The notes under the pieces are model-generated. The model saw only the letters and a list, made by a program, of their open reading frames with translations. It had not been told where the DNA came from and did no database searches. A stretch of DNA of 64,000 nucleotides. Origin: Clostridia bacterium. Lineage in GTDB: Bacteria > Bacillota > Clostridia > UBA1212. This document shows positions 1-64,000 of the stretch, one piece after another. The stretch covers positions 1 to 64,000 of the forward strand of contig JAGAKK010000030.1 of NCBI GenBank assembly GCA_017625675.1, read 5' to 3'. Each line of letters opens with the position of its first letter. Within the stretch, counting starts at the first letter, position 1. Position numbers and translations under genes: made by a program.

Positions 1-140
1 GGATCAATGAAGAGGGCAACTTCGTAACAAAGGATTTCATCAATTACGCAATGCCTTTGGTAGAGGGCTTCTCAGCTCCTCCTCAGGAAGACGGACTTCC
101 CAGATTTGCAAAGCTTAAAAAAGTTCCTGCAAATAAGTAA
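1..140 (+). CDS. C-terminal end of a probable PPi-dependent phosphofructokinase (partial)
   Basis: Only the last 45 codons are in the window. The frame starts at base 3 and stops with TAA at 138-140. The visible end contains FINYAMPLVEG followed by DGLPRFAKLKKV, which resembles the C-terminus of clostridial diphosphate-fructose-6-phosphate 1-phosphotransferases. That enzyme phosphorylates fructose-6-phosphate with pyrophosphate in glycolysis. The identification rests on this short tail alone, so it is tentative. A strong hairpin terminator follows at once. Confidence 0.5.
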   Translation, partial: INEEGNFVTKDFINYAMPLVEGFSAPPQEDGLPRFAKLKKVPANK

Positions 141-161
141 TCCGGCTGATTATTAAAAAGT

Positions 162-210
162 AAAAGCTCCTGAATTTCGCAAGTTAATGCGAAAATTCAG
201 GAGCTTTTTT
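162..210 (+). terminator. Rho-independent terminator
   Basis: An AAAGCTCCTGAATTTCGC arm pairs with GCGAAAATTCAGGAGCTTT and runs into a T tract. It ends the transcript of the gene whose stop is at 140. Confidence 0.9.
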
Positions 211-220
211 CAGCGCACCG

Positions 221-249
221 GTGTGACAGGGGTCAGACCCCTGTCACAC
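221..249. repeat. Palindromic repeat element, copy A
   Basis: This is a perfect inverted repeat with 14-base arms (GTGTGACAGGGGTC) around a single central base. It has no T tract. It overlaps the last codons and the TGA stop of the minus-strand gene that ends at 244. Its core is related to the palindromes at 12149-12210 and 40034-40060. Confidence 0.75.
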
Positions 250-1554
250 TTTTAAAGCAAAATGCCAATATATTTTGCGAAGGGCAAAAATCATTGTGGC
301 AAGACACAACACAAAAATCGTGAGAAATATTTCGGGATATTGTGAAATAAGGCCTGCCATTTTATTGACGGTAGTTCTTTCTGAGAGAATTGTGTTCTGG
401 GCGCATAGTGTAACGTCAAATACCGTTTTGTCCTTTAGCTGATATCGTACCACACATATCGGGGTGGTTGCGTATACAGGCGCCTGAATAACGTCAGGGG
501 CATAGCCTTCTGCGTATGAAAAAGTGATGTTTTCAATATAATCAGTATCGTCTGCCGGTGCATAGAAGCAAACGTCATTTGTCGCTACAAGTGAAAGGTT
601 TTGTGTTCCCAACGTAAGTATGCTTACCACGTCATCTTTTTCGCGGTAAAGAACCTTTACCCAGTCCTTGTGATATTTATCAAGCAGCTGTTTCTGAACA
701 GGCTCTATGTTTTCACTGTCAAGGCCGTAAATTGCCATAATAATATTTCTTCGGTCTGCAGGGCTTTTGTTGTTGTTGTTCATATAATAGGTCACAGCAA
801 GTGTGCTCTCTGTATTATTATATTTTCCGGTACCGCCGCCTAAGGTAAAGGTGGTGTTTTCCATAACGATGTCATTGGGGTTATTCATAATAATTCCGCC
901 CCAGCTTACGGCAACAGGGGAGCAATATATCTTTTTAAAGGTTGTATTGAGCAACGCGTGTTTTAAGAAAATGACCGTATCGTATGCTGTGGTCTTCTGA
1001 AATTCCGAAGAGCTACCGTCAGCACTTGTGAAAAAAGTGTCGTTCATTCCGTACTTGATGGCTTTTTCGTTCATATACGCCGCAAATGAATTTTCTGATG
1101 AATTGACGGTTTTTATCTCCGTATTTTCTGAAAGAAGCTTTGCCGCATTTTCTGCGTTTCCGATGAGGGCAGTGTTTACCAATGCATCTACCGTATAGGT
1201 GGTGCCTTTTTTTATCCAGAAGTTTCCGTCAGAGGACACCGAAGTATATGACGCGGTGATCTTGTCAGTGAGGCTGTGGTTTTCTAGGGCAATGAGACAC
1301 GTCATCATGCGGGAAAGCATTGACGCGTTAACCGGAAGGTGAATGTCCTTGTTGAGAAGAACCTGACCCTTTTCCGTGTCGTATAAAATATACGAAGCTT
1401 CAGGGTTCCGGTCGATAATATCTACAACGGACTCTTCGGCAGATCCTTCAGCCGCATCCTCTGCATAAGAAGGCAAAAAAGAAGCAAGAAGGGTAGTAAG
1501 TACAACCACAAGAATAAATATTGACGTTTTTTTTATACGAGAACGCATTCCCAT
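244..1554 (-). CDS. D-alanyl-D-alanine carboxypeptidase-like protein lacking catalytic motifs
   Basis: This 436-residue exported protein has the peptidase S11 / penicillin-binding protein 5 architecture: a signal segment (about 7-30), a DD-carboxypeptidase-like domain, a beta-rich C-terminal domain, and a membrane anchor at about 408-430. In active relatives the SxxK, SxN and KTG motifs form the active site. Here the SxxK region reads NASMLSRMMT (76-85), with no Ser-x-x-Lys. The SxN region reads IGNAENAA (131-138). KTG is GTG at 241-243. The protein is therefore probably not a transpeptidase or carboxypeptidase, and may bind or regulate cell-wall components. The start at 1554 has an AGGGAG site 10 bases upstream. 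The gene lies 45 bases downstream of the TIM-barrel gene in the same direction. Its stop codon lies inside a palindromic repeat. Confidence 0.75.
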   Translation of the reverse strand: MGMRSRIKKTSIFILVVVLTTLLASFLPSYAEDAAEGSAEESVVDIIDRNPEASYILYDTEKGQVLLNKDIHLPVNASMLSRMMTCLIALENHSLTDKITASYTSVSSDGNFWIKKGTTYTVDALVNTALIGNAENAAKLLSENTEIKTVNSSENSFAAYMNEKAIKYGMNDTFFTSADGSSSEFQKTTAYDTVIFLKHALLNTTFKKIYCSPVAVSWGGIIMNNPNDIVMENTTFTLGGGTGKYNNTESTLAVTYYMNNNNKSPADRRNIIMAIYGLDSENIEPVQKQLLDKYHKDWVKVLYREKDDVVSILTLGTQNLSLVATNDVCFYAPADDTDYIENITFSYAEGYAPDVIQAPVYATTPICVVRYQLKDKTVFDVTLCAQNTILSERTTVNKMAGLISQYPEIFLTIFVLCLATMIFALRKIYWHFALKV

Positions 1555-1599
1555 GATTTTGTTACTCCCTTCTTTTTAGTTTTTTCTTAATGATGGATT

Positions 1600-2286
1600 T
1601 CAGAACATTTTTCTGTACTTGTCCATCATATTTTTAAAAATGTCTGCTACCGGAGGCGGTGTGTATGAAATAGCATTGGCGCCTGCCGTAATAGTCTTTT
1701 CTATGGTTTCGTCGTTGGGACCTCCGCTGGCGATAATAGGCGCATCGGGAGCTTGCTCACGGACGAACTGTACGATGTCAGGAGTTTCTGCAGCTGCTGA
1801 GACATTAAAAATGTCAACACCTGCGGCAAGGCGGTCCGCAACGTCAATCTTTTTACTTGTTACAGTAAGAATAACCGGTAATGAAGTGGCCTCTTTTATG
1901 CATTTTATAACTTCATCCGATACTGCAGCATTTAAAACGATTCCTCTTGCTCCGAGAGATTCGCTTTCAAAGGCAAAGCTGGCCATCCTGTCTGTGTCAC
2001 AGGTTCCTCCTCCGATTCCGCAAAACACGGGAAGGTCTGCCGCTGTCATTATCGCCCTTATGATAGTTATCTGGGATACGAAAGGATGGAGCACAAGGAC
2101 TGCGTCTGCGTTACTGTTCCTTACGAGAGCAACGTCTGTAGTGAAAAGAAATGACTTGATAAGCTTACCTGAAATTTTTATACCCGTGGCGGTATTGATA
2201 ATCTCCGGCACCTTTAAAATACTTCTTGAAGAGATTGATTTTATCTCCGGTGCAACTGCCTGTTTTTTATTAATATCTGAATTCAT
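1600..2286 (-). CDS. TIM-barrel protein of a conserved Bacillota 'hydrolase' family
   Basis: The 228-residue product looks like a beta/alpha barrel of a family common in Bacillota that is usually annotated only as 'hydrolase'; no reaction is established. Supporting segments are KLIKSFLFTTDVALVRN near the N-terminus, a glycine-rich GIGGGT loop, the central GVDIFNVSAAAETP, and a late phosphate-binding-type IIASGGPNDETI followed by AGANAISYTPP. The start at 2286 is preferred over a longer reading to 2355. An AGAAGGGAG site lies just upstream of 2286, and the longer stretch contains the promoter. It is probably the first gene of a two-gene transcript with the inactive carboxypeptidase homologue. 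Confidence 0.65.
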   Translation of the reverse strand: MNSDINKKQAVAPEIKSISSRSILKVPEIINTATGIKISGKLIKSFLFTTDVALVRNSNADAVLVLHPFVSQITIIRAIMTAADLPVFCGIGGGTCDTDRMASFAFESESLGARGIVLNAAVSDEVIKCIKEATSLPVILTVTSKKIDVADRLAAGVDIFNVSAAAETPDIVQFVREQAPDAPIIASGGPNDETIEKTITAGANAISYTPPPVADIFKNMMDKYRKMF

Positions 2287-2326
2287 AGAAATCTCCCTTC
2301 TAAATAAAAAGAAATCAACTAATGTA

Positions 2327-2355
2327 ATTATACGAAAAAAATATACTTGTTTCAA
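2327..2355 (-). promoter_or_regulatory. SigA-type promoter for the TIM-barrel gene
   Basis: On the minus strand, TTGAAA (2350-2355) and TATAAT (2327-2332) are separated by exactly 17 bases. They lie 41 bases upstream of the start at 2286. Confidence 0.8.
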
Positions 2356-2374
2356 GAATAATATTATTTAATTA

Positions 2375-2403
2375 TTGCCATTGAAATTATTTCGGGGTAT
2401 AAT
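2375..2403 (+). promoter_or_regulatory. SigA-type promoter for polA
   Basis: TTGCCA (2375-2380), a 17-base spacer and TATAAT (2398-2403) lie 31 bases before the polA start. Because this falls in the polA frame upstream of 2435, it argues against a longer PolA N-terminus. Confidence 0.8.
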
Positions 2404-2434
2404 TAATTTAATATTAATTCGGGAGGAAATTTCT

Positions 2435-5113
2435 TTGGATAAACTTCTGCTGATTGACGGAAACAGTATAATGAACCGCGCTTTTTACGGCACGCAGTCC
2501 GGTATGCTCCAGAATGCCGAAGGGCTTTTTACAGGGGCGGTTTTTGGCTTTTTGAATATTTTTCTGAAAGTTGTTAACGATGAGAAGCCGACCCACGTTG
2601 CCGTGGCTTTTGACCTGAAAGCGCCGACCTTCAGACATAAAATGTACGAGGGCTATAAGGCCACTCGAAAAGGCATGCCTCCGGAGCTTGCGGCTCAGAT
2701 GCCTGTTATTAAAGAAGTGCTTGCAGCTATGAATTGTCCTTGCCTTGAGCTTCCGGGCTTTGAGGCGGATGACATTATCGGCACTTGCGCAGTTCAGGCA
2801 GAAAAAGAGGGTCTTGAAACCCTTATTCTGACAGGAGATAAGGACTCATTGCAGCTTGTTACAGAGCGTATTCACGTTCTCCTTCCCGTTACGAAGCAGG
2901 GTGCTACCACCGTGTCGGTTATGGATATTGACGCTGTGAAGGAAAGGCTTCTGGGGGTGGCTCCTTCTCAGGTGGTGGATATGAAGGCTCTCATGGGTGA
3001 CTCCTCGGACAATATTCCGGGTGTGCCCGGAGTGGGTGAAAAAACTGCTGCAGGACTTCTTGTGGAGTACGGCGACCTTGATAATCTGTATGCCCACGTC
3101 AATGAAATAAAAAAGCCTGCATTGAAACAAAAATTAGAGGAAAACAAGGAGCTTGCATATTTAAGCAGGACCCTTGCGGAGATAAATTGCAGCGTGCCTA
3201 TGTGTGAGATACCTGCCTGCGAAGGGCTTTCGGAATGTGACTATATCGGGACGCTGGCGGTGAAGCCTTACAATTATTCGCTTTTGCTGAGACTTTTTAC
3301 AAGGCTTGAATTCAAACAGCTCATTAAGAAAATGAAGCTGGAGGAAAAGGCTTCCGAAACAGGGGAGGCTGAGGAAAATATTGTTTCTGAGGAGGTTTCC
3401 TTGTCGGCGGCAGAGGCTGAGGCGAGTTTTGTTACAAGGCCTTTTAAGGATATTATTACGCCTGACGAGCTGGCTCTTATAGAGATAGACACGAAGACTG
3501 AGAAGCTTTTTATTGAGTATACCTGTGATGAGGACGAGGTGAATTTCGTGACGCTTTACGGCGGCGGAGAGTTCTTCTACAGGATAGATATGGGCTTTAT
3601 GGCCATGGATCGCTTCTTTACGGAGCGTTTCAAGGAGGTTTTTGAGTCTCCGGACGTAAAAAAATGCTTTTTCAGCGCAAAAAGTTTCGTGCTGTGGCTG
3701 AAGAAAAATGACGTCAATATGCAGGGTCTCTGGTGCGACCTTTCTATTGCCGCATACCTTGCGGATTCTACAAGAAGGAATGAAACTCTGGGCGAGGCTT
3801 GCAGGTATTTTACCGGAGCAGACGCAGAGGGGGTGGGCGTTATGCCTTATACCGCAGAGAAGGCCCTTGAGCTTCTTGAAAAGAACGGAATGACGGAGCT
3901 GTTCTGCGAGGTGGAGTTGCCTCTGGTGGACGTGCTGACGGAATTTGAGTATTGGGGCTTTTACGTGTCAAAGGACGTCCTTTCGGAAGAGGGGGCTGTT
4001 TTCGGAGAGCGTATCGAAGAGCTTACGAAAAAGATTTACGAGCAAGCGGGCAGAGAGTTTAACATTAACTCCCCGAAGCAATTGGGCGAGGTTTTGTTTG
4101 AAGAACTGAAGCTTCCCGGCGGAAAGAAAACAAAGACGGGCTACAAGACCGGTCAGGAGGTTTTAGAAAAACTTACGGAGGAGCATCCCATTATTCCGAT
4201 GATAATGGAGTACAGGCAGAATGCCAAACTGAAATCCACATACATTGACGGCCTTCTGGCGGTTATTGACCCTGTTACGGGAAGAGTTCATTCTACCTTT
4301 AATCAGACCGTAACGGCCACAGGCAGACTGAGCAGCAGTGAGCCGAATTTGCAGAATATTCCTACAAGACACGAGCTGGGAAGACTTATCAGAAAGGCTT
4401 TCTTTGCAAGCGAGAAGGGCAGAGTGCTTGTTGACGCAGACTATTCCCAGATTGAGCTTCGCTTGCTGGCAGATATGTCAGGCGACCCTACCATGGTTTC
4501 AGCCTTTAACGACAATGCAGACATACACGCTATCACTGCCTCTCAGGTAAACGGTGTGCCCCTTTCGGAGGTAACTCCTCGTATGAGAAGTGAGGCCAAG
4601 GCTGTGAACTTTGGTATCGTTTACGGCATAAGCGAGTTTGGGCTTGCAAAGGACCTTGATATATCAAGATTTCAGGCGAAACGATATATTGACGGCTATT
4701 TTGAGAAATATCCTCAGGTTCAGAGCTTTCTGAAGGACCTTGTAAAATACGCGAAACGCACAGGCTATGCAGAAACACCTTTCGGAAGAAGAAGGTATCT
4801 TCCGGAGCTGTCCTCCTCGAAATATATGATAAGGCAGTTTGGTGAGCGTGTGGCAATGAATATGCCTATTCAGGGCGCAGCCGCAGATATTATGAAGATG
4901 GCAATGGTTTCCGTGCACAGAGAAATAAAGAGACGGGGCCTTAAAAGCAGAATGATTTTGCAGGTGCACGACGAGCTTCTTGTTGATGCGCCGGAAAGCG
5001 AAGCGGAAGAGGTAAAAAATCTCTTGAAAGAGTGTATGGAAAACGTGGTAAAATTGTCCGTGCCGATACCTGTTTCAGTATCAGCAGGGTATTGTTGGGA
5101 CGAATGTAAATAA
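2435..5113 (+). CDS. polA: DNA polymerase I
   Basis: PolA fills gaps and removes RNA primers in replication and repair. The 892-residue protein has an N-terminal 5'-3' flap exonuclease (about 1-290; LLLIDGNSIMNRAFYG, acidic EADDIIGT, helix-hairpin-helix GVPGVGEKTA). A middle 3'-5' exonuclease-like domain follows. The C-terminal polymerase has motif A (DYSQIELR), motif B (RSEAKAVNFGIVYG) and motif C (VHDELLVDAP). In the middle domain the Exo I DTE reads DTK and the other metal-binding acids are not conserved, so proofreading is probably absent, as in Bacillus and Taq enzymes. The start is TTG at 2435, with GGGAGG 8 bases upstream. coaE follows after 28 bases, a common arrangement in Clostridia. 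Confidence 0.97.
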   Translation: MDKLLLIDGNSIMNRAFYGTQSGMLQNAEGLFTGAVFGFLNIFLKVVNDEKPTHVAVAFDLKAPTFRHKMYEGYKATRKGMPPELAAQMPVIKEVLAAMNCPCLELPGFEADDIIGTCAVQAEKEGLETLILTGDKDSLQLVTERIHVLLPVTKQGATTVSVMDIDAVKERLLGVAPSQVVDMKALMGDSSDNIPGVPGVGEKTAAGLLVEYGDLDNLYAHVNEIKKPALKQKLEENKELAYLSRTLAEINCSVPMCEIPACEGLSECDYIGTLAVKPYNYSLLLRLFTRLEFKQLIKKMKLEEKASETGEAEENIVSEEVSLSAAEAEASFVTRPFKDIITPDELALIEIDTKTEKLFIEYTCDEDEVNFVTLYGGGEFFYRIDMGFMAMDRFFTERFKEVFESPDVKKCFFSAKSFVLWLKKNDVNMQGLWCDLSIAAYLADSTRRNETLGEACRYFTGADAEGVGVMPYTAEKALELLEKNGMTELFCEVELPLVDVLTEFEYWGFYVSKDVLSEEGAVFGERIEELTKKIYEQAGREFNINSPKQLGEVLFEELKLPGGKKTKTGYKTGQEVLEKLTEEHPIIPMIMEYRQNAKLKSTYIDGLLAVIDPVTGRVHSTFNQTVTATGRLSSSEPNLQNIPTRHELGRLIRKAFFASEKGRVLVDADYSQIELRLLADMSGDPTMVSAFNDNADIHAITASQVNGVPLSEVTPRMRSEAKAVNFGIVYGISEFGLAKDLDISRFQAKRYIDGYFEKYPQVQSFLKDLVKYAKRTGYAETPFGRRRYLPELSSSKYMIRQFGERVAMNMPIQGAAADIMKMAMVSVHREIKRRGLKSRMILQVHDELLVDAPESEAEEVKNLLKECMENVVKLSVPIPVSVSAGYCWDECK

Positions 5114-5141
5114 CGTTAAGAACGTAAATAAGGAGAAATAT

Positions 5142-5744
5142 ATGCGGGTTTTAGGTGTTACCGGAGGAACCGGAACAGGAAAGTCAACAGTATGCAAAAT
5201 TCTTGAGGAGCAGGGCGGCGTTATTATTGATGCGGACAAGATTGCCTCTTCCCAGCAGCGGAAAGGCTGCAATGCTTTTAATGAGATAGTTGCATATTTC
5301 GGAGAGGAGATTTTGCTCCCTGACGGAGAGCTTAACAGAACACTTCTTGCGGGAATTGTGTTTTCGGACAATGAGAAGCTGAGAGTATTAAATTCCATAG
5401 TTCACAAGTACGTTTCTCTGGAAATGAAGGAGCGTGTGGCAAAGGCTGCGGAGCAGGGCGCGAAGTTTGCAGTACTTGACGTGCCTATTCCTATTGAGGA
5501 CGGTTTTTTTGACACTGCGGATTGCGTGTGGGCAGTGGTTGCAAATGACGATCTCAGAACGGAGCGTGTAATGGCCCGAAGCGGAATTTCAGAGAGAGAG
5601 GCCCAGCTAAGGATTGCGTCCCAGATGACTAACCGCGAATACAGTGAAATTGCAGACGTTACCATTGACAACGAGGGCGATTTTGAGTCCCTTAAAAAAC
5701 TTGTGCTGTACGAGCTGGAGCGATTTTTGAATTACTTTGTGTAA
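5142..5744 (+). CDS. coaE: Dephospho-CoA kinase
   Basis: CoaE phosphorylates the 3'-hydroxyl of the ribose of dephospho-CoA with ATP, the last step of coenzyme A synthesis, in the cytoplasm. The 200-residue length is typical. The P-loop is GGTGTGKST at about 8-16, followed by the family's IIDADKIA segment. The lid region carries RVMARSGISEREAQLRIASQM, which contains the conserved arginines. The ATG has an AAGGAG site 8 bases upstream. The gene is co-transcribed with polA. Confidence 0.93.
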   Translation: MRVLGVTGGTGTGKSTVCKILEEQGGVIIDADKIASSQQRKGCNAFNEIVAYFGEEILLPDGELNRTLLAGIVFSDNEKLRVLNSIVHKYVSLEMKERVAKAAEQGAKFAVLDVPIPIEDGFFDTADCVWAVVANDDLRTERVMARSGISEREAQLRIASQMTNREYSEIADVTIDNEGDFESLKKLVLYELERFLNYFV

Positions 5745-5815
5745 AATTGAATAAAAGGGAAAAGTATTGCCGATAATGTCTTTAAATAAATTTAGCGGAA
5801 AGCAGAGGTTTTATT

Positions 5816-6253
5816 ATGGCATTGTTGGGAATATTGGTGGCGGCTGTTTCAGGCCTTCTGATGAGTGTGCAAGGCGTTTTTAATACGGAGCTTACGAAAC
5901 AGGGCGGAGTATGGATGTCTGCGGCATTCGTGCAATTTACGGCCTTTGCCACCTGCATTCTGGCGTGGCTTATAAGCGGAAGAAACGGAAGCCTTGGAGC
6001 GATATTGTCAATAGACCGTAAATATTTGCTTTTAGGCGGCGTAATAGGCGCTTTTATAACCTTTACGGTAATTAAGAGTATTTCCCTTGCAGGGCCTGCA
6101 AAAGCCACTCTGGTGATTGTTACGGCCCAATTATTGACGTCGTATCTTATTGAGCTGTTCGGCCTGTTTGGTGTTGAAAGAGCGGCCTTTGAGATTAAAA
6201 AGCTTATAGGAATAGCGCTGGCGGTAGGCGGTTTTGTTCTGTTTAATTTTTAG
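5816..6253 (+). CDS. DMT-superfamily membrane protein, YdcZ/DUF606 type
   Basis: This 145-residue integral membrane protein has four to five hydrophobic helices and the small-multidrug-transporter-like fold of the YdcZ (DUF606) family: GLLMSVQGVFN near the N-terminus, GGVIGAFITFTVI in the middle, and a final GIALAVGGFVLFNF helix. It is half the length of EamA-type transporters, so it would work as a dimer or as part of a pair, but no partner gene is adjacent. The substrate is unknown. An AGAGG site precedes the ATG. It may belong to the polA-coaE transcript (71-base gap with no terminator). Confidence 0.75.
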   Translation: MALLGILVAAVSGLLMSVQGVFNTELTKQGGVWMSAAFVQFTAFATCILAWLISGRNGSLGAILSIDRKYLLLGGVIGAFITFTVIKSISLAGPAKATLVIVTAQLLTSYLIELFGLFGVERAAFEIKKLIGIALAVGGFVLFNF

Positions 6254-6258
6254 TAGTA

Positions 6259-6287
6259 TTGTACAGCGTTATTTTTCGTGATACAAT
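6259..6287 (+). promoter_or_regulatory. SigA-type promoter for the CotH-family gene
   Basis: TTGTAC (6259-6264), a 17-base spacer and TACAAT (6282-6287) lie 28 bases before the ATG at 6316. Confidence 0.75.
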
Positions 6288-6315
6288 AGGGAAAATATCT
6301 TGTTGGGAGAAGTTT

Positions 6316-8718
6316 ATGGAACGGTTATCAAAAGCGAAAGTAATATTGACAGTGGTCTTGCTGGTGATACTTTCTTTGTTGGTCACCTGGGCTGCAGTGT
6401 CCTGCAGAAAGGGTGCTGACTCTTCTGAAAACAAAGACGGCGGGACTTCCTTTGCCACTCACAGTCTACTCAATACTTTTTCTGCTACAGAAAATCATAC
6501 TGACCCTGGGTCGGGGACAATGCCTCCTTCCGAGAGTCAGACTGATGCTCCTATAAATACCGAAGCTCCGTCCGGAACAGAAGGTGTTTCCGGGTCAGGT
6601 TCTCCTTATCCGGATGGTACATATTTTCCTGAAATAACAGAAAAACCGACTTTGGGAGATGCTACTCCGGATAATCAGGAGCCTTTTACAACTGAGCCCG
6701 GAACTTCAACTGAGGCCGCAACCGGAACTGCCACAGGAAAGGCGACAGCTACTCCGAAGGTGACATTCAAACCTAACGTGACAGCCACACCGAAGGCAAC
6801 AGCTACACCGAAGGTGATTGCTACTCCGAAAGTGACAGCTACTCCGAAACCTACGGCTACCCCTGCGCCCACTCCTGTAACAGAACCTGATTACAGCAAG
6901 GTAAAAACAGAGAGTATGCCACGTCTTACCATTAAAACTGACGGCGGCCAGAGTATAACTTCAAAAGATTATTACGTGCACGCTTCCATAACCCTTGGAA
7001 ATTGCGACAAGGAATATGCGTTTACAGACAGCCCTGCAGGAATAAGGGTTCGCGGCAATTCCACGGCAACAGCACCGAAAAAGCCTTATCGTATAAAGTT
7101 TGACACGAAGCAGTCAATGCTTGGCCTTAACGACGGAAAGACCTTCAAGAGCTGGTGTCTTATGGCCGATTACTTTGACGGTACTATGCTGAGAACCTGG
7201 GCAACATTTAATTTTGCAAAGGTGCTTCTGGAGGACAAGTACTACAGCTCCGATTGCGCCCCTGTAGAGGTGGTTGTAAACGGAGAGTACATGGGCGTGT
7301 ACCTTCTTTGCGAGCAGACCCAGATAAAGAAGAACAGGGTAAATATTCCCGAAAAGGCTGACGGCTCCACAGACGTAGAAATCGGCTACCTGATGATAGG
7401 TCAGGGCGGCCGCTCTGATGAGCCGGAAACGGTTTTCGTGTATCCGGACATAACGGTTTATGACAAAAACGGCTCTTCAATGTATTTTGGACAGATGAAT
7501 TTCTCTCTGTCGGGAGATGGCTATACAGAGGCTCAGAAGGAATACGTTTCAAAGTACACGTCAGGTGTATTTAAGGTGGTTGCTTCTGCGCTTTATGAAA
7601 ACAAATACTACACCCTGAAGCGTGACGGAACAATGGTTCCGAAGACGTCCTTTAAAGGGAAGACAACCGCAGAAAAACAGTATGAAACAATAAACGCTGT
7701 GTTTAACATTGAGTCAGCGGTGGCAATGTGCGTCCTTGACGAGCTTGTTAAAAACCTTGACGCAATGACTTTTAATATGTACGTGGACCTTAGCCCCCAA
7801 GGTGACGGAAGACTTACATTGGCAGCGCCCTGGGACTTTGACTTTTCAATGGGCAATACGCACTACGGAAGCACCCACAGCACCGCAGGCTTTTACGCTA
7901 CAAATCTTTCTTACAGCGAGGGTATGAGAACGAATCTCTGGTACGCAATGCTGGGAACTGCCGAATGGTTTGACGATATGTGCGCAGAGCTCTGGAAAAA
8001 GCATTACGACGAGCTTCGTGTAGTTGCCTGGGATACCTTGGTTCTGAGTCACAAGTATATGTTTTCCTACCAGCAGGACTATACCAAGTGGGGAACACCT
8101 GCTAACCGCGGAACGATTTATCATCACTGCGCAGAGGACCTTTCCCAAGTCAGTATTCACCTTGACAGCGGCCGTTTTCTGAAGGAGTGGCTTATTGATA
8201 GAATTGAATGGCTTAACGTCCAATGGGGCAACGGAAAACCGGACCCTGACAAACAGTCTTCACTTCTCTTAATGGATCTGACAAAGACATCTAATTTAAA
8301 GTATCTGAGCGGTTTTAAGCGTTGCAAGGGCACGATAACGTCCCAAGGCCTGAAGCTTACTCTGACGGAGGCTCACGACCCTTATTTTTACGTTGATTAC
8401 AGCAGTCTGTCCCAGACGTTTAATGCAGAGGACTATCCTTATCTTGAGATAACCTGTATGATACCGAAAGGCACCTCAGACAAGGCCAACGGCGGTGAGT
8501 TCTTTATATGCTCCGGTGACTACACAGATGCCACAGGCGGTGTGTCAAAGGTTTTGTACTACAGCGACAATGACGGCCAGTACGTTACTTATAAGGTGGA
8601 CCTTCTGACTACAGGCTTCTGGAACGGTGACATTCACAAGATACGAATTGACTTCTTTAACGAATGTGCGCCCGGAGACACAATGTACATAAAAAACATC
8701 AGTCTTAAAGCGTACTGA
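6316..8718 (+). CDS. Secreted CotH-kinase-domain protein with Thr/Pro linker and C-terminal beta module
   Basis: CotH proteins are atypical protein kinases first described for Bacillus spore coat proteins. Secreted versions occur in cellulosome and surface proteins. The 800-residue product starts with a membrane/signal segment (about 8-30). A Thr/Pro/Ser-rich linker follows to about 195, with ATPK(V/A) repeats. The CotH domain runs from about 205 to 640, with RVRGNST..KKPYRIKF at about 244-262 and the metal-binding WDFDFSMGN at about 506-514. The last 130 residues form a beta-rich module that resembles the one in the phosphodiester-glycosidase gene at 52973-55351. The start at 6316 has GGGAG 6 bases upstream; the reading upstream of it contains the promoter. 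Kinase activity and substrate are not shown. Confidence 0.85.
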   Translation: MERLSKAKVILTVVLLVILSLLVTWAAVSCRKGADSSENKDGGTSFATHSLLNTFSATENHTDPGSGTMPPSESQTDAPINTEAPSGTEGVSGSGSPYPDGTYFPEITEKPTLGDATPDNQEPFTTEPGTSTEAATGTATGKATATPKVTFKPNVTATPKATATPKVIATPKVTATPKPTATPAPTPVTEPDYSKVKTESMPRLTIKTDGGQSITSKDYYVHASITLGNCDKEYAFTDSPAGIRVRGNSTATAPKKPYRIKFDTKQSMLGLNDGKTFKSWCLMADYFDGTMLRTWATFNFAKVLLEDKYYSSDCAPVEVVVNGEYMGVYLLCEQTQIKKNRVNIPEKADGSTDVEIGYLMIGQGGRSDEPETVFVYPDITVYDKNGSSMYFGQMNFSLSGDGYTEAQKEYVSKYTSGVFKVVASALYENKYYTLKRDGTMVPKTSFKGKTTAEKQYETINAVFNIESAVAMCVLDELVKNLDAMTFNMYVDLSPQGDGRLTLAAPWDFDFSMGNTHYGSTHSTAGFYATNLSYSEGMRTNLWYAMLGTAEWFDDMCAELWKKHYDELRVVAWDTLVLSHKYMFSYQQDYTKWGTPANRGTIYHHCAEDLSQVSIHLDSGRFLKEWLIDRIEWLNVQWGNGKPDPDKQSSLLLMDLTKTSNLKYLSGFKRCKGTITSQGLKLTLTEAHDPYFYVDYSSLSQTFNAEDYPYLEITCMIPKGTSDKANGGEFFICSGDYTDATGGVSKVLYYSDNDGQYVTYKVDLLTTGFWNGDIHKIRIDFFNECAPGDTMYIKNISLKAY

Positions 8719-8744
8719 TAATTAAAATTTAACAGCATATATGA

Positions 8745-8785
8745 CAAAAGCAGGAAACTCCCTTGAAAGGACTTCCTGCTTTTTC
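8745..8785. terminator. Bidirectional terminator between CotH-family and lipase genes
   Basis: AAAAGCAGGAA pairs with TTCCTGCTTTTT. It has an A tract on one side and a T tract on the other, and sits between two convergent genes. Confidence 0.85.
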
Positions 8786-9421
8786 TTAACTCCAATACTT
8801 ATCTCCGCTTTCATAGATAAGCAGTTCTCTCTGTATGTTTTTGGCGATATGCGCCTCAATGTTTTTATACTTGCCCTTGGCACCTATTTCAAGCATTTTT
8901 CCTGCGTGGGAATAACCCATTATCGCAGGTGGCAAATGGGTTACCGGGTCGTCAATGTTCCGTATTACCGTAAAGTTCTCCCAGCGCTGTTTAAGCTCTG
9001 CAGAGATAAAGCCCCACAAAACTCTCGGACAGCCAAAACCGTAGCCACGTATGTGTTTCCTGATGTCAGGTCTGTGAAAGTAAACGTATTCGTGGCAGAG
9101 CACCGCAATTGCGGCGCCGTGGGAATATCCTGTGATGACAATGCTCCTTATATTCATATCAAAAATAAGCTTTGATACGTACGGCTCCAGTTCCTTCCAG
9201 ACACTTAAGAATCCTCTGTGGGCATACCACACCTCATTGTCCATGCTTTTATAGGGCTTACAGGGGAAATTCAGGTTGCTTTTCCAATCCTCTATGCCGT
9301 CTGAGTCCTGAAAATAAATATACAGCGTGCCGTCAATGATTTCTGCGGCATAATCGGCGGACAGTCCGACTTTTGTGTACGGAATGGTAAGGCAATGCGT
9401 GAAAAGATCGTAAAGTTTCAT
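8786..9421 (-). CDS. Class 3 lipase / alpha-beta hydrolase
   Basis: This 211-residue protein of the fungal-lipase-like (class 3) family has no signal peptide, so it is probably intracellular. The nucleophile elbow is GYSHGAA, at about residue 117-123. The acid is probably the Asp in RNIDDPVTHLPP, and the histidine is probably in GYSHAGKM near 175. Family members hydrolyse lipid esters; the substrate here is unknown. The region upstream of the ATG has no clear Shine-Dalgarno sequence. The gene stands alone, divergent from the sigma factor gene and sharing a terminator with its convergent neighbour. Confidence 0.8.
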   Translation of the reverse strand: MKLYDLFTHCLTIPYTKVGLSADYAAEIIDGTLYIYFQDSDGIEDWKSNLNFPCKPYKSMDNEVWYAHRGFLSVWKELEPYVSKLIFDMNIRSIVITGYSHGAAIAVLCHEYVYFHRPDIRKHIRGYGFGCPRVLWGFISAELKQRWENFTVIRNIDDPVTHLPPAIMGYSHAGKMLEIGAKGKYKNIEAHIAKNIQRELLIYESGDKYWS

Positions 9422-9515
9422 GGTTTTCAGGGGCTTATGTTGTTGTTATAGTAGAGTATATGCGGAGGTGTTTATTTTTGCTACAGTGTGTTTTATAATT
9501 ATTTTGCAAATTAAG

Positions 9516-9539
9516 TGCAACCAAGGTGATACAAACGTC
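9516..9539 (+). promoter_or_regulatory. Possible ECF-sigma autoregulatory promoter
   Basis: TGCAACC (9516-9522) and CGTC (9536-9539) lie 50 bases upstream of the ECF sigma gene. They resemble the TGnAAC / CGTC elements of ECF-controlled promoters, although the spacing (14 bases) is shorter than the usual 16. Autoregulation is inferred. Confidence 0.45.
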
Positions 9540-9588
9540 GCTATTTATAGTGAAGGCCTTTTGTTGACGGAGAAAGGAGTTGGAACAA

Positions 9589-10149
9589 TTGGATGACAGT
9601 AAAATAGTTGATCTGTACCTGAATCGGGATGAGGCGGCCATTGACTTGTCTATGGAAAAGTATGGTACGCGACTAAGAAACCTGGCATACAGTATAGTTG
9701 ACGATTTGCAGACTGCTGAAGAGTGCGAAAATGATACGTATTTAAAAGCCTGGAATTCCATTCCGCCCCACGAGCCGAGGTCGTATCTCTTTGCGTTTTT
9801 AGCGCGTATTACGCGTCATATTGCTCTGGACTTTTGTAAAGAGCGCAGTCGTATTAAGAGAAATGCCCTGGTGTGTGAGCTTGATGCAGAAATGGAACAA
9901 TGCATTCCCTGCACAGAGGATACGGAAGCTATTGTGGATTCTGCTGCGCTGTGTGATGCTATAAATAAATTTCTTGCTACGCTAAGCGATGAAAAAAGAA
10001 ACGTATTCGTGCGGAGATATTGGTATATGGACTCGATTGAATCAATTTCCGGATTTTACGGTTTGTCTGAAAGTAAGGTAAAAAGTATACTGTTCAGAGG
10101 CAGAAAACAACTCAGGAATTTCCTTGAAAAGGAGGGCTTTGTGATATGA
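9589..10149 (+). CDS. ECF-family RNA polymerase sigma factor
   Basis: The 187-residue protein has sigma region 2 (about 20-85; AEECENDTYLKAWNSIPPHEPRSY is the -10 recognition area) and region 4 (about 120-185; LSDEKRNVFVRRYWYMDSI, then the helix-turn-helix with GLSESKVKSILFRGRKQLR). TTG at 9589 is taken as the start because AAAGGAG at 9573-9579 is 9 bases upstream; the other in-frame TTG at 9580 abuts the site. The next gene overlaps by four bases (ATGA), and such pairs usually encode a sigma factor and its membrane-bound regulator. Confidence 0.9.
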   Translation: MDDSKIVDLYLNRDEAAIDLSMEKYGTRLRNLAYSIVDDLQTAEECENDTYLKAWNSIPPHEPRSYLFAFLARITRHIALDFCKERSRIKRNALVCELDAEMEQCIPCTEDTEAIVDSAALCDAINKFLATLSDEKRNVFVRRYWYMDSIESISGFYGLSESKVKSILFRGRKQLRNFLEKEGFVI

Positions 10150-11603
10150 AAGAATATAAACTATTGGATATGTTGGAGAATATAGATCCTGCTTATATAG
10201 AGGCGGCCTCTGTTCCTGAAGCAAAGAAATCAAATTGGCTTGTAAGAAGTGGTATAGCGGCGGCGTGCTTCGTTTTGATCTTTTCTTTGAGTGTTGGGAT
10301 ATATGCCTATGCTAAAGAAACAAAAGAATACAATACTGCAATTGAATTCTTCAATGAATATGCCTTGCCGACAGAAGGGCTTTCACGAAGCGAAATTAAG
10401 AAGGTCTATCAGGATATTACAACGGAGTCTTTTTCTTATTCTAAAACTGCAGAAGTGATTACCAGAAGTCTTTCTTCGGAGCAAATTGAGGGTTATGAAA
10501 TTTTACAAAAAAATCCCAGTCCGGAGGACGTTGAAAAACTATGGAATTACAAGAACAGCGATAACGATAACGTTCAAAATGAAGACCAAAAAAAGAAGCA
10601 TTACAAATATTGGTCAGATTACACAACGGACACAAGAGAATTTGTGAAAAGTCACTTCGAAAAATACGATGGAGAGAAGCTTTTGTGGAACGTTTCTATC
10701 TCTGATTTTTATGTTACCGGTTATAAGGAAATCTCGGACGGTGTGATTGTTTACGGAAAAACTCCCGGATTTTCCACTGGGGAAGATTCCTATGCATGGA
10801 TGACGAAATATGATATTGACGGCAATATAATATGGAAAGTCAGAATAGAAAATGGGTTTTCTGTTGAGTATATCTCCGGAGTTTTCGAAGAAAAAGACGG
10901 AGGTTATACGATATTCACCCGAGGTGACCATTCATATTTTTGTCTTAGCAGGTACACTTCGGATGGAAAGAGGGTGCATTTCAAAAAAACAGATATAGAC
11001 GATAACAGCTTTAGCAACATCACGCGTTTCGGTGACGGCTACCTTGCCTTGTTTTGTAACAAACTGGTAGAGGAGAAAATAGTAAAGGTGGATCGGGACG
11101 GAAATATTACTGACTCTTTTTGTTATGATTCTGAGGATTCATATTACTACGTTAACGATATGATTGAATTTGACGGAAAGATATATCTGTCGACATACGT
11201 TGTGCCCAAAATGCCTCCCGAATTAGAAGGGATATTGGCAAAAACTGAACTTGCCAATGTAACGTATTATCTATGGAAAAACAATATTACTGAGATTTCA
11301 GAAGAAGAACTTACTCCTATGCTAAGGGACAATTATACTGCAATGCTTCTGGTATGTGACCCTGACGTGGGTACACCGCAGGAATTTTATTCTGTTAAGG
11401 GTTCTATAGGCGGAGCGCTTACGACAGACGCTTCCGGAAATTTATTGTGGGAAGTGGAAAGCATAGCAACGTCGTATTACTCGCCGTATACAAGCTCGTA
11501 TACTTTTGGCGGAACGTGTTATCTGTATCGGTATGTCTTTGATGGTACGGGAAGTTTGCTTCGTCAGGAAGAAACAGGGGAGATTACAGAGTTAAGAAGG
11601 TAA
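10146..11603 (+). CDS. Single-pass membrane protein, putative anti-sigma factor or sensor
   Basis: This 485-residue protein has a short cytoplasmic N-terminus (1-31), one membrane helix (about 32-56; GIAAACFVLIFSLSVGIYAYA) and a large outer domain. The outer domain has repeated beta-strand segments ending in aromatic/glycine patterns (DGVIVYGKTPG, DGGYTIFTRGDHS, DGYLALFCN, DGKIYLSTYV), consistent with a beta-propeller. The ATG overlaps the stop of the ECF sigma gene, so translation is coupled. By position it is expected to bind and hold the sigma factor at the membrane, but I do not recognise a ZAS or RsgI domain in the short N-terminus. The ligand is unknown. Confidence 0.6.
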   Translation: MKEYKLLDMLENIDPAYIEAASVPEAKKSNWLVRSGIAAACFVLIFSLSVGIYAYAKETKEYNTAIEFFNEYALPTEGLSRSEIKKVYQDITTESFSYSKTAEVITRSLSSEQIEGYEILQKNPSPEDVEKLWNYKNSDNDNVQNEDQKKKHYKYWSDYTTDTREFVKSHFEKYDGEKLLWNVSISDFYVTGYKEISDGVIVYGKTPGFSTGEDSYAWMTKYDIDGNIIWKVRIENGFSVEYISGVFEEKDGGYTIFTRGDHSYFCLSRYTSDGKRVHFKKTDIDDNSFSNITRFGDGYLALFCNKLVEEKIVKVDRDGNITDSFCYDSEDSYYYVNDMIEFDGKIYLSTYVVPKMPPELEGILAKTELANVTYYLWKNNITEISEEELTPMLRDNYTAMLLVCDPDVGTPQEFYSVKGSIGGALTTDASGNLLWEVESIATSYYSPYTSSYTFGGTCYLYRYVFDGTGSLLRQEETGEITELRR

Positions 11604-11645
11604 CGGAGGAGGCAACAGCTCCCTCTCGGGTTCGATTCCCAGAAT

Positions 11646-11684
11646 AAAAAAACAGAGCTACGATGTACGTAACTCTGTTTTTTT
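11646..11684 (-). terminator. Terminator-like hairpin in the tRNA debris
   Basis: On the minus strand, ACAGAGTTACG pairs with CGTAGCTCTGT and is followed by a T tract. It sits directly downstream of the truncated tRNA-Glu 3' end, as the functional terminator does for the intact copy. Confidence 0.6.
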
Positions 11685-11907
11685 GGTGACTCCTAGGGGA
11701 ATCGACCGTCTGCTTCGCCGTGAAATACAATATAGGTACGGCTTGCATACTGCCGGCTCGACGACCGCTTCATTTCATTTGCGGTACCCGTCTGCGCCTA
11801 TCTGCTGCTGAAATGTATTGTTAATACATTTCGACCGCGAAGTCTACAGTTTTATTGCGGTCACGCAGCAGCTCCCTCGCGGGTTCGATTCCCAAAATGT
11901 AAGTAAA

Positions 11908-11938
11908 AACAAAAAAACCACCTTGATCGGTGGTTTTC
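11908..11938 (-). terminator. Terminator of tRNA-Glu
   Basis: On the minus strand, AAAACCACC-GATCAA-GGTGGTTTT is followed by TTTG. It starts a few bases after the tRNA CCA end. Confidence 0.75.
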
Positions 11939-11944
11939 TGTTTT

Positions 11945-12019
11945 TGGTGACTCCTAGGGGAATCGAACCCCTGTTTCCGCCGTGAGAGGGCGGCGTCTTA
12001 GCCTCTTGACCAAGGAGCC
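11945..12019 (-). tRNA. tRNA-Glu (anticodon CTC)
   Basis: On the minus strand the acceptor stem GGCTCCT pairs with AGGAGTC and CCA is encoded. The anticodon arm CCGCC-CTCTCAC-GGCGG gives anticodon CTC, and the T arm is AGGGG-TTCGATT-CCCCT. It is a complete cloverleaf of 75 bases including CCA. Confidence 0.95.
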
Positions 12020-12059
12020 ATTATTTGATTTTTTCGCTTGTCAGCCAAGCGACTTGCTT

Positions 12060-12089
12060 AGTATACATTATTGTCGGGGCAGTTGTCAA
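12060..12089 (-). promoter_or_regulatory. Promoter of tRNA-Glu
   Basis: On the minus strand TTGACA (12084-12089) and TATACT (12060-12065) are separated by 18 bases. They lie about 41 bases upstream of the tRNA. Confidence 0.8.
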
Positions 12090-12148
12090 CACTTTTTTTA
12101 AAAATTTTTTATAAATTTGTCAGGCGTGTGTCAGGGTTGTGTCTGTGT

Positions 12149-12210
12149 GTGTCAGGGGGCAGGTCACTGTCACGAAATGAAAAACGTGACAGTGACCTGC
12201 CCCCTGACAC
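12149..12210. repeat. Palindromic repeat element, copy B
   Basis: This is a perfect inverted repeat with 26-base arms (starting GTGTCAGGGGGCAGGTCACT) around a 10-base AT-rich loop. It is preceded by short degenerate GTGTCAGG direct repeats from about 12119. It lies between the promoters of tRNA-Glu and nadE, and has no T tract on either side. Confidence 0.9.
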
Positions 12211-12217
12211 ATCGTGC

Positions 12218-12246
12218 TTGAAAACAAGTAATATAAGTGGTAAAAT
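12218..12246 (+). promoter_or_regulatory. SigA-type promoter for nadE
   Basis: TTGAAA (12218-12223), a 17-base spacer and TAAAAT (12241-12246) start eight bases after the palindromic repeat. Confidence 0.8.
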
Positions 12247-12289
12247 TAAAATGTTATTTGAACTTAATACTTCTAAGAGGGGATAAATT

Positions 12290-13021
12290 ATGTTTGATGT
12301 AAATAAAATAAAAAATGATTGCGTGCAGTGGATCAGAGACTTTTTTGAAGAGAACGGCAAGGGATGTAATGCCGTTATCGGTATTTCCGGCGGAAAGGAC
12401 AGTTCCATTGCTGCGGCCCTTTGCGTGGAGGCTCTTGGCAAGGATCGCGTTATCGGCGTGTTGATGCCTTTCGGCGAGCAGCACGATATTGACATGGCAT
12501 ATTTGCTTGTAAATCATCTGGGTATTAAACATTACGTTGTTAATATAAAGGATGCAATGGACGGCATTCTGGGCAGTTTCCCGGAGGAGTTGCCGTTGTC
12601 TGTTCAGGCAAAGACTAATTTGCCCCCGCGAATCAGAATGTCTACTTTGTATGCTGTTTCTCAGAGCGTTAACGGCAGAGTGGTGAATACTTGTAATCTT
12701 TCCGAGGATTGGGTAGGGTACTCCACCCGTTACGGCGACGCGGCAGGCGATTTCAGTCCTCTTTGCAATCTGACTGTTGCGGAGATAAAGCAGATAGGAA
12801 GGGTTCTGGGTCTTCCTGACGTTCTTGTTGACAAGGTGCCCATTGATGGCCTTTGCGGAAAGACTGACGAGGACAATTTAGGCTTTACTTATGCAGAGCT
12901 TGACCGCTATATAAGGACCGGCGAGATTGATGACCTTGAGAAAAAGGCAAGGATTGACAGACTGCACAAAATGAATCTTTTTAAGCTGCAGATGATGCCG
13001 GGGTTTAAACCCGAAATTTAA
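12290..13021 (+). CDS. nadE: Ammonia-dependent NAD+ synthetase
   Basis: NadE amidates nicotinic acid adenine dinucleotide to NAD+ using ATP and ammonia. The 243-residue size and the lack of an N-terminal nitrilase/glutaminase domain mark the ammonia-dependent type. The PP-loop is ISGGKDSS at about 33-40. Further conserved segments are NTCNLSEDWVGYSTRYGD (substrate site) and the late DNLGFTYAELDRY. The ATG has AAGAGGGG about 8 bases upstream. The gene has its own promoter and no obvious operon partner; uvrB downstream also has its own promoter. Confidence 0.95.
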   Translation: MFDVNKIKNDCVQWIRDFFEENGKGCNAVIGISGGKDSSIAAALCVEALGKDRVIGVLMPFGEQHDIDMAYLLVNHLGIKHYVVNIKDAMDGILGSFPEELPLSVQAKTNLPPRIRMSTLYAVSQSVNGRVVNTCNLSEDWVGYSTRYGDAAGDFSPLCNLTVAEIKQIGRVLGLPDVLVDKVPIDGLCGKTDEDNLGFTYAELDRYIRTGEIDDLEKKARIDRLHKMNLFKLQMMPGFKPEI

Positions 13022-13066
13022 ACACTCAAATGTTCGATAATTGCAAAGAAATATTCGAAAAAATGC

Positions 13067-13095
13067 TTGATAAATTCTCGTTGGTGTGGTAGAAT
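13067..13095 (+). promoter_or_regulatory. SigA-type promoter for uvrB
   Basis: TTGATA (13067-13072), a 17-base spacer ending in TGTGG and TAGAAT (13090-13095) lie 52 bases before the uvrB ATG. No LexA-type operator was recognised. Confidence 0.75.
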
Positions 13096-13147
13096 AACTA
13101 CATTGACGAGAATTTCGCAGTTGAGAGGAAAGGACGTAGGTTTCGGG

Positions 13148-15259
13148 ATGGATCATTTTAAATTAGTATCTGAATATCAGCCCACGGGAGATCAGCCTCA
13201 GGCTATTGAAACCTTGGCGCGTGGTGTGCTGGCAGGAGAAAAATGTCAGACCCTTCTGGGTGTTACAGGCTCCGGAAAGACTTTTACCATGGCGAACGTT
13301 ATTGCGAAGGTGAATAAGCCTACGTTGGTGCTTGCGCATAATAAGACTCTGGCAGCCCAGCTTTGTACGGAGCTTCGTGAGTTCTTTCCTGAGAATGCGG
13401 TGGAGTATTTTGTTTCCTACTACGACTATTATCAGCCGGAGGCGTATATTGCGTCTTCTGATACTTACATTGAGAAAAACTCTCAGATAAATGAAGAGAT
13501 TGACAGATTGAGGCACTCCGCTACTGCGGCGTTGTTTGAAAGGCGAGATGTCATTATCGTAGCCAGTGTTTCCTGTATTTACGGTCTGGGCGATCCTGAA
13601 GATTACACCGACCTTATGCTTTCTTTGCGTATCGGAATGGAGAAAGACCGTGACGAGATAATTGACAAGCTTGTTTCTATCAGGTACGAGAGAAATGATA
13701 TGTCCTTGGAGAGAAATTGTTTCCGCGTGCGCGGTGATACCCTGGAGCTTATACCCTCGGATATGAATAACCATTTTATACGCGTGGAGTTCTGGGGAGA
13801 TGAGATAGAGAAGATTACTGAGATAGATGCGGTTACCGGAGAGATATACGGAATCAGAAATCACGTTGCAGTTTTCCCTGCGTCCCACTATGCCACTACG
13901 AATGAGAAGTTGCTGGCGGCTACTGAAGAAATTCTTGCTGATATGGAGAAGCAGGTGGATATGTTTAATGCACAGGGGAAGCTTCTTGAGGCTTATCGTA
14001 TTGAGCAACGCACCCGTATGGATGTGGAGCTGATGCGTGAAACAGGCTTTTGCCAGGGCATTGAGAATTATTCCAGATATATAAGCGGCAGAGCGCCGGG
14101 GACACCTCCTTATACGCTTCTTGACTATTTCCCTGATGATTTTCTGCTGATGATTGATGAGTCCCACGTTACCGTGCCACAGGTAAGGGCTATGTATAAT
14201 GGTGACCGCGCCAGAAAGACGTCCCTTGTGGAATATGGTTTCAGGTTGCCCTCTGCTTTTGATAACAGACCTCTTAATTTTGAAGAATTTGAGTCTAAGC
14301 TGAATCAGGTTATTTACGTAAGTGCTACGCCTGCAGAATACGAGCGGAAAAGGTCCTCCCAGGTGGCAGAGCAGATAATCAGGCCTACCGGATTGTTAGA
14401 CCCTGAGGTGGTTGTAAGGCCCGTTGCGAATCAGGTGGACGATCTGGTTGATGAGATACGAAAATGTGTGGACAAGAATACCCGTGTATTGGTGACCACT
14501 CTCACTAAAAAAATGGCGGAGAGCCTTACGGAGTATCTTGAAAAAATGAATATTAAGGTGCGCTATCTGCACTCCGACGTGCATACCATTGAGCGAATGG
14601 AGATCATAAGAGACCTGCGTTTAGGCGTTTTTGACGTGCTGGTGGGTATTAACCTTCTGAGGGAGGGTCTTGATATTCCCGAAGTTTCTCTGGTGGCGGT
14701 GCTGGACGCTGACAAGGAAGGTTTCCTGCGTTCTGAAACGTCACTTATTCAGACTATTGGCCGTGCGGCGAGAAATGCCGAGGGCAGAGTAATTATGTAT
14801 GCAGATACCATTACAGATTCCTTGAAAAGGGCGATGGACGAAACCTTCCGGAGAAGGTCTATACAGGACGAGTATAATAAGGCTCATGGTATTGTGCCGA
14901 AGACGATTAAAAAAGATGTGCTCGAAATAATAGAGTCCCTTAAATCGGATGATGATTCCAAGAAGGGCGGCAATAAGAAAGGTGGCCGTGGCAAGGGATA
15001 TGCGGCAGGTGGCCTTACCGATTTTGTGGGCAATGCAGGACACCAGGGTCTTGGAGAAAATGCTCCTCGTAGGACGCTTGGTGTTCTTTACGAGCAGGCA
15101 AAGCGTTTTGTGCCGGGCCTTGATGAAGGTGTTGAGCCTTATGTGGCGGCGGACCTTCTGAGAAATGCAATGGTGGCATATTCTGCGGAGATGGAGTTTG
15201 AAAAAGCAGCCAAGGCCCGTGACCTGATGCGTGAGTTTGAAAAATTGGCGCTTATGTAA
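13148..15259 (+). CDS. uvrB: Excinuclease ABC subunit B
   Basis: UvrB verifies DNA damage and forms the pre-incision complex with UvrA and UvrC in nucleotide excision repair. The 703-residue protein has Walker A GVTGSGKT (about 39-46), the beta-hairpin [11 protein letters not shown], helicase motif segments ([46 protein letters not shown]) and a C-terminal UVR motif (about 670-703). A Gly/Lys-rich stretch ([18 protein letters not shown]) lies just before the C-terminal part and is longer than in model UvrB proteins. The start is placed at 13148, downstream of AGGAAAGGA; the in-frame sequence before it holds the promoter. Confidence 0.96.
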
Positions 15260-15298
15260 ATTTATTTTAAAAAATTGAAGGTAATTTCAATAAACGTG

Positions 15299-15307
15299 TG
15301 GTAAAAT
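15299..15307 (+). promoter_or_regulatory. Extended -10 promoter for uvrA
   Basis: TGGTAAAAT is an extended -10 element 49 bases before the uvrA ATG. No good -35 lies at 17 bases; TTGAAG is 21 bases away. Confidence 0.5.
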
Positions 15308-15355
15308 AGAAAGACGGTCAGAAAATGACTGCTTATAATACGGAGTTTGGTTTGT

Positions 15356-18160
15356 ATGATAGATAAGATTATTATTAAAGGCGCAAGAGAAAACAACTTG
15401 AAAAATATTGACGTTACTATTCCCAGAGATAAGCTGGTGGTGCTCACCGGTGTGTCAGGTTCGGGAAAGTCATCCCTTGCCTTTGAAACCATATACGCAG
15501 AGGGTCAGAGACGATATATAGAGTCCTTGTCCTCCTATGCCCGTATGTTTTTGGGACAGATGGAAAAGCCTGACGTAGATACCATTGACGGCCTTTCTCC
15601 TGCAATCTCTATTGACCAGAAGACTACGTCGAAAAATCCTCGTTCTACAGTGGGTACAGTTACTGAAATATATGATTATCTGAGACTTTTGTATGCAAGG
15701 GTAGGCATACCTCATTGCCCGAAGTGCGGAAAACCTATCTCTGCCCAGACGGTGGATCAGATGACAGATACTATTTTAAAATACCCCGAGGGGACGAAGA
15801 TGCAGTTGCTGGCGCCTGTAGTCAGGGGCAGAAAAGGGGAGTATGCGAAGCTTTTTGAATCGCTGAGAAAATCCGGCTATGCAAGGGTGAACGTTGACGG
15901 GATAACCTACGACCTTAGTGAGAAGATACCCCTTGAGAAGAATAAAAAACATACCATTGACGTAGTTGTGGATCGTATTGTAGTAAAAGAGGGGATAGGA
16001 AGGCGTGTTACGGACTCTCTTGAAACTATCCTTTCGTTAGCAGAGGGCCTTGCGAAGATAGAAGTTAAAGGGGAGGAGCCTGTTATTTTCAGCCAGAATT
16101 ATGCCTGCATTGATTGCGGCATAAGTATTCCTGAGGCAGCGCCCAGAATGTTTTCTTTTAACAATCCCTACGGCGCTTGTCCTAAGTGTACAGGCCTTGG
16201 AACTGTTACTCAGTTTGATATTGACCTTGTAATTCCGGACAAGACCAAATCCATTAACGAGGGCGCTATAAAGGTGATGGGCTTTGGCTCTTCGGACAGT
16301 TATTCTAATTCAAAGATTGCAGGCATAGGAGAGCAATTCGGTTTTACTCTTGATACACCGTTTGAGGATATTCCGGAAGAGGCCAAGCAGATCATTCTCT
16401 ACGGTTCCGGCGATGAAAAGGTGCTGTTTCACTTTGACGGCGGTACTTACGCACATGCATATTCCGGTGTTATGAATATTATAGAGAGGCGCTATCAGGA
16501 AACTACTTCCGAGCTTATGAAACAGCATTACGACAGTCTCAGAAGCACAAGACCTTGTGAGGAGTGCAAATGTAAACGATTGAGACCTGAGAGCCTTGCT
16601 TTTAAGTTTGGTGGAAAAGACATAATTGAACTGACGGAAATGTCTATTGACAAGGTAGCTCCGTTCATTGACAGTGTGGAGCTCAGCGATATGAACAAGA
16701 GGATTGCGGCGCCCATAATAAAGGAAATCAAGGCAAGGACAGGCTTCCTTGTGTCAGTAGGTCTTGACTATATTACGCTGGCAAGATCCAGCGGTACGTT
16801 GTCTGGCGGTGAGTCACAAAGAATTAGATTGGCGACCCAGATTGGCTCAGGACTTACAGGCGTTTTGTATATTCTTGATGAACCCAGCATTGGTCTTCAT
16901 CAGAGGGACAATGATAAACTTATAGGGACGCTTAAGCATCTTCGTGACCTTGGAAACACGCTTATAGTGGTGGAGCACGACGAGGATACTATGCGCGCTT
17001 CTGACTATGTGGTGGATATTGGCCCGGGTGCAGGGGTGCACGGAGGAAAGATTGTTGCGGCAGGTACTCCCGAGGAAATTATGGAAAATGACGATTCTCT
17101 GACAGGTCTGTACCTTTCCGGAAAGCTCAGCATTCCCGTCCCAGAAACGAGGAGAACAGGCAACGGAAAATACCTTACCGTGAGAGGCGCCGCTGAAAAC
17201 AATTTAAAGAATATTGACGTGTCATTTCCCTTAGGAACGTTTACCTGCGTAACCGGAGTGTCCGGCTCAGGAAAAAGCTCCCTTGTAAATCAGATACTAA
17301 GCCGCGAACTGTCAAACAGACTTAACGGCGCAAAGCAAAAGGGCGGAAAGTGTGACGGTATTGAAGGTGTGGAATATCTGGACAAGATCATTGAGATTGA
17401 CCAGTCGCCCATCGGAAGGACGCCCAGATCGAATCCTGCTACGTATACAGGCGTGTTTGACATGATAAGAGATCTTTTTGCAATGACGCCTGAGAGCCGT
17501 GCAAAGGGCTATAAAAGCGGAAGATTCAGCTTTAATATAAAGGGCGGAAGATGTGAAGCATGTTCCGGTGACGGTATTCTGAAAATTCCTATGCATTTTC
17601 TCCCTGACATCTGCGTGCCTTGTGACGTGTGTAAAGGCGCGAGATATAATAGGGAAACGTTGGCGGTGCATTATAAGGGAAAATCAATTGCCGACGTGCT
17701 GGATATGACAATTGATGAGGCAAACATCTTTTTTGCAGATCTTCCCAGAATCAAGAGGAAAATACAGACTCTGTCGGAAGTCGGCCTTGGGTATATAAAG
17801 TTAGGGCAGCCTTCTACGATGCTTTCAGGCGGAGAGGCGCAGAGAGTGAAAATTGCCACGGAGTTGTCAAGGAAGAATACGGGCAAGACAGTTTACGTTT
17901 TAGACGAGCCCACCACGGGACTGCATACCGATGACGTAAAGAAGCTTGTGGGAATACTGCAGCGTCTTACGGAGGGCGGAAATACAGTCATTGTTATAGA
18001 GCATAATCTTGACATAATTAAGTCTTCGGATTATATTATAGATTTAGGACCTGAGGGTGGCGACAAGGGCGGCAGAATTGTTGTTCAGGGCACTCCTGAG
18101 GAGGTTGCGAAATGCGCGAAGTCCTATACGGGACAGTATTTAAAAGGACTTCTTAAATAA
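15356..18160 (+). CDS. uvrA: Excinuclease ABC subunit A
   Basis: UvrA is the damage-sensing ABC ATPase that loads UvrB. The 934-residue length is typical. It contains two ABC modules, each with Walker A (GVSGSGKSS, near 30 and 630) and signature motifs ([12 protein letters not shown] and [12 protein letters not shown]). Zinc-binding CxxC pairs are seen at CPKC, CIDC..CPKC and CEAC..CDVC, the last being the UvrA C-terminal zinc finger. The EDK-free UvrB-interaction domain lies between the first zinc pairs. ATG at 15356 has GGAG 10 bases upstream. uvrB, uvrA and the clpE-like gene lie head to tail, with the last gap only 14 bases. Confidence 0.97.
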
Positions 18161-18174
18161 CGGAGGAAAAAATA

Positions 18175-20775
18175 ATGGCAGAAGCAGATCTTTGTGCAAT
18201 TTGCGGAAAGCGCAGAGCAAGTGTTTTTATCACGCAGGTAGACCAGACGGGAACACCTATCAGCAAGAATATTTGTCTTGTATGCGCGAACCGTATGGGA
18301 TTGCCACAGATAAACGATATAATGAAGAAAATGGGTATTACACCTGAGGCGTTGGAGCAATTGTCCGATGACCTTGATGCAATGCTTGACGATGCAGAGA
18401 ACAGCGAGGACGGAATGGAAGGTCTTTTGGAGTCTGCTCAGGAAGAATTGTCTGCGTTGCAGGAAACAGGCGGCCTTGAGGCTCTTTCTGAAGTGTTCCC
18501 GGGACTTGCCCAGGAGAAGAATGAAACCGAAAACGAGCCCACCGATCCTTCAGTACAGGAGTCGTCTGACGTTCAGAAAGACAATGACGGAGAGGGAAAG
18601 GATGCCGAAAGCAGAAAGTCTGCCACGAACACACCTAATTTCTTTGATTTCCTGAGAAATGCAGGGTTTATGTTTGGTGCGCCGGGAGGGCCTCGTCCGC
18701 AAGCACCTCGCGGTCAGAACGGCGGTGGAAACAGACAGGGTATGCCTTCTGAAAAGCAAGGGGCGAAAGGAAAAAAAGAAAAAGCGCCCCAGCTTAAATT
18801 CCTTTCTCAATACGGAATCAATCTTAACGAAAAGGCTGAAAAAGGCCTTATTGACAACGTTGTAGGACGAAACAGAGAAATTGAGAGAGTTATTCAGATA
18901 CTGAATAGAAGAACAAAGAATAATCCTGCCCTTATCGGAGAGCCCGGTGTGGGAAAGACTGCCATTGCCGAAGGTCTGGCGCTGAGAATTCAGAGAAAAG
19001 AAGTTCCTTACAAGCTCCAGGATAAGATTGTTATTCTTCTTGATCTTACTGCCATGGTTGCAGGTACACAATTCAGAGGCCAGTTTGAGGGCAGAATGAA
19101 GGGTGTAATTGACGAGGTGAAGAAAGCAGGAAACATTATTCTTGTAATCGACGAGGTTCACAATATTATGGGCGCAGGAGAGGCTGAGGGGTCTCTTAAT
19201 GCTGCCAATATTTTAAAGCCTGCCCTTTCAAGAGGCGAGATACAGGTGGTGGGAGCGACTACCCTCAAGGAATACCGCAAATATATTGAGAAAGACGGCG
19301 CTCTGGAGAGACGTTTTCAGCCGGTAATGGTTGAAGAGCCTACTATTCAGGAGGCAATTGAAATTCTTAAGGGTATCAAGCGTCACTACGAGGAGTATCA
19401 CTTCGTAAGATTTAACGACGAGATTATTGAAGCGGCGGTAAGGCTGTCTGAAAGATATATTACCGACAGATTTTTGCCGGATAAAGCCATTGACGTAATT
19501 GATGAGGCTGCTGCCAGAGCAAATCTCAGAAATAACGTGTTGGTTCAGATAGAAGAAAAGAAAAAGCTTCTTGATGAAGAAAAAGCGAAGCTCAGCCGCA
19601 TTGAAGCGGAGGGTGGCGTAAATAACGACTCTGCCGTTGTGTCTGCAGACGAAAATGCTGCGAAGGCAGAAGAGGATGCTCGTATCGAACATTTTAAGAA
19701 AATTGCCGACCAAAAGAGCAATATTGCCAGAATTGAACAGGAGCTTTCAGAACTGGAAGAAAACAAGTATGTGAACATTATATATGACGATATTGCAAAG
19801 GTTATAGAGGTCTGGACAGGTATTCCCATAAAGATGATTACCGAGGAAGAGGCAGAGAGACTTCTTAAACTTGACGACAGACTTAAAGAAAAAGTAATCG
19901 GTCAGGACAGAGCTGTGGATGCTGTATCAAAAGCAATCAGAAGAAATCGTTCCGGCTTCAGAAAGCGCTTTAAGCCTTCATCCTTTATCTTTGCAGGACC
20001 TACGGGCGTTGGTAAGACTGAGCTTGTAAAACAGCTTACTATAGAGCTTTTTGGAAATATTGATTCTCTCATAAGGCTTGATATGTCGGAGTATATGGAG
20101 AAGCACACCGTTTCAAAGCTTATCGGTTCTCCTCCAGGATACGTAGGATACGATGAGGCAGGTCAGCTTACCGAAAAGGTCAGAAGACATCCTTATTCAG
20201 TAATTCTTTTTGATGAAATTGAAAAAGCACATTCCGACGTGTTCAATATGCTGTTGCAGATACTTGACGACGGAAGACTTACCGACAGTCAGGGCAGAGT
20301 TGTAAACTTTGAGAACACGGTTATTATCCTTACCACCAATGCTTACGGAAAGACCGGCAAGGCTACGCTGGGCTTTGGCGGAGAGGATGACAGCCTGGAC
20401 GCTACAGAGGCAGATGCCGTTGCAGCACTTAAAAAGGTGTTCAGACCGGAGTTTTTGAACCGAGTTGACGAGATTGTCGTGTTTGAAACACTTAAGAGAG
20501 AGTCTTTGCTTAAAATCACAAGACTTATGCTTAAAGAAGTTGAGAGTGAGTGTATGTCGAGAGGTATTAAGCTTTCTGTGACAGACGCGGCTGTTGAGCT
20601 GATGACTGACAACGGTTATGACGCGGAGTACGGCGCAAGGCCTCTCAGAAGATATATTCAGAGAAATATTGAAGACGAACTTGCAGAGAAACAGCTTATG
20701 GGCCTTCTGGAAGGTTGCAAAGTAATAGTTGTTGATGCCAAGGACGGAAAACTTGATATTACCATTGAAAAATAA
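18175..20775 (+). CDS. ClpE-like AAA+ unfoldase with N-terminal zinc finger
   Basis: This 866-residue Hsp100 protein has two AAA+ modules: GEPGVGKT with [10 protein letters not shown], then GPTGVGKTE with LFDEIEKAH, plus the C-terminal D2-small domain. Instead of the Clp_N repeats of ClpC/ClpB, it starts with a four-cysteine zinc finger (C7, C10, C34, C37), as in ClpE. A long acidic and Gly/Pro/Gln-rich low-complexity stretch follows to about 205, which makes it about 165 residues longer than Bacillus ClpE. A short coiled-coil M-domain lies at about 455-530. Known ClpE works with ClpP in removing misfolded proteins. No CtsR operator was recognised upstream; it appears to be transcribed with uvrA. 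Confidence 0.88.
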
Positions 20776-20812
20776 GTGAAAAGAAGTACTTATCAGAAAG
20801 CAGGTTGATTTT

Positions 20813-22027
20813 ATGAAATTTATAGAAAACGGAACAGTTACTTCACCTAAGGGATTTAAAGCGGCAGGTGTTTCTGCGGGACTTAAAGCAAACGGAAAGA
20901 AGGATCTCGCACTTGTAGTTTCCGATAACGTTGCAAATGCTGCAGGTGTGTACACCAGAAACCTTGTAAAGGGTCATTCTTTGCAGCTCACAATAAAAAA
21001 TATGGCAGGCAGAGAGCTTAAAGCTGTGGCGGTAAACAGCGGTTGCGCCAATGCCTGTGCAGGAAGAGCCGGCGAAGAGGCTGCAGAAATCGTGTGCAAG
21101 AAAGTTGCCGGGATTTTGGGAACGGAGAAAGAGAAGATTGCCGTAGGTTCTACAGGTGTTATAGGCTACGTATTGCCCCATGAAAAAATCACTGCAGGTA
21201 TTGAAAGAGCATGCAAAGAATTATCTTACGATGAAGATGGCGGCCACAATGCTGAAATGGCTATTATGACTACTGACACAGTGCCCAAGGAGTTTGCCGT
21301 AAGTGTGGATATCGGCGGAAAAGAAGTAATCGTAGGCGGTATGGCAAAAGGTTCCGGAATGATTCATCCCAATATGGGAACAATGATTTCCATAGTTACA
21401 ACTGATGCAAAGGTAAGCAAGGAAGTGCTTGATTATGCGTTGAAAAAGGTTACCGAGGTGACTTTCAACAGAGTATCGGTTGACGGTGATACTTCAGTTT
21501 GTGACATGTGTCTTGTAATGGCAAACGGACAGGCCGGAAATGATGAAATTACTTCTGTGGACAGCGAAGAAGCAAAGTTGTTTACAGAGGCTCTTCATAA
21601 AGTCTGTGACAGCCTTGCAAGAGGCCTTGCCAAGGACGGTGAGGGCGCTACTAAACTTCTTGAGGTGTGTGTGGAAAATGCTCCCACTGCTGAAGACGCA
21701 TACAAAATTGCTCTTGCTGTTGCAAAATCACCTCTTTGTAAAACTGCTTTCTTTGGAGAAGACGCAAACTGGGGAAGAATTCTCACTGCGGCAGGATATT
21801 CAGGAGCGCAGTTTGATCCTCTGAGAGTTGATATTTATATCGGAGATGTGAAGGTATGCGAAAATGGTGAGGCATTGCCTTTTGATGAGGATGCTGCCCT
21901 TGCTATACTTAAGAAAAACGAAATTAAAGTTCTTATAGATATGCTTGACGGAACCTTTAACGACAAGATGTGGACTTGTGATTTTTCTTATGACTACGTA
22001 AAAATTAACGGAAGCTACAGAACTTGA
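20813..22027 (+). CDS. argJ: Ornithine acetyltransferase / N-acetylglutamate synthase
   Basis: ArgJ moves the acetyl group from N-acetylornithine to glutamate in arginine synthesis; some forms also use acetyl-CoA. It is translated as one chain and cleaves itself before a catalytic threonine. The 404-residue product has the typical N-terminal NSGCANACAG oxyanion region, STGVIG, AIMTTDT, and the cleavage region KGSGMIHPNMGTM. The usual Ala before the nucleophilic Thr is Gly here. The C-terminal GEDANWGRI is typical. No other arginine gene is adjacent, which is unusual because argJ normally sits with argC, argB and argD. It follows the clpE-like gene by 37 bases. Confidence 0.95.
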   Translation: MKFIENGTVTSPKGFKAAGVSAGLKANGKKDLALVVSDNVANAAGVYTRNLVKGHSLQLTIKNMAGRELKAVAVNSGCANACAGRAGEEAAEIVCKKVAGILGTEKEKIAVGSTGVIGYVLPHEKITAGIERACKELSYDEDGGHNAEMAIMTTDTVPKEFAVSVDIGGKEVIVGGMAKGSGMIHPNMGTMISIVTTDAKVSKEVLDYALKKVTEVTFNRVSVDGDTSVCDMCLVMANGQAGNDEITSVDSEEAKLFTEALHKVCDSLARGLAKDGEGATKLLEVCVENAPTAEDAYKIALAVAKSPLCKTAFFGEDANWGRILTAAGYSGAQFDPLRVDIYIGDVKVCENGEALPFDEDAALAILKKNEIKVLIDMLDGTFNDKMWTCDFSYDYVKINGSYRT

Positions 22028-22063
22028 TATTTGTATATTAAAGATCGGGAGAGTATTTATTGA

Positions 22064-24121
22064 ATGGAAAATAATATTAACGGTGACACAAGAAAAGATG
22101 CAGAATTTCAAAAGGAACTGGAATATGCTGAGCTTGTAACTGATATTCTTCTCAAAAAAATTGACAGCGAAAACGGACTTCTTGAAATGCGCCGTGAGAA
22201 AGTGCTTGGCGACAGGCAGTATTTTATGGACTATTTCAATGAATTGAAGGAGGACGAGCGTAACGATTGGCTTCAAACGGAACACTCGAATCTGAAATCT
22301 TACGATATATCTAAAACGGAACTGGCAAAGCTTGCAAAGCAATTAGGGGAGCCCTATTTTGCCTGCGTTGATTTTCAGGAAGAGGGCAAGACTCTGCAGA
22401 AAAAGATATATATAGGCGTTGGCAATATAATGCACGATTGTAAGCTTTACGTTTATGATTGGAGAGCGCCTGTTTCTTCTCTGTACTACGAGTGCGAAGT
22501 AGGGGAAGGCGAATATACTGCGCCCTGCGGAGTTGTAAAAGGCACCGTTACGGGAAAGAAGAAGTTTTCATTCAGAAACGGAAGGCTCGTAAGTGTTACC
22601 GATATCAATATGCCGTCAGACGATGATTTTCTTATAGAGATATTGTCAAAACATGCTGACGGAAAGATGAAAACGATTATTGACTCCTTGCAGAAAGAAC
22701 AAAACCGTATAGTAAGAGATTTTATTAACGGCGTGAATATTATTCAAGGCTGCGCAGGCAGCGGAAAGACATCCGTGGCGCTCCACAAAATTGCATATAT
22801 TATGTACAGTTTTCGCGATCGTCTTAAGGACAGCGATATTGTAATTTTGTCACCTAATAACGTTTTTTCTTCGTACATTTCTAACGTTCTTCCTGATCTG
22901 GGTGAAGAAAACGTTACGCAGATGACTCAGGAGCGCTTTATCAAGTTGATAACAGAGGATTGCGGCATATCCTACTCGGATCGCGCTATGACCATGGAGA
23001 GGATACTTGCATCCGATGATGAAACGCTTGTTAAAGCTATGAAATTTAAAAACAGTGATACTTTTAAGACAGTTCTGGATGAATATTGCAAATATTTTGA
23101 GCGGACCTGCTTTGTGCCCCAACCGCTGTTTCTGGATGCTGATGGCGACGAGTTTATTTCCGAGGAGGATCTGGACTTTTTGTTCCACACGGAATTTCAG
23201 GACGAGAGCGTTCTTATGAGACCTCAATTAATGGTTAAGTACATTTCAAGGAAAAACCGTATTAAGGATCAGGGCGTACAAGAGGAATTGGAGAACCAGT
23301 TGTACGGAATGATGACAACCTGTGATTTCAGAAAGATATATGCGGATCTGTACAATGATGAGCTTTTTTATAATTCATTGGCAGAGGATGTTAAAGAAAA
23401 AGCAGGTGAGTTGTCACAATATCAGATTCTTCCATACACATGGGAGGACGGCTGTGCAGTTGCATACCTGAGAGTTATTCTTGCAGGTCTTGAACAGCCT
23501 GAAAACGTATTTTACTTTTTCGCTGATGAGGCTCAGGATTTGTCGCCTGTAATGCTTGCAGTTATCAAGGCGGCTTACGGAAGCGCTGATATGCTTTTTG
23601 CAGGAGATATTGCCCAGAATGTTTTTTGCTGCGGTGAGGACTATGCAACGGTTCTGAAAAAGACTTTTCCCGGAAAGCACTACAAGAAATATGAGCTGCT
23701 TACCAATTATCGTTCTACAGCGGAAATTGCAGACTTTGCCTGTGGGTATACGGATATCAGGAAGGACGTTTCCTGCATCAGAAAGGGAGACGCGCCTTGC
23801 ATTATACAGGGAGAGGGGCAGCTTTCAGAAAAGGTTTCTTCATGGATAGAGGAAATGAATGAGAAAGGCTACGTTACCGGCGCTGTAATCTGTGCATCAA
23901 AGAAAGAGGCTGACAATTTGGCTATCGAAGTTCAGCTTCCTGAGGTGATGGATATTGATATTAAATTCTTACCTGCATATATCGCTAAGGGCTTGGAGTA
24001 CGATTGCGTTCTCGTTGTCAATGAAAATGAGAGGATGAGAGAGAAGGATGATCTGCTTGGTACGAATATGCTTTACACGTCCTGTACCAGAGCGCTCCAC
24101 AGTCTGTCCGTAATAGTTTGA
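22064..24121 (+). CDS. helD: HelD-type RNA polymerase-recycling ATPase (UvrD-like superfamily 1)
   Basis: HelD binds stalled or post-termination RNA polymerase and uses ATP to release nucleic acids. The 685-residue protein has an N-terminal coiled-coil arm (about 10-60). The HelD signature VYDWRAPVSSLYYE is near 130. A UvrD-like ATPase follows, with Walker A GCAGSGKT (about 228-235), DEAQDLSP, the NYRST motif and a C-terminal YTSCTRALHSL. It resembles UvrD but the WRAP segment and arm identify HelD. The ATG at 22064 has GGGAG 12 bases upstream. whiA follows after 20 bases. Confidence 0.9.
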   Translation: MENNINGDTRKDAEFQKELEYAELVTDILLKKIDSENGLLEMRREKVLGDRQYFMDYFNELKEDERNDWLQTEHSNLKSYDISKTELAKLAKQLGEPYFACVDFQEEGKTLQKKIYIGVGNIMHDCKLYVYDWRAPVSSLYYECEVGEGEYTAPCGVVKGTVTGKKKFSFRNGRLVSVTDINMPSDDDFLIEILSKHADGKMKTIIDSLQKEQNRIVRDFINGVNIIQGCAGSGKTSVALHKIAYIMYSFRDRLKDSDIVILSPNNVFSSYISNVLPDLGEENVTQMTQERFIKLITEDCGISYSDRAMTMERILASDDETLVKAMKFKNSDTFKTVLDEYCKYFERTCFVPQPLFLDADGDEFISEEDLDFLFHTEFQDESVLMRPQLMVKYISRKNRIKDQGVQEELENQLYGMMTTCDFRKIYADLYNDELFYNSLAEDVKEKAGELSQYQILPYTWEDGCAVAYLRVILAGLEQPENVFYFFADEAQDLSPVMLAVIKAAYGSADMLFAGDIAQNVFCCGEDYATVLKKTFPGKHYKKYELLTNYRSTAEIADFACGYTDIRKDVSCIRKGDAPCIIQGEGQLSEKVSSWIEEMNEKGYVTGAVICASKKEADNLAIEVQLPEVMDIDIKFLPAYIAKGLEYDCVLVVNENERMREKDDLLGTNMLYTSCTRALHSLSVIV

Positions 24122-24141
24122 CCAAACAGGAGGGCGAGAAT

Positions 24142-25041
24142 ATGTCGTATACCGTAGAGGTCAGAAAAATGCTTTGTGAGGCGGAATTGAAAAAAAACTG
24201 CTGTGCCGTAACAGAACTTAACGCTTTTCTTTACTTTGCTCAAAATACGAAAACTGACTCCGCAGGTCAGAGGAGCTTTGTAACCAAGGAAAAATACATT
24301 GCGGGAAGAGTTGCTTTTTTGCATAAAAAAGTTTTTGGTAGTCGTACTGAGATTTACGAAAGCCGGAGCAAAAAGGGCAAAGGCACTGTGTATTATGAGA
24401 TTTCCTTGAATGATATGTCTGAAAATGTCAAGGCGGAGGAGCTTTTTAAACGTCCTTTGTCTTTAGAAGAAAATGAGTGCTGTAAAAAGGCTGTGCTCAG
24501 GGCGGCTTTTGTAATGGGTGGAGCGGTATCTTCGCCTGATTCCTCGGCGACTTACGTGGAATTGTATTTTGCGGAAGAAGCAGATGCCCTGGCTGTGAAG
24601 GATGTTTTATCAGGTTTTGGTATAAAAAGCGGCTGTTCCGTCAGGCGGGACAAACACGTTGTTTACATTAAAAATTTTGAAGGTATCTGTGATTTTTTGA
24701 TTCTTACAGGAGCCCAGAAAGCGATGCTGGATTTTCAGATGAGCAAGACGGACCGGGAGGTAAACAACAGCGTAAACCGGACGATGAATTGCGATATGGC
24801 AAATATTGACCGTGTATCTGCAAACGGAATGAAAGAAAAGGCCGCTATCGAGTACTTGATGTCGTCAGGAAGGTTTGAATCGTTGTCGGAGCCATTGAAG
24901 GCTGTGGCGAAATTACGGTTGGAATATCCCTTGGCAACGCTTTCTGAGCTTGGACAAATGATGAAGCCTGTTATGTCAAAATCAGGCGTAAGTCACCGGA
25001 TGAAGAAAATATTGGAGATAGGCGGAGTGAAAAATCCGTAA
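24142..25041 (+). CDS. whiA: WhiA-family DNA-binding protein
   Basis: WhiA is a LAGLIDADG-fold plus helix-turn-helix protein that affects cell division and chromosome segregation in Gram-positive bacteria. The 299-residue protein has the N-terminal WhiA domain (SYTVEVRKMLCEAEL), LAGLIDADG-like halves (LRAAFVMGGAVSSPDSS) and a C-terminal HTH (LRLEYPLATLSELGQMM..KSGVSHRMKKI). ATG at 24142 has GGAGGG 7 bases upstream. In most Bacillota whiA follows rapZ and yvcK; here it follows helD and precedes a nucleoside kinase, so the usual cluster is broken up. Confidence 0.95.
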   Translation: MSYTVEVRKMLCEAELKKNCCAVTELNAFLYFAQNTKTDSAGQRSFVTKEKYIAGRVAFLHKKVFGSRTEIYESRSKKGKGTVYYEISLNDMSENVKAEELFKRPLSLEENECCKKAVLRAAFVMGGAVSSPDSSATYVELYFAEEADALAVKDVLSGFGIKSGCSVRRDKHVVYIKNFEGICDFLILTGAQKAMLDFQMSKTDREVNNSVNRTMNCDMANIDRVSANGMKEKAAIEYLMSSGRFESLSEPLKAVAKLRLEYPLATLSELGQMMKPVMSKSGVSHRMKKILEIGGVKNP

Positions 25042-25085
25042 TCAGTTGCATATTATATTTAGCGTAGTTTTTTTCGGAGGATTTA

Positions 25086-26048
25086 ATGATATATTCCGTA
25101 AATGAAATTAACAAAAAACTGAAAAACGAAGGCATTGAGAATATGATAGCCTCAGCAGAAGCCTATCACGTTGCCCAATTTAGCGAGCTGATTGGTAACA
25201 TTAATGCTTCCCATAAAGATATCGGCGATTTTGTGGGCGCTATTTTTGTGACAGGTCCTTCTGCGTCAGGGAAAACCATTTTTTCAAATCGACTTGCGAC
25301 ACTTCTGAAAAAAGAAGGCTATAATGCGTCTGTGATTTCCATTGACGATTATTACAGGGATCGCGACGAGATACACCGTATGCAGATTGAAAGCGGTATT
25401 GTGTCACCTGATGCGACGCAGTTTGATTATGAAACTATCGACGCTTTTGACGTGCAGTTTTTCAGAACTCAGATGAAACAATATCTTGACGGTGAAAGCA
25501 TAAGATTGCCGCTGTATAATTTTAATACCGGTTACAGAGAAGAAAGCAATCGGATCCTTAAAAGGGAAAAGAATAGTGTGCTGATAGTAGAGGGCATTCA
25601 GGCCATGAATCCTGTCCTTGGCGGAGGCCTTGGCTTTTCAAAAGAACTGAATATTTATATCAGTCCGTTTAATTCCTACGTTAATGAAAGCGGCAAGGTA
25701 ATTCTTGATACGAAACAGGTAAGATTTTTGCGGAGAGGCGTGCGCGATATAGTGCAACGCGGAACGCATATTTCAAAAAATATTGAGATGTGGAAGGCTG
25801 TAAGGGCAGGGGAAGAGAAATACATAAAGCCTATGAAGCAATATGCGGACTTTTTCTTTAATTCCTCACTGGAGTATGAGGTTATGTTCTACAGAAGCCG
25901 CCTGGATGAGATTCTTGAAAATATTGACGACAATACCCGTGAGAAGTTGATGGCTGTTGTGGATATTGACGTTTTAAGGAGCTTTCCTGCGGTGAGAAAA
26001 ATTGATGCTCCTGATGACTCTATTTTTTCGGAATTCTACGTGGGTTGA
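25086..26048 (+). CDS. Uridine kinase-like nucleoside kinase
   Basis: This 320-residue P-loop kinase belongs to the phosphoribulokinase/uridine kinase family. Walker A is GPSASGKT (about 58-65), followed by [12 protein letters not shown], the substrate segment [10 protein letters not shown], and VEGIQAMNP (Walker B). It has an N-terminal extension of about 50 residues compared with Udk, as in clostridial 'nucleoside kinases' that in some members carry a TGS-like domain. Phosphorylation of uridine or cytidine is the likely activity but is not proven. GGAGG lies just upstream of the ATG. Its stop codon overlaps the promoter of ireB. Confidence 0.85.
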
Positions 26049-26073
26049 CAATATATTGCAAAAAGTGTAAAAT
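26045..26073 (+). promoter_or_regulatory. Consensus SigA promoter for ireB
   Basis: TTGACA (26045-26050), exactly 17 bases and TAAAAT (26068-26073) overlap the stop codon of the nucleoside kinase gene. It is the best promoter match seen in the window. Confidence 0.88.
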
Positions 26074-26122
26074 AAAAGAGTGTTTTGATGAGAAATGCCT
26101 TTGGAAAGTGAGTGGTGATCAG

Positions 26123-26401
26123 ATGGAACAGCAGAACGGAAAGTATAAAAAGAACACTGCTTTTGTTAAATTAGAAAGTCACGAAAACCATGCAGGGGAA
26201 GTTATTGCCTCTGTGTATTCTGCGCTTAAGGAGAGAGGATATAACCCTATAAACCAGATTGTAGGGTATATTATGTCCGGCGATCCTACGTATATCACCA
26301 ATTATAAAAATGCCAGATCAACGATTGCAGGTGTTGAACGCGATGAACTTCTGGAGGAGTTTGTATCATTTTACCTTAAGAACATTTCCGAAGAGAAATA
26401 A
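26123..26401 (+). CDS. ireB: IreB-family regulatory phosphoprotein
   Basis: IreB (DUF965) is a small cytoplasmic protein. In Enterococcus faecalis it is phosphorylated by the PASTA kinase IreK and negatively controls cephalosporin resistance. The 92-residue product carries the family signature [26 protein letters not shown]. The start at 26123 matches the usual length; upstream of it lies the promoter, so the longer cysteine-rich reading from 26045 is rejected. The first gene of the conserved ireB-ruvX-DUF1292 group. The threonines that IreK would modify are near the N-terminus (KKNTAFVK). Confidence 0.92.
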
Positions 26402-26509
26402 TATTTAGGGTATTACGGATTGTATATGCAAAATCAGCGTGGATCCGAGGCTACGGCTTTGTATTTGCGCTTTTTTTATTAGTTACGAAAAAGAGGCTTT
26501 TGATAAATT

Positions 26510-26926
26510 ATGGGTAGACTTATGGGGCTTGATTACGGCGACAGCAGGATTGGCGTGGCAATGAGCGATCCTATGCACATTACCGCCTCCGGAAAATGCG
26601 TTGTAGACGGCACTAAAGGAATAAAACACGTTATTTCAGAAATCGGAGCTCTCGTTGCTCAGAATGACGTGGAGAAAATCATTATCGGGTATCCGCTTAA
26701 TATGAACGGTACTCAAGGTATACGCGTTGAGAGAACGGAGAAATTCATTGCAAGGTTTCAGGAGGAATATCCTGACGTTGAGATAATACGGTGGGACGAG
26801 CGGCTTACTACCGTTGCGGCCGACAGGGCAATGCGCGAAATGGGTGTCAGCCAGAGAAAAAAAGGGGTCAGCGATATGCTGGCGGCGGCATTTATTTTGC
26901 AAGGATATATAGAGAGTGTTTATTGA
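26510..26926 (+). CDS. ruvX: Putative Holliday junction resolvase / pre-16S rRNA nuclease YqgF
   Basis: This RNase H-like nuclease is thought to process pre-16S rRNA ends and/or resolve Holliday junctions. The 138-residue length is typical. Conserved acids are in MGLDYGDSRIGVA (about 5-17), IIIGYPLNMNGTQG and IRWDERLTT, followed by the DMLAAAFILQGYI C-terminus. The gene lies second in the ireB-ruvX-DUF1292 group; the 108-base gap to ireB holds no clear promoter or terminator. Confidence 0.93.
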   Translation: MGRLMGLDYGDSRIGVAMSDPMHITASGKCVVDGTKGIKHVISEIGALVAQNDVEKIIIGYPLNMNGTQGIRVERTEKFIARFQEEYPDVEIIRWDERLTTVAADRAMREMGVSQRKKGVSDMLAAAFILQGYIESVY

Positions 26927-26946
26927 CGAAGTAAAGGAGAATGGTT

Positions 26947-27249
26947 ATGGAAGAGAACAAGGACATCATTAACGAGGATGAGGGCGACGTAATCCTTACC
27001 GATGAGGAGGGCAATGAATATAAATTTACGTTTCTTGATTACGTTGATTACAACGAGAAGCTTTATGCTGTTTTCGCTCCTGCAGATGCAGACCTTGACA
27101 ACGAAGACGAGGAGTTAAGCGTTTTTGTTATGGAGGTTTCAGTGGTAGATGACAACGTATCATTTAACTTAATTGAGGACGACAAAATCGCTGAGGGCGT
27201 AATTGAAGCTTTTTATAATCAGGCAATTGAGGACGTAAACGAGGAATAA
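26947..27249 (+). CDS. DUF1292 family acidic protein
   Basis: This 100-residue acidic protein corresponds to the YrzB family that follows ruvX in most Bacillota. The core reads ILTDEEGNEYKFTFLDYVDYNEKLYAVF. No biochemical role is known. Start at 26947 is preferred over the ATG at 26941 because the GGAG at 26936-26939 is 7 bases from the former and only one base from the latter. Confidence 0.88.
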   Translation: MEENKDIINEDEGDVILTDEEGNEYKFTFLDYVDYNEKLYAVFAPADADLDNEDEELSVFVMEVSVVDDNVSFNLIEDDKIAEGVIEAFYNQAIEDVNEE

Positions 27250-27254
27250 TCTTA

Positions 27255-28235
27255 ATGAAGCATTTTTTTATTATCAATCCTTCTGCAGGAAAAGTTCATG
27301 AAGGGAATTGCCGGGCAGGCATTGAAAAGGTGTGCAAGGAAAGAGGCCTTGTATACGAAATAGGGAAGACCTCAGGCCGCGGAAGCATTCTGAAACTTGT
27401 CAAGGATGCTGTTAGCAGAGGCTTTGACGTTATTTACCCAATTGGCGGCGACGGCACCATTAACGAGGCTGCCAATGCTCTTTTGCGCCATATTGAAAGC
27501 ACCGGAAATCCTGAAAATGTAATGCTTGCGCCTGTTGCGGCAGGTACGGGCAATGATTTTGTGAGAAGCCTTGATAATTCTTCCGTATATGCGGATTTTA
27601 CGAAGCGCGTAAAAAAGAGCGACGCAGTTGCTTTTAAAAAGAATAAGTTCACCGGCAACGAGTGGGCTGAGTACATAGGGGCGGTTATTGACGGAAAAGA
27701 ATGCAAAGTTGACTGCGCCAAGGCCAATGACAAATTTTTTATTAATATCGCATCTCTGGGAATTGATGCCTGCGTTGTAAAAAATGCAGTTGCGTTCAAG
27801 AAAAGTAAGCTTTGCCCCGACAAGTTTGCATACACGGCAAGCGTAGTAAAAACTTTTGTTAAATACAAGCCCTTTGTTTTTGAAATATCAATTGACGGAG
27901 GCGAGCCGGTAACAGGGGAGTATACCCTTGCGGCAGTTGCCAATGGAAAATACTATGGTGGTGGCATTATGCCTGTGCCTTCTGCAAGTCTTAAAAACGG
28001 CAGACTTGACGTGTGCATTGCAAAAAAAGTCAAGAAGATACAGGTGATAGACTTCTTCCCGAAATATGCCAAGGGAAAACATACAAATCTTCCTATTGCG
28101 CAATTTGCGGAATGTAAAGAGATTACTATTAAGTCACCGGAAACCATAGCGCTGAACGTTGACGGCGAGCTTTATGACGTTGACAGCGTGGTTTTCAAGG
28201 TGCAGGATTTTAAGTTGCCCATTAAGGAATTATGA
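27255..28235 (+). CDS. Diacylglycerol kinase-family lipid kinase
   Basis: This 326-residue member of the DAGK_cat / YegS family phosphorylates a lipid hydroxyl such as diacylglycerol, at the inner face of the membrane. Visible motifs are FIINPSAGK at the start, PIGGDGTINEAANAL (ATP site, about 62-76), PVAAGTGNDFVRSL and a C-terminal LNVDGELY. The segment at about 130-150 (FTGNEWAEYIGAVIDGKECK) supplies the linker to the beta-sandwich lipid domain. It begins 5 bases after DUF1292 and is probably co-transcribed. Confidence 0.88.
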   Translation: MKHFFIINPSAGKVHEGNCRAGIEKVCKERGLVYEIGKTSGRGSILKLVKDAVSRGFDVIYPIGGDGTINEAANALLRHIESTGNPENVMLAPVAAGTGNDFVRSLDNSSVYADFTKRVKKSDAVAFKKNKFTGNEWAEYIGAVIDGKECKVDCAKANDKFFINIASLGIDACVVKNAVAFKKSKLCPDKFAYTASVVKTFVKYKPFVFEISIDGGEPVTGEYTLAAVANGKYYGGGIMPVPSASLKNGRLDVCIAKKVKKIQVIDFFPKYAKGKHTNLPIAQFAECKEITIKSPETIALNVDGELYDVDSVVFKVQDFKLPIKEL

Positions 28236-28279
28236 TTGCAAGTACATTTTTTTATATTATTTAAAAAAGTGCTTGCAAT
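28235..28279. other. Hairpin overlapping the tRNA promoter
   Basis: ATTGCAAGTACATTTTTT pairs with AAAAAAGTGCTTGCAAT. There is no T tract after the stem, so termination is uncertain. The right arm contains the TTGCAA -35 box of the tRNA promoter. Confidence 0.5.
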
Positions 28280-28301
28280 TATATGTGGCGTATGTTAAAA
28301 T
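28273..28301 (+). promoter_or_regulatory. Promoter of the tRNA-Gly/tRNA-Thr operon
   Basis: TTGCAA (28273-28278), a 17-base spacer and TAAAAT (28296-28301) lie 38 bases upstream of tRNA-Gly. Confidence 0.8.
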
Positions 28302-28339
28302 CATTATCGCTGTTGCGGAATTGACTCAGCTTATTCGAT

Positions 28340-28413
28340 GCGGGTATAGTTCAGTGGCAGAACACCAGCTTCCCAAGCTGGCTATGGGGGTTCGATTCCC
28401 CTTACCCGCTCCA
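28340..28413 (+). tRNA. tRNA-Gly (anticodon CCC)
   Basis: The acceptor stem GCGGGTA pairs with TACCCGC and CCA is encoded. The anticodon arm CCAGC-TTCCCAA-GCTGG gives CCC. The T arm is GGGGG-TTCGATT-CCCCT. Confidence 0.95.
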
Positions 28414-28424
28414 ATATAATATTT

Positions 28425-28500
28425 GCCTCCATAGCTCAGTAGGTAGAGCGCATCCATGGTAAGGATGAGGTCATCAGTTCGATCCTGATTGGAGGCTCCA
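28425..28500 (+). tRNA. tRNA-Thr (anticodon GGT)
   Basis: The acceptor stem GCCTCCA pairs with TGGAGGC and CCA is encoded. The anticodon arm CATCC-ATGGTAA-GGATG gives GGT. It is 11 bases from tRNA-Gly and on the same transcript. Confidence 0.95.
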
Positions 28501-28502
28501 AG

Positions 28503-28536
28503 AAAAAAGTCCTGTTCGAAAGAACTGGACTTTTTT
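28503..28536 (+). terminator. Terminator of the tRNA operon
   Basis: AAAAAAGTCC-TGTTC-GAAA-GAACT-GGACTTTTTT starts three bases after the tRNA-Thr CCA. Confidence 0.92.
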
Positions 28537-28604
28537 CAACTAAATCCGTCCATTCAGACGGGATAAATCCATCTTCGATGGTGCGTAGCACGAGTTCACT
28601 TTGC

Positions 28605-28633
28605 TTGTATTGTTTAAGCAGTTATGTTATAAT
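28605..28633 (+). promoter_or_regulatory. Promoter of the small cysteine-containing protein gene
   Basis: TTGTAT (28605-28610), a 17-base spacer and TATAAT (28628-28633) lie 78 bases upstream of the GTG start. Confidence 0.7.
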
Positions 28634-28711
28634 ATTCGTAGAAATGAGGTGGCTCTATTCGGAGAATGCTCGTTTCGTCTATCAATACAATAAAAAGTAA
28701 GGAGTAATTCT

Positions 28712-29116
28712 GTGAAAAAGTTAAATGTTGCTTTAATTAATGATTTTCTGTATTGTAAATTCCCTGAAAACATAAAAAATATAAAAGAATTTATTGAATT
28801 TCTAAATAAAAACTATCATTCCTTTGTTGAAATTGAATCCTTTGTTGAAGAAGGCTGTGTCGCACCATTCTACATTGAGGAAGATTTAAAAATTGATAAA
28901 CAATATTGGACTCCCTCTAATATTCGCAATATAAAAGAATCGGAAGTGTTTATTTTATGTAGATCGGAATATGAAGAAAAACTGAAAAAAGTCATTTCGG
29001 AGAAATGTGCTCATTGTGTAAACTATTCGGAAGATGCATGTGAACAAGATCTCAAATCTCATATTGAACATATTGACTTAAATGGCGAATGCTACGGATA
29101 CGAAAAGAAAAAATAA
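28712..29116 (+). CDS. Uncharacterised small protein with C-terminal four-cysteine module
   Basis: I do not recognise a named family for this 134-residue protein. The N-terminal two thirds are charged and AT-rich in codon use (KNIKEFIEFLNKNY). The end carries a probable metal-binding pattern C99-x2-C102-x7-C110-x16-C127, followed by YGYEKKK. The GTG start has AAGGAG 7 bases upstream. It has its own promoter and terminator and lies directly after a tRNA operon, with AT-richer composition than its neighbours. That pattern suggests gene acquisition at the tRNA locus. Confidence 0.7.
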   Translation: MKKLNVALINDFLYCKFPENIKNIKEFIEFLNKNYHSFVEIESFVEEGCVAPFYIEEDLKIDKQYWTPSNIRNIKESEVFILCRSEYEEKLKKVISEKCAHCVNYSEDACEQDLKSHIEHIDLNGECYGYEKKK

Positions 29117-29163
29117 AGAAAATCAGGTTCTTAGACCGGTTTCGTTGTGAGTGTCGGTTTTAG

Positions 29164-29197
29164 AAAATCCCGTTTACGAGAGTGAACGGGATTTTTT
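29164..29197 (+). terminator. Terminator
   Basis: AAAATCCCGTT-TACGAGAGTG-AACGGGATTTTTT lies downstream of the gene that ends at 29116. Confidence 0.9.
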
Positions 29198-29240
29198 ATT
29201 GCTATGATTATAATAATATTATTATTACCTTATTGTCTAT

Positions 29241-29269
29241 TTGATTTAACGCTATGGTCATGTTATACT
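29241..29269 (+). promoter_or_regulatory. Promoter of the orphan gene at 29290
   Basis: TTGATT (29241-29246), a 17-base spacer ending in CATGT and TATACT (29264-29269) lie about 20 bases before the ATG, so the leader would be short. Confidence 0.7.
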
Positions 29270-29289
29270 GTGCATAGGGCGGTGATGAT

Positions 29290-29763
29290 ATGTTGCTTGA
29301 TAGATATGATTTTTATGATTTACACGCTGTTTTAGTTGCAATTCGTGCTAATCCCAGTGCCGAATATAACGCAGAAATACTAAAAGCGATAATTTCGGTT
29401 TTAGACAAACCGCAAGGAACAAACATAGTTGAAGCGAACATAATCAGAGACTTATTAAAGCCTGTTAACATTATCGACAAGGAACTTTATTCATGGGTAT
29501 ATATTAATAATGCTTATACCTATGGACAAAGGCTTGAGAAGAATGAATTTTATTATAGTGTTTTATCAAAGGCTTTTGTGAAATTGTTGTTTTTTCTAGA
29601 ACGGCAGGAGTATGATATTGTACACGATCTGGCGGATGCATTACATAACATTCCGGTTTTTATAGCGGATGAAAAAAAGGACTTCAAAAAGTTAGTTAAA
29701 TTGGAGTTTGATTTCTATAACAAGAAATATAAAAAAGATTTATGGAAAGAGTTGACAAGTTGA
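29290..29763 (+). CDS. Uncharacterised alpha-helical protein (immunity-like)
   Basis: The 157-residue product is helical and charged, without a signal peptide or membrane helix. The end reads VHDLADALHNIPVFIADEKKDF then FDFYNKKYKKDLWKEL, a composition seen in some toxin-immunity or other orphan proteins of Bacillota; I cannot assign a family. The GGCGGTGATGAT upstream of the ATG acts as a Shine-Dalgarno sequence. It is monocistronic with its own promoter and terminator, AT-rich, and sits in the small accessory pocket after the tRNA genes. No toxin gene is adjacent. Confidence 0.6.
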   Translation: MLLDRYDFYDLHAVLVAIRANPSAEYNAEILKAIISVLDKPQGTNIVEANIIRDLLKPVNIIDKELYSWVYINNAYTYGQRLEKNEFYYSVLSKAFVKLLFFLERQEYDIVHDLADALHNIPVFIADEKKDFKKLVKLEFDFYNKKYKKDLWKELTS

Positions 29764-29829
29764 ATTAATGGAAATACTGTTTGAGATTTTATTTGAAAGG
29801 AATGGACAATAATTTTTAAACGAAGGTGA

Positions 29830-29864
29830 AGGGCTTCCGGCTTTATGGGTCGGAGCCTTTTTTT
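29830..29864 (+). terminator. Terminator
   Basis: GGGCTTCCG pairs (one bulged base) with CGGAGCC and runs into seven T. It closes the transcript from 29290. Confidence 0.8.
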
Positions 29865-29898
29865 ATTTAAAACATTGACAATATTCTTTGGGAAATAC

Positions 29899-29927
29899 TT
29901 GATAAATCTTGGGAAATAATATAAAAT
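29899..29927 (+). promoter_or_regulatory. Promoter of the ttdA operon
   Basis: TTGATA (29899-29904), a 17-base spacer and TAAAAT (29922-29927) lie 49 bases before the GTG start of ttdA. Confidence 0.8.
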
Positions 29928-29975
29928 TTAGATAGTTGCTTTTTGTGGCTGAATTTATGTGAGGGAGTGGGTGTC

Positions 29976-30878
29976 GTGGAGAATATTAACGTGAGAGAGC
30001 GCATTGCGGGATGCGTTGCGGATTTTCTTAATATTATGTCGAAAAGGCTTCCTGATGACGTGTATGACCGCCTTTGTGAGATGAAGGAGGCCGAAACGTT
30101 GCCCTCTGCATGTTCCGTGTATGATTGTATGTTTGAAAATATTCGTGAGGCCGTAAGGCTTGACAGACCTATTTGTCAGGATACGGGGCTTATTCAGTTT
30201 TTTGTAAAGGCAGGAGCAAAGTTTCCGTACCTTTCTGAAATCAGCGGCGCTTTGGAGCAGGCTGTGAGAATTGCTACAAAGAAAACTCCTTTGAGACCTA
30301 ATGCGGTTCTTCCTTTTGATGAGAAGAATACGGGGGATAATATTGCGCCGGGGTCTCCGTGGATTGAGTGGGAGATAGTTCCGGACAGTGATTCCTTGAC
30401 TCTTGAAATATATATGGCAGGCGGCGGTTGCAGTCTGCCCGGAAAGGCTGTCGTGTTGATGCCCTCGGCAGGGTACGAAGGGGTTTGCGACGTGGTTTTA
30501 GAGGCTGTTTGTGACAGAGGGATAAATGCTTGTCCGCCCTTGGTTATCGGTGTGGGAATAGGAACCTGCGCTGATTCTGCAGGCGTTTTGTCTAAGAAGG
30601 CATTGCTCCGCAAAATCGGAAGTAGAAATCCTCATCCGAAGGCTGCGGAACTGGAGAAAATCATTAAAGATGCTGTTAATAGTATTGGCATCGGGCCTAA
30701 TGCACTGAAAGGAAAAGAGTCGGTGCTTGACGTGAACGTGGAGTTTGGCGCACATCATCCTGCGACTCTTGCGGTGGGTGTTTCCTTTGGATGCTGGGCT
30801 ACCAGACGGGGTGTGCTTGAGATAAATAGGGAACTTAATTGTGAAATATTGTCACATAAAAAGACTTTAGAGTTATAA
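29976..30878 (+). CDS. ttdA: L(+)-tartrate dehydratase-type hydro-lyase, alpha subunit
   Basis: This is the alpha subunit of a class I (iron-sulfur) fumarase/tartrate dehydratase. With TtdB it dehydrates tartrate to oxaloacetate. The 300-residue protein has candidate [4Fe-4S] ligands in RPICQDTG, GGGCSLPG and INACPP. Family segments GVGIGTCADSAGVLSKKAL and IGSRNPHPKAAELE closely follow E. coli TtdA as I remember it. GTG at 29976 is chosen because GGGAG lies 8 bases upstream. Fumarase activity cannot be excluded, since both enzymes share this fold and the substrate is not visible. No tartrate transporter is adjacent. Confidence 0.75.
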   Translation: MENINVRERIAGCVADFLNIMSKRLPDDVYDRLCEMKEAETLPSACSVYDCMFENIREAVRLDRPICQDTGLIQFFVKAGAKFPYLSEISGALEQAVRIATKKTPLRPNAVLPFDEKNTGDNIAPGSPWIEWEIVPDSDSLTLEIYMAGGGCSLPGKAVVLMPSAGYEGVCDVVLEAVCDRGINACPPLVIGVGIGTCADSAGVLSKKALLRKIGSRNPHPKAAELEKIIKDAVNSIGIGPNALKGKESVLDVNVEFGAHHPATLAVGVSFGCWATRRGVLEINRELNCEILSHKKTLEL

Positions 30879-30893
30879 GGAAGGGTAACGTAT

Positions 30894-31523
30894 ATGAGCT
30901 GCGAGAATACAGAGAATAAAAAAGTACTTACCACTCCTTTTCGTGAAGAGGATATACGAAGTCTCAGAGCAGGGGATGTTATTTACATAAGCGGTACTAT
31001 GGTGACGGCCCGTGATGACGGTCATAAAAGACTTGTGAAAAACGGTGTTTTTCCGGAGATAGACCTTGAAGGTCTTGCTCTTTATCATGCAGGGCCTATT
31101 GTCTGTAAAAATGACGCAGGCGGGTATGATATGGTATCCTGTGGACCCACCACCAGTATGCGAATGGAGAAATTTCAGGCCGAATTTATTGAAAGGTCGG
31201 GTGTCAGGCTGATTGTGGGAAAAGGCGGTATGGGTGAGAAAACTGCTGAAGCCTGTAGGAAATACGGCGCAGCACACGGTGTTTTTCCGGGAGGTTGCGC
31301 TGTGGTGGCCGCTAAGTGCGTGGAAGAGATAACAGGCGTTGAGTGGGAGGACCTTGGTATGCCTGAGGCGCTCTGGAAGTTCAGAGTGAAAGAATTCGGT
31401 CCTATTATCGTGAATATTGATACCCACGGCGGAAATATGATAGCGGACAATAAAAAGATTTTTGAAGAAAGAAAAGCAGAACAGAAGAAGGTTCTTTCGG
31501 AAAAGCTCAAAGATTTTCATTAA
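30894..31523 (+). CDS. ttdB: L(+)-tartrate dehydratase-type hydro-lyase, beta subunit
   Basis: This 209-residue beta subunit (C-terminal domain of class I fumarases) pairs with the preceding alpha subunit, 15 bases away. The segments [50 protein letters not shown] and [16 protein letters not shown] resemble TtdB more than fumarase beta chains. The two genes start a long transcript that continues into DUF1294 and rbgA, which have no metabolic link. Confidence 0.78.
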
Positions 31524-31546
31524 AGTTTTACATTAGGGAGAAAAGA

Positions 31547-31834
31547 ATGAAGGAAATAGTTACAACAATCGTCTTGATTTATCTTGTAATTATGAATATT
31601 GCAGGCTTTGCATCAATGGGTATTGATAAGGGAAAGGCAAAAAAACATGAGAGACGTATTTCTGAAAAGGCGCTTCTGACTGTAGCGGCCCTTGGCGGGT
31701 CCCTTGGTTCATTTGCAGGGATGAGTACGTTCAGGCATAAAACGAAGCATATAAAATTTACGATTTGCGTGCCTTTGTTTTTAATAATACATATTTTTGT
31801 TATCGGCTTTTTAATCTGGAGGTTTATTATCTGA
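31547..31834 (+). CDS. DUF1294 family membrane protein
   Basis: This 95-residue protein has an N-terminal helix (about 4-25), the conserved family stretch MGIDKGKAKKHERRISEKALL followed by GGSLGSFAGM and RHKTKHIKF, and a C-terminal hydrophobic helix (about 73-93). The function of DUF1294 is unknown. GGGAG precedes the ATG. Its stop shares bases with the rbgA start (ATGA), so translation is coupled. Confidence 0.85.
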   Translation: MKEIVTTIVLIYLVIMNIAGFASMGIDKGKAKKHERRISEKALLTVAALGGSLGSFAGMSTFRHKTKHIKFTICVPLFLIIHIFVIGFLIWRFII

Positions 31835-32829
31835 TGGTAGTACAGTGGTTTCCGGGACACATGGCGAGAGCCAGAAGGGTCCTGGAGGAAAATTTAAAAT
31901 TGGTGGATATCGTTGTGGAGCTTGCTGATGCAAGGCTTCCTTTCAGCAGCAGAAATCCCGAAATAGACAGGATACTTGGGAATAAGCCTCGTGTGATAGT
32001 TTTTAACAAGGCGGACCTTGCTGATCCGTCCGTCAGTTCATACTGGATGAATTATTACCGCGGAAAGGGGATTCATACAGTCTTTACTGATTGCAGGTCG
32101 GGAGACGGCGTGAAAAAAGTAATTGATGAAATTACTGATACCATGGCGGAGAAGGTGGCAAGGCTTATTGAAAAAGGCAGGCGAGAGCCTGTTATCCATG
32201 CTATGATTGTGGGAATTCCAAACGTAGGAAAGTCCTCGTTTATTAACAGGGTTGCAGGAAAGGCTGTGGCGGTTACCGGGGACAAGCCCGGTGTCACCAG
32301 AAATAAGCAATGGCTTAAAATGAACAAGGATATATTCCTTCTTGACACTCCGGGACTTTTGTGGCCGAAGATTGAAAATCAAAGGTCTGCCATTAAGCTT
32401 GCTTGCAGCGGCGCAATAAAGGATGATATTCTTGATACAGGGGAATTGGCGGCTTTTCTTCTTTGTTATCTGGAGGATAATTACCCTGAGGCGCTTACAG
32501 AGAGGTTTAAAATTGACCTTGCAAAAGATGAAGAGGATGAATACTTTGATGAATATATGTCGGAGAGCGTTGTGGGAAATGACGTTATCCGCAGAGGAGT
32601 GAAGCTTCTGGAGGCTTGCGGAAGAAGACGAGGGTGCTTACTTAAAGGCGGAGAGGTGGATTACAACAGAGCGGCGGCGCTGGTGCTGGATGATTTCAGA
32701 GCGGGAAAATTAGGCCGTATTTCATTGGATCTGCCGGAAGTCCTGAAGGAAGAAGAGGAACTGCAGGCAAGGCTTGCAGAAGAGGCCCGGAATAATCCTA
32801 AAAAGAAGAAAAAGAAAGGCAAGAGATAA
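31834..32829 (+). CDS. rbgA: Ribosome biogenesis GTPase RbgA (YlqF)
   Basis: RbgA is needed for late assembly of the 50S subunit. It is a circularly permuted GTPase, and the motif order is visible: G4 NKAD (near 52), then G1 GIPNVGKSS (about 126-134), G2 and G3 DTPGLLWP. The N-terminus WFPGHMARARR is diagnostic. The C-terminal RNA-binding domain ends in a Lys-rich tail (KKKKKKGKR). The start at 31834 overlaps the DUF1294 stop, with TGGAGG 11 bases upstream. Here it precedes rnhB directly, as in Bacillus (ylqF-rnhB). Confidence 0.95.
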   Translation: MVVQWFPGHMARARRVLEENLKLVDIVVELADARLPFSSRNPEIDRILGNKPRVIVFNKADLADPSVSSYWMNYYRGKGIHTVFTDCRSGDGVKKVIDEITDTMAEKVARLIEKGRREPVIHAMIVGIPNVGKSSFINRVAGKAVAVTGDKPGVTRNKQWLKMNKDIFLLDTPGLLWPKIENQRSAIKLACSGAIKDDILDTGELAAFLLCYLEDNYPEALTERFKIDLAKDEEDEYFDEYMSESVVGNDVIRRGVKLLEACGRRRGCLLKGGEVDYNRAAALVLDDFRAGKLGRISLDLPEVLKEEEELQARLAEEARNNPKKKKKKGKR

Positions 32830-32831
32830 CA

Positions 32832-33488
32832 TTGGGCAAAAAAGTTACTCAGAAGCTTACGCATGAAGAGCTTCTTGATTTTGAAAGAAAATGTAAAGAG
32901 AACGGTTATCGCTTGGTGTGCGGCGTTGATGAAGCTGGAAGAGGACCTTTGGCAGGTCCTGTTGTGGCGGCTTGCGTTGTTTTTGATACGGACTGTGAGT
33001 ATCCTATGGCGGATGATTCTAAAAAGCTTTCGGAAAAGCAACGTGAAAAGCTCTACGATGACGTTATTTCCTCTTGTAAGGCTTGGGGTGTAGGAATAAG
33101 TGACTGTGACGTAATTGACGAAATAAACATATTACAGGCCACTTTCCGTGCTATGCGTCAGGCGGTAGCAGAGGCTGAGAAAATGTTGGGCTCGCCCATT
33201 GACGCGGCACTGGTGGATCACGTTCATATACCTGATTTGCCTTCTCATATAAATCAGATCTCAATTACTCACGGAGACGCATTATCGGTGTCCATTGGAG
33301 CGGCTTCCATTATTGCGAAGGTGACAAGGGATCGGATGATGGTGAAGTACGCAGAGGAATATCCGGGTTACGGATTTGAAAAGCACAAGGGCTATGGTAC
33401 GAAGGCCCATTATGCGGCAATAGAGGCACAAGGAATATCACCTATACATCGCAGAACTTTCTTGAAAAATATACTTGAAAAACAGTGA
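32832..33488 (+). CDS. rnhB: Ribonuclease HII
   Basis: RNase HII removes ribonucleotides from DNA-RNA hybrids. The 218-residue protein contains the catalytic GVDEAGRGPLAGPV segment near 31-44, DDSKKLS, ALVDHVHIP, and the late ASIIAKVTRDRMM with YPGYGFEKHKGYGTKAH. TTG is the start, two bases after the rbgA stop. It is part of the rbgA-rnhB-yraN group. Confidence 0.95.
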   Translation: MGKKVTQKLTHEELLDFERKCKENGYRLVCGVDEAGRGPLAGPVVAACVVFDTDCEYPMADDSKKLSEKQREKLYDDVISSCKAWGVGISDCDVIDEINILQATFRAMRQAVAEAEKMLGSPIDAALVDHVHIPDLPSHINQISITHGDALSVSIGAASIIAKVTRDRMMVKYAEEYPGYGFEKHKGYGTKAHYAAIEAQGISPIHRRTFLKNILEKQ

Positions 33489-33510
33489 TTAACAGAAGGT
33501 TGTGGAATGC

Positions 33511-33915
33511 TTGGATAATAACAAAAGGCATATCGGCTCGCTTGGTGAAAATGCGGCGGCAGAGTTTTACGCATCTGAAGGTTTTGATATTTTGAAAAGA
33601 AACTGGCGCTATAAGAGGCTTGGAGAGGTTGATATAATTGCCGGAAAAGGCGATGTGATAGTTTTTTCGGAGGTTAAGTTCCGTTCCGAGAAAAAGTTTT
33701 CACAGGCCTCAGAAGCAGTTAATTCTGATAAGCAGAGAAGAATCAGGAAACTTGCTGAGATATTTACTTTGCAGAATTGTTCTTTATACGGCGAAAAATA
33801 CGTAAGGTTTGACGTTGCGGAGGTTTATCCCTGCAGTGCATATACAAAAAGTGAAATTTCCGGGCTGTTTGTGTCTGATGATATGGTGGTTTCGGTTATT
33901 GAAAATGCATTTTAA
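33511..33915 (+). CDS. UPF0102 (YraN) endonuclease-fold protein
   Basis: This protein of about 134 residues has the restriction-endonuclease-like fold of the YraN family. Motifs are GSLGENAAAEFYASEG, then WRYKRLGEVDIIAGKGDVIVFSEVKFR, which carries the D..ExK catalytic pattern. The biological role is unknown. In most bacteria it neighbours rnhB, as here. The start is uncertain: TTG at 33511 is 11 bases from GAAGG, while an in-frame GTG at 33502 is only two bases from it. Confidence 0.85.
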   Translation: MDNNKRHIGSLGENAAAEFYASEGFDILKRNWRYKRLGEVDIIAGKGDVIVFSEVKFRSEKKFSQASEAVNSDKQRRIRKLAEIFTLQNCSLYGEKYVRFDVAEVYPCSAYTKSEISGLFVSDDMVVSVIENAF

Positions 33916-33933
33916 TTCATAAGGAGTTTTATT

Positions 33934-34434
33934 ATGTCTCAAAAGAATAAAAAAGGTTTCAGTTTGAAGTCCTTTATAAAAAATCATATTATCGGTGTCG
34001 TTATCGCTGGGGCCCTTGCCGTTGCGGTGTGGTATCTGTGCGGATATAATTTGGTTTTGCTGTTGGCAGGCTTTATAATCGGATACTTTTTTGTAGGCAT
34101 TATCGTTGAACTTCTTTTGGGCGCTGTTTCTTTTGAGAAGTTTATCTCAAAACAGGAGCAGATGGACGCGGCTGAACCATGGAAGGTGGAGCGTAGAAAA
34201 AGGCTGGGAGACGTTGAACCTGTTGAGAGCGACAAGGCTACGGTTATGAAATGTGTGACTATGTGTAACGTAAAAGTCGGAAAAATGTCAGACGTTACCG
34301 GTGAAGCGTCCTCTGAGATGCCTGAAAAGAAGCGACGAAAAAGAAGATTGGCAGACGAGATAGAAATTGAGGTCGAATCTGAGACTGCTGATATAGAAAG
34401 GCTGTTTGAGGAGGTTGAAGAGAGTGAAGGATAA
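33934..34434 (+). CDS. Two-TM membrane protein overlapping ftsK
   Basis: This 166-residue protein has a short basic N-terminus and two membrane helices (about 17-38 and 40-63, with [18 protein letters not shown]). A cytoplasmic tail follows, first mixed, then Lys/Arg-rich (EKKRRKRR), then strongly acidic to the end. I know no named family. Its last 11 bases overlap the start of ftsK in another frame, so translation is coupled. Because the FtsK protein downstream has no membrane segment of its own, this protein may be its membrane anchor; this is inference. Confidence 0.6.
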
Positions 34435-36880
34435 ATTTTCTATTGAGGAATTCGTTGAAGATTCCGTGCCTTCCCTTGATGAAAATGACAAAGCATTTCA
34501 AAGTATCAGTGATGAGTTTGAAAAACGTATAAACAGTATACCCGGCGGAAAAACCTCATTGATGAGGGCGCGCATAAAGGGTAAAATAGAAAGAATACGC
34601 AGCAGTATTGTACCTGACACGTCTGAGCTCAGGGGCGGTGTAGATGCGCCTGAAAACGAAGACTTCCGGGCCACAGAAGGGGAAGAAGATTTCTCTTCCT
34701 TTGCTGACGAAAACGATAATGATAATAACGATAATGATAATAACGACAATGGCTATGGCAATGTTTCGGATACTTGTGAAGCGGCAGAAGAAGAGAAATC
34801 TGATATCTGGACAGGCAGTGTATTGGACAGACTGCGTTCTTTTGGGTATATAAAAGTGGCTGATGAGCCTGCTGAGTCGTCAATCTTTTTTGATGATCTT
34901 GATGATGAAAATGCTTCTGAACAGTCTGATGAATACGATATAGTAGAAGACGAAGCGGAAGAGAATGTTGATTGTCCGGAAGACACTTCTTGTGTAGCCT
35001 ATGAGCCGGCTTCATGGGGGTCGGATGATTTTGCAGATGAATTTTTCCGTGAGAAACTGCGTGATGATTCTGAACCGGTTGGAGCGCCTGTTGGAGCGCC
35101 TGTTGAAGAATTTGTTGAAGAACAAAGCCGGGAAGAAGATCTGGAGACAAAGTTCAGAAGAAGTGAAAGAGAAGGTCAGTCAATATCCGTAAGAAGGAAA
35201 ACCTCCGGCATCAGCGGAAAGAACAGAGAGAATTCTGTTAATAAAGCTGACACAGAGAAGAAGACTGCTCCTGCGACCTATGACGTGCAAAAAGTGGTTG
35301 GATACGAGAAGTTGACGGTCATCCCAAAAAGAGAGTATGTATATCCTCCCGTTGAACTTATAAGGCCGGATGACGTGTTTAATATAAGTGACCGTGAGAA
35401 AATTGCAAAGTCTGAAGAAGAAACCCGATACAAGGCGAATAAGCTTGTTGAAACGCTGAAGAGCTTCGGCATTGGAATAACCATTACCGGAATTACGAGA
35501 GGGCCTTCTGTTACACGATTTGAATTCCAACCGGAGATTGGTGTGAGAATAAGTAAAATAGTTTCGCTTACCGACGATATTGCTCTTAGTCTGGCGGCTT
35601 CGGCTGTTCGTATGGAGGCGCCGATCCCCGGAAAATCTGCTATAGGTATCGAGATTCCCAACGAGACCGTTGATACGGTGTACCTGTACGACGTTATCAA
35701 CTCTACTGAATACAGGAATGCAAAGTCTAAAATTTCTTTTGCATTGGGAAAAGATATTGAAGGAAAAATCGTTGTGGCAGACCTTGCCAAAATGCCCCAC
35801 GTACTTATTGCAGGATCTACCGGCTCAGGTAAAAGTGTATGTATCAATACTATTATTTCGGGTATTTTGTACGGAGCATCCCCTGAGGACGTAAAGTTTA
35901 TTATGATAGACCCGAAGGTTGTAGAGCTTGGTATGTATAACGACATTCCACACTTGCTGATACCTGTTGTAACAGAGCCTAAAAAGGCAGCTTCTGCCCT
36001 TGCGTGGGCTGTGGGTGAGGTGGAGCGAAGATACCACCTTTTTGCAGAGCACAGTGTCCGGGATATATTCTCTTTTAATAAGGCAAGACTTGAAAGGGAC
36101 GAAATGAGTTCTCTTGAGAAAATGCCTCAGATCGTTATCATTATTGACGAGTTGGCAGACCTTATGATGGTTGCCTCGCAGGACGTTGAAAAATCAATTA
36201 TACGACTTGCGCAGAAAGCCCGTGCGGCAGGTGTGCATCTGGTAATTGCAACACAAAGACCTTCTGTAGACGTTATTACAGGTCTTATTAAGGCAAATAT
36301 TCCTTCGCGAATTGCATTTGCGGTGGCTTCGTCTTTTGACTCAAGGACGATACTTGACTCCATTGGTGCAGAGAAGCTTCTGGGAAGAGGAGATATGCTG
36401 TATCATCCTATCGGCGTTGCTAAGTCAAAGCGTGTTCAGGGTGCCTTTATTTCCGAAACAGAGGTTGAAAGAATTACTGAGTTTGTAAAAAATTCGTATG
36501 GTGCTCCTGAGTTCAATGAAGAAATAAAGCAAAGCATTGATCGCGGCGCAGAGGAGATGACAAAGGGCGCGTCTTCTGTAAAGAATCAGAAGGGCGATAA
36601 TGAAGGAGGTTGTGATGCAGACGAGGAGCTTATGATGGTTGCTGCTGAATTGGGTCTTAAACAAAAGCAATTATCGGCGTCTAATCTCCAGAGAAAGTTA
36701 AAGCTGGGATATTCGCGTGCTGCCAGAATTATTGATAAATTAGAGGAAATCGGATTTCTTACAGAAGCTGACGGAAGTAAGCCAAGGCAGGTGCTTATGA
36801 CGGAGGCTGAATGGATTGCCTATAATTCTCCTGCTGAGGATTTTGAGGAGGATAATGAGGATGAGGATTACGATGAATAA
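34424..36880 (+). CDS. FtsK/SpoIIIE-type DNA translocase without membrane domain
   Basis: FtsK/SpoIIIE motors pump DNA through septa and help segregate chromosomes. This 818-residue product has the alpha-beta motor (about 320-710; Walker A GSTGSGKS at 464-471, Walker [12 protein letters not shown], then [13 protein letters not shown]) and the C-terminal gamma winged helix that reads KOPS/SRS sites (about 735-800). The first 290 residues are acidic and low in complexity ([10 protein letters not shown] run near 105). The usual four N-terminal membrane helices are absent. GTG at 34424 is the start, with GGAGG 9 bases upstream. The preceding two-TM gene overlaps it. Confidence 0.9.
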
Positions 36881-36902
36881 GACGCTTAATCAATAATTAA
36901 TA

Positions 36903-36953
36903 AAAAACACATTCTGAAAAGATTTGCTTTTCAAAATGTGTTTTGCTTTTTTT
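36903..36953. terminator. Terminator between convergent ftsK and DUF951 genes
   Basis: AAAACACATT..TGAAAAG pairs with CTTTTCA..AATGTGTTTT, and T-rich sequence follows. It probably serves both directions. Confidence 0.85.
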
Positions 36954-36959
36954 GTAGGA

Positions 36960-37175
36960 TTAAAGAGTGGTTTCTTTGAATTGTTTTTTTAGTTGGGCTC
37001 TTGTTATAGTAATTATGTGGGCGCAACCGTTACATTTTAATTTTATATCAGCGCCTGCTCTCAGGACTTCCCAGACGTCACTTCCGCAGGGGTGCTTTTT
37101 TTTACTTTTGAAATATGAACCGGGGACGATTGTCTGGCTTTGGCAGTCGACCGGTGTCTGGGGTAAGTCATTCAT
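36960..37175 (-). CDS. DUF951 family protein
   Basis: This 71-residue protein carries the family core KKKHPCGSDVWEVLRAGADIKLKCNGCAH, in which the HPCGS and CxxC cysteines suggest metal binding. Its function is unknown. In Bacillota DUF951 genes often lie near parB/spo0J, and here it ends the parA-parB operon. The first ten residues (NDLPQTPVD) are not conserved in the family as I remember it, so the exact start is uncertain. The AAGAAGG upstream supports 37175. Confidence 0.85.
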   Translation of the reverse strand: MNDLPQTPVDCQSQTIVPGSYFKSKKKHPCGSDVWEVLRAGADIKLKCNGCAHIITITRAQLKKQFKETTL

Positions 37176-37182
37176 TTTTTAC

Positions 37183-38517
37183 TTAGCCTTCTTTCTTGTC
37201 TGTGAAAAACGCATTGAAAAAGTTTATTGCAATTTCAATATCTATTGATGCGCAAAATTCTCTTGCGGAGTGCATTGCAAGCATAGGTATTCCAATGTCA
37301 ACGGTTGTAGTTCCAAGGTCAGCGCAGAGCATAGGTCCTATCGTAGTTCCTGTGCGTGTATCACTGTGTCCTGCGTATAGCTGATAGGGTACAGCTGCTC
37401 TCTTGCAAAGAGCAATAAACTTTGAAGATCCTGTCAGGGACGTTGAATATGATTGGTTGTGAGACGTTTTAAGAACCAGTCCTTTTCCGTGAAGAATTTT
37501 ATGCTCGCTGTCACTTTTTCCTTCGTAAGAGGGGTGAGTAGCGTGGGCCATGTCACAGGAATATATAATTGACTTTTCCATAGTTTCAGCGATTAATGCG
37601 TCGCTGACCTCTTCACAGGCTGCCTTGCAAAGTGATGAAACGAAAGCCTTTGTGAAGGCGCTTTTTGCTCCTGTGATTGACTGTGAGCCACATTCCTCGT
37701 GGTTGAAGGCAATGGCGGCAACAGGCTTTTGAGAGGATGAAACCGTTTTTTTCTCAGCAGTTTCGCATAGTCCACGGAAAAGCGTGAAGGTCATTGCCAG
37801 GTCGTCAAGGCCTGTGGCTGAAATGAATTCGTCGTTAATTCCTGAAAAAGCGGCAGGCATAGCATCGACAAGTGATATGTCAAAACTAAGAATATCCTCT
37901 CTTGACACGTTATTGCCGGTTTGCTCAGATAACTTTACGGACAACCAGGAAATAAAGTCATTGTCATTATCCTTTCCGGACAGTGAGAAAAAGGGCAATA
38001 ATTCATTCTGAATGCTGAATTTTGCATTATCGTTTACGTCGCGTACCACGTGCAGAGCTGCGCTGGGTATCACAACGGTATGATTTCCGCTGTCAATGTC
38101 TGCAAATGTTGTTTGTCCGTCTTTGGTGAGAAAGGAAACACGTCCTGTAAGCTTCAGGGGTCTGTCCATCCAGGTGTGATTTATTGTGCTTCCGTAAACC
38201 TCCACGGAAAGGCGTTCTATGCCGTTGCTTGCCTTTGTGGGGTGGGGCTTTAGCTTCAGAACAGGATGATCTATGTGGGCTGCGCCAATGCCGATACCAT
38301 CTGAAATATCATTGCCCTTTATGAACGCGGCAAGACAAAGGTCTCCGTAGGTAGTGTAATAGAGACCGCCTGTTGTGAGATCTTTATTTATTTCAGATAA
38401 TTTTACTTCCTTTGCCCCCGCATTTTTCAACATGCTTTTTAAACTGTCAATGGTTTTATACGGTGTTGGGGAGGCGTTAATAAACTCAATGAGCGCCTGT
38501 GCGCTTTTGTTAGCCAT
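37183..38517 (-). CDS. M18 family aminopeptidase
   Basis: This 444-residue dinuclear zinc peptidase belongs to the aspartyl aminopeptidase (M18) family, which removes N-terminal acidic or other residues in the cytoplasm. Metal/catalytic segments in order are GAAHIDHPVL (first His), SATGLDDLA (bridging Asp), NHEECGS (catalytic Glu and metal Glu), DMAHATHPSY, SDTRTGTTIGPM and AMHSARE (last His). The usual SHTDSP reads AHIDHP and the RLDN reads GLDD, still with the needed Asp. It lies between parB-like and DUF951 genes with short gaps. Confidence 0.92.
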   Translation of the reverse strand: MANKSAQALIEFINASPTPYKTIDSLKSMLKNAGAKEVKLSEINKDLTTGGLYYTTYGDLCLAAFIKGNDISDGIGIGAAHIDHPVLKLKPHPTKASNGIERLSVEVYGSTINHTWMDRPLKLTGRVSFLTKDGQTTFADIDSGNHTVVIPSAALHVVRDVNDNAKFSIQNELLPFFSLSGKDNDNDFISWLSVKLSEQTGNNVSREDILSFDISLVDAMPAAFSGINDEFISATGLDDLAMTFTLFRGLCETAEKKTVSSSQKPVAAIAFNHEECGSQSITGAKSAFTKAFVSSLCKAACEEVSDALIAETMEKSIIYSCDMAHATHPSYEGKSDSEHKILHGKGLVLKTSHNQSYSTSLTGSSKFIALCKRAAVPYQLYAGHSDTRTGTTIGPMLCADLGTTTVDIGIPMLAMHSAREFCASIDIEIAINFFNAFFTDKKEG

Positions 38518-38547
38518 AATATTCTCCTGTTTTTATATTTTTAATGA

Positions 38548-39042
38548 TTACAGCAGATAGTCCGGCAAGGTTCTGCGGCTGAGATCTGCAACTGTTTTTT
38601 CTTTGGGCAGGTATGCAGAGTCTGCTGTGAATTTTGAAAGCTCACTGATAAGCATTGCCGCCTTTTCATCATCTGTTTCAATGATTTTTGCGTCAATTTC
38701 TTTTATGCCCAGCTTCTTGGCTGCAAAAAGTCTTTTGTGGCCTGCAATGACTCTGTATTCTTTTCCTGTTTTTCTGAGAATAAGGGGCTCAATTATGCCG
38801 TGCTTTTCTACAGAGGCAACAAGGTCCTTCCACAAAGCTCCGCAGGCAATGCTGCTCTCTGAATATGTTGAAACGATTTCAGAAACAGGGACTTTGCAAA
38901 AACTGTCGGAAACTTCGGTTACAACAGGTGCTGTTTTTTCTGCAGGCGCGGTGCTTACTGAGAAAACTGCTGCGGCTTCTGTCTTTTTTTCTTTAGATAC
39001 CGCTTTCTCTGCGCGGCTGATACTGCTTTTACCTATTGACAA
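38548..39042 (-). CDS. ParB N-domain protein lacking the HTH
   Basis: This 164-residue protein has a Lys/Ala-rich tail (1-50), then a ParB/Srx-type CTPase-fold domain with VPVSEIVSTY, HGIIEPLILRK and VIAGHKRLFAAKKLG, which matches the GERRxxAA box. It ends soon after, without the helix-turn-helix or C-terminal dimer domain of chromosomal ParB. It overlaps the parA stop by 14 bases, so the two are translationally coupled. It may partner ParA in positioning something other than a parS-bound chromosome; the cargo is unknown. Confidence 0.8.
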   Translation of the reverse strand: MSIGKSSISRAEKAVSKEKKTEAAAVFSVSTAPAEKTAPVVTEVSDSFCKVPVSEIVSTYSESSIACGALWKDLVASVEKHGIIEPLILRKTGKEYRVIAGHKRLFAAKKLGIKEIDAKIIETDDEKAAMLISELSKFTADSAYLPKEKTVADLSRRTLPDYLL

Positions 39043-39820
39043 TTGAATCTACCTCCTTTGCAAGGGCCATATAATCTTCTGAACTTCTGCATTTAGAACT
39101 GAATGCGAGAACCGGTTTGCTTTCGTCCTGCGCTTTTTCAATATTAACGTCAACGCGTATGTAGGACTTGAAAACGTAGGTGTCCGCTTCGCGAAGTGTT
39201 TCCATGGTCTGCTTGAAATAGTTCTTTCTCTCGGAAGCCTTTGTGACTGCGATACCCATTATGGAAAGCTCCGGTGCAATCTCTCTTATCTGGGAGATGA
39301 ACTCGAACATGTTTGCAAGTCCGAAAAGGCCCCAGGGACTTGCTTCTACGGGGATGATAATGTGATCTGATGCCGCAAGGATATTGATTACCCACGTGCC
39401 GAGCATCGGTGGCGCATCAATCAATATATAGTCGTAAACGCCGCTTTCTTTTACCTTAGAAAGACATTTTTTCAGAACGAACTCTCTCTGCATTTTCGTG
39501 AAAAGCTCAAACTCGATACCGCTCATAAGTGTGGAAGAGGGTATTACGTCAAGGTTTTCGTACTTTGTGTGGGCAATGCAATCTGTGAGATCTTTCTGCT
39601 GTTTGATCGCCTGAAATAAATTCTTTTCACCCTGGGCAAGGTCAAAAACCGTGTCTTCGTCAAAATATGAAAGTGAAAGATTAAGCTGCATATCGGCGTC
39701 GATAAGGAGAACCTTAGAACCGAGCTTTGTGAGAGCATAGCCGAGGTTCGCGCAAGTGGTAGATTTTCCGCTGCCGCCTTTGTTGTTTGCAAAACATATT
39801 ACCTGAGTTTTTCGTGGCAT
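39029..39820 (-). CDS. ParA/Soj-family ATPase
   Basis: This 263-residue Walker-type ATPase has the deviant Walker A KGGSGKSTT (about 14-22), LLIDADMQ and YILIDAPPMLG. These proteins form nucleotide-dependent dimers on DNA that segregate plasmids, origins or protein complexes. It starts an operon with the short ParB-like protein, the M18 peptidase and DUF951. A GGAAAGGAACGG site precedes the ATG. Confidence 0.92.
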   Translation of the reverse strand: MPRKTQVICFANNKGGSGKSTTCANLGYALTKLGSKVLLIDADMQLNLSLSYFDEDTVFDLAQGEKNLFQAIKQQKDLTDCIAHTKYENLDVIPSSTLMSGIEFELFTKMQREFVLKKCLSKVKESGVYDYILIDAPPMLGTWVINILAASDHIIIPVEASPWGLFGLANMFEFISQIREIAPELSIMGIAVTKASERKNYFKQTMETLREADTYVFKSYIRVDVNIEKAQDESKPVLAFSSKCRSSEDYMALAKEVDSIVNR

Positions 39821-39866
39821 AACGTACCGTTCCTTTCCAAGGTGATGTCAATTATTATATACAGAC

Positions 39867-39895
39867 ATTTTAACACATAATAACTGAATATTCAA
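39867..39895 (-). promoter_or_regulatory. Promoter of the parA operon
   Basis: On the minus strand TTGAAT (39890-39895) and TAAAAT (39867-39872) are separated by 17 bases. Confidence 0.78.
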
Positions 39896-40033
39896 TAATA
39901 AAAACATGTGAAACGAAGCGTTCCTGATGCTGCTGTAAACACTGATGGCATCGTTTTCGGTGCAATTTTTCTGCGCCGCCGAAGTGCTACTGTTTTTTTG
40001 AGAAATCCTTTTGTTTAAAGGGTTTGCGGCCCG

Positions 40034-40060
40034 TGAGTCAGGGGGCAGGTCCCTGACTCA
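40034..40060. repeat. Palindromic repeat element, copy C
   Basis: TGAGTCAGGG pairs with CCCTGACTCA around GGCAGGT. The left half matches the core of copy B (GTCAGGGGGCAGGTC). It sits directly upstream of the pepF promoter. Confidence 0.8.
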
Positions 40061-40090
40061 TTTGAAGGCGGGGGCTTGACTCATTTTGCC

Positions 40091-40119
40091 TTTACAAATA
40101 TGCAGAGTTGTGGTAAAAT
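40091..40119 (+). promoter_or_regulatory. Promoter of pepF and probably the downstream glycan/phosphonate run
   Basis: TTTACA (40091-40096), 17 bases ending in TTGTGG and TAAAAT (40114-40119). No terminator is seen until 52913. Confidence 0.8.
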
Positions 40120-40150
40120 TTTAAAGTGAATGTATAAGGAGGATTGTGTC

Positions 40151-41932
40151 GTGAAACGAAACGATATTGATTCAAAATATAAATGGAAGCTTGAGGACCT
40201 TTATTCTGATGATGACTTGTGGGAGAGAGATTTTCGGGAGCTGTCAGAGGGTGTGTCCGAAATTGAAGAGCTTAAAGGTACTGCGTCTGCGTCTGCAGAT
40301 TCTTTGATGAACCTGTTGGTGAAGTTTGAAAACTTTTCAAAGAAATTTGAAAAGTTGTTTGTATATGCGAGAATGAGGCTTGACGAGGATAACGGCAATG
40401 CGAAATATCAGGATATGGCGGCCAGAGCTGAATTCCTTCTTGCAGACTTTTCGGCCAGAACCTCTTTTATTGAGCCGGAGCTTTCTTCGATTTCCGAAGA
40501 GGAAATTAATAAGTTTATGAGCGATAATGAAGCGCTCAGATTGTATGAGTTTGATTTCAAGGAGAGACTCCGTAGAAAAAAATACGTGCTTTCCGAGAAG
40601 GAAGAGCGCATATTGGCCCTTGCGGCAGAGACCTGTAATGCCTCTGCGGATGCGTTCAGAAAATTCAATAATGCTGATATAAAGTTTCCTTGCATAAAAA
40701 ATGAGCAGGGTGAAAAAGTGCAATTGACCCACGGCAGCTACGCTCTTTTCCTTGACAGCAAGGACAGGAACGTCAGAAAAAATGCGTTTAAGGGTATATA
40801 CAGCGCATACAGGGCGTATCAGAACACCCTGGCATCTATGTACTCCGGACAGGTGAAGAGCGATTGCTTTGTTGCTTCGTCAAGGGGCTATGAGAGCTGT
40901 CTCGTTGCATCTCTGGATGATGACAATATTGCCGCAGACGTTTATAATAACCTTATCGACGTGGTTAATGCGAATATACCTGCGTTGACGAAATATCTGA
41001 AGTTAAGGAAAAAAGCATTGGGGGTAAGGTCGCTCCATTTGTATGATCTTTATACTCCCATGATTGAAGTGCCTGAGAAAAAGTATTCCTTCGAAGAGGG
41101 CTGGGCTCTTGTGAAAGAGGCGATTAAGCCTATGGGAGAGGAGTATTGTAATATTGCATCCAGGGCCTTTGAGGAGGGCTGGATTGATGTGTACGAGACG
41201 GAAGGGAAGACCACCGGCGCGTATGCCTGGGGCTGTTACGGAAATCATCCGTACATCCTGCTTAACTGGCAAGGTACCTTTGACGATGTGTTTACCCTTG
41301 CTCATGAGCTTGGACACGCTATGCATACTTATTACAGCAATTCCGCTCAGCCGTATAATTACGCAGGCTACAAGATTTTTGTGGCAGAGGTTGCTTCTAC
41401 TGTCAATGAAAATCTCCTTGTGGAATATCTGATGAACAATACGGATGACGAGAAAGAGAAGGCGTATATATTAAATCACTATCTGGAGGCTTTCCGCCTT
41501 ACGATAATCAGACAGACTATGTTTGCCGAGTTTGAGCGTGACGTGCATGCAATGGCGGAAAAGGGACAGCCTCTTACCTGCAAGGTTTTGTGTGACACAT
41601 ATTATGCGTTGAACGTTAAGTATTTTGGCGCGGCGGCTAACGTGGACAGGGACATTGAGCTTGAATGGTCCAGAATTCCGCACTTCTATACGCCCTTTTA
41701 CGTGTACAAGTATGCCACAGGTTTTTCTGCGGCTGTTGTGCTTGCGGGAAATATCTTGTCGGGCGACAGTGAAAAGCGCGAGAGATATATTGATTTTCTC
41801 AGAAGTGGCGGCAGTGATTATCCTTTGGAAATATTGAAAAAAGCCGGTGTTGATCTTACGTCTTCTGAGCCTGTTGAAAGAGCGATGAAGTTGTTCTCGG
41901 AGAAAATAGATCAGTTGGGAAAATATATGTGA
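40151..41932 (+). CDS. pepF: Oligoendopeptidase F
   Basis: PepF (family M3B) is a cytoplasmic zinc metallopeptidase that degrades short peptides. The 593-residue protein has the M3 N-terminal helical region (KWKLEDLYSDDDLWERDF) and the zinc site LAHELGHAMH (about 388-397) followed by the third ligand Glu in FVAEVAS. It ends in the usual KKAGVDLTSSEPVERAM. GTG at 40151 has AAGGAGG 8 bases upstream. It leads a run of same-direction genes with no terminator before the bactofilin-like gene. Confidence 0.95.
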   Translation: MKRNDIDSKYKWKLEDLYSDDDLWERDFRELSEGVSEIEELKGTASASADSLMNLLVKFENFSKKFEKLFVYARMRLDEDNGNAKYQDMAARAEFLLADFSARTSFIEPELSSISEEEINKFMSDNEALRLYEFDFKERLRRKKYVLSEKEERILALAAETCNASADAFRKFNNADIKFPCIKNEQGEKVQLTHGSYALFLDSKDRNVRKNAFKGIYSAYRAYQNTLASMYSGQVKSDCFVASSRGYESCLVASLDDDNIAADVYNNLIDVVNANIPALTKYLKLRKKALGVRSLHLYDLYTPMIEVPEKKYSFEEGWALVKEAIKPMGEEYCNIASRAFEEGWIDVYETEGKTTGAYAWGCYGNHPYILLNWQGTFDDVFTLAHELGHAMHTYYSNSAQPYNYAGYKIFVAEVASTVNENLLVEYLMNNTDDEKEKAYILNHYLEAFRLTIIRQTMFAEFERDVHAMAEKGQPLTCKVLCDTYYALNVKYFGAAANVDRDIELEWSRIPHFYTPFYVYKYATGFSAAVVLAGNILSGDSEKRERYIDFLRSGGSDYPLEILKKAGVDLTSSEPVERAMKLFSEKIDQLGKYM

Positions 41933-41963
41933 ATATGTGAAATGAATTGAGGTGCGCAGGGTA

Positions 41964-42731
41964 TTGTTTGGCGACAGAAAGATAGGCTTCGGCTTCGGTG
42001 GCATAGAAGAGGGTGCTTTTAAGCGTTCCTTTGACGGTACCGTAATCGACGGCGTTGACAAAATCGAAGAAAACGTTTTGCTGGATGATTTGTGTGTCTC
42101 CGGTCGCGCAGTATTCCTGGGCGAGGTGGATGCAGACAGAGTGGTTATTCCGGGCTCTGCGGAGTTCAGGGAATTTACTACCTGCGATGATTTTCACGTG
42201 TCGGGAAGCGCGCTGGTAAAGGGTGAGTTTGTGTGTGAAAGCCTTGTGGTGCAAGGCGAAGCAAGAACTCTTGATACTCTTCATTCTGACCTTATTATCG
42301 TGGAGGGGTATCTTAAATCCAGCCGAAAGGTGAAAACGATAAACCTGAACGTTGACGGTACTTTCGAGTGCTCCGGAAGAGTCTTTGCGGATGAAATAAA
42401 GACCGGCGGAAGACTTCTGGCGCTGGGTGAAATGAAGTGCTTTGAACTGGATATTGAATCCGGAAAAGAAAGTATTGTGGGACGACTGCAGGCGGATACT
42501 CTCAGAGTGAAAAACAGTTTGCCCTCTGAGACGGAGTACGTTCTCAATTGCGATTACGCAGATTGCGGAACGGTGGATATTGAATATGCAAAAATTGATT
42601 GCCTCAGATGTGATCAGTGTAGGATTGGCAAGGGTTGTGTCATAGGAAAACTTGATTGCCGGGAAGAGGCAGAGATATCGCCCGATGCTGTGGTTGAACA
42701 GTATGAGGGTAAAAAAACGGAGGTGCTTTAA
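41964..42731 (+). CDS. Bactofilin-like polymer-forming protein
   Basis: This protein of about 255 residues consists of short beta-strand repeats (VSGSALVKGEF, VVQGEARTLDTLHSD, LNVDGTFECSGRVFADEIKTGG, LALGEMKCFELDI) as in the beta-helical bactofilin family. Bactofilins polymerise without nucleotides and scaffold envelope enzymes. It has no membrane helix. The cysteines at the C-terminal end (CLRCDQC) are unusual. TTG at 41964 is preferred, 9 bases after a GAGGTG; the GTG at 41952 has no site. It directly precedes the GT-C gene (three-base gap), so it may organise the glycan machinery. Confidence 0.7.
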   Translation: MFGDRKIGFGFGGIEEGAFKRSFDGTVIDGVDKIEENVLLDDLCVSGRAVFLGEVDADRVVIPGSAEFREFTTCDDFHVSGSALVKGEFVCESLVVQGEARTLDTLHSDLIIVEGYLKSSRKVKTINLNVDGTFECSGRVFADEIKTGGRLLALGEMKCFELDIESGKESIVGRLQADTLRVKNSLPSETEYVLNCDYADCGTVDIEYAKIDCLRCDQCRIGKGCVIGKLDCREEAEISPDAVVEQYEGKKTEVL

Positions 42732-42734
42732 TTC

Positions 42735-45083
42735 GTGGAAACAGGAAATAAAAAGAGTTTCTTCAAGCCCGAAAATAAGTGGGACTATATAAAGCTTATC
42801 GCAGCGACACTGGCTGTGATATTGGTTTTTGTTATAGTTACTGCTGCCGCATTAAGCACAAGGGACGTGTTTTCGGAGGATTTTAACAGCGGAAAGCATG
42901 ATTTTGATACAAGTTATAAAGCCGCCGGGAACACCGTTTTCAGCGTCAGTCAGAATCTTGGAATGGACGGGTCAAAGTGTCTTGTTATTGAAAACAGTGC
43001 CCAGAGCGATGCAAGTTATACGAGAGATATATATTTGCAGGCAAGACGTCATTACAGAGTGACAGGTTACGTAAGAACGGAAAACATCAACGGCTCAGGC
43101 GCTGTGGGTGCATCTATTCAGGTAAAGAAAATGTCAAAAGGCTCCGGCGAAACGGCTGATACTATACTTGCCTCTCAGAATGCCAACGTGACGAGCGGTG
43201 CGTGGACCAAGGTGGTAATAAACCTTCCCGAAACCGATATGAGCCACACGTACCAACTGGTGCTTCGGCTTGGCGGTGTTGAAGACGGCGCTACGGCAGG
43301 CAAGGCGTATTTTGACAACATTACCGTTGAAAAGATCTCTGCCCTTGACGGAGGTACTTTTGATGACGTGAGAATTCTTTCCTGCATTATCGTGGTGCTG
43401 ATGCTTTTTGTATTCTTCGTTGCGTACAGTTATTCAAAAAAATATGAAATCAATGACGGAAAGAGCATTCTGGCTCAGCCGGCAGGCGGTGCCGTTAACG
43501 TTACTACTGCGGTGGTGATTTTGTTTGCGGCGGCGTTTATGCTCCGTATCTTCTTGTCAGTTACCTATTATCAATGTGATATTGACGTCAATCTGTTCAA
43601 GTCATGGGGTGACGTTGCATACAATAAGGGCCTCACAAACGTCTATAAAGAGCTTGGGGCCAATATCGATTATCCGCCTATCGTCGTGTACTTCTTGTGG
43701 TTTGCTTCTGCGGTGGAGAATACTTTCGGAAAATTGTTCGGACTGGGTCACGAGTACGTTCATACAATTTTCGTGAAATTGCCTTCAATGCTTTGCGATA
43801 TGGCTATCGGATACGTTATTTATAAGTATGCAAAGAAATACGGTGCGTCAACGGAATGGAGTCTTTTCTTTACGGCACTGTGGCTCTTTAATCCCTTGTC
43901 ACTTATTGACGCCTCCTGTTGGGGTCAGGTTGACTCTATGCTTACGTTGGCGGTTATTCTGAGCATTATTTATCTTAATAAAAAGAAATACCTTATTGCC
44001 GGAATCTGGTTCGGAGTGGGCGTGGTGCTTAAACCGCAGATGTTCTTCTTCCTGCCTGTTTTCGGGTATATGTGGCTTAAAGACGTAATTGAAGACAAGA
44101 ACGCAATGAAGGCAGTGAAGAGTTTTTTCGCATCTGTGGGAGGCGCTCTGGCAGGTGTGATTATACCCTGTATACCTTACCTTCACATGGGCTTTGAAAA
44201 AGTTGAATTGTTTGGAAAAAGCGTAAAGCTTCCTTGGATATTCTCACTGTTTATCGGAACGGCCAACCATTATGAGTATGCGTCCGTAAACAGCTACAAC
44301 TTCTGGTTTTTATCAGGAAAGAACTGGGTGGAGGACAAGACGACTCTTCTTGAAGCTGCGCTGAGCGCTGAAAAGCCAAGTCAGCTCTGGATAAACATTC
44401 TCTCCAAAACACCCCTTGGTGACATCAGCCTTTTTGCTATAGGAATTACGTTTATTGTAATAATAAGCCTTGTGACCTTGTATTTTGCGATAAGGCTTAA
44501 AAAAGGAGAGCACTTGCCTTATCTTCTTTCTGCGTTTATGTTTGCGGCGGTACCTTTCTTTGCGCCAAGAATGCACGAGAGATACTTTTTCCCTGCGCTG
44601 GCATTGCTTATTATTGCCCTTGTGATATATAACAAGCCCCTTTTGCTTTTGCCTGCAGGACTTCTCAGTGCGTCAGGATTCCTTATCGTTACGGACGTTC
44701 TGATGGGCCTTTCTGTGGGAGGAAATCTTAAAAATCTCGGAAAAGATTATGCGGAGTACAGCGATTATTATTGGCCTGCTCACGCGTCAATTCCGGACAG
44801 ATACAGAATGCTTCTTTCATTGTTGATGCTTTTTGCAGTGCTTACGATATGGGCGATAATGATATTTGCAGAAATTGATGAAAAATCCAAAGCAAATATT
44901 TTAGGCGGAAAGATTTACAATGAGGTAAAAAAAGAACCTCAGGTTTCCGGAAAAGGCGGAACTAAGGAAACAACTTCTTTGCCGGGAATTGTGCCTGAAA
45001 ATTATGATAATATTGAGATCGTTGTTGAAAACGTCGAAACGGCAGACGTTTCTGAGAGAAGAGAAAGGGGAGAAGTACAATGA
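42735..45083 (+). CDS. GT-C glycosyltransferase (ALG6/8-like) with outer lectin-like module
   Basis: This 782-residue membrane enzyme probably transfers a hexose from a polyprenyl-phosphate donor outside the membrane. It has TM1 at about 18-42, an extracytoplasmic beta-sandwich module (about 48-205; NVTSGAWTKVV and KAYFDNITVEKIS mark the last strands), TM2 at about 215-233, then ten or so helices. The GT-C features are CDIDVNLFKSWG in the first loop, DYPPIVVY (from 312) and WGQVDSMLTL. The cytoplasmic end is charged. The module resembles that of the next gene. GTG start with GGAGGTG 9 bases upstream; the stop overlaps the next start (ATGA). Confidence 0.8.
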   Translation: METGNKKSFFKPENKWDYIKLIAATLAVILVFVIVTAAALSTRDVFSEDFNSGKHDFDTSYKAAGNTVFSVSQNLGMDGSKCLVIENSAQSDASYTRDIYLQARRHYRVTGYVRTENINGSGAVGASIQVKKMSKGSGETADTILASQNANVTSGAWTKVVINLPETDMSHTYQLVLRLGGVEDGATAGKAYFDNITVEKISALDGGTFDDVRILSCIIVVLMLFVFFVAYSYSKKYEINDGKSILAQPAGGAVNVTTAVVILFAAAFMLRIFLSVTYYQCDIDVNLFKSWGDVAYNKGLTNVYKELGANIDYPPIVVYFLWFASAVENTFGKLFGLGHEYVHTIFVKLPSMLCDMAIGYVIYKYAKKYGASTEWSLFFTALWLFNPLSLIDASCWGQVDSMLTLAVILSIIYLNKKKYLIAGIWFGVGVVLKPQMFFFLPVFGYMWLKDVIEDKNAMKAVKSFFASVGGALAGVIIPCIPYLHMGFEKVELFGKSVKLPWIFSLFIGTANHYEYASVNSYNFWFLSGKNWVEDKTTLLEAALSAEKPSQLWINILSKTPLGDISLFAIGITFIVIISLVTLYFAIRLKKGEHLPYLLSAFMFAAVPFFAPRMHERYFFPALALLIIALVIYNKPLLLLPAGLLSASGFLIVTDVLMGLSVGGNLKNLGKDYAEYSDYYWPAHASIPDRYRMLLSLLMLFAVLTIWAIMIFAEIDEKSKANILGGKIYNEVKKEPQVSGKGGTKETTSLPGIVPENYDNIEIVVENVETADVSERRERGEVQ

Positions 45084-47608
45084 AAAATATCAATATCCCC
45101 TTTAAAACTAAGATTAAAAAATATTTAAAAACTCTGGTATGTCTTGCAATTATAGTTTTTACCTTGATCGGATGTGCAGGCTGTTCCGGCACAGGAACGT
45201 ATTCCTTTGAAAGAGGAAACTCAAAAAAAGTTACCGGCTGGAAAACCTACAATTATCAGGCTGAAAACAATAACAAACTGAGTATCACGAAGATTTCAAT
45301 TGTGTCAGGCGGATACAAGGGAAAGGCTCTTAAAATCTCAAGCTCCGAAAATAATGATGCCCGTGTGTATAAGCAGATTTCGGTAAAAGAAAAGTCTGTG
45401 TATGAGATCAGCGTTATGGTGAAAACTGAAAACGTTGAGGGCGGACACGGCGCAAATATTTCCGGATACAACTGCTATACAGGCCACTCTGAGCCGGTAA
45501 CGGGTACAACAGAAGGCTGGGTAAAGCAGACGATTTACGTAAAAACCGATGAAGGACAGAAGAAAATAAATCTCAGCCTCGGATTGGGTGGCTACAGCAA
45601 CGAGTCAAAGGGTACGGCATATTTTGATGAGCTGTCTGTTAAAAAGGTATCTGCCGTTCCTGAAGGCGCAACAGCAATCAGACTGGTGGAGAGGACAGAC
45701 ACCGAAAAGAAGGACACTGAGGTAAGCATCTGGCTGAAGCTTCTCTTCGTTATCGCTATCGTAGGCGTATTCGTGTATTGCCTTGGGCTTACTGTTGCCA
45801 ATGATAAATACAATGCAAAGATGAAAAAGTCCCTTACCGATGTTCCCGGAAAGCCTGACAAGAGAGATGCCATAATAATGGCGGCAATGACGGTGCTTTG
45901 CGCTGTATTCTCCTTCGTTCATCTGGGAAGCGTAAGAGGCTGTCCTGAGAATTATTGGAAGGCAGGAGCTGCCGAAGAGTATGTTACCGTTCATTTTAAA
46001 GAAAAGACCACCGTTTCAAGGGTTGCTTATTATTCAGGTATCCCGTCATCAACGGGAAAATATTCAATTCAGTATCTCACTCCCGACGGAAAGTATCTTG
46101 AGGCAACTGCCCTTAATGCGAGTGAGGACAATGAATATACTGATTTCTTTAAATGGGACTATAAAAACGTTGAATTTACTACGGACGCTGTGAGAGTATA
46201 CGTTGATGCTCCCGGATTCTGGCTTAACGAGCTTGGCTTCTACTCCAAAAATTCAAAGGGAGAATACGTCAAGGTGGAGCTTGATATAGGTTCTATTGAA
46301 ACAAGCTATAAGGAAACGAAAACCTCCGGCAAGGCTGAAAATCTTTTTGATGAGCAGAAAGATGTATGCGCCCAGAGGACGTTTATGAATTCTACGTATT
46401 TTGATGAGATTTACCACCCCAGAACGGCCTACGAGCATCTGCACGGTCTTAGTATTTACGAGTGGACTCATCCGCCTTTGGGAAAGACAATTATTTCCAT
46501 TGGTATTGCCATTTTCGGTATGAATACGCTGGGCTGGCGCTTTATGGGTACACTGTTTGGTGTGTTGCTGGTGCCTCTTATGTACGCCTTTGCAAAGAAG
46601 GTGTTTAAAAAGAGTGAGTGGGCATTCTTCGTGTCATTCCTTATGATGTTTGACTTTATGAGGTTGTCCCAGACGAGACTTGCAACTATTGATACCTATG
46701 CATGCTTCTTTACCCTTGCAATGATGTTCTTTATGTACGACTATTTTGTACAAAAGTCCTACGATATACCTGAGAAAAAGGCAATGCTTTCTCTTGCGCT
46801 CTCCGGTCTGATGTTTGGCTTGGGCGCTGCAAGTAAATGGACTTGTCTTTACACAGGAGCAGGACTTGCAATAATTTTCTTCATTGCAAAAATAGCTGAA
46901 TTTATTGATTGTTACAAAAAAAGAGGGCCTTCTAAGCTTACCGCAGAAAAATATTTCACAAATAACTTTATTTTTACTTGCGGAATGTGTATACTATTCT
47001 TTGTAATGATACCTGTTGGTATTTACGTGCTGTCATATATTCCGTATATGGCATCCAAGCCGGGACAGGATCTGCTTGATATTGTTATAGCTAATCAGAA
47101 GGATATGTATAACTATCACAGCGATCTTACTTCGTCTCATACTTACGGCGCGGAGTGGTACACATGGCCTTTCTCTACGTACAATATTTTCTACTTTAAC
47201 GGTGATGCAGGAGAGTCCGTAGCCAGAGTAATGACTATGGGAAATCCTCTCGTATGGTGGCTTGGCATTCCTTGCTTTATCGCTTCACTGTATTTTGCGT
47301 GGAGAAATCGTGACAAGCGTATGGGCTTCTTTGCCGTTGCATATATTATGCAGTTTGCGCCCTGGTTTATGGTAAATCGTGTGTGCTACATCTATCATTA
47401 CTTTACGTGCGTTCCGTTTACTATGTTTATGATTGCGTACGTGTTTAAGGAACTGGTTGATAAAAAGATCATACCGAAATGGAGCGTATGGCTGTACATG
47501 ATATTGGTTCTGATAGTGTTTATAATGTTCTATCCTGCATTGATGGGATTATCTACTACTGCCGGAAAGATTGATTCTCTCAAGTGGCTTTCCACCTGGA
47601 GCTTCTGA
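45080..47608 (+). CDS. PMT-family (GT39) glycosyltransferase with two outer beta modules
   Basis: Protein O-mannosyltransferases move mannose from polyprenyl-phosphate-mannose to Ser/Thr of exported proteins. This 842-residue protein carries the GT39 signature STYFDEIYHPRTAYEH (D442, E443) and THPPLGKTII, then the QTRLATIDTY segment and about ten helices. The N-terminal hydrophobic segment ends in LIGC, which looks like a lipobox. A module at about 40-190 is homologous to that of the preceding gene. TM at about 218-238 and 265-283 precede a second beta module (about 285-425), resembling F5/8 type C domains. Substrates are not known. Confidence 0.82.
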   Translation: MKNINIPFKTKIKKYLKTLVCLAIIVFTLIGCAGCSGTGTYSFERGNSKKVTGWKTYNYQAENNNKLSITKISIVSGGYKGKALKISSSENNDARVYKQISVKEKSVYEISVMVKTENVEGGHGANISGYNCYTGHSEPVTGTTEGWVKQTIYVKTDEGQKKINLSLGLGGYSNESKGTAYFDELSVKKVSAVPEGATAIRLVERTDTEKKDTEVSIWLKLLFVIAIVGVFVYCLGLTVANDKYNAKMKKSLTDVPGKPDKRDAIIMAAMTVLCAVFSFVHLGSVRGCPENYWKAGAAEEYVTVHFKEKTTVSRVAYYSGIPSSTGKYSIQYLTPDGKYLEATALNASEDNEYTDFFKWDYKNVEFTTDAVRVYVDAPGFWLNELGFYSKNSKGEYVKVELDIGSIETSYKETKTSGKAENLFDEQKDVCAQRTFMNSTYFDEIYHPRTAYEHLHGLSIYEWTHPPLGKTIISIGIAIFGMNTLGWRFMGTLFGVLLVPLMYAFAKKVFKKSEWAFFVSFLMMFDFMRLSQTRLATIDTYACFFTLAMMFFMYDYFVQKSYDIPEKKAMLSLALSGLMFGLGAASKWTCLYTGAGLAIIFFIAKIAEFIDCYKKRGPSKLTAEKYFTNNFIFTCGMCILFFVMIPVGIYVLSYIPYMASKPGQDLLDIVIANQKDMYNYHSDLTSSHTYGAEWYTWPFSTYNIFYFNGDAGESVARVMTMGNPLVWWLGIPCFIASLYFAWRNRDKRMGFFAVAYIMQFAPWFMVNRVCYIYHYFTCVPFTMFMIAYVFKELVDKKIIPKWSVWLYMILVLIVFIMFYPALMGLSTTAGKIDSLKWLSTWSF

Positions 47609-47640
47609 CGGCCGGACGAATTTGAAAGGGGTTTATACTA

Positions 47641-48765
47641 ATGCAAGCATCAGATTTTGTAAAAGCAACCGGTTGTACTTTCTTTACCGGTGTGCCGGAT
47701 TCACAGCTTAAAGGTCTTTGTGACTATCTCTACGACAATAAGGGTATTTCGAAAGACCATATTATTGCCGCTAATGAAGGAAATGCCACTGCTCTTGCAG
47801 CAGGCTATTATATGGCCACAGGCAAGCTTCCTCTTGTATATATGCAAAACAGCGGTATCGGAAATATTATCAATCCCGTTGCATCACTTCTTAATGATAA
47901 GGTGTATGCGATTCCTTGCCTTTTCGTTGTGGGCTGGAGAGGAGAGCCCGGTGTCAAGGACGAGCCTCAGCATATTTATCAGGGCGAGGTTACAGTAAAG
48001 CTTCTTGAGGATATGGATATTGTTACTTGCATTATCGACAAGGAAACTACCGCAGAGGATATTGAGGCTAAAATTAAGGAATGGGCTCCTGTTTTTGAGC
48101 AGGGAAAGAGCGCTGCATTCGTAGTGAGAAAGGGTGCTCTCAGTTATGACGGAAAGCCTGTTTATAAAAATGATTACGCTATGACCCGTGAGCATGTGAT
48201 TGAGCTTATCACAAAGGCTGCAGGGGACGATATTATCGTGTCTACTACAGGAAAGGCATCAAGAGAGCTTTTTGAGATAAGAGAGCGGGCAGGAGAGACA
48301 CACAGTCACGATTTCCTTACCGTAGGTTCAATGGGACACAGCTCTTCCATTGCGCTTAGCATTGCGCTTAATAAGCCCGGTAGCCGTGTGTGGTGTATTG
48401 ACGGTGACGGAAGTCTTCTTATGCACCTTGGAGCAGCTGCAGTGATGGGTGCCAACGCGCCTGAAAATATGGTACATATCGTTATTAATAACGGTGCTCA
48501 CGAGACTGTAGGCGGAATGCCAACTGTTTCTGAAAAAATTGACGTTGTTAAAATCGCAGAGGGCTGCGGATACAAGAAAGCGGTGTCCGTTGACAACGAA
48601 AGCGATCTTATAAAAATCCTTGATGAGGTAAAGAAGGGAACTGATTGCCTTACTCTTATTGAGATAAAAGCGGCTCTCGGTTCAAGAGCAGATCTTGGCC
48701 GTCCCACTCTTACCGCAAGACAAAACGTAGAAAATTTCATGAATTATCTGAAGGAGAAAAACTGA
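47641..48765 (+). CDS. Phosphonopyruvate decarboxylase
   Basis: This ThDP-dependent enzyme decarboxylates phosphonopyruvate to phosphonoacetaldehyde, which pulls the unfavourable PEP mutase reaction forward. The 374-residue protein has the pyrimidine-binding half (GVPDSQLKGLCDYL, catalytic-type Glu in AANEGNATALAAGY, QNSGIGN) and the diphosphate half with the Mg-binding GDGSLLMHLG (D254 to G257 region) through VINNGAHETVGG. The order fits aepY/ppd enzymes. It is three bases from the PEP mutase fusion gene. Confidence 0.94.
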   Translation: MQASDFVKATGCTFFTGVPDSQLKGLCDYLYDNKGISKDHIIAANEGNATALAAGYYMATGKLPLVYMQNSGIGNIINPVASLLNDKVYAIPCLFVVGWRGEPGVKDEPQHIYQGEVTVKLLEDMDIVTCIIDKETTAEDIEAKIKEWAPVFEQGKSAAFVVRKGALSYDGKPVYKNDYAMTREHVIELITKAAGDDIIVSTTGKASRELFEIRERAGETHSHDFLTVGSMGHSSSIALSIALNKPGSRVWCIDGDGSLLMHLGAAAVMGANAPENMVHIVINNGAHETVGGMPTVSEKIDVVKIAEGCGYKKAVSVDNESDLIKILDEVKKGTDCLTLIEIKAALGSRADLGRPTLTARQNVENFMNYLKEKN

Positions 48766-48767
48766 AC

Positions 48768-50780
48768 ATGAAGGCATTGATTTTAAATTCCGGTGTTGGA
48801 AAAAGAATGGGTGTTCTCACAAGTGAGCATCCCAAGTGTATGACAGAGGTAAACAGCAAGGACACTATTTTAAGCCGTCAGCTTAAGATGCTTGTTGATT
48901 TCGGTGTAGAAGAGGTAGTAATGACTACAGGTCTTTTCGATCAGGTTCTCATTAATTATTGCCACTCATTGGAGCTTCCTTTGAAGTATACTTTTATTAA
49001 TAACCCTGTTTACGACAAGACTAATTATATTTATTCAATCTACTGTGCAAAGGATCATCTTAAAGACGAAGATATCATTATGATGCACGGCGATCTTGTT
49101 TTTGAAAATCGCGTAATGGAGATGCTTCTTGATTCTGAGAAGAGCTGCATGACTGTCAGCTCCACCGCAGAGCTTCCCGAAAAGGATTTCAAGGCAGTTG
49201 TAATTGACGGAAAGATTCAGAAAGTAGGTATTGAATTCTTCAACGATGCTATGGCGGCACAGCCCCTCTATAAGCTTAACAAAGAGGATTGGAACGCATG
49301 GCTTGAAGAGATCTGTGCATTCTGTGAGAAGGACGACGTAAAGTGCTATGCAGAGAATGCTTTCAATGAAGTTTCTGACAAGTGCAACGTTTATCCTCTT
49401 GACGTAGAGAATATGCTCTGCAACGAGATTGATACACCTGAGGACCTTGCAGCTGTTTCTGCAAAGCTTCGTGAAACACTTAACAGAACAGTTTATATGT
49501 GCTTCTCTACGGATATTCTCCACAGCGGTCACATTGCCCTTATCAGAAAGGCAGAACGCCTTGGCAAACTCATTATCGGTGTAATGACGGATGAGGCCGT
49601 TGCAAGCTTCAAGCGTTTCCCTCTCGTTCCTTTTGAGGAGAGAAAGGTTCTTTTTGAAAATCTCAGCGGAGTTTATAAGGTTGTTGCGCAGGATTCACTC
49701 AGCTATGCAGAGAACCTTCGTAAATATCGTCCTACATACGTAGTTCACGGAGACGATTGGTGCACCGGCTTCCAGAAGCCTGTTCGTGACGAGGTGGCAT
49801 CCGTTCTTGCAGAGTACGGCGGACGCATTATCGAGTATCCTTATTCAAAGGACGCAAAGTTTGATCAGCTTGAGAGAGAATCAAGCACCAGACTTTCTAT
49901 GCCTGACGTAAGAAGAGGCAGACTTAGAAGACTCCTTTCTCTTAAGCCTACCGTTTCTGTTCTTGAGGCGCACAGCGGTATTACAGGACTTATTGCAGAG
50001 AAAACCACAGTTTATCAGGACGGAAAAGCATACCAGTTTGATGCAATGTGGGTTTCTTCTCTCTGTGACTCTACAGCAAAGGGTAAGCCTGACATTGAGC
50101 TTGTGGATATGTCCAGCAGACTTCGTACTATTGATGATATTATGGAAGTTACAACAAAGCCTATTATCCTTGACGGCGATACAGGCGGACTTACAGAGCA
50201 TTTTGTTTACAACGTAAAGACTTTGGAGAGAATGGGTGTGTCCGCAGTAATTATTGAGGACAAGACAGGCCTTAAGAAAAATTCACTTTTCGGAACAGAG
50301 GTTGCCCAGACTCAGGACACAATAGAGAATTTCTGCTATAAGATTTCTTCAGGTAAGGCAGCTCAGAATACAAAGGAATTCATGATTATTGCCAGAATCG
50401 AGAGCCTTATTCTTGAGCAGGGTATGGAGGATGCGCTTACAAGAGCTTTCGCATACGTTGAGGCAGGCGCTGACGGAATTATGATCCACAGCCGCAAGAA
50501 GTCTCCTGATGAGATTTTTGAGTTTGTGGAGAAGTTCCGAGCAAAAGATTCACAGACACCTATCGTTGTTGTCCCTACTTCATTCAACACTGTTACTGAG
50601 GAGGAATTTGCAAAGAGAGGCGTAAATATCGTTATTTATGCAAACCAGCTCACAAGAAGCGGTTTCCCTGCAATGCAAAACGTTGCTACGACCATTCTCA
50701 CAAACCACAGAGCAAAGGAAGCAGACGATATGTGTATGTCAATTAAAGAAATTCTTACACTTATCCCTGCAGATTATTGA
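48768..50780 (+). CDS. Three-domain PEP mutase fused to two nucleotidyltransferases
   Basis: This is a 670-residue fusion. Residues 1-235 form a sugar-phosphate/choline-phosphate-type nucleotidyltransferase (LNSGVGKRMGVLTSEHP, HGDLVFEN, and a late EIDTPEDL metal site). Residues 240-375 form a TagD-like cytidylyltransferase with HSGH at 252-255 and VHGDDW. Residues 390-670 form PEP mutase (EAHSGITGLIAEKT, FDAMWVSSL, DGDTGG, and the mutase-specific EDKTGLKKNS at 497-506, which separates it from isocitrate lyase relatives). PEP mutase makes the C-P bond of phosphonopyruvate. The fused transferases probably make a CMP-phosphonate; which one does so is not clear. Confidence 0.92.
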   Translation: MKALILNSGVGKRMGVLTSEHPKCMTEVNSKDTILSRQLKMLVDFGVEEVVMTTGLFDQVLINYCHSLELPLKYTFINNPVYDKTNYIYSIYCAKDHLKDEDIIMMHGDLVFENRVMEMLLDSEKSCMTVSSTAELPEKDFKAVVIDGKIQKVGIEFFNDAMAAQPLYKLNKEDWNAWLEEICAFCEKDDVKCYAENAFNEVSDKCNVYPLDVENMLCNEIDTPEDLAAVSAKLRETLNRTVYMCFSTDILHSGHIALIRKAERLGKLIIGVMTDEAVASFKRFPLVPFEERKVLFENLSGVYKVVAQDSLSYAENLRKYRPTYVVHGDDWCTGFQKPVRDEVASVLAEYGGRIIEYPYSKDAKFDQLERESSTRLSMPDVRRGRLRRLLSLKPTVSVLEAHSGITGLIAEKTTVYQDGKAYQFDAMWVSSLCDSTAKGKPDIELVDMSSRLRTIDDIMEVTTKPIILDGDTGGLTEHFVYNVKTLERMGVSAVIIEDKTGLKKNSLFGTEVAQTQDTIENFCYKISSGKAAQNTKEFMIIARIESLILEQGMEDALTRAFAYVEAGADGIMIHSRKKSPDEIFEFVEKFRAKDSQTPIVVVPTSFNTVTEEEFAKRGVNIVIYANQLTRSGFPAMQNVATTILTNHRAKEADDMCMSIKEILTLIPADY

Positions 50781-50794
50781 TAAAGGAAAAAATT

Positions 50795-51895
50795 ATGTCT
50801 CAGATAATTATTAACGGAAAAGGCGCTTTGCATAAAATTGAAGAAGTTCTTAGGGAGCTTGGAAGCAAGAAGGTGCTTCTCGTTTGTGACGGCGCTTTCC
50901 CCTACCTTCCTGTAAAGGACTTTTTTGACAATATGTCGGTGCCCGTTGTAAAGTTCAACGAGTTTACTGTTAACCCTCTTTATGAGGACGTCTGCAAGGG
51001 CGTTGACCTCTTTAATAGAGAAGGTTGTGACGTAATAATTGCCGTAGGCGGCGGAAGCTCCATTGACGTGGCGAAATGCATAAAGCTTTTTGCCAAAATG
51101 GACCCTTCGGAGAACTATCTCAAGCAGGAGTTTAAGGAAAACGGCATCAAGCTGATTGCACTTCCTACCACAGCCGGTACGGGCAGCGAATCCGCTCGCT
51201 ATGCGGTGATTTATTACAAGGGCGAGAAGCAGTCCGTGGCTGACCTTTCCATTATTCCGGACTATGCAGTTTTAGAGAGCAGTGTGTTGTTGACACTTCC
51301 GGAATATCAGAAGAAATGCACGTTCCTTGACGCTCTTTGTCAGGCAATAGAGTCCTGGTGGTCCGTAAACTCTACTGTGGAGAGTCATGAATACTCTAAA
51401 TTTGCGATCAAGGGATTGCTTGATAATTTAGACGATTATCTTAATAAACCCTCAGAAAGCGTTCTGGAGGCCGTTATGACTGCAGCAAATTTTGCAGGCC
51501 GTGCGATTAACGTTACTCAGACCACGGCGGCTCACGCAATGAGTTACAAGTTGACCTCACTTTATCATTTGCCTCACGGACATTCTGTGGCAATTTGCCT
51601 TCCCGGAGTGTGGCGTTATATGATAAACAATATTGAGAAATGTATTGACCCCAGAGGTTCAGCTTATCTGGCTGGCGTTTTTGAGGATATTGCCAAGGCG
51701 TTGGGTGCGGAATCTCCTGTAGCTGCTGTTGAAAAATTTGCCGGAATTATTAAGGGTCTTGGCATTGATGCTCCCGTTATTCCGGAGAAGGATATTGAAG
51801 TGCTTGGTGCTTCCGTAAATCCGGTAAGACTTAAAAACAATCCTGTTGCTCTTACGGAAGAAGTGCTTAAGCAGATGTACAGAGAGCTTGTCTGA
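50795..51895 (+). CDS. Iron-containing alcohol dehydrogenase, probable phosphonoacetaldehyde reductase
   Basis: This 366-residue group III alcohol dehydrogenase has the NAD(P) segment AVGGGSSIDVAK, TTAGTGSE, and the metal-binding His region HAMSYKLTSLYHLPHGHSVA. By position, directly after PEP mutase and phosphonopyruvate decarboxylase, it probably reduces phosphonoacetaldehyde to 2-hydroxyethylphosphonate, as PhpC-type enzymes do. No aminotransferase for 2-aminoethylphosphonate is present in the window. The ATG at 50795 has AAAGGA 7 bases upstream. Confidence 0.85.
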   Translation: MSQIIINGKGALHKIEEVLRELGSKKVLLVCDGAFPYLPVKDFFDNMSVPVVKFNEFTVNPLYEDVCKGVDLFNREGCDVIIAVGGGSSIDVAKCIKLFAKMDPSENYLKQEFKENGIKLIALPTTAGTGSESARYAVIYYKGEKQSVADLSIIPDYAVLESSVLLTLPEYQKKCTFLDALCQAIESWWSVNSTVESHEYSKFAIKGLLDNLDDYLNKPSESVLEAVMTAANFAGRAINVTQTTAAHAMSYKLTSLYHLPHGHSVAICLPGVWRYMINNIEKCIDPRGSAYLAGVFEDIAKALGAESPVAAVEKFAGIIKGLGIDAPVIPEKDIEVLGASVNPVRLKNNPVALTEEVLKQMYRELV

Positions 51896-51941
51896 AATTA
51901 AGTAAATTGATTAAGTTTATTAATTGTGAAAGGAGAAGAAT

Positions 51942-52892
51942 ATGGGTGTAGTATGTTCCGTTGTAGTCCCCGTGTTTAATGAAGAAGAGGTAATCAATGA
52001 GACCTATAAAAGGCTTACCGAGGTTATGCAGAGTACGGGTGAGTCCTATGAAATTATTTTTGTAAACGATGGAAGTCGTGATAAAACCGCCCTTCTTGCA
52101 AGGGAAATATGCAAAAATGATTCTAACGTAAAGCTCATTGACTTTTCCAGAAACTTCGGACACCAGACCGCCATTACAGCCGGTATGGATCACGCTTGCG
52201 GAGATGCAGTGGTGGTAATTGACGCAGATCTTCAGGATCCTCCGGAGGTTATTCTTGATATGCTTAAAAAGTGGCGTGAAGGCTACGATATTGTTTACGG
52301 ACAACGCATTAAAAGAGAAGGCGAGACAATATTTAAAAAGCTTACCGCTAAGGTGTTTTACAGATTTTTGCGCAGTATGACAGAGGTTGACATTCCTGTT
52401 GATACAGGGGATTTCAGGCTTATTGACAGAAAAGTTTGCGATGCCATGAAAACGATTTCCGAAAGAAATCGTTACGTGAGAGGTATTGTGAGCTGGCTGG
52501 GCTTTAAGAGCGCGCCGGTGGAGTTTGAGCGAAAGAAACGCTTTGCAGGTACTACCAAGTATCCTTTGAAGAAGATGATAAAATTTGCTACAGATGCTAT
52601 AATGTCATTTTCCTACAAGCCCCTTAAAATTGCCACGTTTTTCGGTAGTTTTGTTTCTGTTTTCAGCTTTATCGGACTTATCGTTATGATAATACTTAAG
52701 CTTTGCGGAATAGGTGAGTATGTGGACGGCTGGACGTCCCTTGCAGTAATCTCTCTTTTCCTTAACGGTATCGTTCTGATGATCTTAGGAATTATCGGTG
52801 AATATATCGGCAGAATTTATGACGAGGCAAAGGACAGACCTTTATACGTAATTCGTGAGGTTGTAAATTTCACTGAGGAAAACGTAAAATAA
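51942..52892 (+). CDS. Polyprenyl-phosphate hexose synthase (GT2, DPM1/GtrB type)
   Basis: This 316-residue enzyme transfers a hexose from a nucleotide sugar to polyprenyl phosphate at the inner face. The GT2 domain shows SVVVPVFNEEEVI, FVNDGSRDKT, VVIDADLQDPPE (DxD) and SAPVEFERKKRFAGTTKY. Two C-terminal membrane helices (about 230-255 and 265-290) precede GEYIGRIYDEAKDRP. These are features of GtrB/YkcC proteins. It would supply the lipid-linked donor needed by the two GT-C enzymes upstream. GGAG precedes the ATG. It is the last gene before a strong terminator. Confidence 0.92.
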   Translation: MGVVCSVVVPVFNEEEVINETYKRLTEVMQSTGESYEIIFVNDGSRDKTALLAREICKNDSNVKLIDFSRNFGHQTAITAGMDHACGDAVVVIDADLQDPPEVILDMLKKWREGYDIVYGQRIKREGETIFKKLTAKVFYRFLRSMTEVDIPVDTGDFRLIDRKVCDAMKTISERNRYVRGIVSWLGFKSAPVEFERKKRFAGTTKYPLKKMIKFATDAIMSFSYKPLKIATFFGSFVSVFSFIGLIVMIILKLCGIGEYVDGWTSLAVISLFLNGIVLMILGIIGEYIGRIYDEAKDRPLYVIREVVNFTEENVK

Positions 52893-52912
52893 AAAATTGA
52901 TACAAAAAAATA

Positions 52913-52953
52913 CACCGTCGATTTTGGAAATTCCATTATCGACGGTGCTTTTT
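52913..52953. terminator. Terminator closing the glycan/phosphonate run
   Basis: CACCGTCGAT pairs with ATCGACGGTG and a T tract follows. It lies between convergent genes and has an A-rich stretch on the other side, so it may act both ways. Confidence 0.9.
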
Positions 52954-52972
52954 TATGCTTTTGAAATTTTAA

Positions 52973-55351
52973 TTAATGCTTTTTCTTCTTCAAGAAAATA
53001 ACTGCTGTTGACAATACTGCAATTACTGATAAGGAATTAAGAACGTTTGAACATCCTGAAACCTCAACTGTAACCTTGTCATCATCGCCTTTTGTAGCAG
53101 ACTGGGTTGCAGGGGTGGTGGCAACAGGTGTCTGGGCATTCGCTTCGTCTGTAGAAGCAGGTGTTTCAGGGACGTCTGCAGTATTAGTCGCATCACCTGT
53201 AGGCGCTGTTGTTTCTGTAACGCCGGCTGTGGAAGATGCGTCGGGAAGGGCCGTTTCTGATGCGTCCGGAAGCGTTGTTTCATTCGGGATGTCAGTGCTT
53301 GTTCCGGGTGTTCCCGCTGTAGAAGTAGCAGTGCTTGTGGCAGTAGGCTTTGCCGTTACCTTATTCGTAGCAGAAGAAGTAGGCTTGTTTGTAGGCGCTG
53401 TTGTAGGCGTAGCTGTGGGTCTTTGTGTAGGAGCAGGCGTTGCTGTAGCAGTCGTCTGGCTTTCTCCGCTGAAAGTTTTTGCAAGAGCATCTGCTTCAGA
53501 GGAGGTCTTTGCAAAGCCCCAGTTGCTTATCTGAACGTTATCGCCTGTGCTTACGCTTCCTTCAAAGAAGTCAAGACGGATGCTGGATAGGTTGCCGGTC
53601 CAGGAAGAAAGCTTTGAGAGATCCACAACCTTTGTGTGCCATTGATCATCCCTCGTCATCGCAAAGCTTGTGGTACTTGATTCCACGGGAGATACGGTAT
53701 TGCCTGCGCATAAATACATTTTGAACGTGCCTGTTTTTGCACCGCTGTTTGTTTTGTAGCGGAGAACTATGTATTTATACTGAGATGCATTCACTTTAGA
53801 TGCTGCGGAACTGAAGTTGAAATATACGTAAGGATCTGAACTTGCAGAAATAGCCTTAAGTTTCAAAATTCCGTTAGAGATAGTAGCAGATGCATTATTT
53901 GCTCCTGAAAAGCTTGATTTTATATTTGACGTAAATTTCACGTTGAAGGGATCAAATCTTTCGGGAACTGAAATGTGAGAAAGAGAGCCTTGGGAGGAAA
54001 CCGAAGGTGTGGGGTCGTATACAAGAGCAATTGAGTTCCACACCTTTCTCGGAGCGCCGTCTGAATAGCATGCTCTTTCTGTATAGCTGCCTGCGTTTAT
54101 GGTAACCATTGTGGTAGAGCCGCCACCGTCAAGAAGGAAGCAGGTATTGTAGCCAACTTCCTGAGCGAAGGAGATCATCTGTGAGAATTTAAGTCCTTGA
54201 TACTTTCCGTTTACATCTGCTGTAATCATGCTGAGCATTACCGTGCCATCGTCTTTAAATCCGATAATACTTGTTGGGTAGTTGCTTGTGTTTGTGTTAA
54301 GGTTTGTTTCATAAGGCACGCCATCCTTTAATAACATCATGTGCCCGCCGATAGCCTCTTCGCACTTCGCCCAGAGGTCGTTGTTCTTGCTCCATGTGTC
54401 GTAAAGGGATGCTGTAACTGAAACCTTGTCGCCTATTGCAAAATTATTCTGAAGCTCGCTGATTCTGGAGTCTCTGGCTGTAATTACAAGATAGCCGGAC
54501 TGAAGGGCGTGCCTTGAAGTGGCGCCGCTTTCGTAGATAGCCTCTACCGTTCCCGTGACAGCGGTATTGTGAGTGAATTTATTCGTACCGCTTGTTTTTA
54601 TGAGAATCTCGTATGCATCTTTGGGAACTGCATTCGTATTGCTGAGACGCTCGTTGTAAACCACCAGAGAATTATTGGCAGGGGCTCTGTTAAGGCCGTC
54701 TGTGGTAATTTCTTTTCCGCTGTTGGTGTTCTTTAAAGTAACTTTAGCCTTAAGCATACCGATAACGGGCTGATTAGATGAAGTGATACCGAAAGAGTAG
54801 GGTCCGTCGTAAGGTGTTTCCTTTACGGTAAGCTCACTGCACCAGATTTCCTTGTCGATAATGGTAACGCCGGTAGTTACACGGTAATTTGAGGTAACTT
54901 CGATGCTTCCCATCTCCGTGGAATTAACCCAGTGCATCCAGTCTCCGTTTACTGCTGCAAGAATCGTTTTGTCTCCTTCGGAGTAGGATTTCACCACGTC
55001 GGTAAGATAACTGGAACCTCTTATATAGTCGCCGCCGTCTACGGAGCTTTTGTGATTAATAACCTCAAAAGAAAGCTTCGTATTTGAAAGGTCAGCCTCA
55101 ACGATATTAATGTATCTTCCGTATGAGGAACCTGCCGCATAGCCGGAGCCTGCTTTAAGGTGTACTCTTGTAAAGTCTGCGCCGGTGTCAGTGCTTCCTA
55201 CTTTAAGCGCAGAGGCGGTGTTTGAGTCCTGTCCTGCAAACTCGTATCCCTGAGCCTGCACCTTCGTATTTCCCAAGGGGATGAAAAGAGAGATGCCCAA
55301 AGATACGGCGCACAAAAAAGAAACTCCTTTTTTTAATTGATTTTTCATCAT
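52973..55351 (-). CDS. Secreted phosphodiester glycosidase (NAGPA/DUF2233) with C-terminal module and anchor
   Basis: NAGPA-type enzymes cleave sugar-1-phosphodiester linkages. The product of about 792 residues has a signal peptide (about 8-34) and a phosphodiester glycosidase domain (about 80-450; AAVNGDWM, EAIGGHMMLL, TCFLLDGGGSTTMV, NSIALVYD). A beta module (about 465-620) resembles the end of the CotH protein at 6316-8718. A long Thr/Ala/Pro-rich linker with TATPAPT repeats follows. It ends in a VSGCSN..helix..KKKKH anchor of the type common in clostridial surface proteins. The start at 55351 has GGAG 9 bases upstream. It may act on phosphate- or phosphonate-linked surface glycans. Confidence 0.85.
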   Translation of the reverse strand: MMKNQLKKGVSFLCAVSLGISLFIPLGNTKVQAQGYEFAGQDSNTASALKVGSTDTGADFTRVHLKAGSGYAAGSSYGRYINIVEADLSNTKLSFEVINHKSSVDGGDYIRGSSYLTDVVKSYSEGDKTILAAVNGDWMHWVNSTEMGSIEVTSNYRVTTGVTIIDKEIWCSELTVKETPYDGPYSFGITSSNQPVIGMLKAKVTLKNTNSGKEITTDGLNRAPANNSLVVYNERLSNTNAVPKDAYEILIKTSGTNKFTHNTAVTGTVEAIYESGATSRHALQSGYLVITARDSRISELQNNFAIGDKVSVTASLYDTWSKNNDLWAKCEEAIGGHMMLLKDGVPYETNLNTNTSNYPTSIIGFKDDGTVMLSMITADVNGKYQGLKFSQMISFAQEVGYNTCFLLDGGGSTTMVTINAGSYTERACYSDGAPRKVWNSIALVYDPTPSVSSQGSLSHISVPERFDPFNVKFTSNIKSSFSGANNASATISNGILKLKAISASSDPYVYFNFSSAASKVNASQYKYIVLRYKTNSGAKTGTFKMYLCAGNTVSPVESSTTSFAMTRDDQWHTKVVDLSKLSSWTGNLSSIRLDFFEGSVSTGDNVQISNWGFAKTSSEADALAKTFSGESQTTATATPAPTQRPTATPTTAPTNKPTSSATNKVTAKPTATSTATSTAGTPGTSTDIPNETTLPDASETALPDASSTAGVTETTAPTGDATNTADVPETPASTDEANAQTPVATTPATQSATKGDDDKVTVEVSGCSNVLNSLSVIAVLSTAVIFLKKKKH

Positions 55352-55395
55352 CTGTGTCAACTCCTAAAGTGTTTTTGATGTTTCGTAATATTTTT

Positions 55396-55424
55396 ATTCT
55401 ACCATAAATTAATACGTTTGTAAA
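55396..55424 (-). promoter_or_regulatory. Promoter of the phosphodiester glycosidase gene
   Basis: On the minus strand TTTACA (55419-55424) and TAGAAT (55396-55401) are separated by 17 bases. Confidence 0.75.
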
Positions 55425-55429
55425 TGATA

Positions 55430-56209
55430 TCAGAGCATTCTTAATGAAAGTTCTCCCGAGGTAATTGTTTCCTTTTCGCCGGGGGAGGTTTCAATGATAA
55501 TGCCGCCGTTTTTGTCTATTCCCAATGCTTTTCCTTTTGCTTTGCCCACTGTTACGTGTTTATTCATTGCAATAAAGCGGTGGTTGTAATATTTCGTGAA
55601 ATCGTCGCTGAAAAGGGGAAGGTTGTTTTTGCTGTTTTTTTCCATTTCAAGAATTATCTCGTTGACGTTAGTTCGTATAAGCTCTGACAACTCGCCGATG
55701 ATTTTTTGAAGTTCGTCCTCCGTATTGATTTTTTGTTCAAGAGTTCCTGCAATATCCTTAAGTTCTTCAGGGAAAATGATTTTATCAGAGATATTGATGC
55801 CAATGCCTAAAACAATAAACCCAAATCGTGAGGTTGTTCCTTCCGGATCGGGGGTAATGTCAAAGCCCTCTGCCAGAATGCCGCAAATCTTTTTGTTACG
55901 ATAATAAAGATCGTTTACCCATTTTATATCCGTGTCAATTCCGAAACACCCCAAAATGGCTTTCTGTACGGCAACTGCGGCGCCGATGGTAATGCTTACC
56001 CCTGCGTTAACCGGAAGGCTCGTTCTGAGAACCATGCTCATATAGAGACCGCCCTTTTTTGAGGAAAAACTTCTTCCGTTACGTCCTCTTCCTCCTGTTT
56101 GCTGATAAGCAATTACTGTAGTTCCGTGGGGGGCTCCTTTTCCTGCAAGTTCTTTTGCTTTGTCGTTTGTGGAGGGCAATGTGTCGAAAAAATAGGTCTT
56201 GGCTCTCAT
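55430..56209 (-). CDS. birA: Biotin--[acetyl-CoA-carboxylase] ligase
   Basis: BirA attaches biotin to carboxyl carrier proteins through biotinyl-AMP. The 259-residue protein lacks the N-terminal DNA-binding domain, so it is a class I ligase without repressor function. Motifs are DTLPSTNDKAKEL, the biotin loop [40 protein letters not shown] and the C-terminal SH3-like IDKNGGIIIET. ATG at 56209 has AAGGAAGGAAA upstream. It stands alone. Confidence 0.93.
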   Translation of the reverse strand: MRAKTYFFDTLPSTNDKAKELAGKGAPHGTTVIAYQQTGGRGRNGRSFSSKKGGLYMSMVLRTSLPVNAGVSITIGAAVAVQKAILGCFGIDTDIKWVNDLYYRNKKICGILAEGFDITPDPEGTTSRFGFIVLGIGINISDKIIFPEELKDIAGTLEQKINTEDELQKIIGELSELIRTNVNEIILEMEKNSKNNLPLFSDDFTKYYNHRFIAMNKHVTVGKAKGKALGIDKNGGIIIETSPGEKETITSGELSLRML

Positions 56210-56239
56210 AACGTTTCCTTCCTTATATTTCTGTTTCAA

Positions 56240-56268
56240 ATTATAATACCGATAATGCAATTTTTCAA
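56240..56268 (-). promoter_or_regulatory. Promoter of birA
   Basis: On the minus strand TTGAAA (56263-56268), 17 bases and TATAAT (56240-56245). It lies back to back with the oxidoreductase promoter. Confidence 0.83.
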
Positions 56269-56277
56269 TCATTTATG

Positions 56278-56306
56278 TTGAAATGCAATTTAAAATGTTC
56301 TAAAAT
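56278..56306 (+). promoter_or_regulatory. Promoter of the Gfo/Idh/MocA gene
   Basis: TTGAAA (56278-56283), 17 bases ending in GTTC and TAAAAT (56301-56306). Confidence 0.75.
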
Positions 56307-56335
56307 AGGGTTACTCTTGTGAAGAGGTGATTGGT

Positions 56336-57436
56336 ATGGAAGAAAAGAAGTGTAATAAAAAATTCAGAATGGGTATAATCGGTGTAGGACACATTGCCAA
56401 GGCTTACGTTGAGAATATCCTGAAGCTTGATAACGTAGAAATTGTGGCTGCATCGGACCTTTTGGTGGAGAAGGCTGCAGTTTTTTTTGAACAGTACGGA
56501 CTGTGTGACGTGCGGATATATTCCGACTACAGAGAGCTTATTGACAATGAAAAACTTGATGCAGTGGCAGTATGCACCTTTAATGTAACCCACGCTGAGT
56601 GCGCGGTATATGCCCTTGACAGAGGTGTTAACGTAATCCTGGAAAAGCCTATGTGCGTAACGATGGAGGAGGCCGCGGATATACTGAGGGCAGAGAAGAA
56701 AAGCGGAAAGATCATGTTCGTAGGCTTTCAACCAAGATTTGACAATAATATAAAAGAAATAAAAAATATCGTTGAATCAGGGAAGCTGGGAAAGGTTTAT
56801 TATATAAGAATCGGTGGCGGAAGGCGCAGAAGAATACCGAACCGTTCTCTTATAGAGAAAAAAACGTCAGGTTTCGGAGCTCTTGGAGATATAGGCTGTT
56901 ACGCCCTTGATATGGTAATGAATGCAATCGGTTATCCGAAGCCTTTGACAGTGTCCGGATATAAGTCATCATATTTCGGCGCAAATCCTAAGTACAATGA
57001 CCCTGAAAATGCAAAGCGCTTTGACGTGGACGATTTTGCCGCAGGTTTTGTAAGACTTGAGGGCGGCATAATAATAGATTTTATTACGTCTTGGGCAATG
57101 CACATTGACACCCCCGGAGATACGGTTATTCTTGGCACTGAGGGCGCGCTCAGAATTCCCTCGGTGGAGTGCTGGAACGGCGCCATGAGCGGAAATATGA
57201 TTCTTTACAATGATGTGGACGGAGAGCAGACGGAGACGTCTCTTCCCATTCTTCCGGAAGTTCCCGAAGGGCTTTTTTACTGTAAATTAAAGGCTTTTGT
57301 GGATGCTTGCCGTGAGGGCAAGGGAAAATCTCCTATACCGTCTTCTGAAATCATATATAATCAGGCGATTATTGACGGCCTCGTTAGGTCTTCTGAGCTT
57401 GGTAAAGAAGTTGAAATAGTTATTCCTGAAATCTGA
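56336..57436 (+). CDS. Gfo/Idh/MocA family NAD(P)-dependent oxidoreductase
   Basis: This 366-residue protein has an N-terminal Rossmann fold (MGIIGVGHIAKAYVENIL) and the conserved EKPMCVTMEEA segment with the catalytic-type Lys. A C-terminal alpha/beta domain follows, with DIGCYALDMVMNAIG carrying the D..H-like site, although the usual His is Tyr-Ala-Leu-Asp here. Family members oxidise or rearrange sugars and inositols. The substrate is unknown and it stands alone. ATG at 56336 has GAGG 8 bases upstream. Confidence 0.87.
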   Translation: MEEKKCNKKFRMGIIGVGHIAKAYVENILKLDNVEIVAASDLLVEKAAVFFEQYGLCDVRIYSDYRELIDNEKLDAVAVCTFNVTHAECAVYALDRGVNVILEKPMCVTMEEAADILRAEKKSGKIMFVGFQPRFDNNIKEIKNIVESGKLGKVYYIRIGGGRRRRIPNRSLIEKKTSGFGALGDIGCYALDMVMNAIGYPKPLTVSGYKSSYFGANPKYNDPENAKRFDVDDFAAGFVRLEGGIIIDFITSWAMHIDTPGDTVILGTEGALRIPSVECWNGAMSGNMILYNDVDGEQTETSLPILPEVPEGLFYCKLKAFVDACREGKGKSPIPSSEIIYNQAIIDGLVRSSELGKEVEIVIPEI

Positions 57437-57447
57437 TGAAGTTCAAG

Positions 57448-57485
57448 ATGCGGCACCATTTTTATAATTGCGGTGCCGCATTTTA
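57448..57485 (+). terminator. Terminator of the oxidoreductase gene
   Basis: ATGCGGCACC pairs with GGTGCCGCAT and TTTTATA follows. Confidence 0.88.
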
Positions 57486-57568
57486 TATAGAAGTCATTAT
57501 TTTTGTAAATTTTCTGTAAATATTGCGTTTTTCGTGCTTTTGTAAGACTTTTGACAGGGTTGTAGTAT

Positions 57569-57597
57569 TTGACATCATTACAGAAAAGTGATAATTT
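57569..57597 (+). promoter_or_regulatory. Possible promoter of the ABC transporter gene
   Basis: TTGACA (57569-57574), 17 bases and TAATTT (57592-57597). Another TTGACA lies at 57551 without a matching -10. Confidence 0.5.
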
Positions 57598-57660
57598 TTA
57601 TAGTGCATATTAAATTTTGAATATTGTGAGAAGCTATGAGAAAGGAAAGTGTATAACACT

Positions 57661-60600
57661 ATGCTTCAATTAAAAAGTATTGTAAAAAATTACAGTGTTG
57701 CATCAGGGGACGTTCTGGCTCTGAATGACGTGACGTTATCCTTCAGAAATAATGAGTTTGTTTCTGTGTTGGGTCCTTCGGGCTGCGGAAAGACGACGCT
57801 TCTTAATATCGTGGGCGGCCTTGATAAATACACTGACGGAGATCTGATTATTAACGGCGTATCTACGAAGCTTTACAAGGATAAGGACTGGGATACCTAC
57901 AGAAATCATTCCGTGGGTTTTGTTTTCCAGAGCTACAATCTTATTCCTCACCAGTCGGTATTGTCAAACGTTGAGCTTGCCCTTACGTTGTCAGGTGTTT
58001 CTAAAAAAGAGAGAAGAACCCGTAGTATTGAGGCTCTGGAGAAGGTAGGTCTTGGAGATCAGATTCACAAGAAACCTAACCAGATGTCCGGCGGTCAGAT
58101 GCAGCGCGTTGCTATAGCAAGAGCTCTCGTAAACGATCCCGATATTCTGCTGGCGGATGAGCCTACAGGTGCCCTTGACTCTGCCACAAGTGTCCAGGTA
58201 ATGGAGCTCCTGAAGGAGATCTCAAAAGACAAACTCGTAATTATGGTAACACATAATCCGGAGCTTGCGGAGGAGTATTCTTCCCGAATAGTTAAGCTTC
58301 GGGACGGTCGTGTGGTAGACGATTCTGACCCCTATTCAGAGGAGGAGGCTGACAAGGCCGCGGCAGAGCTGCTGAAGAATAAAAGCGAAGAAGAGGAAAA
58401 ACTTACCGCTCAGGGGATAAAGGTCAAACACAAAAAGAAAAAGTCTATGTCCTTTTTTACGGCGCTTTCATTGTCCCTTAATAACCTTATGACGAAAAAA
58501 GGCCGTACTTTTATGACTTCTTTTGCAGGAAGCATAGGTATTATCGGTATTGCCCTTATCCTTGCCCTTTCTACGGGTATTCAGATGTATATTGATGACG
58601 TTCAGAGGGAAACCTTGTCCTCTTATCCTATTGTGATTCAGAACGAAGAGATGGATATGGCGTCCCTGATGCTTTCTATGCAGGGAGCAGGCAGCGGAAA
58701 GGAACACGATAAGGACGCTGTTTATGCAGATTCCTCTGCCTATGAATTGTTCAACACACTTTTCGGCACTGATAAAAAGCAAAACAATCTTAACGCATTT
58801 AAAAAGTGGATAGACAAGGAGCTTGATGAGAAAACAGCGGAAACTGATTTTTCAAAGTTTGCTACAACGGTGCATTACAGATATGACGTTGACCTTAATA
58901 CCTACGTAATGAACAGCGAGGGAAAATACGTTTCAACTTCTCTTAGTAGTGCTATGCCTGAGCTTTCTTCTTCGAGCGTACAGTCGGGAGATATGGAGGG
59001 GGCTTTCCAGGTTCAGATGCAGGCAAGCCTTGGCTCTGTAAATATGTGGTCTGAAATTTTACCCGGAAAAGACGGCTCTTTGGTATCCGATATGATTATC
59101 GACCAGTTTGACGTGATAAAAGGAGATTGGCCGAAAAAGGCAAATCAAGTGGTTCTGGTGCTTTCTGAGAACAATGAAATAAATGACTTTGCTTTCTATA
59201 CGTTGGGTATGATGTCTGCAGAAGAAATTCAGGATATTCTGGCTGCGGTTATGAGTCAGACACCTATGGACGTAGAGCAGCGCGTAGCATCTTATGATGA
59301 TATTTTAAAAACGAAATTCAAGCTTGTTCTCAATGCGGAAATGTATCAGGACAATGATGAGGACGGTGTCTGGTCCTATATAGGCGATGACGAAAATATT
59401 ATGAAGCTCGTCATTGACAAGGGATATGACCTTGAGATTTCAGGTATCGTAAGACCTAAAGAAGATGTTACGGCGACAGCCCTTACCGGCCCCTTCGGAT
59501 ACACCTATGCCCTCACTGAATATATTATCGACAAGACCAATGAAACAGAGATAGCAAAGCTTCAGTCTTCTGACAAAAACTCTAATTACGATATCCTTGC
59601 AGGATTACCCTTCGTTGTAGAGAAAAAGGAGTTGACGGAAGCGGAAAAGGCAGTGGCTGTTATAGAGTATTTTAAGAGTCTTGACGATAAGGGGAAAGCA
59701 GGACTTTATAAGACGATACTTTCTACACCTTCAGAGGAAGAAATACAGGCCACCATTGACCTTCTCAGACAGGAATACGATACAAGGGAGAAGGTAGAGG
59801 CTGTTATTGCAAAGCAGTATAATATGTCTTTGGAAATGGTACACAGTTATCTTGAAGCCTACGATGATGAAGAGTTTGAGGCCTTCGTAAGAGAGGCGTT
59901 GGTGGAATACGTGAAGATTATGAAAGAAGAGCAGGCGGAAACTGCCATTAAGACTATTGTTGCAACGCCTTCTTCTGAGGAGCTTTCCGTGTACGTTTCG
60001 AAAATAATGGAGCAGCTTCCTTCTAAGGAAATACAGCTCGGATACATTTGCGGAAAATGGACTGCTAAGACTTCTTTGCCGCAGGAAACTGTTATGGGAT
60101 ATCTTATGAGCCTTGATGAACAGTCTTTCCAAAGCACCCTTTTCGAGGTTGCATCTGAGGATGCGGTGGCAATGTATGCTGCCACAGTTGGCAATTCCGG
60201 CGAAGGCGCAGAGGCTAAGATTGCTGCAAAATTTGATGAAGAATATCTGTCTGAGGAGTTCTTGTCAGCTGAAAATGAGGCGGCAAGGGCGTCAATGTAC
60301 AGGTTCCTTCCTTCCGGTGCGTCAGGCTCAACCCTTGAGGACAATTTTAAGAAGCTGGGAATTGCAGACAAGGAGACACCATCTGTAATCAGCATCTATC
60401 CTGATACTTTTGAGGACAAGGAAGAAATTGCAAAAATTATCAAAGAATATAACAAGAACGTTGCTGAGGAGGATCAGATCAGTTATACTGATTATATGGC
60501 GCTTCTTATGTCAGGAGTTTCGACAATCATCAATGCTGTTTCGTACGGTCTGATTGCCTTCGTAAGTATTTCTCTTGTGGTATCATCAATAATGATCGGA

Positions 60601-60942
60601 ATAATTACGTATATCTCAGTTCTTGAAAGAACCAAGGAGATTGGTATCCTGAGAGCTATAGGAGCATCGAAGAAGGATATTTCCAGAGTGTTCAATGCAG
60701 AGACCCTGATAGTGGGATTTACTGCAGGTATGATAGGTATTCTCGTGTCGCTTGCGCTTTGTGTACCGATTAATATAATTATCGAAGCTCTTAGCGGAAC
60801 CTCCGTAGTTACTGCTCATCTTCCTGCTGCTGCCTGTGTGGTTCTGGTGCTTATCAGTATGCTTCTCACGTTTATTGCAGGTCTTTTCCCGTCAAGGATT
60901 GCCGCAAAGAAGGATCCTGTGGTGGCGCTCAGAACGGAATAA
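57661..60942 (+). CDS. MacB-type ABC transporter: ATPase fused to FtsX permease with very large outer domain
   Basis: This 1093-residue fusion has an ATPase domain (1-225; Walker A GPSGCGKT at 38-45, signature MSGGQMQRVAIARAL, Walker B ILLADEPTGALD), then a charged linker and TM1 at about 280-305. An extracytoplasmic region of more than 600 residues follows, then three C-terminal helices (about 955-1080; LERTKEIGILRAIGASKKDI is the FtsX signature). The outer region contains an internal repeat of about 85 residues (ILSTPSEEEIQ near 680 and IVATPSSEELS near 760). Such proteins act as mechanotransmitters or exporters of peptides rather than importers. ATG at 57661 is assumed; a GTG at 57649 is too close to the ribosome binding site. 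Confidence 0.85.
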   Translation: MLQLKSIVKNYSVASGDVLALNDVTLSFRNNEFVSVLGPSGCGKTTLLNIVGGLDKYTDGDLIINGVSTKLYKDKDWDTYRNHSVGFVFQSYNLIPHQSVLSNVELALTLSGVSKKERRTRSIEALEKVGLGDQIHKKPNQMSGGQMQRVAIARALVNDPDILLADEPTGALDSATSVQVMELLKEISKDKLVIMVTHNPELAEEYSSRIVKLRDGRVVDDSDPYSEEEADKAAAELLKNKSEEEEKLTAQGIKVKHKKKKSMSFFTALSLSLNNLMTKKGRTFMTSFAGSIGIIGIALILALSTGIQMYIDDVQRETLSSYPIVIQNEEMDMASLMLSMQGAGSGKEHDKDAVYADSSAYELFNTLFGTDKKQNNLNAFKKWIDKELDEKTAETDFSKFATTVHYRYDVDLNTYVMNSEGKYVSTSLSSAMPELSSSSVQSGDMEGAFQVQMQASLGSVNMWSEILPGKDGSLVSDMIIDQFDVIKGDWPKKANQVVLVLSENNEINDFAFYTLGMMSAEEIQDILAAVMSQTPMDVEQRVASYDDILKTKFKLVLNAEMYQDNDEDGVWSYIGDDENIMKLVIDKGYDLEISGIVRPKEDVTATALTGPFGYTYALTEYIIDKTNETEIAKLQSSDKNSNYDILAGLPFVVEKKELTEAEKAVAVIEYFKSLDDKGKAGLYKTILSTPSEEEIQATIDLLRQEYDTREKVEAVIAKQYNMSLEMVHSYLEAYDDEEFEAFVREALVEYVKIMKEEQAETAIKTIVATPSSEELSVYVSKIMEQLPSKEIQLGYICGKWTAKTSLPQETVMGYLMSLDEQSFQSTLFEVASEDAVAMYAATVGNSGEGAEAKIAAKFDEEYLSEEFLSAENEAARASMYRFLPSGASGSTLEDNFKKLGIADKETPSVISIYPDTFEDKEEIAKIIKEYNKNVAEEDQISYTDYMALLMSGVSTIINAVSYGLIAFVSISLVVSSIMIGIITYISVLERTKEIGILRAIGASKKDISRVFNAETLIVGFTAGMIGILVSLALCVPINIIIEALSGTSVVTAHLPAAACVVLVLISMLLTFIAGLFPSRIAAKKDPVVALRTE

Positions 60943-60974
60943 CGTCGCATAAATACTGCTACGAATAATGAATT

Positions 60975-61028
60975 GCCGTCTGATTTCAGCTTTTTACAAA
61001 AAAAGGTAAATCAGGCGGCTTCTTTTTA
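60975..61028 (+). terminator. Terminator of the ABC transporter gene
   Basis: GCCGTCTGATTT pairs with AAATCAGGCGGC and a T tract follows. Confidence 0.82.
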
Positions 61029-61038
61029 TAAATTTATT

Positions 61039-61067
61039 TTGACTTTTGGCAATGGATATGTTATCAT
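61039..61067 (+). promoter_or_regulatory. Promoter of the P-loop protein gene and probably priA
   Basis: TTGACT (61039-61044), 17 bases ending in TATGT and TATCAT (61062-61067). Confidence 0.72.
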
Positions 61068-61109
61068 ATTAACAAGTTTAGAAAATCCTAATGAACGGAG
61101 GAAATCGAT

Positions 61110-61514
61110 ATGATTAAAGTTTTTTACGGAAAAAAGGGTACAGGTAAGACCAAGAATATGCTGGAGAATGCAAACGGTATCGTTGCAAGCAGCGCAGGAA
61201 ACGTAGTTTACATTGACGATAGCAATGAACTTTTAATCAAATTGGACAAAAAGATCAGATTTATTAATGTTAAGGATTATCCTGTTGTAGGCTCAGGCGC
61301 ATTCCTCGGATTTATCTGCGGCGTGGCTTCACAGAATTACGACATTGAGACTATTTTCATTGACGGACTTACATATATCGTAGGCGAAGATGCTACTTCT
61401 CTGGAGTCTTTCTTTAAGGGTCTTGAGACTATCACTGATGATAATAAGCTGAACTTCTTCATCAGTATTAACGGCGACGGTGAAGTTCCCGCATATCTGA
61501 AGAACTATATCTGA
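61110..61514 (+). CDS. Small P-loop protein of unknown function
   Basis: This 134-residue protein begins with a P-loop, YGKKGTGKTK (about 6-15), and has an IFIDGLTYIV strand near 87 that could be Walker B. Similar short clostridial proteins are often labelled 'twitching motility protein PilT', but it has no PilT-specific motifs, so I leave the role open. CGGAGG lies 8 bases before the ATG. It precedes priA by 25 bases and is probably co-transcribed. Confidence 0.65.
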   Translation: MIKVFYGKKGTGKTKNMLENANGIVASSAGNVVYIDDSNELLIKLDKKIRFINVKDYPVVGSGAFLGFICGVASQNYDIETIFIDGLTYIVGEDATSLESFFKGLETITDDNKLNFFISINGDGEVPAYLKNYI

Positions 61515-61539
61515 TTATGATTTAAACGGAGTAATTAAG

Positions 61540-63804
61540 GTGACTGTAAAGATTTGCCTTCTTAAATCCAATAATGATTTTGACATGGAATACACCTACA
61601 TTGTTCCCGAACATCTTGTGTCGGAAATTGATGTGGGTGTATTTGTCACTGTGCCTTTCGGCAAGGGAAACTCCCTGAGAGAGGCGTTGGTGGTATCTGT
61701 TGGTGATTTTTGTGGAGAAGTTGGATTTAAACTAAAAAAAATAAATGACATTATAAGAAAAAGGGAAAAGCTTTCTCCGGATCTTGTAGAGCTCTGCAGG
61801 GAGATGCAGAAGAGGTATCTTTGCGCCTTTGGAAGTATTGTGTCATTGATGATGCCCCCGGAGCTTCCTGAAAAAAGAAAAATTAAATTTGTAAAACTGA
61901 CGGCGGATGCAGAGAGAGTTTCCTCTTTGCTGTTGGGAAATGAACTGAGAGGAATTAAACAGATACGTTGTGTTGAGGTTCTTCGTGATTCTGAAAATAA
62001 CGTGATCTCACTTGAAGCTCTGCAGCGTGATTTTGATATTCAGAAGTCATCTGTTGACACTCTGGTGAAGAAAGGTATTGCGGAGATTTTTGAAGAAGAG
62101 GCGGAGTTCTGTGTTAATACTTACAATGAGTTTGAAAAACAAGGCGGGACTTATCCTGTTCACGAGCTGAATGAGGAGCAGGTCAAGGCCTTTAATAATA
62201 TAAAAGAATGTATAGAAAGCCCTTTGTCTTCGGGAATTCTCTTGCACGGTATTACCGGCAGCGGGAAGACAGAGGTATATCTTAACGCCATAAAATACGT
62301 TGTAGAACAGGGCGGCTCAGCCATTATGCTTGTGCCGGAAATAGCATTGACACCTCAGATCGTTTCAAGATTTAAGAGCAGGTTCGGAGAAAATATAGCG
62401 GTTCTTCACAGCAGACTTACTGCGGCTCAGAAAAGAAATGAGTATGAAAAGATAAAAGAGGGTATTGTAAAGATTGTTATCGGCGCCAGATCGGCAGTTT
62501 TTGCCCCGTGTAAAAATCTGAAATTAATAATTCTTGATGAAGAACAGGAGCCCTCGTATAAGTCTTATGACAGTACGCCTTACTATTGCGCTGACGAAAT
62601 AGCGTTTATGAGAAGCAGAATGTGTGGGGGCGCTGTCGTTCTGGGTTCTGCTACACCCAGAGTTACCACCTATTATGAAAGTTTAAGCGGAAAACTGAAA
62701 TATTCATACCTTGGCAATCGTGCGTCTAAAGGAACGCTTCCCGGCGTGTGTATCGTAAATATGCGTGAGGAGTCTGAGAAAATTCCTGGATCTGTATTTA
62801 GCAAAACTCTTTTTGCTGCGATGAAAAAAAACTATGAAGCAGGCAAGCAGACTATTTTGTTCGTGCCGCGAAGAGGCTATGCGGGAAAGCTTGTATGCGG
62901 AGACTGCGGAAAGACTATGGTTTGCAGACGTTGTCGCATTCCTATGACTTATCATAAAAAGGGTGGCCGTCTTATTTGCCATTACTGCGGAAATACCATT
63001 ACCGTGCCTGAAAAATGTCCTTCTTGCAACTCTTCCGTCTTTAATTCCAGAAGTATCGGAACTGAATCCGTTGAGGCAGAAATAAAAAAATATTTTGAAA
63101 ATGCGGACGTTATCCGTATGGATGCAGATACTACCACCGGAAAGGAAGGTCACAAGGTTCTTCTTGAGAAATTTGAAAAAGAGAACATTCCTTTTCTTGT
63201 GGGCACGCAGATGATTGCAAAGGGACTTGATTTTCCAAACGTTACCCTTGTGGGTGTGCTTAATGCTGACGGTCTGATAAATATACAGGAGTATACGGCA
63301 GGGGAAAGGGCTTTTCAGCTTCTTACTCAGGTGTTCGGAAGAGCAGGCCGCGGAGACGATAAGGGATACGGAATCCTGCAGACGATGATTACCGATGAGC
63401 CTTTGTACAGCGCAGCCATCAATCAGGAATATGATTCTTTTTACAAGAATGAGATAGGTTTCAGAGAGGCGGCAGGTTATCCTCCCTTTGTGCATATTTG
63501 CACTGTAAACGTGAGCGGTATTGACGACAAAGGGGCTTTTTCATTGGCAACGAAATTAAGGTCTGAGACTGAAAAGATATACGACCGGATTAGATTGTCA
63601 CGAAAGGAAGATTTTGCGGAGCTTTTTAAGGTCACAAGGTCTCCCGTGCCTAAACTAAACAACAGATATCGCTGGATATTCAATATCAAATCGAAGTCGA
63701 AGGATGCCCTTCTGGAGATAATGGAGGAGTTTGCATATAAAACGTTGACGGGGCTGTCTGCTTTTGAAAAAGAGGCCTTCAGAATCACTTTTGATATAGA
63801 ATGA
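61540..63804 (+). CDS. priA: Primosomal protein N' (replication restart helicase PriA)
   Basis: PriA binds stalled forks and reloads the replisome. The 754-residue protein has the N-terminal 3'-DNA-binding domain, Walker A GITGSGKTEVYL (about 238-249), the DEEQEPSYK motif II, and GSATPRVTTY. The zinc-binding region shows paired cysteines (CGDCGK, CRRC, CHYC, CPSC). Motifs V and VI are GTQMIAKGLDFPNVTLV and QVFGRAGRG. GTG at 61540 has GGAG 8 bases upstream. priA followed by def is a common order in Bacillota. Confidence 0.96.
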   Translation: MTVKICLLKSNNDFDMEYTYIVPEHLVSEIDVGVFVTVPFGKGNSLREALVVSVGDFCGEVGFKLKKINDIIRKREKLSPDLVELCREMQKRYLCAFGSIVSLMMPPELPEKRKIKFVKLTADAERVSSLLLGNELRGIKQIRCVEVLRDSENNVISLEALQRDFDIQKSSVDTLVKKGIAEIFEEEAEFCVNTYNEFEKQGGTYPVHELNEEQVKAFNNIKECIESPLSSGILLHGITGSGKTEVYLNAIKYVVEQGGSAIMLVPEIALTPQIVSRFKSRFGENIAVLHSRLTAAQKRNEYEKIKEGIVKIVIGARSAVFAPCKNLKLIILDEEQEPSYKSYDSTPYYCADEIAFMRSRMCGGAVVLGSATPRVTTYYESLSGKLKYSYLGNRASKGTLPGVCIVNMREESEKIPGSVFSKTLFAAMKKNYEAGKQTILFVPRRGYAGKLVCGDCGKTMVCRRCRIPMTYHKKGGRLICHYCGNTITVPEKCPSCNSSVFNSRSIGTESVEAEIKKYFENADVIRMDADTTTGKEGHKVLLEKFEKENIPFLVGTQMIAKGLDFPNVTLVGVLNADGLINIQEYTAGERAFQLLTQVFGRAGRGDDKGYGILQTMITDEPLYSAAINQEYDSFYKNEIGFREAAGYPPFVHICTVNVSGIDDKGAFSLATKLRSETEKIYDRIRLSRKEDFAELFKVTRSPVPKLNNRYRWIFNIKSKSKDALLEIMEEFAYKTLTGLSAFEKEAFRITFDIE

Positions 63805-63824
63805 TGCAGTTTAATAAAATAACA

Positions 63825-63853
63825 TTGGAATTTATACGATTTTATGATATAAT
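63825..63853 (+). promoter_or_regulatory. Promoter of def
   Basis: TTGGAA (63825-63830), 17 bases and TATAAT (63848-63853) lie 65 bases before the ATG. Confidence 0.75.
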
Positions 63854-63918
63854 ATAGTGTGGTGTAAAAATATGCCGCGTAGCTTTTGCTTTATTGGTTA
63901 GGGAAAGGATTTTATTTT

Positions 63919-64000
63919 ATGGCAGTAAGAAACGTGAGAACTGAGGAAAATCCTGTGTTGAGAGAGAAATGCGTAGAGGTTCCCTCCATTACAGACGGAA
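63919..64000 (+). CDS. def: Peptide deformylase, N-terminal part (cut by window end)
   Basis: Only the first 27 codons are visible. MAVRNVRTEENPVLREKC matches the N-terminus of peptide deformylase, which removes the formyl group from nascent proteins. Its position after priA agrees with the usual priA-def-fmt order. AAAGGA lies 9 bases upstream. Confidence 0.8.
   Translation, partial: MAVRNVRTEENPVLREKCVEVPSITDG

Follow-up and report, generated by a model that had tools for sequence, protein, structure and literature searches.

Caldicellulosiruptor bescii no longer glycosylates its secreted cellulases once Cbes_1864, a GT39 enzyme encoded in a four-gene cluster, is deleted, and the authors of that study noted in loop 1 of the protein a carbohydrate-binding-like domain (PMC6151902). 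Binding of the acceptor glycan by a CBM has precedents in EmbC, AftD and ORF12 (PMC11127046). The mycobacterial EmbC/EmbA/EmbB and AftD are GT-C enzymes that use lipid-phosphate sugars, carry extracytoplasmic CBMs binding acceptor or product, and, for Emb and AftD, extend arabinan. ORF12 (GT136, Citrobacter youngae) is the single GT-C enzyme in a pathway of three components whose donor is lipid-linked, and it bears a C-terminal CBM that binds the acceptor glycan, here a polysaccharide (PMC11127046). The Pgf system of Streptococcus mutans (PgfS-PgfM1-PgfE-PgfM2) modifies surface adhesins; in the available part of the published account, PgfM1 and PgfM2 are mutually similar and a binding module is unreported (PMC5856776).

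The locus considered here lies in a window of 64,000 nucleotides (the whole stretch of DNA that was analysed, from a Clostridia bacterium), in which two adjacent genes encode an ALG6/GT87-like and a PMT-like GT-C enzyme, each with the same lectin-like module (module A) near its N-terminus. To judge from sequence, the closest characterised relative of the window PMT is Cbes_1864, and the likeness includes the PMT core, the DE region (YFDEIYHxRTAYE), a sugar-binding-like domain in loop 1 and an ALG-like gene after the PMT gene. The last point was observed at two loci considered as Caldicellulosiruptor-type from locus content and ORF length (L219 and L220), both of which hold a PMT and an ALG-like gene devoid of module A. 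The PMT ORF of L220 has 1701 bases, as for Cbes_1864 (PMC6151902), and the cluster of L219 comprises PMT, ALG-like, WG-repeat and PPIase genes, four in all as in the Cbes_1864 cluster, with GH9 and GH48 cellulase genes on either side. Compared with the window, the Caldicellulosiruptor-type PMT shares 30% identity over 593 columns (E 1e-70) and the ALG-like protein aligns at E 2e-21. The Cbes_1864 type differs from the window in having the TM-module-TM cassette on neither enzyme and no phosphonate cassette; moreover, a pgfS gene was not detected within about 20 kb around either locus.

Emb and AftD belong to other CAZy families and place their CBMs differently, whereas the window pair has one homologous module common to two GT-C enzymes whose sequences are unrelated. 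With Pgf, the window shares a PgfS-like GT2 and two multi-spanning proteins, but the two window cores belong to different families (PMC5856776). No previous report of the shared-cassette architecture was found in the open-access literature. The paired-module arrangement is real, is conserved across an order of gut Clostridia, and has precedents in CBM-bearing enzymes rather than being a wholly new system; it is a clear example in which two catalytically different membrane glycosyltransferases carry a lectin-like cassette.

Two GT-C cores and a common module

Coordinates are those of the window and refer to its forward strand unless stated otherwise. The ALG6/GT87-like enzyme (42735..45083, 782 aa) and the PMT (GT39)-like enzyme (45080..47608, 842 aa) were assigned using Pfam and Foldseek, and their genes overlap by 4 bases, the PMT start being located inside the end of the ALG gene. 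The ALG-like protein matched Alg6_Alg8 at E 1e-9 (38.4 bits for a cut-off of 25). Its exact GT-C family is, from sequence and model, unsettled, because GT87 also passes its cut-off (E 5e-6) and the top Foldseek match of the model is GPI mannosyltransferase I (E 3e-6). The PMT-like protein matched PMT_4TMC (E 2.5e-23, 83.1 bits for a cut-off of 32.4) and the PMT domain (E 2.6e-16, 60.4 bits for a cut-off of 22.7), with fungal Pmt4 as the top Foldseek match of its model (E 1e-7).

By analogy with other GT-C enzymes, the catalytic Asp of the ALG-like protein is predicted to be Asp284 (43584..43586), in the loop after core TM1 (CDIDVNLFKSW); this residue is invariant in the 9 relatives compared, and its motif occurs in 59 of 65 ALG-like ORFs. 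For the PMT-like protein, the predicted catalytic DE corresponds to Asp442-Glu443 of the YFDEIYHPRTAYE motif (46403..46408), likewise in the loop after core TM1 and invariant (9/9), the pattern Y[FWY]DE being found in 78 of 83 PMT ORFs. By analogy with Cbes_1864, this enzyme is predicted to move a sugar from a lipid-phosphate sugar onto Ser/Thr of proteins.

A relation between the two catalytic cores was not detected by profile comparison (hhalign probability 3.4%), and their alignment score (z = 3.2) lies inside the range of shuffles, in keeping with the preliminary description, which had considered the two adjacent enzymes as distantly related. A separation of GT39 and GT57 into different GT-C classes was dropped, since both are listed as GT-CA. 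Module A, on the other hand, spans residues 43-206 of the ALG-like protein (42861..43352) and 37-194 of the PMT-like protein (45188..45661), and the two copies align by BLASTP at E 4e-11 (29% over 146 aa) and by hhalign at 99.8% probability (E 9e-28), with an alignment score of 127 against a mean of 35 and a maximum of 62 for 1000 shuffles (z = 14.9). The similarity between the two proteins is thus confined to the N-terminal module, the cores scoring within shuffles.

AlphaFold2 models built from nine-row alignments reached a moderate confidence (mean pLDDT 66, most module blocks 55-88). They predict a beta-sandwich at residues 44-201 of the ALG-like protein, with eleven strands, and at 38-190 of the PMT-like protein, with TM helices on either side. 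The Foldseek matches of the ALG model included CBM22, CBM4, CBM16, CBM61 and CBM70 structures, and those common to both models included the CBM70 of pneumococcal hyaluronate lyase (4d0q), CBM4-2, CBM22 and 8xmz. The profile of each module A sequence independently retrieved 4d0q as its best PDB match (E 5e-5 for the PMT copy). The two checks suggested at the outset, fold prediction and profile-profile comparison of the inserts, therefore gave one fold with the same CBM matches, not different folds, and a profile match of high probability. With Pfam, the window ALG module approached CBM_4_9 (E 4e-5, 24.4 bits, below the gathering cut-off of 25.9) and the window PMT module did not match it; a module A protein of locus L145 passed the same cut-off with 31.9 bits.

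Module A is consequently predicted, on the models, to be a beta-sandwich of CBM4/16/22/70 type, and we infer that it binds carbohydrate. By profile, the solved folds closest to it are CBM70, CBM4, CBM22 and CBM16, which also rank among the best Foldseek matches; it differs from them by weak sequence similarity, by its own N-D-x-R / G-A-N signature and by its location on membrane transferases. Instead of holding a growing glycan, the modules might bind peptide, namely a Thr/Pro-rich stalk of the acceptor, or tether the enzymes to peptidoglycan. CBM4/9-like folds do bind varied ligands and the N-D-x-R / G-A-N signature is family-specific, but the great majority of the structural neighbours bind saccharides and the GT-C precedent is glycan binding, so that we regard this alternative as quite improbable.

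The sequence motifs by which the module was first recognised hold for the most part. The xxTEN(I/V)xG turn is present (RTENINGSG in the ALG-like and KTENVEGGH in the PMT-like protein), as are the KAYFD / TAYFDELSVKK endings (GKAYFDNITVEK and GTAYFDELSVKK); the GxW strand is a looser feature, with GAW in one copy, EGW in the other and DW in many relatives. The second, F5/8-like module announced for the PMT protein is also real, although weak in the single sequence. This F5/8 type C / CBM32-like module B (45932..46333) lies between core TM1 of the PMT and the catalytic DE, and its window copy stays below the F5_F8_type_C cut-off (E 0.0011, 22.6 bits for a cut-off of 28.2). An F5/8 match was obtained in 11 of 14 relatives, and the Acetivibrio mesophilus protein scored 29.1 bits, above that cut-off; CBM32-type PDB structures matched at E 0.003-0.02, and a sandwich is predicted by AlphaFold2 at PMT residues 301-408. 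Homology between modules B and A is absent (hhalign 0.2%).

Cassette anatomy, distribution and descent

According to the AlphaFold2 models (with DSSP for the first helix), the ALG-like protein has a first TM helix at residues 15-39 (42777..42851) and a second at 207-240 (43353..43454) that closes a hairpin around module A, and its core TM1 corresponds to residues 256-275. In the PMT-like protein, the second TM helix of the cassette is predicted at residues 217-247 (45728..45820) and core TM1 at 261-279 (45860..45916), the latter also from the alignment with the Caldicellulosiruptor-type PMT. The placement of the insert between TM1 and TM2 thus remains correct for the first two helices of each protein, with the qualification that the catalytic cores start at the third.

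The Caldicellulosiruptor-type PMT (566 aa) aligns with the window PMT from residue 266 on, and module-less PMTs of about 600 aa run from one leading helix to an F5/8-like module and then to the DE motif. By sequence and model, the PMT is therefore an enzyme ahead of which a whole TM-module-TM cassette was added. Module-less ALG relatives (L152, L159 and L219) retain both extra helices, joined by a short loop, and their sequences hence indicate that the ALG module was either placed inside a pre-existing two-helix hairpin or lost from the hairpin in these relatives.

The pair occurs with module A on both proteins in all 9 genomes of the family. At the level of the order, the module was found in 31/31 genomes, and on both proteins in at least 26 of them; in two of the exceptions (G013, G030) the ALG partner has no module, and in three (G010, G012, G017) one partner is hidden by a contig end. 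Among 391 sampled genomes of the class, 66 carry module A. Among the records of the family and order that carry names, most are Clostridia MAGs of rumen and gut origin. The search for the module in other GT-C enzymes, proposed initially as a check, was thus positive across the order, in the class sample and in fused chains.

Such fusions of ALG and PMT cores in one chain were observed at six loci, four of which have the order MOD-ALG-F5/8-PMT (L134, L136, L197 and L221) and one ALG-MOD-F5/8-PMT (L141), the sixth being L143; most fused chains retain one module. They indicate that both enzymes work together. Physical coupling of the pair is further argued by the 4-base gene overlap and by the core-core distances, which are correlated between ALG and PMT (r = 0.90). 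Module A is found on the ALG-like protein only at two loci (L138, L139) and on the PMT only in some class genomes, the ALG partner being module-less in L152 and L159.

These architectures bear on the possibility that the modules serve mainly for assembly, with both TM-module-TM hairpins pairing to hold an enzyme heterodimer and no sugar ligand being involved. Homologous cassettes on two co-working enzymes, the existence of fused versions and the retention of the window ALG module despite missing signature residues would all fit. However, one-module pairs are common (L138, L139, L152, L159), fused chains mostly keep a single module, and co-evolution of module with module was not detected (see below). 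Free-standing copies, copies on secreted proteins and a tandem on an M60 peptidase exist as well, and a chiefly structural role seems very unlikely.

Outside transferases, module A was identified on this M60-type metallopeptidase (two tandem copies, L145:9196-11067), a non-transferase context that fits glycoprotein binding, and on other secreted proteins. Secreted proteins of 424-459 aa with module A and a HEFLHxLER zinc-protease-like motif, having no Pfam match, were also seen at three loci (L140, L165 and L166). Free-standing SP-MOD-TM proteins adjoin the PMT at L129-L131, L134, L137, L193 (Acetivibrio mesophilus) and L223. In the Acetivibrio-type loci (L129, L130, L131 and L193), a secreted or membrane-anchored copy of module A adjoins the PMT and PgfS genes. 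An ALG-like gene is absent within about 10 kb of the Acetivibrio-type loci other than L129. The free-standing Acetivibrio-type protein is a candidate accessory for glycosylating secreted (cellulosomal) proteins, and these loci supply candidate genes for secreted-protein glycosylation in Acetivibrio-type, cellulosome-forming bacteria.

In the tree of the order, one branch (support 97.9) divides the 23 ALG-type modules from the 26 of PMT type, and the transfer or duplication therefore predates the order, as one old event followed by vertical descent. Recent gene conversion between the two modules was rejected on the same separation. The backbone of a wider tree, including other members of the class, lacks resolution and gives no direction of transfer. 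Module transfer between ALG- and PMT-like enzymes must have occurred, as judged from sequences and models, because homologous modules of the same fold sit on sequence-unrelated cores. The transfer put forward in the preliminary description is accordingly retained, with homologous modules on barely related cores, and is amended in its anatomy, which for the PMT is that of a whole TM-module-TM cassette, and supplemented by an ancient date. Before the order diversified, the hairpin may have passed from one enzyme to the other by transfer or duplication, or may have come from a free-standing SP-module-TM protein.

The signature derived from 87 modules consists of N-D-x-R, Y, G-A-N-x-S and W, then G and an A-x-F-D ending. 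It is intact in the window PMT module (N92-D93-x-R95 and G124-A125-N126). The window ALG module is the clearest outlier of the 87, with S91, S94, S127, Q129, N163 and V182 at the N, R, N, S, Y and Y positions, so that N-D-x-R / G-A-N reads S-D-A-S / G-A-S. The PMT module thus looks competent by its residues and the ALG copy changed or decaying, with a ligand possibly lost or altered. Beyond the cores, module-module distances are uncorrelated (partial Mantel r = -0.05, p = 0.67; 23 genome pairs). A common outer ligand of both modules, as originally suggested, is not borne out: the modules do not co-vary beyond phylogeny, the window ALG copy has lost signature residues, and several genomes have the module on one partner only.

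Genetic neighbourhood and proposed pathway

A PgfS/GtrB-like GT2, predicted to be an undecaprenyl-phosphate sugar synthase, is encoded at 51942..52892; it matched NCBIfam PgfS at E 9e-88 with 294.5 bits, below the equivalog cut-off of 500, and was hence considered as PgfS-like and not as PgfS itself. In many relatives, pgfS directly follows pmt on the 3' side (L150, L151, L157-L160, L193, L197 and L221). The relationship to Cbes_1864 and the presence of this GT2 3' of pmt in many relatives are the reasons for which we consider it reasonably probable that the pair forms the outer-face half of a protein O-glycosylation machine made up of a PgfS-like donor synthase, a PMT initiator and an ALG-like extender, the glycosylated acceptor being held by the modules.

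Module homology, conservation, fusions and vertical inheritance across the order are shown by the data, together with a model of the topology; the donor, the acceptor, the order of transfer and the glycan binding that we infer are as follows. The GT2 would load a sugar onto undecaprenyl phosphate, which would then be flipped across the membrane. The PMT, with its DE motif and an F5/8 module near the active site, would add the first sugar to Ser/Thr of secreted proteins, its targets probably being Thr/Pro-rich stalks, and the ALG6/GT87-like partner, coupled with the PMT, would most likely add a further sugar from a lipid-phosphate donor. The CBM4/9-type module of each enzyme, on its N-terminal hairpin, would most likely grip the glycosylated acceptor and retain it close to the two active sites, much as EmbC and AftD use CBMs to bind their acceptors. 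Alternatively, the ALG-like core could act on a different acceptor, for instance a polymer of the cell wall.

On these terms the locus would represent a recognisable two-enzyme family of protein O-glycosylation in gut and cellulolytic Clostridia, linked to one genetically tested member, Cbes_1864, for which the natural fusions and the one-module versions are ready-made deletion experiments. A more tentative extension, which we hold to be possible yet doubtful, would make the TM-module-TM hairpin a mobile glycan-gripping cassette defining a widespread protein O-glycosylation complex of Clostridia with two enzymes, PMT and ALG/GT87-like, in some cases as a single chain. One or two copies would suffice, the nascent glycoprotein would be held for the second enzyme to act on the product of the first, and the glycan would here be finished with a phosphonate.

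Between pmt and pgfS, a phosphonate cassette (47641..51895; TIGR03297 5e-134, TIGR02320 2e-125) encodes a phosphonopyruvate decarboxylase, a fusion of NTP transferase, cytidylyltransferase and PEP mutase, and an Fe-dependent alcohol dehydrogenase. The three-domain fusion itself (48768-50780) joins a MobA-like NTP transferase, a CTP_transf_like cytidylyltransferase and a PEP mutase. For cell-surface phosphonates, the fusion of a nucleotidyltransferase to PEP mutase is an established pattern (PMC6697681). Together with the Fe-dependent alcohol dehydrogenase, the fusion suggests CMP-activated 2-hydroxyethylphosphonate, and a phosphonate-capped glycan is possible from the gene content. The decarboxylase and PEP-mutase genes are also located 3' of pmt in four sister genomes (L048, L049, L050 and L053).

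Directly upstream of the pair is a bactofilin-like gene (41952..42731; Pfam Bactofilin 9e-8), which adjoins it in all 9 family genomes, in families f4-f6 and in most of the order. Its product is a possible scaffold localising the glycosylation enzymes. A PepF oligopeptidase gene is found upstream of the bactofilin-like gene in several families; the bactofilin and PepF neighbours could also relate to cell-wall modification.

This neighbourhood raises the question of whether the enzymes decorate, instead of proteins, a polymer of the cell wall or an exopolysaccharide, teichoic-acid-like and perhaps carrying phosphonate, in the manner of CsbB/YfhO or GtrABS-type systems, the modules holding the polymer. 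The GT2 also resembles GtrB/ArnC-type enzymes, the bactofilin neighbour and the phosphonate cassette, which suggests a tailored surface glycan, point the same way, and in EmbC, AftD and ORF12 the acceptors to which the CBMs bind are polysaccharides. The full PMT and PMT_4TMC signature of the partner and the requirement of the closest characterised homologue for protein glycosylation argue against a polymer acceptor, which we consider unlikely.

For protein O-glycosylation, two Thr/Pro-rich secreted proteins encoded in the window are plausible acceptors, a role suggested by their sequences. Solute-binding lipoproteins encoded downstream in sister genomes were dropped as acceptors, being devoid of Ser/Thr/Pro-rich stretches. 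The first candidate is a secreted NAGPA-domain (phosphodiester glycosidase) protein with a C-terminal TM (52973..55360, reverse strand; NAGPA 1.7e-19), whose gene lies immediately downstream of pgfS on the opposite strand, convergent with the operon; it has a Thr/Pro/Ala-rich stalk of more than 100 residues, with a Ser/Thr/Pro fraction of 0.67 over 30 residues. The second is a CotH-kinase protein with a TATPKVTATPKPTATP-type linker (6259..8718; CotH 1.6e-31).
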